A stretch of 20,842 nucleotides of DNA, from the IMG/VR virus record IMGVR_UViG_3300021962_000788, positions 1-20,842 of that record; one strand, 5' to 3'. Of this stretch, positions 1-20,842 are shown one piece after another. The DNA is from a virus. The notes under the pieces were generated by a model that saw only the letters and a list, made by a program, of their open reading frames with translations, made no database searches and had not been told where the DNA came from. Numbering within the stretch: position 1 is the first letter of the stretch; each line of letters begins with the position of its first letter. The position numbers were made by a program, and so were the translations under genes.

Positions 1-15
1 ACAAGTTTTAATTTA

Positions 16-23
16 TATAAATA
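16..23 (+). promoter_or_regulatory. Putative T4-type late promoter element
   Basis: TATAAATA is identical to the T4 late promoter -10 box. It ends 11 bases before the ATG at 35 and is followed by AACAAATAAA, close to the leader seen before the tail tube gene. No -35 box is expected in this class. Its role is inferred from position and resemblance. Confidence 0.5.
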
Positions 24-34
24 ACAAATAAAAT

Positions 35-283
35 ATGGAAAATAAAAAATTAACACAAGAAGAATTAGATAAAATATCTAAATTAAAGAAAATTGATCAA
101 GAATTAGTTTGGGATATTGGTCAAGTTGAATCTGATATTTTTATTTTAGAATCTAAAAGAGAAAAATTGAAGCAAAAATTCCTAACACACTTATCAGAAC
201 AAAATAACTTTGCTGATGAATTAAATAAAAAATATGGTGTAGGAAGAATAAATTTAGAAACAGGAGAATTTATTTCTCAATAA
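35..283 (+). CDS. Small coiled-coil protein, function unknown
   Basis: An 82-residue, highly charged protein. Residues about 5-60 are rich in Lys, Glu, Leu and Ile, with heptad-like spacing that suggests one long helix or coiled coil. The C-terminal part (GVGRINLETGEFIS) looks like a short beta hairpin. There is no signal peptide or membrane segment. The ATG is preceded by an A-rich leader and a TATAAATA box. It lies 53 bases upstream of the tail sheath gene on the same strand, so it is probably a late gene, perhaps a minor virion or assembly protein. I do not recognise the family. The reading frame is well supported by composition and by the promoter-like leader; the function is not. Confidence 0.75.
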   Translation: MENKKLTQEELDKISKLKKIDQELVWDIGQVESDIFILESKREKLKQKFLTHLSEQNNFADELNKKYGVGRINLETGEFISQ

Positions 284-306
284 TACATTTTATAATTTTT
301 ATGCCA

Positions 307-314
307 TATTTATC
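307..314 (+). promoter_or_regulatory. Putative late promoter element of the tail sheath gene
   Basis: CATATTTATC differs at its last base from the TATTTATA found before several other genes here. It ends 22 bases before the sheath ATG, the longest gap in the set. It is weaker than the others because of the mismatch and the spacing. Confidence 0.35.
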
Positions 315-336
315 ATTAGACTCAATCTAGATAAAA

Positions 337-2088
337 ATGGCAACAGAAACATTAATTTCACCAGGTGTATTAACAACCGAAAACGACCAGTCCTTTTTAA
401 CAGCTGGCCCTGTATCAGTTGGTTTAGCATTAGTTGGTCCAACAGTTAAAGGACCAGTTAATATTCCAACTACAGTTACTTCATATTCTGAATTTAGAAA
501 TAAATTTGGAAGTTCTTTCTTATCATCATCAACAAACTATGAGTATTTAACATCAATGGCCGCCTACAATTATTTTCAACAAGGTGGTGATTCAATTTTA
601 GTTACTCGTGTTACTAGTGGTAGTTTTACAAGTGCTACAGCTACTGTTGGTGTTACAGGATCAACTCTTTCTAACTTTACTTCTAGTTTCACTTTAGCAA
701 CTATAGCTATGGGAAATATTATGAATAACTCAGGTAGCGCTATAGCTAATGGAGCTTTAGAATCTGGTTCTACAGAAAATGTTAGATGGGAAGTTCAAAA
801 TTCTAACGCTAGTCAAGGTACATTTACTTTAGTTGTTAGACAAGGTACTGATACAACTTTAACTCCAAGTGTTTTAGAAACATTTACTAATGTATCTTTA
901 GACCCATTAGCACCAAATTATATTGAAGCTGTTGTTGGTAACCAATATAGAACAGTTGAATATGATGCTTCTGTTGGTGGATATTATATAAAAATAAATG
1001 GTGATTATACTAACAAAAGTAATTATGTTTATATAAGTGCTGTAAACAGACCAACTCCTGGATACTTCCAAAATGATGGAACTCCTTATGGTCCTTACAC
1101 ATCATCAGTTGTTAATACAGCTTACTTACCAGCTAATGGATCTGGTTCATATTTTGGTTCATTTAATGGTGGTGTTGGTAAAAACCCAATAGATGGAACT
1201 ACTATGTTTTCTGGTATTTCAACAATAACTCAAGGTTTTACAGCTGGTTTTTATTACACAGCTAGTTCTATTTTAAATAATAAAGATCAATACGCATTTA
1301 ATTTAATTACAACTCCAGGTTTAGTAAATAGTGTTCACTCATCTACTACAGCTGCTTTTATGACATTAGCTGAAGAAAGAGGTGATTGTTTTTATATACT
1401 TGACTTAGCTCCATACAATTCTACAATTGGAACTATAACTGCTCAAGCATTAGGTGAAGATAGTTCATATGCTGGATCTTATTGGCCATGGGTTCAAATG
1501 GTATCAAATGAAACTGGTAAATTAGTTTGGGCTCCAGCTTCAACAGCTATGGCTGGTGTGTATGCATTTAATGATAAAGTAGCAGCTGAATGGTTTGCTC
1601 CAGCAGGTTTAAATAGAGGTGGTTTAGGTGGTGTAATTCAGGCTGAAAGAAAATTATCTCCAACAGATCGTGATACATTATATGCTTCTAAAGTTAATCC
1701 AATTGCAACATTCCCAGGAGTAGGAGTTGTAGCTTATGGTCAGAAAACATTACAACAAAAAGCTTCAGCTCTTGATCGTATTAATGTTCGTAGATTATTA
1801 ATTAATTTAAAGAATTTTATTGGTGGAGTAGCTAATACAATTGTGTTTGAACAAAATACAACTGTTACAAGAAATAATTTCTTAGCTAGAGTTAATCCAT
1901 ACTTAGAATCTGTACAACAAAGACAAGGTTTATATGCCTTTAAAGTAGTAATGGATGAATCAAATAACACCCCAGATGTAATTGATAGAAATCAATTAAT
2001 TGGTCAAATTTATATCCAACCAACAAAAACAGTTGAATTTGTATTATTGAGTTTCAATATTACTCCAACTGGTGCGAGCTTCTCTTAA
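337..2088 (+). CDS. 18: Contractile tail sheath protein (T4 gp18-like)
   Basis: This protein forms the contractile outer sheath around the tail tube; contraction drives the tube into the host envelope. The 583 residues are somewhat shorter than T4 gp18. The N-terminus has the family signature: ISPGVLTTENDQS near residues 7-19, followed by a VGPTVKGPVN segment and a SYSEFRNKFG segment. The C-terminal domain (about 450-583) holds the conserved sheath core, with PGVGVVAYGQKT, INVRRLLINLKN, a GGVANTIVFEQN stretch beginning at residue 496, and a final beta strand ending VLLSFNITPTG. The central Gly/Ser/Thr-rich region is the variable, surface-exposed insertion typical of sheaths. It is followed 29 bases later by the tail tube gene, the usual sheath-tube order. 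The start ATG has an A-rich leader and no Shine-Dalgarno sequence. Confidence 0.96.
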   Translation: MATETLISPGVLTTENDQSFLTAGPVSVGLALVGPTVKGPVNIPTTVTSYSEFRNKFGSSFLSSSTNYEYLTSMAAYNYFQQGGDSILVTRVTSGSFTSATATVGVTGSTLSNFTSSFTLATIAMGNIMNNSGSAIANGALESGSTENVRWEVQNSNASQGTFTLVVRQGTDTTLTPSVLETFTNVSLDPLAPNYIEAVVGNQYRTVEYDASVGGYYIKINGDYTNKSNYVYISAVNRPTPGYFQNDGTPYGPYTSSVVNTAYLPANGSGSYFGSFNGGVGKNPIDGTTMFSGISTITQGFTAGFYYTASSILNNKDQYAFNLITTPGLVNSVHSSTTAAFMTLAEERGDCFYILDLAPYNSTIGTITAQALGEDSSYAGSYWPWVQMVSNETGKLVWAPASTAMAGVYAFNDKVAAEWFAPAGLNRGGLGGVIQAERKLSPTDRDTLYASKVNPIATFPGVGVVAYGQKTLQQKASALDRINVRRLLINLKNFIGGVANTIVFEQNTTVTRNNFLARVNPYLESVQQRQGLYAFKVVMDESNNTPDVIDRNQLIGQIYIQPTKTVEFVLLSFNITPTGASFS

Positions 2089-2095
2089 TGTCTAA

Positions 2096-2103
2096 TATTT
2101 ATA
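2096..2103 (+). promoter_or_regulatory. Putative late promoter element of the tail tube gene
   Basis: TATTTATA lies just after the sheath stop codon and 14 bases before the tube ATG. The following leader (AACAAATAAATAACC) is nearly the same as the one before the ATG at 11447. It would give the tube gene its own late transcripts, which fits the high copy number of tube protein in a virion. Confidence 0.5.
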
Positions 2104-2117
2104 ACAAATAAATAACC

Positions 2118-2603
2118 ATGCCAGTATTAAACGCAAACGAAATCATGTTTACTGCTTTTGAACCAAAAGTTCAAAACAGATTTATTATGTATATTGCAGG
2201 TGTTCCTGCCTATTTAATTAAAAAAGTAACAGCTCCTAACTTTGAAGCTGGTGAAGTAGTATTAGATCATATTAATGTTTACCGTAAAGTTAAGGGTAAA
2301 GTTAGATGGGGTGATATGCAGATTGAATTATATGATCCTGTAACACCATCTGGTGCTCAAGCTGTGATGGAATGGGCTCGTTTAGCTCATGAATCAGTAA
2401 CAGGACGTGATGGTTACTCTGATTTTTATAAAAAAGACTTACGTTTTGATGTTTTAGGTCCAGTTGGTGATGTAGTAGGTGAATGGATTATCAAAGGTGC
2501 TTATGTTAAAACAGCTGCTTTTGGTGATTATGATTGGTCTCAAGACTCATACATTAACTTATCTATTACTGTAGCTATGGATTATTGCATATTGAACTAC
2601 TAA
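2118..2603 (+). CDS. 19: Tail tube protein (T4 gp19-like)
   Basis: Subunit of the inner tail tube, through which DNA passes and around which the sheath assembles. At 161 residues it is almost exactly the length of T4 gp19. It has the usual family pattern: an N-terminal FEPKVQNRFIMYI strand (14-26), a central KVKGKVRWGDMQIELYDP segment, a helix around AVMEWARLAHE, and a C-terminal strand pair ending in SINLS-like residues and VAMDYC. It directly follows the sheath gene and is followed by a strong hairpin terminator. Four of its six Arg codons are CGT, whereas most structural genes here use AGA, as expected for a highly expressed gene. I am confident of the family and role. Confidence 0.94.
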   Translation: MPVLNANEIMFTAFEPKVQNRFIMYIAGVPAYLIKKVTAPNFEAGEVVLDHINVYRKVKGKVRWGDMQIELYDPVTPSGAQAVMEWARLAHESVTGRDGYSDFYKKDLRFDVLGPVGDVVGEWIIKGAYVKTAAFGDYDWSQDSYINLSITVAMDYCILNY

Positions 2604-2625
2604 TAAAAAGTTTAATATTTTTAAG

Positions 2626-2651
2626 AAGGCTCGGGAAACCGAGCCTTTTTT
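2626..2651 (+). terminator. Rho-independent terminator after the tail tube gene
   Basis: A perfect 9-bp GC-rich stem, AAGGCTCGG paired with CCGAGCCTT, closed by a GAAA tetraloop and followed by a T run. It is 22 bases after the tube stop codon. This is the strongest hairpin in the window and ends the sheath-tube unit. Confidence 0.93.
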
Positions 2652-2656
2652 ATTCA

Positions 2657-2664
2657 TATTTATA
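2657..2664 (+). promoter_or_regulatory. Putative late promoter element directly before an ATG
   Basis: CATATTTATA sits between the terminator and the ATG at 2668, with only ACC between the box and the start codon. With T4 late spacing the transcript would begin at the start codon itself, giving a leaderless message. Confidence 0.45.
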
Positions 2665-2667
2665 ACC

Positions 2668-2955
2668 ATGCCAACAATAGTATCTGAAAGTATACAAATT
2701 GACTCTACTATTTATGATGAGTACAAAGAACAATTTGCCACTCCTTATTTTTCAGGAAGTGAATTAGCATTTTTACAAGTATTTTACAGTATTCCTTTTT
2801 ATGAAAGACATAGATCTAACACTGTAGAATTATTTCCTCAAATTAGAGAAAACTCAGGAGTTGGAAGATATTGGGAAATTTCAAATGAATTTGCTCAAAA
2901 TGTAATATCATCTAGTTATGGTGTTGAAGTTTTTAATGCTTTTTGTGTTAAATAA
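2668..2955 (+). CDS. Hypothetical phage protein, 95 residues
   Basis: A small acidic to neutral protein without signal peptide, membrane helix or cysteine cluster; one Cys lies near the C-terminus. It contains an aromatic-rich middle (AFLQVFYSIPFYERHR, about 34-49) and ends VEVFNAFCVK. It is isolated between a strong terminator and the tail fibre gene, with its own TATTTATA box, so it is probably expressed late as a separate or first gene of the fibre unit. Its start, MPTI with an ATAACC leader, matches the leader type of the tube gene and of the gene at 11447. I do not recognise the family. A minor virion or fibre-assembly role is possible from position only. Confidence 0.7.
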   Translation: MPTIVSESIQIDSTIYDEYKEQFATPYFSGSELAFLQVFYSIPFYERHRSNTVELFPQIRENSGVGRYWEISNEFAQNVISSSYGVEVFNAFCVK

Positions 2956-2973
2956 TAAGTTAAGATATAATTA

Positions 2974-2981
2974 TATAAAGA
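2974..2981 (+). promoter_or_regulatory. Possible weak late promoter element of the tail fibre gene
   Basis: TATAAAGA differs by one base from TATAAATA and lies 9 bases before the fibre ATG. The surrounding TTATATAAA and AATAAA resemble the leader of the first gene in the window. It is a tentative call in very AT-rich DNA. Confidence 0.25.
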
Positions 2982-2990
2982 AAGAATAAA

Positions 2991-5900
2991 ATGTCTCAAA
3001 AAACTAAACAACAAATACAATCAGAAGCTTCAACTTTTATTGAAAACAATATAAATAGAGCTATTACAGCTGCTGATGTTAGGCAACGTGTGATAGATTT
3101 AGCTGACAGTACAGTATTTACAACAGGCTCATCATTAGTTACAGGATCTATTACAGTATCTGGATCTATTATAATAACTGGATCTTTAATTATAACAGGT
3201 TCAAATACATTAATAGCCTCAACTCCAGCTGAATTTTCAAGTATTATTAGACAGGGTGTTGATATAGGTGTATCAGGAAGTCCAGCTTATAATGTCACTG
3301 CTTCTGGTTTAGTTTCATTTGCTAGAGGTTTAAATGCTACTGCTTCAGGTGATTATTCTTTTGCTAATGGTGATAGTGTTTTAGCTAGTGGATCTTTCTC
3401 AATAGCTGAAGGATTAAAAACTACAGCTAGAGGTCCTTATTCTCACACTGAAGGATCAGGATCAATAATATTACCTAATTCTATAGGTTCCCATGCTGAA
3501 GGATTTAGAAATACAATATCAGCTAGTTATGCTCATGCTGAAGGTTATATTAATACAGCTTATGGTGATTGGTCTCATGCTGAAGGTTTAATAAGTGTAA
3601 CTTGGGGAAGATTTTGTCATGTTGAAGGTGATGATAATGAGGCTGGTGATTCATCTCTTATTAATAACGCTAAATTTGGAAGCCATGCTCATGCTGAAGG
3701 TTGTTATAATTTTATAGAGGGTTATGGTTCACATGGTGAAGGTAATAGTAACTTTATAGTAAATACTTTAAGTGGAGGTGGAGTAGATTATTATAGTGAA
3801 GGAGGTTGGTCTCACATTGAAGGATATAATAATTATGTAAAGGGAGTTTGGTCTCATGCTGAAGGATCAAATAATGAAATAACAGATTACACTAGATATT
3901 CTCATGTTGAAGGAGTATCAAATACAATAATTTATAGTAATTATACCCATATTGAAGGAGGTTATAATTCTGTATATAATTCTTATGGAGCTCATATTGA
4001 AGGATATAAAAATTCAATAAGTTATGGTTTTCAAGTTAGTGGTTTAACTTTATCTTATAACCATAGTGAAGGTGCTTATAATACTATACATTATAGTGCT
4101 TTTTCCCATATTGAAGGAGGTAGCAATTCAATATTAAACTCAATATATGGTCATGCTGAAGGAGCAGGTAATACTATTGGTGGAACATTTGTTTATACAA
4201 CTGGTAGTCATGTTGAAGGGTTTAAAAACACAGTATTAGGTAATTATGCTCATGCTGAAGGTTCTGGTTCTGTAGCTAGAGGTAATTTTTCATATGCTGC
4301 TGGTATAGGTACTATAGCTAGTGGAAGTGGTCAAAATGTAGTTGGTGCTTATAATACTATTTATACAGCTTCAAATGATTTATTTATAATAGGTAATGGT
4401 AGTTCTATTAACAATAGAGATACTTTAGCTAGATTTAATAAAACATTCACTGTGTTATCACAAAGTGTTTATATGCCTAATCTAACAGCCTCAGTACAAA
4501 ATTATGTTATTGGGTGGGACATTAATGATGGAGGTAAATTATACGTTCAACCAGTTGGAACTGCTACTGGTTCAGTAATTGTATATCAAACAAGTTCTGT
4601 AGTGAATGCTTCAACAACTAAATTTAACTTTACAGGATCAGGAGTTACAGTTACATTAAGTGGTAGTGATGGAGTATTAATAAACATTCCAGGTGGTGGA
4701 GGTGGATCTGGTACAGCTGGCACTTCAGGTAGTTCAGGTTCTTCTGGATCAAGTGGTACTAATGGTACAAGTGGTACTAATGGATCAAGTGGTACTAATG
4801 GATCAAGTGGCTCATCAGGTACATCTGGCTCAAGTGGAATAAGTGGATCATCTGGTTCATCAGGAACTAGTGGAAATTCAGGAACATCAGGATCATCAGG
4901 ATCATCAGGAACCAGTGGAAGTTCAGGAATATCTGGTACTAATGGTACATCAGGTACATCATTTAGTAATGTTTATGATGAAGGTACATTAGTTGAAACT
5001 GGAGTAAATAAAATAAATTTTGTAGGTAATGCTGTTAGTGCTTCTTTAAGTGGTTCAAATGGTGTTTTAGTTACAATTAATACAGGATCCTTTGTACCAA
5101 CTGATGATTGGCAAGATGTGACATCAAGAGACAACCATACATCATGTAGTTTAGATGTTAGTTTACCATCATTACAAGGTAATGCTAGAAATATAACAGG
5201 CTCATTTAGTAATGGTCCAACATTTACTCATGGTAGAGCCTTAACAGCATCAGCTATATTTTCTAATGTTCAAGGTTATAATAACTTAGTTGGATCATCA
5301 TCTCCATTTTTTGGAAATTATGCTCATGCTGAAGGTTATAATAATACAACTTATGGATTGTATTCACATGTTGAAGGTGAAAAAAATACAATATCATTTA
5401 CAGCTGATCTTATCCCAGATACAGCTTCTCACGCTGAAGGTTATAATAACATTATAATAGGTGGTAAATATAACCATATTGAAGGTGAAGAAAACACTAT
5501 AATAGGTAGAGCTTCTCACGTTGAAGGTTATTCAAATATAGTTAGTGGAAGTTATTCACATGCTGAAGGTAATAACAATGAAATTCGTAGACTTATTCCA
5601 GGTGCTGGATATGCTGCTGTTAACTATGCTCATGCTGAAGGTTCAGACAATATTGTTTCTGGAGATTATGCTCATGCTGAGGGTTCATCAAATACAGCTT
5701 CTGGTTCTTATTCTCATGTTGAAGGCAGAAATAATATAACTTATGGTTTATACTCACATGCTGAAGGTAAACTTAATATAACTTATGGTTTAGATTCACA
5801 TGCTGAAGGTGACGCAAATATAACTTATGGTGAACATTCTCATGCTGAAGGTTGTTTTAATATTACAAATGCTTATGGATCACATGTTGAAGGTAATGGA

Positions 5901-6704
5901 TCAACAACATTAACTCATGCTAGTTGGTCACACGCTGAAGGTAACTCCACAACAACTCAAGGTCGTTGGTCTCATACTGAAGGTGGTAGTACTTTAGCTA
6001 TAGGAGAAACATCACATGCTGAAGGATCAACAACAACAGCTATAGGCTCAGGTTCTCATGCTGAAGGAAGTGGTAATATAACATTTGGAGATTATTCACA
6101 TGCTGAAGGATTTTCCAATGTATCAACTGGATCTTATTCTCATACTGAAGGTTATTTTACAACCACTATTGGTATTAATTCACATGCTGAAGGACGTGAA
6201 ACAATTGCTTTTGGTGAAGGTTCTCATGCTGAAGGATATAGAACAACAGCTAGTGGAAGTTATTCTCACACTGAAGGTAATTGGACTGTAGCTAAAGGTG
6301 ATTATCAAACTATAGTAGGTAAATTTAATGCTACTAGTTCATTACTAAATAATGCTCAATTCATTGTTGGTAATGGTACAGCTAATAATGCTAGATCTAA
6401 TTCATTTGTAGTGACTGGAAGTCAAGTAGGTATTAACACAACTCCAGCTACTTCAATAGCATTACATGTTGATTCAACAGCAGGTGGATTTAGGATGCCA
6501 GTGATGACATATGCCCAAAAAATAGCTTTAATTAAACATCGTGGTTTAGAAGTTTATCAAACAGGAAGTGTGACACAAACATCTTTTATAACAAGAAAAC
6601 TAGGAGGATTAATATTCACTATTCCTATAACAACAACAATCCCAGAAGGACCTTATATGGTTCAACCATCAGGAAGTGCTGGTTTAGTATGGGTAGCCAA
6701 ATAA
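2991..6704 (+). CDS. Tail fibre / receptor-binding adhesin with SHAEG repeats and collagen-like linker
   Basis: A 1237-residue elongated protein, probably the trimeric receptor-binding fibre. Residues 1-45 are a helical attachment region (NINRAITAADVRQRVIDL), followed by a run of TGS-type short beta repeats to about 75. Residues about 150-424 carry 17 copies of an H-x-E-G motif (SHAEG, SHVEG and similar), then a cap containing LFIIGNG at 464. Residues 574-657 are 28 Gly-X-Y triplets without proline. Residues 777-1096 carry 22 more SHAEG motifs, many spaced 14 residues apart, then a second cap with FIVGNG at 1124. The C-terminus (GFRMPVMTYAQKIALI) resembles the terminal region of many Bacteroidota phage fibres. 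The repeats resemble heads of YadA-like trimeric autotransporter adhesins, so beta-helical trimers are likely. A glycosyltransferase follows 274 bases downstream. Exact fold and receptor are unknown. Confidence 0.88.
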   Translation: MSQKTKQQIQSEASTFIENNINRAITAADVRQRVIDLADSTVFTTGSSLVTGSITVSGSIIITGSLIITGSNTLIASTPAEFSSIIRQGVDIGVSGSPAYNVTASGLVSFARGLNATASGDYSFANGDSVLASGSFSIAEGLKTTARGPYSHTEGSGSIILPNSIGSHAEGFRNTISASYAHAEGYINTAYGDWSHAEGLISVTWGRFCHVEGDDNEAGDSSLINNAKFGSHAHAEGCYNFIEGYGSHGEGNSNFIVNTLSGGGVDYYSEGGWSHIEGYNNYVKGVWSHAEGSNNEITDYTRYSHVEGVSNTIIYSNYTHIEGGYNSVYNSYGAHIEGYKNSISYGFQVSGLTLSYNHSEGAYNTIHYSAFSHIEGGSNSILNSIYGHAEGAGNTIGGTFVYTTGSHVEGFKNTVLGNYAHAEGSGSVARGNFSYAAGIGTIASGSGQNVVGAYNTIYTASNDLFIIGNGSSINNRDTLARFNKTFTVLSQSVYMPNLTASVQNYVIGWDINDGGKLYVQPVGTATGSVIVYQTSSVVNASTTKFNFTGSGVTVTLSGSDGVLINIPGGGGGSGTAGTSGSSGSSGSSGTNGTSGTNGSSGTNGSSGSSGTSGSSGISGSSGSSGTSGNSGTSGSSGSSGTSGSSGISGTNGTSGTSFSNVYDEGTLVETGVNKINFVGNAVSASLSGSNGVLVTINTGSFVPTDDWQDVTSRDNHTSCSLDVSLPSLQGNARNITGSFSNGPTFTHGRALTASAIFSNVQGYNNLVGSSSPFFGNYAHAEGYNNTTYGLYSHVEGEKNTISFTADLIPDTASHAEGYNNIIIGGKYNHIEGEENTIIGRASHVEGYSNIVSGSYSHAEGNNNEIRRLIPGAGYAAVNYAHAEGSDNIVSGDYAHAEGSSNTASGSYSHVEGRNNITYGLYSHAEGKLNITYGLDSHAEGDANITYGEHSHAEGCFNITNAYGSHVEGNGSTTLTHASWSHAEGNSTTTQGRWSHTEGGSTLAIGETSHAEGSTTTAIGSGSHAEGSGNITFGDYSHAEGFSNVSTGSYSHTEGYFTTTIGINSHAEGRETIAFGEGSHAEGYRTTASGSYSHTEGNWTVAKGDYQTIVGKFNATSSLLNNAQFIVGNGTANNARSNSFVVTGSQVGINTTPATSIALHVDSTAGGFRMPVMTYAQKIALIKHRGLEVYQTGSVTQTSFITRKLGGLIFTIPITTTIPEGPYMVQPSGSAGLVWVAK
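3438..4262 (+). repeat. First SHAEG repeat block (17 copies) in the fibre
   Basis: Protein-level repeats with the core (Y/W/G)-(S/A)-H-(A/V/I/T)-E-G followed by a variable loop with Asn/Thr. Spacing varies, and one degenerate unit lacks the His (YYSEGG). At DNA level the core recurs as variants of TCTCATGCTGAAGG. The block is more divergent and more irregular than the second one. Confidence 0.85.
4710..4961 (+). repeat. Collagen-like Gly-X-Y tract, 28 triplets
   Basis: Exactly 252 bases encode 28 Gly-X-Y triplets such as GSS, GTS, GTN, GIS and GTA, with no proline. It separates the two SHAEG modules. Proline-free collagen-like tracts in phage fibres are thought to form triple-helical spacers. 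The very high Ser/Thr content makes it a plausible O-glycosylation target. The repeat is also a likely site of length variation by recombination or slippage. Confidence 0.9.
5319..6278 (+). repeat. Second SHAEG repeat block (22 copies) in the fibre
   Basis: There are 22 H-x-E-G motifs, many in strict 14-residue register (for example NITYG spacers between SHAEG cores around 5710-5860). The cleaner spacing suggests more recent expansion than in the first block. It is followed by a capping segment similar to the one after block one. Confidence 0.88.
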
Positions 6705-6722
6705 TTATAATAAAACAAAAAT

Positions 6723-6974
6723 ATGCCAGAAGAAAATGAAATATTAGCCGGTTCATCATTTGATGTTGAAACAGGTGTTCAAACAGTTTATGGTAGTGTA
6801 TTCTCATATGGAGATTTAGCTACATCAGGATCAGTAGTTATAACTCCTACAGGATCATTACCTTCCCCAGGTGATTCTTTAAACGGTCAAGTTATTAATC
6901 TACAATTATCTACAACAGGATCATTATATTTCTTTAATGGAATAACCTGGAAACAAGTAATGCTAGCCCCTTAA
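6723..6974 (+). CDS. Small fibre-associated structural protein (putative)
   Basis: An 83-residue protein rich in Gly, Ser and Thr, with TGS motifs (TSGSVVITPTGSLP, STTGSLYFFNG) like those in the N-terminal part of the fibre. The C-terminus, LYFFNGITWKQV, resembles the short beta motif (roughly LYxxNGxxWK) found at the end of many phage fibre and tail-tip proteins. It starts 18 bases after the fibre stop and ends 4 bases before the glycosyltransferase ATG, so the three genes look co-transcribed. It could be a fibre tip, adaptor or chaperone. The family is not certain; the role is inferred from composition and position. Confidence 0.7.
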   Translation: MPEENEILAGSSFDVETGVQTVYGSVFSYGDLATSGSVVITPTGSLPSPGDSLNGQVINLQLSTTGSLYFFNGITWKQVMLAP

Positions 6975-6978
6975 TATT

Positions 6979-8007
6979 ATGAAAACAAAAATTAGTTATG
7001 TAACAGAATTACCAGTTACAGTTGGAGGACCTTTAATTTATTTCTTCCCAGAATCTAAGGAAGAATTAACTCAAACTTACACAGTATCATTTTATGATAA
7101 TGAAAAATTAATTAGTAAAACAGAAATTTTACCTGATAAACCTTTAACAGGAAATAGACAATGGTTTACTGAATGGAAAATACTTATAAATGATCAAAAC
7201 GGAAATATAATTGATTATAGTGAATTTAACGCTAAAGATAAGGTTGTATTTATAAAGTGTGATTCTTGGGGAATAGGTGACACATTAGCTTGGATACCAT
7301 ATTTTGAAGAATTTAGAAAAAAACATGAATGTAAGTTAATAGTTTCTACTTTTTATAATGAGTTATTTATTAATGCTTATCAAGAAATAATGTTTGTAAA
7401 ACCAAATATTAAAATTTGGAATGTTTACTCTCAATATTATGTTGGTACTCAATCTGATATTAATACAATATATGCTCCTTCAAATCATTTAAATAAACCA
7501 TTACAAAAAGTAGCTACTGATATTTTAGGCTTAGAATATAAAGTAATTAGACCTAATATTGGTATGCCCGATTCTCCAAAACAAAAGAAAATTACATTAA
7601 GTGAATTTACTTCAGGTAAAGATAAAGATTGGGGTACAACAGAAGAATGGCAACAAATTGTAGATTTATTTGTTGAAAAAGGATATGAAGTAGTTGTTAT
7701 ATCAAAGGAACCAACTCAATTAAAAAATATAACAGATAAAACAGGTGATATATCTTTAGATCAAAGAGCCATAGAAATAGCCACTTCAGAATATCATATT
7801 GGATCTTCAACAGGATTATCATGGTTAGCATGGGCTTGTGACACAGAAGTATTTTTAATTTCTGACTTTACCCCTCCATATCATGAATTTCCATGTTATA
7901 GAATATTTAACATAGAAAATCCAGCTGAACAAGTTTTAAGTTCTAAATCAGAACATCCAACTTCTATAAATTATGTTATAGAAGAGATTAAAAAAGTGTT
8001 AAAATAA
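6979..8007 (+). CDS. Glycosyltransferase of the autotransporter heptosyltransferase (TibC/BAHT-like, GT9-type) family
   Basis: A 342-residue putative protein glycosyltransferase. Known TibC/Aah relatives transfer heptose from ADP-heptose to Ser residues of autotransporter adhesins. Residues 1-85 form a beta-rich N-terminal domain typical of the family (RQWFTEWKILIND at 60-72). The first Rossmann domain starts VVFIKCDSWGIGDTLAW, with the GIGD loop at 98-101, followed by IPYFEEF, HECKLIVSTF and FVKPN. The second domain has ITLSEFTSGKDKDWG (205-219) and the donor-site motif SSTGLSWLAWA (276-286), then ISDFTPPYHEFPCYRIFN. Only four Cys are present (94, 118, 287, 306), and the cysteine-rich iron-binding tail I expect in BAHT enzymes is missing. 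There is no signal peptide, so it acts in the cytoplasm. It lies in the fibre operon, 4 bases after the previous gene; modification of the fibre is the natural inference. The sugar donor is unknown. Confidence 0.85.
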   Translation: MKTKISYVTELPVTVGGPLIYFFPESKEELTQTYTVSFYDNEKLISKTEILPDKPLTGNRQWFTEWKILINDQNGNIIDYSEFNAKDKVVFIKCDSWGIGDTLAWIPYFEEFRKKHECKLIVSTFYNELFINAYQEIMFVKPNIKIWNVYSQYYVGTQSDINTIYAPSNHLNKPLQKVATDILGLEYKVIRPNIGMPDSPKQKKITLSEFTSGKDKDWGTTEEWQQIVDLFVEKGYEVVVISKEPTQLKNITDKTGDISLDQRAIEIATSEYHIGSSTGLSWLAWACDTEVFLISDFTPPYHEFPCYRIFNIENPAEQVLSSKSEHPTSINYVIEEIKKVLK

Positions 8008-8020
8008 TTATTCTTTTATA

Positions 8021-8028
8021 TATTTATA
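8021..8028 (+). promoter_or_regulatory. Putative late promoter element of the gp26-like gene
   Basis: TATTTATA within TATATATTTATATAC, 16 bases before the ATG at 8045. It begins a new unit after the glycosyltransferase. The surrounding TA-rich run makes the exact register less certain than for the other copies. Confidence 0.4.
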
Positions 8029-8044
8029 TACAAATACATTTGTT

Positions 8045-8809
8045 ATGTCAGAAAATAAATTTAAGTTTCCAACAGAAGTTGTAGAACTTCCATCAAAAGG
8101 TTTACCTTATCCAGAATCATCTCCATTATCTAGTGGTAAAGTTGAAATGAAGTACATGTCTGCTCGTGAAGAAGACATTTTAACTAATATGAACTTTATC
8201 AGACAAGGTGTTGTAATTGATAAATTGTTACAGTCTATGATTGTATCAGAAATTGATTATAATGAATTATTAATTGGAGATAAAAATGCTTTATTAATTG
8301 CTTCACGTATTTTAGGTTATGGTAAAGATTATGACTTTGAAATAATGGATGATTACGGACAAAAAATTAGAACATCAGTTGATTTAACTAGTTTTGATTC
8401 TAAACCAGTTGATGAATCATTATTTTCAAAAGGTAAAAATGAATTCGCTTTAAATTTACCTATATCTAAAGTAACTATTACTTTTAAGTTATTAACTCAT
8501 GCTGATGAGAAAAAAATTGACCAAGAAATTAAAGGTTTAACTAAAGTTAATCCTAATGGTTCATATGATATAACAACACGTTTAAAACACACTATAACAT
8601 CTGTTAATGGTAGTAAAGAACAAGATGACATCAGAACGTTTGTAGATAATATGATGGTTAAAGACGCGCGTTTCTTACGTGAATATATAGCTAAAATCAC
8701 TCCTGATCTAGATTTAAATTTTAGTTATATAGATTCAAAAGGTGGTGTTGTGGAGGGCATCACATTACCTATGGGTACTAGCTTTTTTTGGCCTGACTCC
8801 GGAGTATAA
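8045..8809 (+). CDS. T4 gp26-like baseplate hub / tail assembly protein
   Basis: A 254-residue protein of the T4 baseplate-protein family, which I associate with gp26 (the number is from memory). Conserved blocks are VELPSKGLPYP (13-23), MSAREEDILT (38-47) and LLIGDKNALLIASRILGYG (75-93). The last part, ITLPMGTSFFWPDSGV, keeps the FFWPD ending I recall from such proteins. There is no transmembrane segment. In this phage it lies directly upstream of the tape measure, the position of tail assembly chaperones in long-tailed phages. A run of seven T at 8783-8789, near its end, overlaps a second open frame, so a fraction of ribosomes may shift and make a longer product of about 334 residues. It could act in hub assembly or as a chaperone for the tape measure. 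The family is fairly sure, the precise role less so. Confidence 0.8.
   Translation: MSENKFKFPTEVVELPSKGLPYPESSPLSSGKVEMKYMSAREEDILTNMNFIRQGVVIDKLLQSMIVSEIDYNELLIGDKNALLIASRILGYGKDYDFEIMDDYGQKIRTSVDLTSFDSKPVDESLFSKGKNEFALNLPISKVTITFKLLTHADEKKIDQEIKGLTKVNPNGSYDITTRLKHTITSVNGSKEQDDIRTFVDNMMVKDARFLREYIAKITPDLDLNFSYIDSKGGVVEGITLPMGTSFFWPDSGV
8783..8789 (+). other. Candidate programmed ribosomal frameshift site (T7 run)
   Basis: Seven T (AGC TTT TTT TGG in the upstream frame) lie eight codons before the stop of the gp26-like gene. A +1 or -2 shift here enters the frame GGC CTG ACT CCG GAG TAT, which stays open to 9050. The shifted frame gives sensible coding residues (GLTPEYKAVYMTEVHDLVYH) upstream of the first ATG. 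Lambda G/GT (-1) and Mu (-2) use comparable shifts just before the tape measure gene. Not proven. Confidence 0.45.
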
Positions 8810-8819
8810 AGCTGTTTAC

Positions 8820-9050
8820 ATGACTGAAGTCCATGATTTAGTTTATCATGGAGGTGGTGGTTTTTTATGGAGTGAAGTATATGATATGCCTATCACAACT
8901 AGAAGATTTCATATAAGAAAAATAAATGAATTCAATGAAAAACAACAAGAAGAATATGATAAAGCAAATGGTAAAAACCAAAAACTAACCCTACCAACAA
9001 AAAATCCAGTATTTCAACCCGATATAACAACAAGGGCGTCTAAAAAATAG
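8820..9050 (+). CDS. Tail assembly chaperone-like C-terminal frame, probably a frameshift extension of the gp26-like gene
   Basis: Read from its first ATG this is a 76-residue protein; read as a frameshift extension from 8790 it is an 86-residue tail on the preceding protein. The core GGGGFLWSEVYDMPITTRRF followed by HIRKINEFNEKQQEEYDKANG is helical and charged, as in tape-measure chaperone extensions. The last residues (TTRASKK) are encoded within a hairpin that contains the stop codon. An upstream GTG at 8742 is unlikely as a start because it would overlap the conserved end of the previous gene. The ATG at 8820 has no A-rich leader, unlike most starts here, which favours frameshift expression. 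Independent initiation by reinitiation 10 bases after the previous stop remains possible. Confidence 0.65.
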   Translation: MTEVHDLVYHGGGGFLWSEVYDMPITTRRFHIRKINEFNEKQQEEYDKANGKNQKLTLPTKNPVFQPDITTRASKK

Positions 9051-9058
9051 ACGCCTTT
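9032..9058 (+). terminator. Hairpin terminator containing a stop codon
   Basis: AAGGGCGTCTA pairs with TAGACGCCTTT (11 bp with one G-U pair) around an AAAAA loop. The TAG stop at 9048-9050 forms the start of the right arm. The T run after the stem is short (TTT), so it may be a weak or bidirectional terminator. The tape measure's TATTTATA box follows directly. Confidence 0.65.
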
Positions 9059-9060
9059 AA

Positions 9061-9068
9061 TATTTATA
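9061..9068 (+). promoter_or_regulatory. Putative late promoter element of the tape measure gene
   Basis: AATATTTATAC ends 5 bases before the ATG at 9074 and lies directly after the hairpin at 9032-9058. With T4 late spacing the first transcribed base would be the A of the ATG, giving a leaderless message. Confidence 0.45.
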
Positions 9069-9073
9069 CATAA

Positions 9074-11422
9074 ATGGCTACAGGTAATCCACCAAATAAT
9101 CCACCAACCCAAAACCAAATTAATCAGGCTAATACTGACTATCAAACTCAGGTAAATTTAATACAGTCTGTTTATGATCAAGCTCAAAAAGTTCAAGAAT
9201 CTTTAAAAGAACAATTAGCTACTATAAAAGAAATTAACAAAGAAGGTGGTAACCAATTTATATTAGCTGATAAATTAAGAGAAGCTGAAGAAGATTTACT
9301 AAAAACAAAACAAAAAGTAACCAATCTAACAAATGATCTATCAGCCACAGCTAGAGGTGCTGCTTTAGAAGATAAAATTATTCAAGGTTTTAAAGCCAAA
9401 GAAAAACTATCAGCTCGATTAACAGAATTAAGACAAAAAGAAGTAGCTTTAACTGAAGCTAATAGAAGAATTAACCAAGGTGATACTAGTGCTATAGCTG
9501 ATCAAACTAGATTAATATCTGAAATAGCAGCTAAAAAACAAACTATAACTGATGAAGAGAAAAAAGTATCTGATCTAACAGATATAATAACAAGAGATCA
9601 AGAAGTTATAGCTAGAGCTTATGGTAAACAGGAAGCAGCTTTAGCTGCTCAATTAATAGCTGCTTTACAACAAAAAGAAGTTGATAAAAACTTAGTTCAA
9701 AACTTAAAATCTAAATTAAAATTTGCTCAAGCTAATAATGATGTAAATAAAGACTATCTTGAATATCTTAAAGAACAATTAAAAGTAACTGACAAACAAA
9801 AAGAAAAATTAAAAGAAATTGGTGGAACTTTAAAAGTTAATGAGTTTATAACAGCTGCTTCATTAGCTGGTATAATTAAAGCTTTATTTGATTTAGACCA
9901 AATCACAACTGATTTTGGTAGAAATTTAGGTATATCTAGAGAACAAGCTACTAAAGTCACAGATGTTTTCCAAGCTTTACAATTTAATGCTTCAAATTTA
10001 AATTCAAATTTAAATGCTTCTTTAGCTACTATAAAAAACTCAATTGAAGCTAATAACCAGTTAAATGAATCATTAGGTACAGGAACTGTATTCACAGATA
10101 AACAAGTATTTGATCAAATATTTTTAACAAAACAATTAGGTTTACAAAATGCTGAAGCAGCTAATTTATTAAAATTAGGTTTATTAAATGAAAAATCAAC
10201 TGATCAAGTCACAACTGATATAGCAGATCAAGTTGTTCAATTAAGACAAGAAACAGGTATTATGCTTAACTTTAGAAAAGTACTTTCTGAAGTGGCTAAA
10301 GTATCTGGTCAATTAGCGGCTCAATATAAAAACAATCCTAAATTATTGGCTCAAGCTGTTATACAAGCTCAAAAATTAGGTTTAACTTTATCTGATACTA
10401 CTAAAATAACTGACTCATTATTAAATTTTGAATCATCTATTGAAAATGAGTTAAAAGCAGAATTACTTTTAGGCAAACAATTAAATTTTGAAAAAGCTAG
10501 AGCTTTAGCTTTACAAGGTGATAGTGCGGCAGCAGCAGCTGAATTAATTCAACAAACTGGTGGATTAGCTGCTTTTCAAGATTTAAATGTTATTCAACAA
10601 AGAGCATTAGCTGATTCTGTTGGATTAACAGCTGATGAAATGGCTAATGCTTTAAAACAACAAAAATTATTACAAGAAACTGGATTTGGAACATTTGAAC
10701 AATTTAAAGCTCAAGCTGATCAAATAAAAGATGTTAATGCTCAAAAAGCATTTTTTGCTCAAGTAGCTAATACTGAAAATGGTAAACAATTAGTTGCCCA
10801 ATACCAGTCACTATCATTACAAGAAAAATTTAATGCTTTATTAGATTCATTTAAACAAACCTTATCTAAAATTGTAGAAGGACCTTTAGGAGCATTTTTG
10901 CATGGTCTTACAAATTTATTAACTAACGCTACAGCCTTAAAAACAATTTTTTATGGTTTAACAGCTATAATAGGTTTTCAATTAGCTTCTGGTATTACAA
11001 AAGCTATACAAGGTACAGTTACTTTTATTAGATTAGCTAAAGCGGCTGCCGCTGCTGAAAAATCAAAAGCTGTAGCTTCTGCTTTTAGTGGATTTTTAGC
11101 TAATCCAGCAGCGGCTGCTGTTGGTGTTGCTGGTGCTATTGGAGCTGTAGCTCTTATGTCTTCTTATATGCCTGATATAGAAGGTGGAGGAGGAGGAGGT
11201 GGATTATCAGTTGGTGCCCCATCAGGTGGTGGAATAAATACTGCTAATATGAATAGTAGTAATGGTTCTGAACAAATAAAAAAATTAGATGAAATTAAAG
11301 AAGCTCTTAGAGAAAAAAATCTTCAACCAATCCAAGTAGAGAATAAAATAGTTTATGGTAGTGGTGAAACAAGAAACTTAAATACTAATATAGCACAAGC
11401 TACACCAAAAATTTACAGATAA
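9074..11422 (+). CDS. Tail tape measure protein
   Basis: A 782-residue protein that probably sets tail length and occupies the tube lumen until DNA ejection. Residues about 15-250 are almost entirely helical and rich in Lys, Glu, Gln and Leu, with coiled-coil character. A mixed helical central region follows. Two hydrophobic segments lie near the C-terminus: about 619-645 (ALKTIFYGLTAIIGFQLASG) and about 674-699 (PAAAAVGVAGAIGAVALM), typical of tape measures that insert into the inner membrane. A Gly-rich linker (GGGGGGGG near 705) and a short charged tail follow. It is the longest helical protein of the tail cluster and lies directly after the chaperone-like genes. The match is by architecture rather than by a diagnostic motif. 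Arg codons are almost all AGA, unlike the tube gene. Confidence 0.85.
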   Translation: MATGNPPNNPPTQNQINQANTDYQTQVNLIQSVYDQAQKVQESLKEQLATIKEINKEGGNQFILADKLREAEEDLLKTKQKVTNLTNDLSATARGAALEDKIIQGFKAKEKLSARLTELRQKEVALTEANRRINQGDTSAIADQTRLISEIAAKKQTITDEEKKVSDLTDIITRDQEVIARAYGKQEAALAAQLIAALQQKEVDKNLVQNLKSKLKFAQANNDVNKDYLEYLKEQLKVTDKQKEKLKEIGGTLKVNEFITAASLAGIIKALFDLDQITTDFGRNLGISREQATKVTDVFQALQFNASNLNSNLNASLATIKNSIEANNQLNESLGTGTVFTDKQVFDQIFLTKQLGLQNAEAANLLKLGLLNEKSTDQVTTDIADQVVQLRQETGIMLNFRKVLSEVAKVSGQLAAQYKNNPKLLAQAVIQAQKLGLTLSDTTKITDSLLNFESSIENELKAELLLGKQLNFEKARALALQGDSAAAAAELIQQTGGLAAFQDLNVIQQRALADSVGLTADEMANALKQQKLLQETGFGTFEQFKAQADQIKDVNAQKAFFAQVANTENGKQLVAQYQSLSLQEKFNALLDSFKQTLSKIVEGPLGAFLHGLTNLLTNATALKTIFYGLTAIIGFQLASGITKAIQGTVTFIRLAKAAAAAEKSKAVASAFSGFLANPAAAAVGVAGAIGAVALMSSYMPDIEGGGGGGGLSVGAPSGGGINTANMNSSNGSEQIKKLDEIKEALREKNLQPIQVENKIVYGSGETRNLNTNIAQATPKIYR

Positions 11423-11425
11423 ACA

Positions 11426-11433
11426 TATTTATA
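11426..11433 (+). promoter_or_regulatory. Putative late promoter element of the baseplate gene cluster
   Basis: CATATTTATAAC begins 4 bases after the tape measure stop codon and ends 13 bases before the ATG at 11447. The leader that follows (AACAAAATATAACC) is nearly the same as that of the tail tube gene, including the final ATAACC before ATGCCA. It probably drives the closely packed genes 11447-18148, since no other strong copy of the box precedes them. Confidence 0.5.
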
Positions 11434-11446
11434 ACAAAATATAACC

Positions 11447-11782
11447 ATGCCAATCATTGATCAATTAACCGGACCAACCCCAAAAAATTTAAGCTTACAA
11501 GGAGCCCCAGGTCTTTCTTTTGAAAACGAAGGTCAAAGAACAACTTCTCCAATTCAAGCTTTAGCTTCTAATGGTGGGGCTTTATTACTATCACAAGATT
11601 TAATCTCAGGTAGAATTTCAAATCAAATTCCATTTACTCCTTACACAGCAGGACCTTCTAAAGATCCAATTTCTTTACCTAATGGTCTTGAAGGCTTACC
11701 ATTCTACCCAGCTATTGGTGGTGTAAAAGCTAATGGACAAAATACATATAAAGATTTAGGACCTATTGACGGTAGATATTAA
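11447..11782 (+). CDS. Small virion or baseplate protein, function unknown
   Basis: A 111-residue protein rich in Gly, Pro, Ser and Leu with little predicted helix (LSLQGAPGLSFENEGQ, PFYPAIGGVKANGQNTYKDLGPIDGRY). It has no cysteine, signal peptide or membrane segment. Its stop codon overlaps the next ATG (TAATG), implying translational coupling to the 614-residue baseplate protein. The next protein also begins with Gly/Pro/Tyr-rich extended sequence, so the two may interact or be parts of one ancestral protein. I do not recognise the family. It is first in the baseplate cluster and has a good late-promoter-like leader, so expression as a structural or assembly protein is likely. Confidence 0.72.
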   Translation: MPIIDQLTGPTPKNLSLQGAPGLSFENEGQRTTSPIQALASNGGALLLSQDLISGRISNQIPFTPYTAGPSKDPISLPNGLEGLPFYPAIGGVKANGQNTYKDLGPIDGRY

Positions 11783-13626
11783 TGCCTTTTTTAAGTGACT
11801 TAGCCAACGGTGTAGACTCATTTCCATATTATTACGGTGGACTAGGGAACTTTACTCAAAAATCAATACCTTATGATGGTGATATTCCAGGATATGGATA
11901 TAGTGGTCAACCCTATGTACAAGTAGGTATTAACCCAGATTTACAATTTCAACCATATGGTGGAGATAATCTTATTAGAGGAGGTTTATTAAATACAGGT
12001 TTAGCTATAGCTAGAGATGAGGTCAGGTTAGCTAAATTTTTAGGTGATATTCAAATAGGTCAAAGAGGACCTTACTACAATATTGATGGTCCTTTATTTT
12101 TATTAAAACAAATAGGTTTACAAAGATCAAATCCTCAATTTGAAATAATTGGAACAGCTAATGATAATAAACCTACTGCTCCAAGAACATATAATAGAGA
12201 ATATAATATTCTTGATGTTTTAATTAATGCTGCTTCATCTCCATTTGGTTTTCATTTTGATCAAAATGGATTAATTACTGGACAAAAATCATATGCTGGT
12301 AATTATCAAACAGGAGAATCAGGTATAGCAGCTGAAAACATGACTCTTTTTAGTGGTACTAATGGTATTCAAGATTTTAAAGCTAATAGATTAGTAACAT
12401 ATTTTACTACAATGGCTTCTAAACCAGATGATTATCTTTTAAGATCTCAATTTGGTGGTTCAGATTCTGTTTATGGTTTAGGTAAAACAGAGATTTCTAG
12501 AGTAAGAAACACAGGTCCTTTAAATGATGCTACAACTGATAAAAGATTAAATAAATTTTTTAGTTACACACAACTATCTAATTTTACATCTAATTATAAT
12601 ATTAAATTTAACCAACAAAGACTTACCAAAAGTATATTTTCAGGATCTAATTTTAATTCTGATTTTCAAGACTTTAGAGCTAATCAAGATAATTCTCCCT
12701 ACCAAGCTCCAACATATCCTTATTTTAATATTGAAAATAGATTAGGTACATCAACAAATGTTAATCCATCATATAAAGTTTTAGATCCATCTAAAGGAAG
12801 TTATAGTTTTCAAAATAATACAGGTAAAATAGATTCTATTAATACTATTAAAATAACATCAGCACAAACTTTTTATAATGCTTCTGTTGGTGGTAAATTA
12901 TTAGCAGCTGAATCAGCTAGTTTATTTCAAATAGAAGCAGAAGATAAAAACAAACTATCAGGTTATTTTGCTCGTGATATAATTAAATTTAGAATTGAAG
13001 TAAATAACAATGATAAACCAGGTGTAGCAAATAATGAAGTATTAGCTTTTAGAGCTTATATTGAAAGTATGGATGATGATTTTGATGCTAAATGGAATGA
13101 ATATAGATATATGGGTAGAGGTGAACCTTTTTATATATATGAAGGTTATGATAGAGATATTTCATTATCATTTATTATATATGCTCATACTGCTCAAGAA
13201 ATGGCTCCATTATATAATAAACTAAATTATTTAATGTCCTCATTAACACCTGATTATAGTAGTCAGTTATTAATGCGTGGTAATTACCATTATTTAACAG
13301 TAGGTGATTATGTTTATAGACAACCAGGTGTTATAACGTCTTTACGTTTATCTAACTTTTTTGACCACAATTGGGAAATAGCTGTTAATGAACCAGATGA
13401 TACATTATCAACTGATTATCAACAATATGAATTACCTAAATATTTAAAAGTAGGTCTTACATTTAAACCAATTCATACTTTCTTACCAAGAAGAAATACT
13501 ATTGGAAATTACACAGCTCCATTTATTACTCCTGATATTAAAGCTTACCAATATGGAGCTATAGATAAAACTATAGATAATAAAAAGGTACAAAGTAATA
13601 AATATTTACCAATAAATAGAAATTAA
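11782..13626 (+). CDS. Baseplate protein, putative tail-tube junction (gp48/gp54-like)
   Basis: A 614-residue protein. The N-terminal 350 residues are Gly/Asn/Tyr-rich and unfamiliar. The C-terminal part, from about 390, has a tube-like domain pattern: FRIEVNNN, LAFRAYIESMDDDFDAKWNE, YRYMGRGEPFYIYEGYDRD, ISLSFIIYAHTAQEM, APLYNKLNYLMSSLTPDY, then LPKYLKVGLTFKPIHTF near the end. The W-x-E-Y-x-Y-M-G-R pattern followed by an IYEGYDRDISLSF strand resembles T4 gp48/gp54, the proteins that start tube polymerisation on the baseplate. It is translationally coupled to the gene before it and lies 7 bases before a LysM baseplate gene. The assignment comes from motif memory and context, and another baseplate role is possible. 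Confidence 0.7.
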   Translation: MPFLSDLANGVDSFPYYYGGLGNFTQKSIPYDGDIPGYGYSGQPYVQVGINPDLQFQPYGGDNLIRGGLLNTGLAIARDEVRLAKFLGDIQIGQRGPYYNIDGPLFLLKQIGLQRSNPQFEIIGTANDNKPTAPRTYNREYNILDVLINAASSPFGFHFDQNGLITGQKSYAGNYQTGESGIAAENMTLFSGTNGIQDFKANRLVTYFTTMASKPDDYLLRSQFGGSDSVYGLGKTEISRVRNTGPLNDATTDKRLNKFFSYTQLSNFTSNYNIKFNQQRLTKSIFSGSNFNSDFQDFRANQDNSPYQAPTYPYFNIENRLGTSTNVNPSYKVLDPSKGSYSFQNNTGKIDSINTIKITSAQTFYNASVGGKLLAAESASLFQIEAEDKNKLSGYFARDIIKFRIEVNNNDKPGVANNEVLAFRAYIESMDDDFDAKWNEYRYMGRGEPFYIYEGYDRDISLSFIIYAHTAQEMAPLYNKLNYLMSSLTPDYSSQLLMRGNYHYLTVGDYVYRQPGVITSLRLSNFFDHNWEIAVNEPDDTLSTDYQQYELPKYLKVGLTFKPIHTFLPRRNTIGNYTAPFITPDIKAYQYGAIDKTIDNKKVQSNKYLPINRN

Positions 13627-13633
13627 CCAACAA

Positions 13634-13933
13634 TTGAATCGTTATCAAGATATACAGCAATTAAAAACAAATAGAGGTAAGAGATATTATACAACAACAA
13701 GATATCCTGATATACCTTTATCTGATGATGATTTATATATTATCACTATGAGAGGTGATAGACTAGATAATTTAGCTTATCAATTTTATGGAGATTCTAC
13801 ATTATGGTGGGTATTACAAATAGCTAATCCAAACACAAATAAAGATTCATTGTATCCTAATTTAGGTATACAATTTAGAATTCCTACTGATATAAATGCT
13901 ATATTAGATGAATATGAAAGAATAAATTCTTAA
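13634..13933 (+). CDS. 53: LysM-domain baseplate wedge protein (T4 gp53-like)
   Basis: A 99-residue protein whose core, residues 34-84, is LysM-like: YIITMRGDRLDNLAYQFYGD, then STLWWVLQIANPN and a C-terminal IQFRIPTD. The order RGDRLDxLAxxxYGDxxLWWVLxxAN matches the LysM part of T4 gp53, which clamps the inner baseplate. At 99 residues it is about half the length of T4 gp53. I place the start at TTG 13634, because no ATG occurs before the domain and the sequence after the TTG (NRYQDIQQLKTNRGKRYY) reads as coding. The next ATG, at about 13748, would cut into the domain. It lies 7 bases after the junction protein and 10 bases before the hub-like gene, in a compact baseplate operon. Confidence 0.8.
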   Translation: MNRYQDIQQLKTNRGKRYYTTTRYPDIPLSDDDLYIITMRGDRLDNLAYQFYGDSTLWWVLQIANPNTNKDSLYPNLGIQFRIPTDINAILDEYERINS

Positions 13934-13943
13934 AAATAAAGTT

Positions 13944-16900
13944 ATGTCAATATTTAAAGATACATTAAAACCTGAAGTTATAGCTCAACTTAGGGCTAGA
14001 CAAGAAATTATATCTCAAGATAATAGAGATGGATATTTAAACAATGGAACTTTTATAGGTTATCAAACTAAAAATTCATGGGTTAGAATGACATCAATGG
14101 TTGATTATGATAGTTATGAAAATATAACTGTTGACTATGATAATACAATTAATATTAAAAAAGATCAAAAATATACAGGTAATAGTTTAGCTAAAAAATA
14201 TATTTTACAGGGTGGAACTTTACTTAGAAAAGGTAATAAAGAATCATTAAGATATAATATTAATACAGTTGGAGGATCTTACGGTGGTGATATAGGATAT
14301 TCAAACTCAGAAAATCTTGGTAGACTTCAACAACCTTATGGTGTTAGACCTATGCCCGGTATTTCTAGTGTTCAAGTTGATACTAAAAGTGCTTATGGAT
14401 CTTTAAGAGAAGCCACTGTTAAATTTTATTGTTGGGATAGACATCAATTAGAAGAATTAGAAATATTATTTATGAGACCAGGTTATTCTGTATTATTAGA
14501 ATGGGGTTGGTCTAAATATATTAATTATAATGATCAAACTTTTAACACATTACAAAATGTAGCTAAACCTAAAACTCCAGTTAATGTTAATAATTTAACA
14601 ATAAATAATTTTAATACTCCTTTTATTGATGCTTTTGATCCTAATCTTACTATTGATAATGTTTATAGTTTAATTGATAATAAAATTAAAGACTCTAAAT
14701 GTAATTATGACGCTTTATTAGGGTATGTTAAAAATTTTAACTGGACAATGTTAGATAATGGTGGTTTTGAATGTACAACTACCTTAATATCAATTGGAGA
14801 AGTAATATCATCTTTAAAAGTATCATCAAATTCTAATAATGGTACTGAAGAAAATCCACCATTATATACATCTTCTGGTGTCACTAGACCTTATCAATAT
14901 ACTGATTATGAAAAAGTTTTATTAAGTCTTAAAGCTATAAGTAATCCTAGAGATTTTGATAATGAGGGTGAATATAAAGATGTTAATTTAAAAGATACAC
15001 TTTTAGATATTAATTATATAGGTAAAAAATTTCAAAGTAGAGGCCATGCTGCTATTTTCAATGAAGCATTTACACCTAATTTAGACAACCAACCTTATGT
15101 CAAACAACATGAAGATGGTGATAACCCAGAATTTACAAATGTCTATAATGAATATATTTCTTTTAAAGTATGGTTAGCTATAATGGATTCATTTTTTCTA
15201 TTAAAAACAGATAAAAATGGAAAATATGTTTATTTTGATATTAATGGAATTGATACAACATATTGTTTAGCAGCCCCTGATTCAATATCAATCAACCCAG
15301 GGATATGTTATGTTGATAATTCTGAAGCTTTCCCAGAATTAGCTTTTTTCTATCCATCATATGCTTTAAGTGGAAATGATGGTGTAAGATCAAAATTATT
15401 AAAAAATAATTTAGATATAGCTAATATAGGTAATTTTTATGATAAAACTAATAAATATGGAAACATGTCTAACATATTTATTAATCTTGATTTTTTATTA
15501 AAAACTTTTAAACAAATGAACTCTTCAACTAATGATGATGGAGTTGATGTTTTAAGTTATGTTCAAAATGTATTAAATGGTATATCAACAGCTTTAGGTG
15601 GATTAAATAACTTCTCAGTGTTTACTAATAATAATATTATAAAACTTGGTGATTTATATTATATTGAAGAACCTTCTAAAGCTAGAATTAATAGTAAATT
15701 TCAATTTGATTTAATAGGTTTAAAAAGTATTTGTAGAGATGTTAATATAACTTCTAAAATATTCCAAGAACAATCTACTATTATAGCTATAGGAGCCCAA
15801 AATAAAGGTAATTTGGGAGATATATATTCATCTAGTCAAACTATTTTTAATGCTGGTTTAAAAGATAGATTAGTTCCAAATAAATTTCCAAATTCTCAAG
15901 ATCCAAATGATAGCAATAGTCCTACAGCTATTAAAAATAACACATCACATTTATATAATAAATTATTTTTGTTAACAACTTACATAAAAGACTTTGTAGT
16001 TGGGAGTGAAATAGGAAATATTGGTAAATATGAAATACCAACAGCTCCAAACCCAGCTTCAGCATCTTCTACTTTAAGATCTATTTTATTACAATTTAAT
16101 CCAAATATAAATTTTAAAGCTTTAATACCCTTTCAGTTAGAAATAGTTTTAGATGGTATGGGAGGATTTGTTATAGGACAGATTTTTACTGTAAATAAAA
16201 ATATATTACCTAAAGACTATTTTAATAAAAATTTAGGATTTATAATTACAGGAATTAGTCATAATTTAATAAAAAATGATTGGACAACAACATTAAGGAC
16301 ACAAATTTGTTTATTAGATGATGTTAATGGATCTATTGATAAGAATGTGAGTATTTTAAATGACGCTTTAATAAAAGCTAGAAAAGAAAGAGCTCAAGCT
16401 GAATTTGAACAAGCTGCTTCTGAAGCATTAAATTATGCTATATTAAGAGATTATATATATTATCAGTCAATTCAAGTTATGATGATGTATATGTTTTGTG
16501 ATATGCCAGCTGATGGTGTAGGATTAAAAATAAATCTCACAGAAGGAAAAACCCCAGCATTTCAAAGCTTAGAAAATACAACATCAGATGTTATGCCAGC
16601 TACTTCAGCTCCAGGTAAAACATACAGATTTCAATCTTTTGAAAGATTAGTATTAGCAACTGATCCTAATTCTCAATTTGGTGAAAATGTTGATGGTTTT
16701 AATAGTAACTATAATAATAACTTAGGATATTTTGGAGTAAATTATAACCAATACCCAGTGAAAGGTAGTTCAGGTCCTGCAGGTACATTTGCTGATGGAT
16801 ATGGATATAATGAATTTGCTCAAAATTGGGTAACAACAACTAGAAATAATTCATCTGCAGCTGAATTAAATAAACCTATAAGTGCTTTAGATTCTAATTC

Positions 16901-17522
16901 TATTAAATTTAGTGAATTATTAGATAAATATGAATCAGAAATTTCTGATTATAGTTTAGCTAGTTTTCCTAATAACTGGACTGGTTCAGTATATAGACCA
17001 GACTTGTATATAGGTTATGTTAAAGAAGACTTAGGTACAGGAAACTTTAGTAATAGAGGTACTGGTCCTTTAAAAACTTTATTAAGTCCTGGAGGTTTTA
17101 CTGACTCTGGAGGTACAGTTATTCAAGGTGTTATACAAAAGAATATTTTTGATTCTGATGAAGCTATACCAGGTAATAATAGCTATTTAGTTTATAATTT
17201 AGATCCAAATATACTTAAAAAGAATATAGATACTTATTTAGTAAACTTACAAGGAAGATATTCAACAATTTCCCCAGCTATGCCTGTTTTAAAATCATCT
17301 TATGATCAAATGCCAGCAGTTGAAGCTAAAGAAAAATATTTTAATAAATTAATATATCCTTTATTTAGATATCATGATTGGTTACCTGATGTTGCTGACG
17401 CTTTTGCTAGTAATAAAGTTGTTGGTTTATATAATGGTCCAAATAATTATGGAAAACAAGTTATTAATACATTCCAAAGATCAACAGTTAGAGCTAACCC
17501 AGCGGTAAATAAACGACCATAA
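13944..17522 (+). CDS. Large baseplate hub-like protein
   Basis: A 1192-residue structural protein. Residues about 133-190 contain GVRPMPGISSVQVDTKSAYG, SLREATVKFYCWDRHQLEEL and FMRPGYSVLLEWGWSKY. I recall this block from large structural proteins of Bacteroidota phages, where it looks like a hub or tube-fold domain. Residues about 730-790 (LEIVLDGMGGFVIGQIFTV, LGFIITGISHNLIKNDWTTT) resemble the C-terminal domain of gp27/gpD-type hub proteins, which form the trimeric ring at the end of the tube. A Lys/Glu/Ala helix (about 810-835) is followed by about 350 residues of Asn/Gly/Tyr-rich sequence of unknown fold. That makes it much longer than T4 gp27, so it may be a fused or extended hub. It lies 10 bases after the gp53-like gene. 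Hub function is inferred. Confidence 0.68.
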   Translation: MSIFKDTLKPEVIAQLRARQEIISQDNRDGYLNNGTFIGYQTKNSWVRMTSMVDYDSYENITVDYDNTINIKKDQKYTGNSLAKKYILQGGTLLRKGNKESLRYNINTVGGSYGGDIGYSNSENLGRLQQPYGVRPMPGISSVQVDTKSAYGSLREATVKFYCWDRHQLEELEILFMRPGYSVLLEWGWSKYINYNDQTFNTLQNVAKPKTPVNVNNLTINNFNTPFIDAFDPNLTIDNVYSLIDNKIKDSKCNYDALLGYVKNFNWTMLDNGGFECTTTLISIGEVISSLKVSSNSNNGTEENPPLYTSSGVTRPYQYTDYEKVLLSLKAISNPRDFDNEGEYKDVNLKDTLLDINYIGKKFQSRGHAAIFNEAFTPNLDNQPYVKQHEDGDNPEFTNVYNEYISFKVWLAIMDSFFLLKTDKNGKYVYFDINGIDTTYCLAAPDSISINPGICYVDNSEAFPELAFFYPSYALSGNDGVRSKLLKNNLDIANIGNFYDKTNKYGNMSNIFINLDFLLKTFKQMNSSTNDDGVDVLSYVQNVLNGISTALGGLNNFSVFTNNNIIKLGDLYYIEEPSKARINSKFQFDLIGLKSICRDVNITSKIFQEQSTIIAIGAQNKGNLGDIYSSSQTIFNAGLKDRLVPNKFPNSQDPNDSNSPTAIKNNTSHLYNKLFLLTTYIKDFVVGSEIGNIGKYEIPTAPNPASASSTLRSILLQFNPNINFKALIPFQLEIVLDGMGGFVIGQIFTVNKNILPKDYFNKNLGFIITGISHNLIKNDWTTTLRTQICLLDDVNGSIDKNVSILNDALIKARKERAQAEFEQAASEALNYAILRDYIYYQSIQVMMMYMFCDMPADGVGLKINLTEGKTPAFQSLENTTSDVMPATSAPGKTYRFQSFERLVLATDPNSQFGENVDGFNSNYNNNLGYFGVNYNQYPVKGSSGPAGTFADGYGYNEFAQNWVTTTRNNSSAAELNKPISALDSNSIKFSELLDKYESEISDYSLASFPNNWTGSVYRPDLYIGYVKEDLGTGNFSNRGTGPLKTLLSPGGFTDSGGTVIQGVIQKNIFDSDEAIPGNNSYLVYNLDPNILKKNIDTYLVNLQGRYSTISPAMPVLKSSYDQMPAVEAKEKYFNKLIYPLFRYHDWLPDVADAFASNKVVGLYNGPNNYGKQVINTFQRSTVRANPAVNKRP

Positions 17523-17524
17523 TA

Positions 17525-18148
17525 ATGTATATACCTAAAGGACAAATATTAGACACATATTATTATACAGGAGGAAATGAATATCAAACTCCTAATAGGA
17601 ATATATATATTGGTTATTACCATAAAGATACTTCTAATAGAATATGGTCTGGTAAAGAACATAATAGTGGATCTATTCAATTAATAAACATTATTCCTTC
17701 ATCTATAGAAGATAATAATTCTAGTACACAAGCTCAAACATTATATTATAATAAACTTACAAAAACTCCTAACCTTTTAGGAGCCAATGCTAAACCAGTT
17801 CCATCTCATAATTTTACTCCAACTTTAGAAAATTATACTATTGGTTATTTACCTCGTTATTTTGTAAAATATAATGCTGCTTCTAAACCAAAATTTATTG
17901 AGACAAATCAAGCTACTTTTAAAAATATTGTGACGAATCCTACACAATATCATTCTATAATGTTAACTTTAGTTTCATTATTATGGAGAATCAAAGGACC
18001 AGTTCATGATCAATATAAAAATAATATTTTAATAAAACCAGGAGTATATGATTCAAATCAAAGATCTTTAAAAGAAGCTGAAAAAACATGTCCTGGTATA
18101 AGTTTATTTTTACCAAATTTATTAGAAGGCGCTATAATAGAATCTTAA
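17525..18148 (+). CDS. Structural protein of unknown function, last gene of the baseplate cluster
   Basis: A 207-residue protein. The N-terminus has a Tyr/Gly-rich beta pattern (YYYTGGNEYQTPNRNIYIGYYH) of a type I recall from several phage structural proteins. The middle is a Ser/Asn-rich linker with a PSHNFTP segment. The C-terminal part is helical (YLPRYFVKYN, TNQATFKNIVTNPTQYHSIM, LTLVSLLWRIKGPV). It starts 2 bases after the hub-like gene's stop codon and is therefore coupled to it. It could be a hub-associated or spike-associated protein. No enzymatic motif is visible. The stop codon TAA lies inside the TTAAGTTTGGC element that begins the next promoter. Confidence 0.7.
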   Translation: MYIPKGQILDTYYYTGGNEYQTPNRNIYIGYYHKDTSNRIWSGKEHNSGSIQLINIIPSSIEDNNSSTQAQTLYYNKLTKTPNLLGANAKPVPSHNFTPTLENYTIGYLPRYFVKYNAASKPKFIETNQATFKNIVTNPTQYHSIMLTLVSLLWRIKGPVHDQYKNNILIKPGVYDSNQRSLKEAEKTCPGISLFLPNLLEGAIIES

Positions 18149-18149
18149 G

Positions 18150-18181
18150 TTTGGCTTTTATAACATTTTTTGTTATAATTA
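18150..18181 (+). promoter_or_regulatory. Host-like promoter of the DNA polymerase gene
   Basis: TTTG at 18150-18153 and TATAATTA at 18174-18181, separated by 20 bases. The Bacteroidota consensus is TTTG about 19-20 bases before TAnnTTTG. The second box is imperfect. The TTAAGTTTGGC sequence around the first box is identical to that of the promoter at 19914. The start point would fall close to the ATG at 18187. Confidence 0.5.
18158..18178 (+). repeat. Perfect inverted repeat inside the polymerase promoter
   Basis: TTATAACA and TGTTATAA form an exact 8-bp inverted repeat around five T. It spans the promoter spacer and overlaps the second box. It could be an operator for a dimeric repressor or an attenuating hairpin; it is too AT-rich to be a convincing terminator. 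Confidence 0.55.
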
Positions 18182-18186
18182 GCTAA

Positions 18187-19488
18187 ATGCATTATATAAT
18201 TGAAACACCTGAACAGCTTGAATTTCTTAAAAAACATAGTTGTTATGACAGCTGTTTTGTAAATATTATACCTAGTAATGATTTATACCATCCAAAATTA
18301 ACAGGTATAAGTTGTGTGTATTATAGATGCTCTAAAACAAAAGGTTATATTTTACCTATCAATCATACAGAGTCTTTTAATTTAGATTGGAATTTAGTAT
18401 TAGATTTTATTAAAAAACATAGAATAATTCATGTACTTGATAAAAAATCTCATGATTATTTTTTACCTGATAGTATAGTATGTACAGATGTTAATTTTAA
18501 AATATTAAATAATGGAAAAGATGCAATTAAATCTCATGAATTTAACACAGTTACTCACAATTATTTCTATAGACAACATTATTTTAGGAATAATGTTAAT
18601 TCTTTAATTTCAATTTCAAAACATTATGAAAAATGGGAATTAATTTACCCATTAATTGAAAATTATTTAGATAATGAAATTGATCATTATTTTGATTATG
18701 AATATACAGGTGTATTTAAAACTATAGAAGAAAATGGTATAAAAATATCACCATCAAAGTTTAAAAACTATTTTGAAACAAACCATGATGAGTTTTCTAT
18801 AACTAAAAATAAAATCCATACTAAATTTAATTTATATAATGTTACTACAAGACCTAGTAATGCATTTAATAATATTAATTTCGCAGCTTTACCTAAAGAA
18901 AATGGAGCTAGACAATCTTTTGTACCTTCTAATGATGTTTTAGTTGAATTTGATTTTTCTGCTTATCATCCAAGTATTATAGCTAAATTAATTAATTATG
19001 ATTTAGGAGATAAACCATATCAACATTTAGCTGAAATAATGGATGTTAATGAACAAGAAGCTAAAGAAATAACATTCCAGAATTTATATGGTGGTATCAA
19101 ACCAGAATTAAGAGATAAACCTTATTTTAAAAATATAATAACACTTATTGATAAACTATGGGATGATTTTAATTATGGAGGTTTTGTTTTAATAGGAGGA
19201 AATCGTAGATTAACTAAAAATAATATTGATAGTCCTTCACCACAAAAATTATTTAATTACTTAATTCAAAGTAAAGAAACAGAAAATAATGTTAAAATTT
19301 TAACAGATTTATTTAAATATTTAGAAAATAAACAAACTAAAATTATACTATACACATATGATTCAATATTATTTGATTTTTCTAAAAATGATAGTAAGCA
19401 GTGTTTGATTGATATTAAATTAATTATAGAAAAAAATGGTTTTAAAACAAAATTTCAGTATGGAAAAAATTACGGTTTCAAAGATTGA
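18187..19488 (+). CDS. Compact family A DNA polymerase
   Basis: A 433-residue replicative DNA polymerase, shorter than T7 or E. coli Pol I. The template-binding region is HTKFNLYNVTTRPSNAFNN (TTRPSN at 220-225, replacing the usual TGRLSS). Motif A is EFDFSAYHPSII with catalytic D256; the usual steric-gate Glu is His. Motif B is KEITFQNLYGG (K293, Y301), matching the KxxxFxxxYG of the O-helix. Motif C is YTYDSILFDF with D392, where HDE has become YDS. The first 100 residues occupy the place of the 3'-5' exonuclease, but the expected DxE is absent (FVNIIPSND at 24-32), so proofreading is probably lost or supplied separately. It overlaps the next gene by 29 bases. Motif A resembles family B (DFxSLYPSI), but motif B, the TTRPSN block and the layout fit family A better. 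Confidence 0.82.
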   Translation: MHYIIETPEQLEFLKKHSCYDSCFVNIIPSNDLYHPKLTGISCVYYRCSKTKGYILPINHTESFNLDWNLVLDFIKKHRIIHVLDKKSHDYFLPDSIVCTDVNFKILNNGKDAIKSHEFNTVTHNYFYRQHYFRNNVNSLISISKHYEKWELIYPLIENYLDNEIDHYFDYEYTGVFKTIEENGIKISPSKFKNYFETNHDEFSITKNKIHTKFNLYNVTTRPSNAFNNINFAALPKENGARQSFVPSNDVLVEFDFSAYHPSIIAKLINYDLGDKPYQHLAEIMDVNEQEAKEITFQNLYGGIKPELRDKPYFKNIITLIDKLWDDFNYGGFVLIGGNRRLTKNNIDSPSPQKLFNYLIQSKETENNVKILTDLFKYLENKQTKIILYTYDSILFDFSKNDSKQCLIDIKLIIEKNGFKTKFQYGKNYGFKD

Positions 19489-19912
19489 TAACATATTTAT
19501 CAGTCGACCAATTGATGAAATCGTGACTAATAAACTGTTTTGTACCTTTATTCAAAGAGAAGATCTAAATGAAACTATCTCTACTATAACAGGTCAATAT
19601 AAAATACTATATGATAAAATATTTGTTTTAGAATCAAAACAAACAGATGAATATATTTGTACATACAATATTGACTCAGTTAATTTTGATAATCAAGTAT
19701 TTAATAATACTATTCTAGTACATCGTAAAAAAGAAACTAATACATTGTATACTATTAATGCTTTAAATGCTTTAATAAGAAGTTTAAATGGTGGGTTAAT
19801 GGATCCATATTATAAAATAAACTGGCCTGATTATCAAAATATGATTCTTTTAACTCAAAATAATGAGTTAAGAAAAATTCAAACAAAAATCTTTAAAATA
19901 ATTTCTCTTTAA
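19460..19912 (+). CDS. Protein of unknown function between polymerase and ssDNA-binding protein
   Basis: A 150-residue protein when started at ATG 19460. An earlier in-frame ATG at 19436 would add eight residues and lengthen the overlap with the polymerase gene; I prefer 19460 because the mature-looking sequence MEKITVSKIDNIFISRP begins there. The N-terminal half is mixed alpha/beta (VTNKLFCTFIQRED, YKILYDKIFVLESKQTDEY). The C-terminal half looks conserved: ILVHRKKETNTLYTINALN, LIRSLNGG, YKINWPDYQNMILL and a final KIQTKIFKII. No catalytic or metal-binding cluster is visible. Its 29-base overlap with the polymerase gene and its place before the gp32-like gene suggest a replication or transcription role. 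It does not match T4 gp33 or gp59 as I know them. Confidence 0.78.
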   Translation: MEKITVSKIDNIFISRPIDEIVTNKLFCTFIQREDLNETISTITGQYKILYDKIFVLESKQTDEYICTYNIDSVNFDNQVFNNTILVHRKKETNTLYTINALNALIRSLNGGLMDPYYKINWPDYQNMILLTQNNELRKIQTKIFKIISL

Positions 19913-19913
19913 G

Positions 19914-19945
19914 TTTGGCATTTTAAAAATTTCTCATTATATTTG
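19914..19945 (+). promoter_or_regulatory. Bacteroidota-type promoter of the ssDNA-binding protein gene
   Basis: TTTG at 19914-19917 and TATATTTG at 19938-19945, spaced by 20 bases, match the consensus TTTG-N(about 19)-TAnnTTTG of the primary sigma factor in Bacteroidota exactly. The transcript would have a leader of roughly 20 A-rich bases. The first box directly follows the preceding TAA stop. Confidence 0.75.
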
Positions 19946-19969
19946 TATCAAATAAAAAAGTTACAATAT

Positions 19970-20791
19970 ATGAGTATGGATTTAAATGCAATTAAAAATC
20001 GTTTGCAATCGCTGCAAAACAAAAAATCCGGTGGTAACAAAGAAGACCGATCAAAGTACTTCTGGAAACCATCTGTAGGAAAACAGGTTGTTCGAATTGT
20101 TCCTTCAAAATTCGATAAATCAAACCCATTTAAAGAAGTTCTTTTCCATTATGGAGTAGGAAATCGCTCTATGGTTGCTTTAAGCAACTGGGGTGAAAAA
20201 GATCCTATTATTGAGTTTGTATCTCAACTCCGTAAAACTAGTGACAAAGAAAACTGGAAATTGGCTAAAAAAATTGAGCCAAAAATGCGAGTATTTGTTC
20301 CAGTAATTGTTCGTGGAGAAGAAGAAAAAGGTGTTCGTTTGTGGGAATTTGGTAAAGAAATGTATCTTGAACTTCTTAGTATGGCTGAAGATGAAGATAT
20401 TGGGGACTACACAGCAATTGTTGATGGTCGTGATTTGACTGTTGATACTGTTGGTCCTGAAGTTACTGGTACTAAATACAACAAATCAACTGTTCGTGTT
20501 CGTACTAAACAAACACCAGTAAGTGAGAACAATTCTCAAGTTAAAGAGTGGTTAAGTGAACAACCTGATGTTTTAGGTCTTTACAAAAAGTATGATTTTG
20601 ATGAGATGAAAAACATTTTGATGGCTTGGTTAAATCCTGAAGATGAAGTTGAAGAAACTACAGTAACTTCAGAAGATGAAACATCTAGTCCATTTGTTGA
20701 AGAAACATCAAAAGCAAATTTCTCAGCTCCTGCTCCAAAGAAAAAGAGTAATTTTGATGAGGACGAGTTTGATTCACTTTTTAACGACTAA
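19970..20791 (+). CDS. 32: Single-stranded DNA binding protein (T4 gp32-like)
   Basis: A 273-residue protein that coats single-stranded DNA in replication, recombination and repair. The N-terminal basic segment (AIKNRLQSLQNKKSGG, 7-22) takes the place of the gp32 cooperativity region. The OB-fold core follows: FWKPSVGKQVVRIVPSK (31-47), NPFKEVLFHYGV, MRVFVPVIVRGEEEKGVRLW (106-125), EFGKEMYLELL and DYTAIVDGRDLTV. Residues 226-273 are the acidic tail, ending FDEDEFDSLFND, much like T4 gp32's DDTDLDDLLNDL. No cysteine is present, so the T4 zinc site is absent. I start at ATG 19970, not the TTG at 19943, because that TTG is part of the promoter's TATATTTG box; ATG 19976 is a close alternative. 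All 11 Arg codons are CGN, unlike the AGA-rich neighbours. The next ATG lies 5 bases downstream. Confidence 0.9.
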   Translation: MSMDLNAIKNRLQSLQNKKSGGNKEDRSKYFWKPSVGKQVVRIVPSKFDKSNPFKEVLFHYGVGNRSMVALSNWGEKDPIIEFVSQLRKTSDKENWKLAKKIEPKMRVFVPVIVRGEEEKGVRLWEFGKEMYLELLSMAEDEDIGDYTAIVDGRDLTVDTVGPEVTGTKYNKSTVRVRTKQTPVSENNSQVKEWLSEQPDVLGLYKKYDFDEMKNILMAWLNPEDEVEETTVTSEDETSSPFVEETSKANFSAPAPKKKSNFDEDEFDSLFND

Positions 20792-20796
20792 TCCAC

Positions 20797-20842
20797 ATGG
20801 CTAAAAAAAGTGGAAATTCAGTTAGTGAAACAGTTTCAGGTA
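20797..20842 (+). CDS. Start of a further gene, cut by the window end
   Basis: An ATG 5 bases after the gp32-like stop opens a frame that stays open to the last base and begins MAKKSGNSVSETVSG. Only 15 residues are visible, too few to identify. In T4-like phages recombination genes such as uvsX are often near gene 32, but nothing here shows that. Codon choice (GCT, GGA, TCA) looks like the rest of the window. It is likely cotranscribed with the ssDNA-binding protein. Confidence 0.6.
   Translation, partial: MAKKSGNSVSETVSG

Follow-up and report, generated by a model that had tools for sequence, protein, structure and literature searches.

Enzymes of the TibC type have been described from pathogens, in which they modify autotransporters, and as iron-dependent 12-mers. 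In TibC, four iron-finger cysteines (339, 342, 358 and 370) and a beta-hairpin thumb hold the dodecamer together; heptosylation of TibA was lost in all four mutants of these cysteines, and the thumb-tip change F265D/V266D also failed (PMC4358343). Alanine in place of D110, K230, R286 or W305 abolished or largely reduced the activity of TibC, the P300 position, which is Ser in AAH, governs the choice between D,D- and L,D-heptose, and the targets of TibC are Ser, not Thr, residues (PMC4358343). Another precedent comes from mycobacteriophages, which, in the passage of PMC12619734 that cites Freeman et al. (2023), glycosylate capsid and tail tube subunits; the likeness to the locus studied here would lie in a phage modifying its own virion proteins, and the difference in that the subunits named in that passage are not fibres. 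Our literature search found no paper on TibC-type enzymes in phages.

The window analyzed here, the whole of a 20,842-base IMG/VR virus sequence from an uncultured aquatic phage, carries a tail cluster of myovirus type according to profile matches, and in this cluster a fibre gene is followed by the gene of a TibC/AAH-type (BAHT; TIGR04414) enzyme (Table 1). The isolates with the most similar sheath are Flavobacterium phage immuto (55%) and, after it, Microcystis phage Mel-JY01 (49%). An earlier note on this DNA had described a 39-repeat SHAEG fibre, a small fibre-like protein and a TibC-type enzyme starting 4 bases further on, and had proposed that the phage sugar-coats its own fibre. The ORF positions, the small protein and the 4-base gap between the 83-aa ORF and the glycosyltransferase ORF proved to be as it had stated, and the enzyme does contain the motifs GIGD (98-101), KDKDWG (214-219) and SSTGLSWLAWA (276-286). 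A hairpin scan from 2623 gave no further terminator-like site up to 8100 after the one that follows the tail tube gene; thus, 2668-8007 may be a single transcription unit, which is only suggestive.

Table 1. Features of the tail gene cluster in the window (positions in bases of the window).
Feature	Position	Strand	Match or remark
Sheath	337-2088		
Tail tube	2118-2603		
Terminator-like hairpin 3' of the tail tube gene	2623..2650	+	1 found vs 1.7 expected in shuffles
95-aa protein, weakly matching a tail assembly chaperone family	2668..2955	+	phrog_3914 E=0.018
Tail-fibre-like protein, 1237 aa, SHAEG (YadA-head-like) repeats	2991..6704	+	phrog_25468 E=2.4e-68; tail fibre families; YadA 1p9h E=2.9e-4
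SHAEG repeat block 1, 17 motifs, residues about 150-424	3438..4262	+	
Collagen-like Gly-X-Y stretch, Ser/Thr-rich, residues about 568-655	4692..4955	+	hypervariable among relatives
SHAEG repeat block 2, 22 motifs, residues about 777-1096	5319..6278	+	predicted beta-solenoid
Small fibre-like protein, 83 aa	6723..6974	+	close relatives only
Compact TibC/AAH-type (BAHT-like) glycosyltransferase, 342 aa	6979..8007	+	iron finger absent, thumb shorter than in TibC
N-terminal beta domain of the enzyme, counterpart of the TibC beta-barrel	6979..7236	+	model 1-342 aligns to TibC 22-388
Baseplate-hub-like gene, downstream of the enzyme	8045-8809		

Several observations concern the flanks of this cluster. 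The near-identical phage L003 has a second BAHT-type gene, with an iron finger (L003:1-327), upstream of its sheath operon and immediately 5' of the part that corresponds to the window. In the window, bases 2-28 (of 1-28) read QVLIYINNK* and resemble the end of that gene, SQVINSINKLLCL*; judging from these letters, the window may start inside the last codons of a similar second BAHT-type gene. The corresponding place 5' of the sheath operon is occupied by an FkbM-type methyltransferase gene in two relatives with a compact enzyme (L005:1850-3076 and L006:1850-3076), and a GH130-type identity considered for the upstream protein of L005 (868-1857) was without Pfam support. In L024, a TnpB-like ORF (L024:7530-8684), identified by eye, stands between genes of the otherwise conserved compact-enzyme operon.

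The fibre bears 39 xHxEG motifs by our count, in agreement with the earlier note, and these are spaced mostly by 14 residues and arranged in two blocks. Between the blocks lies a Gly-X-Y stretch, about 88 residues long, in which every third residue is Gly. This arrangement is far above chance, and homologues have it as well. The protein belongs to the phage family phrog_25468 and resembles the heads of YadA-type trimeric adhesins in its 14-residue SHAEG-like repeats; the similarity found by phmmer to YadA is remote, and the score against Pfam YadA_head is 16.8 bits, under the cut-off of 25. For the C-terminal part, AF2 run on one chain predicted a beta-solenoid in the repeat region (pLDDT about 90 there, mean 70). 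Foldseek returned no significant PDB match for the fibre model, and fold alignments to beta-helix proteins with Z of about 12 or less were given no weight as evidence of kinship. The SHAEG spike of Flavobacterium phage immuto is similar to the window fibre and differs in having no annotated glycosyltransferase beside it, and immuto gave no tblastn match to the enzyme.

The Ser/Thr/Gly linker of the earlier note exists, but it is a collagen-like Gly-X-Y stretch (Pfam Collagen, E=3.7e-9) and is not conserved. The stretch is different in the near-identical phage L003, and enzymes of 79% identity (L005 and L006) adjoin GIQ/GPQ-type collagen instead, which led us to reject it as a general conserved acceptor. 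If a single conserved target exists, the SHAEG repeats are likelier, because the collagen-like stretch varies beside almost the same enzyme. In addition, an enrichment of Ser in glycosyltransferase-associated fibres was sought and rejected: these fibres contain slightly less Ser and more Thr and Asn (uncorrected for phylogeny), and the repeats of phage fibres with and without an associated glycosyltransferase are nearly alike, with no special Ser signature in the former. The 83-aa protein is confined to close relatives and does not occur in other lineages; it was discarded as a conserved third partner, since the small ORFs at the same place in other lineages look unrelated.

Searches with the enzyme identified TibC as the top PDB sequence match (4rap, phmmer E=1.4e-19) and NCBIfam TIGR04414 as the top family (E=1.6e-45). 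The match to TIGR04414 spans profile positions 49-325 of 374 and reaches 155.7 bits, which is below the curated cut-off of 200; the C-terminal end of the profile, the place of the iron finger, is unmatched. GT9 models were under their cut-offs too (PF01075 Glyco_transf_9, 20.3 of 22 bits; TIGR02193, 25.2 of 185.3 bits, E 8.5e-6). The AF2 model of the enzyme (pLDDT 89.3) contains both the GT-B catalytic domain and the N-terminal beta-barrel, and aligns to TibC with a Z of 34.0 at 2.2 A over 327 of 342 residues, the next matches being the GT9 entry 3tov (Z 19.0) and WaaC (Z 17.9). The GT-B core fold is shared with WaaC and WaaF (GT9), for which the acceptor is the LPS core; their Z is about 18 and the WaaC alignment begins at residue 88 of the enzyme, leaving the N-terminal beta domain outside. 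A structure prediction against TibC had been suggested as a check, and its outcome, together with phmmer, TIGR04414 and the tree, supports an enzyme of TibC/AAH type rather than an LPS heptosyltransferase.

The residues D101, S212, K216, R263, S277 and W282 of the enzyme correspond to TibC D110, T226, K230, R286, P300 and W305. All active-site positions tested are kept, with Ser in place of T226, as in at least 25 of the 48 bacterial clusters, and Ser in place of P300, which gives the enzyme the residue of AAH at the stereoselectivity position. The dN/dS of 0.13-0.27 shows that the enzyme is under purifying selection. With TibC and AAH it thus has in common the whole-chain fold including the N-terminal beta domain, the active-site positions, and a gene near a surface fibre or adhesin of repetitive beta architecture. 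It is unlike them in being phage-borne, in having a phage fibre instead of an autotransporter as neighbour, and in that its donor and acceptor are putative.

A further difference, which escaped the earlier note, is that the four-Cys iron finger is absent and that the thumb segment has 17 residues, compared with 26 in TibC. Both properties were found in every one of the 28 viral clusters (at 90% identity) that make up the compact set, whereas the iron finger is kept in 44 of 48 bacterial clusters and a 26-residue thumb segment in 41 of them; the missing modules are therefore no assembly fault. The compact enzymes formed one clade in a quick tree (SH-aLRT 100), and the loss marks a monophyletic, phage-borne compact lineage. 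The signature DSKRSW occurs in 27 of its 28 clusters and is also the commonest bacterial signature (25/48). Two sequences from short contigs in bacterial bins, L088 and L089, join the compact clade, that of L088 lying among phage-like genes. L089 is a contig of a Bacteroidia MAG; its compact BAHT-like gene (L089:2213-3298) has no iron finger, lies near a radical-SAM-like gene, recognized by eye, with no adjoining fibre, and is possibly a bacterial sister of the phage lineage.

The mechanism of TibC is not simply transferable to this enzyme, because it lacks two modules without which, in experiments, TibC neither assembles nor works properly (PMC4358343). With the iron finger gone and the thumb shortened, the window enzyme is expected not to form the TibC 12-mer. 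We did not class the enzyme as a BAHT member, because the tests showed that its iron finger is absent, its thumb short and its score under the cut-off of the family model; it is a derived BAHT variant of compact form and probably works like the members.

We surveyed the neighbourhoods of the relatives as well. Patterns from the enzyme alignment matched at least 519 places in viral contigs, and at least 484 of these encode relatives, which gives the breadth of the TibC type in these contigs. When a SHAEG fibre was counted as five or more motifs within 3 kb, 13 of 28 compact clusters had one, vs 1 of 54 iron-finger phage clusters and none of 48 bacterial clusters. This association is not random (Fisher 9e-7 against the phage and 2e-7 against the bacterial clusters, with cluster counts that are not phylogenetically independent and four changes on the tree). 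In most of the SHAEG-adjacent loci, the compact enzyme is located beside the fibre or one to two genes off. The remaining 15 compact clusters have no such fibre, one of them, L295, having a cut-off one. In the quick tree, the SHAEG-adjacent members fall in two subclades, and between these stand members with a thioredoxin/LRR/RNase-H-like context; most of the records searched for the latter members, which are possibly fragments, contained no SHAEG fibre at all. In the reverse direction, the surroundings (about 6 kb) of 80 sampled SHAEG loci contained a compact enzyme only in L003, L215 and L217, and an iron-finger enzyme in L242. The adjacency that the earlier note had proposed to survey is found in part of the lineage, but about half of the compact homologues lie elsewhere and most of the sampled SHAEG fibres have no BAHT nearby. 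"Self-contained adhesin-plus-modifier pair" is too strong a description. In the neighbourhoods that we examined by eye and, for selected genes, with Pfam, the homologues did not lie mostly beside surface-polysaccharide genes, and those of the compact enzymes showed no surface-polysaccharide cluster.

Iron-finger phage homologues, such as those of Microcystis phage Mel-JY01 (WWT39291.1) and BFVD A0A6J5SVC1 ("Glycosyltransferase Aah/TibC"), resemble the window enzyme in placing a BAHT catalytic domain in a phage, often near fibre-like genes. They differ in that the finger is kept in those examined, in that they are mostly long proteins, and in that collagen-like proteins rather than SHAEG fibres are their neighbours. 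Ser/Thr/Asn-rich collagen-like proteins were found near at least 18 of the 54 clusters, a lower bound because the strict S/T/N pattern missed the stretch of L003. The Mel-JY01 protein (L007:4747-8430) is annotated as "methyltransferase FkbM"; the third of the chain nearest the C-terminus forms an iron-finger BAHT domain (TIGR04414, 317 bits), the N-terminal part is GT4-like, and SSGTSG collagen-like ORFs stand on either side of the gene. Homologues such as L032, L046 and L055 have another residue in place of the Arg that contacts ADP in TibC, and the signature DTKVGW is found in 15 of 54 clusters, which suggests from sequence another nucleotide-sugar donor for enzymes of this kind.

No donor-sugar gene was recognized within the window, and searches with TIGR02199 and TIGR00441 found no ADP-heptose gene in the compact-enzyme phage records searched; a partial TIGR02199 match beside nucleotide-sugar genes in G020 was not decisive. 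The 636-kb phage LR756504.1 encodes a GmhA homologue of the heptose pathway (L344:4084-4653, 251.5 bits, over the cut-off), seen only there, and an iron-finger BAHT about 27 kb from it. Second enzymes occur near or within some homologues: the order is SHAEG fibre, GT4, compact enzyme in L276, where the intervening gene is glycosyltransferase-like, and cut-off SHAEG protein, DUF2827, compact enzyme in L295, while the iron-finger homologues L007 and L008 have a GT4-like region within the same chain. This fits, without proving, a glycan of more than one sugar in some phages.

On balance, we consider it somewhat more likely than not that the compact, iron-finger-less TibC/AAH (BAHT) relative glycosylates a tail fibre of the virion, most likely the adjacent SHAEG fibre. 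A role on a virion protein is the most likely one because of the adjacency, the purifying selection and the kept active-site positions. We infer the activity, donor, acceptor, timing and benefit of the enzyme as follows. During virion assembly, an enzyme species smaller than a 12-mer would act on the fibre, or on its chains as they fold, and transfer sugar from an ADP-activated host donor, probably a heptose, to Ser and perhaps also Thr side chains, most likely of the adjacent SHAEG beta-solenoid fibre, and the phage might gain in receptor binding, stability or protection. The proposal that the phage sugar-coats its own fibre is partly supported: it is favoured by the TibC-type enzyme and by the link of its lineage to SHAEG fibres, and weakened by the loss or shortening of two TibC modules, by the many compact enzymes and SHAEG fibres that occur apart, by the unconserved stretch and by the lack of Ser enrichment. 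A wider statement would be that TibC-type glycosylation of virion fibres is widespread, and that a phage-borne, iron-free, non-dodecameric BAHT offshoot, forming one branch of it, attaches O-linked sugars to trimeric SHAEG fibres; this is tentative, and we lean slightly against it as a whole.

The enzyme could also be a protein glycosyltransferase with another acceptor, a different virion or host protein, and would then stand beside the fibre because its gene was inserted where the tail region is variable. The signature is unchanged in compact homologues that have no SHAEG neighbour and lie in non-structural contexts, BAHT is absent near most sampled SHAEG fibres, and fibre repeats look much the same with and without the enzyme; we nevertheless regard this as unlikely, in view of an association that is strong, recurs in two subclades and mostly places the enzyme within one or two genes of the fibre. 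Glycosyltransferases near pelagimyophage tail fibres have been interpreted as host-surface modifiers (PMC7029224), and the distant GT9 homology of our enzyme would suit a protein that changes the LPS or a different surface glycan of the host, for instance as a barrier to superinfection. Its sequence and fold, however, are much nearer to protein-modifying TibC than to WaaC/WaaF, the TibC-like N-terminal beta domain is uncovered by the WaaC alignment, and surface-polysaccharide clusters were missing from the compact neighbourhoods inspected; because the fold is TibC-type, such a role is improbable. Little probability is likewise left for a different donor or activity, that is, another ADP- or NDP-sugar, or a transfer-dead protein serving as fibre chaperone. 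It would agree with the loss or shortening of two modules needed in TibC (PMC4358343) and with the lack of heptose pathway genes in the compact-enzyme records searched, but the active-site positions kept in 27 of 28 clusters and the purifying selection argue against lost activity, and the ADP-contacting Arg is kept here while it is lost in many iron-finger phage homologues.

Glycosylation of a tail fibre by the compact enzyme, if it takes place, would have consequences for both the enzyme family and the phages. If the compact enzymes are active, the iron finger and the full thumb would not be intrinsic to BAHT chemistry. The same type of fibre adjoins the enzyme in roughly half (13/28) of the known members of this phage-borne lineage, which suggests a coating of fibres with sugar by some of the phages that encode them. 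If these fibres are modified, the receptor-binding proteins of many aquatic phages would be glycoproteins, which would bear on adsorption, on stability and on the prediction of host range from sequence.
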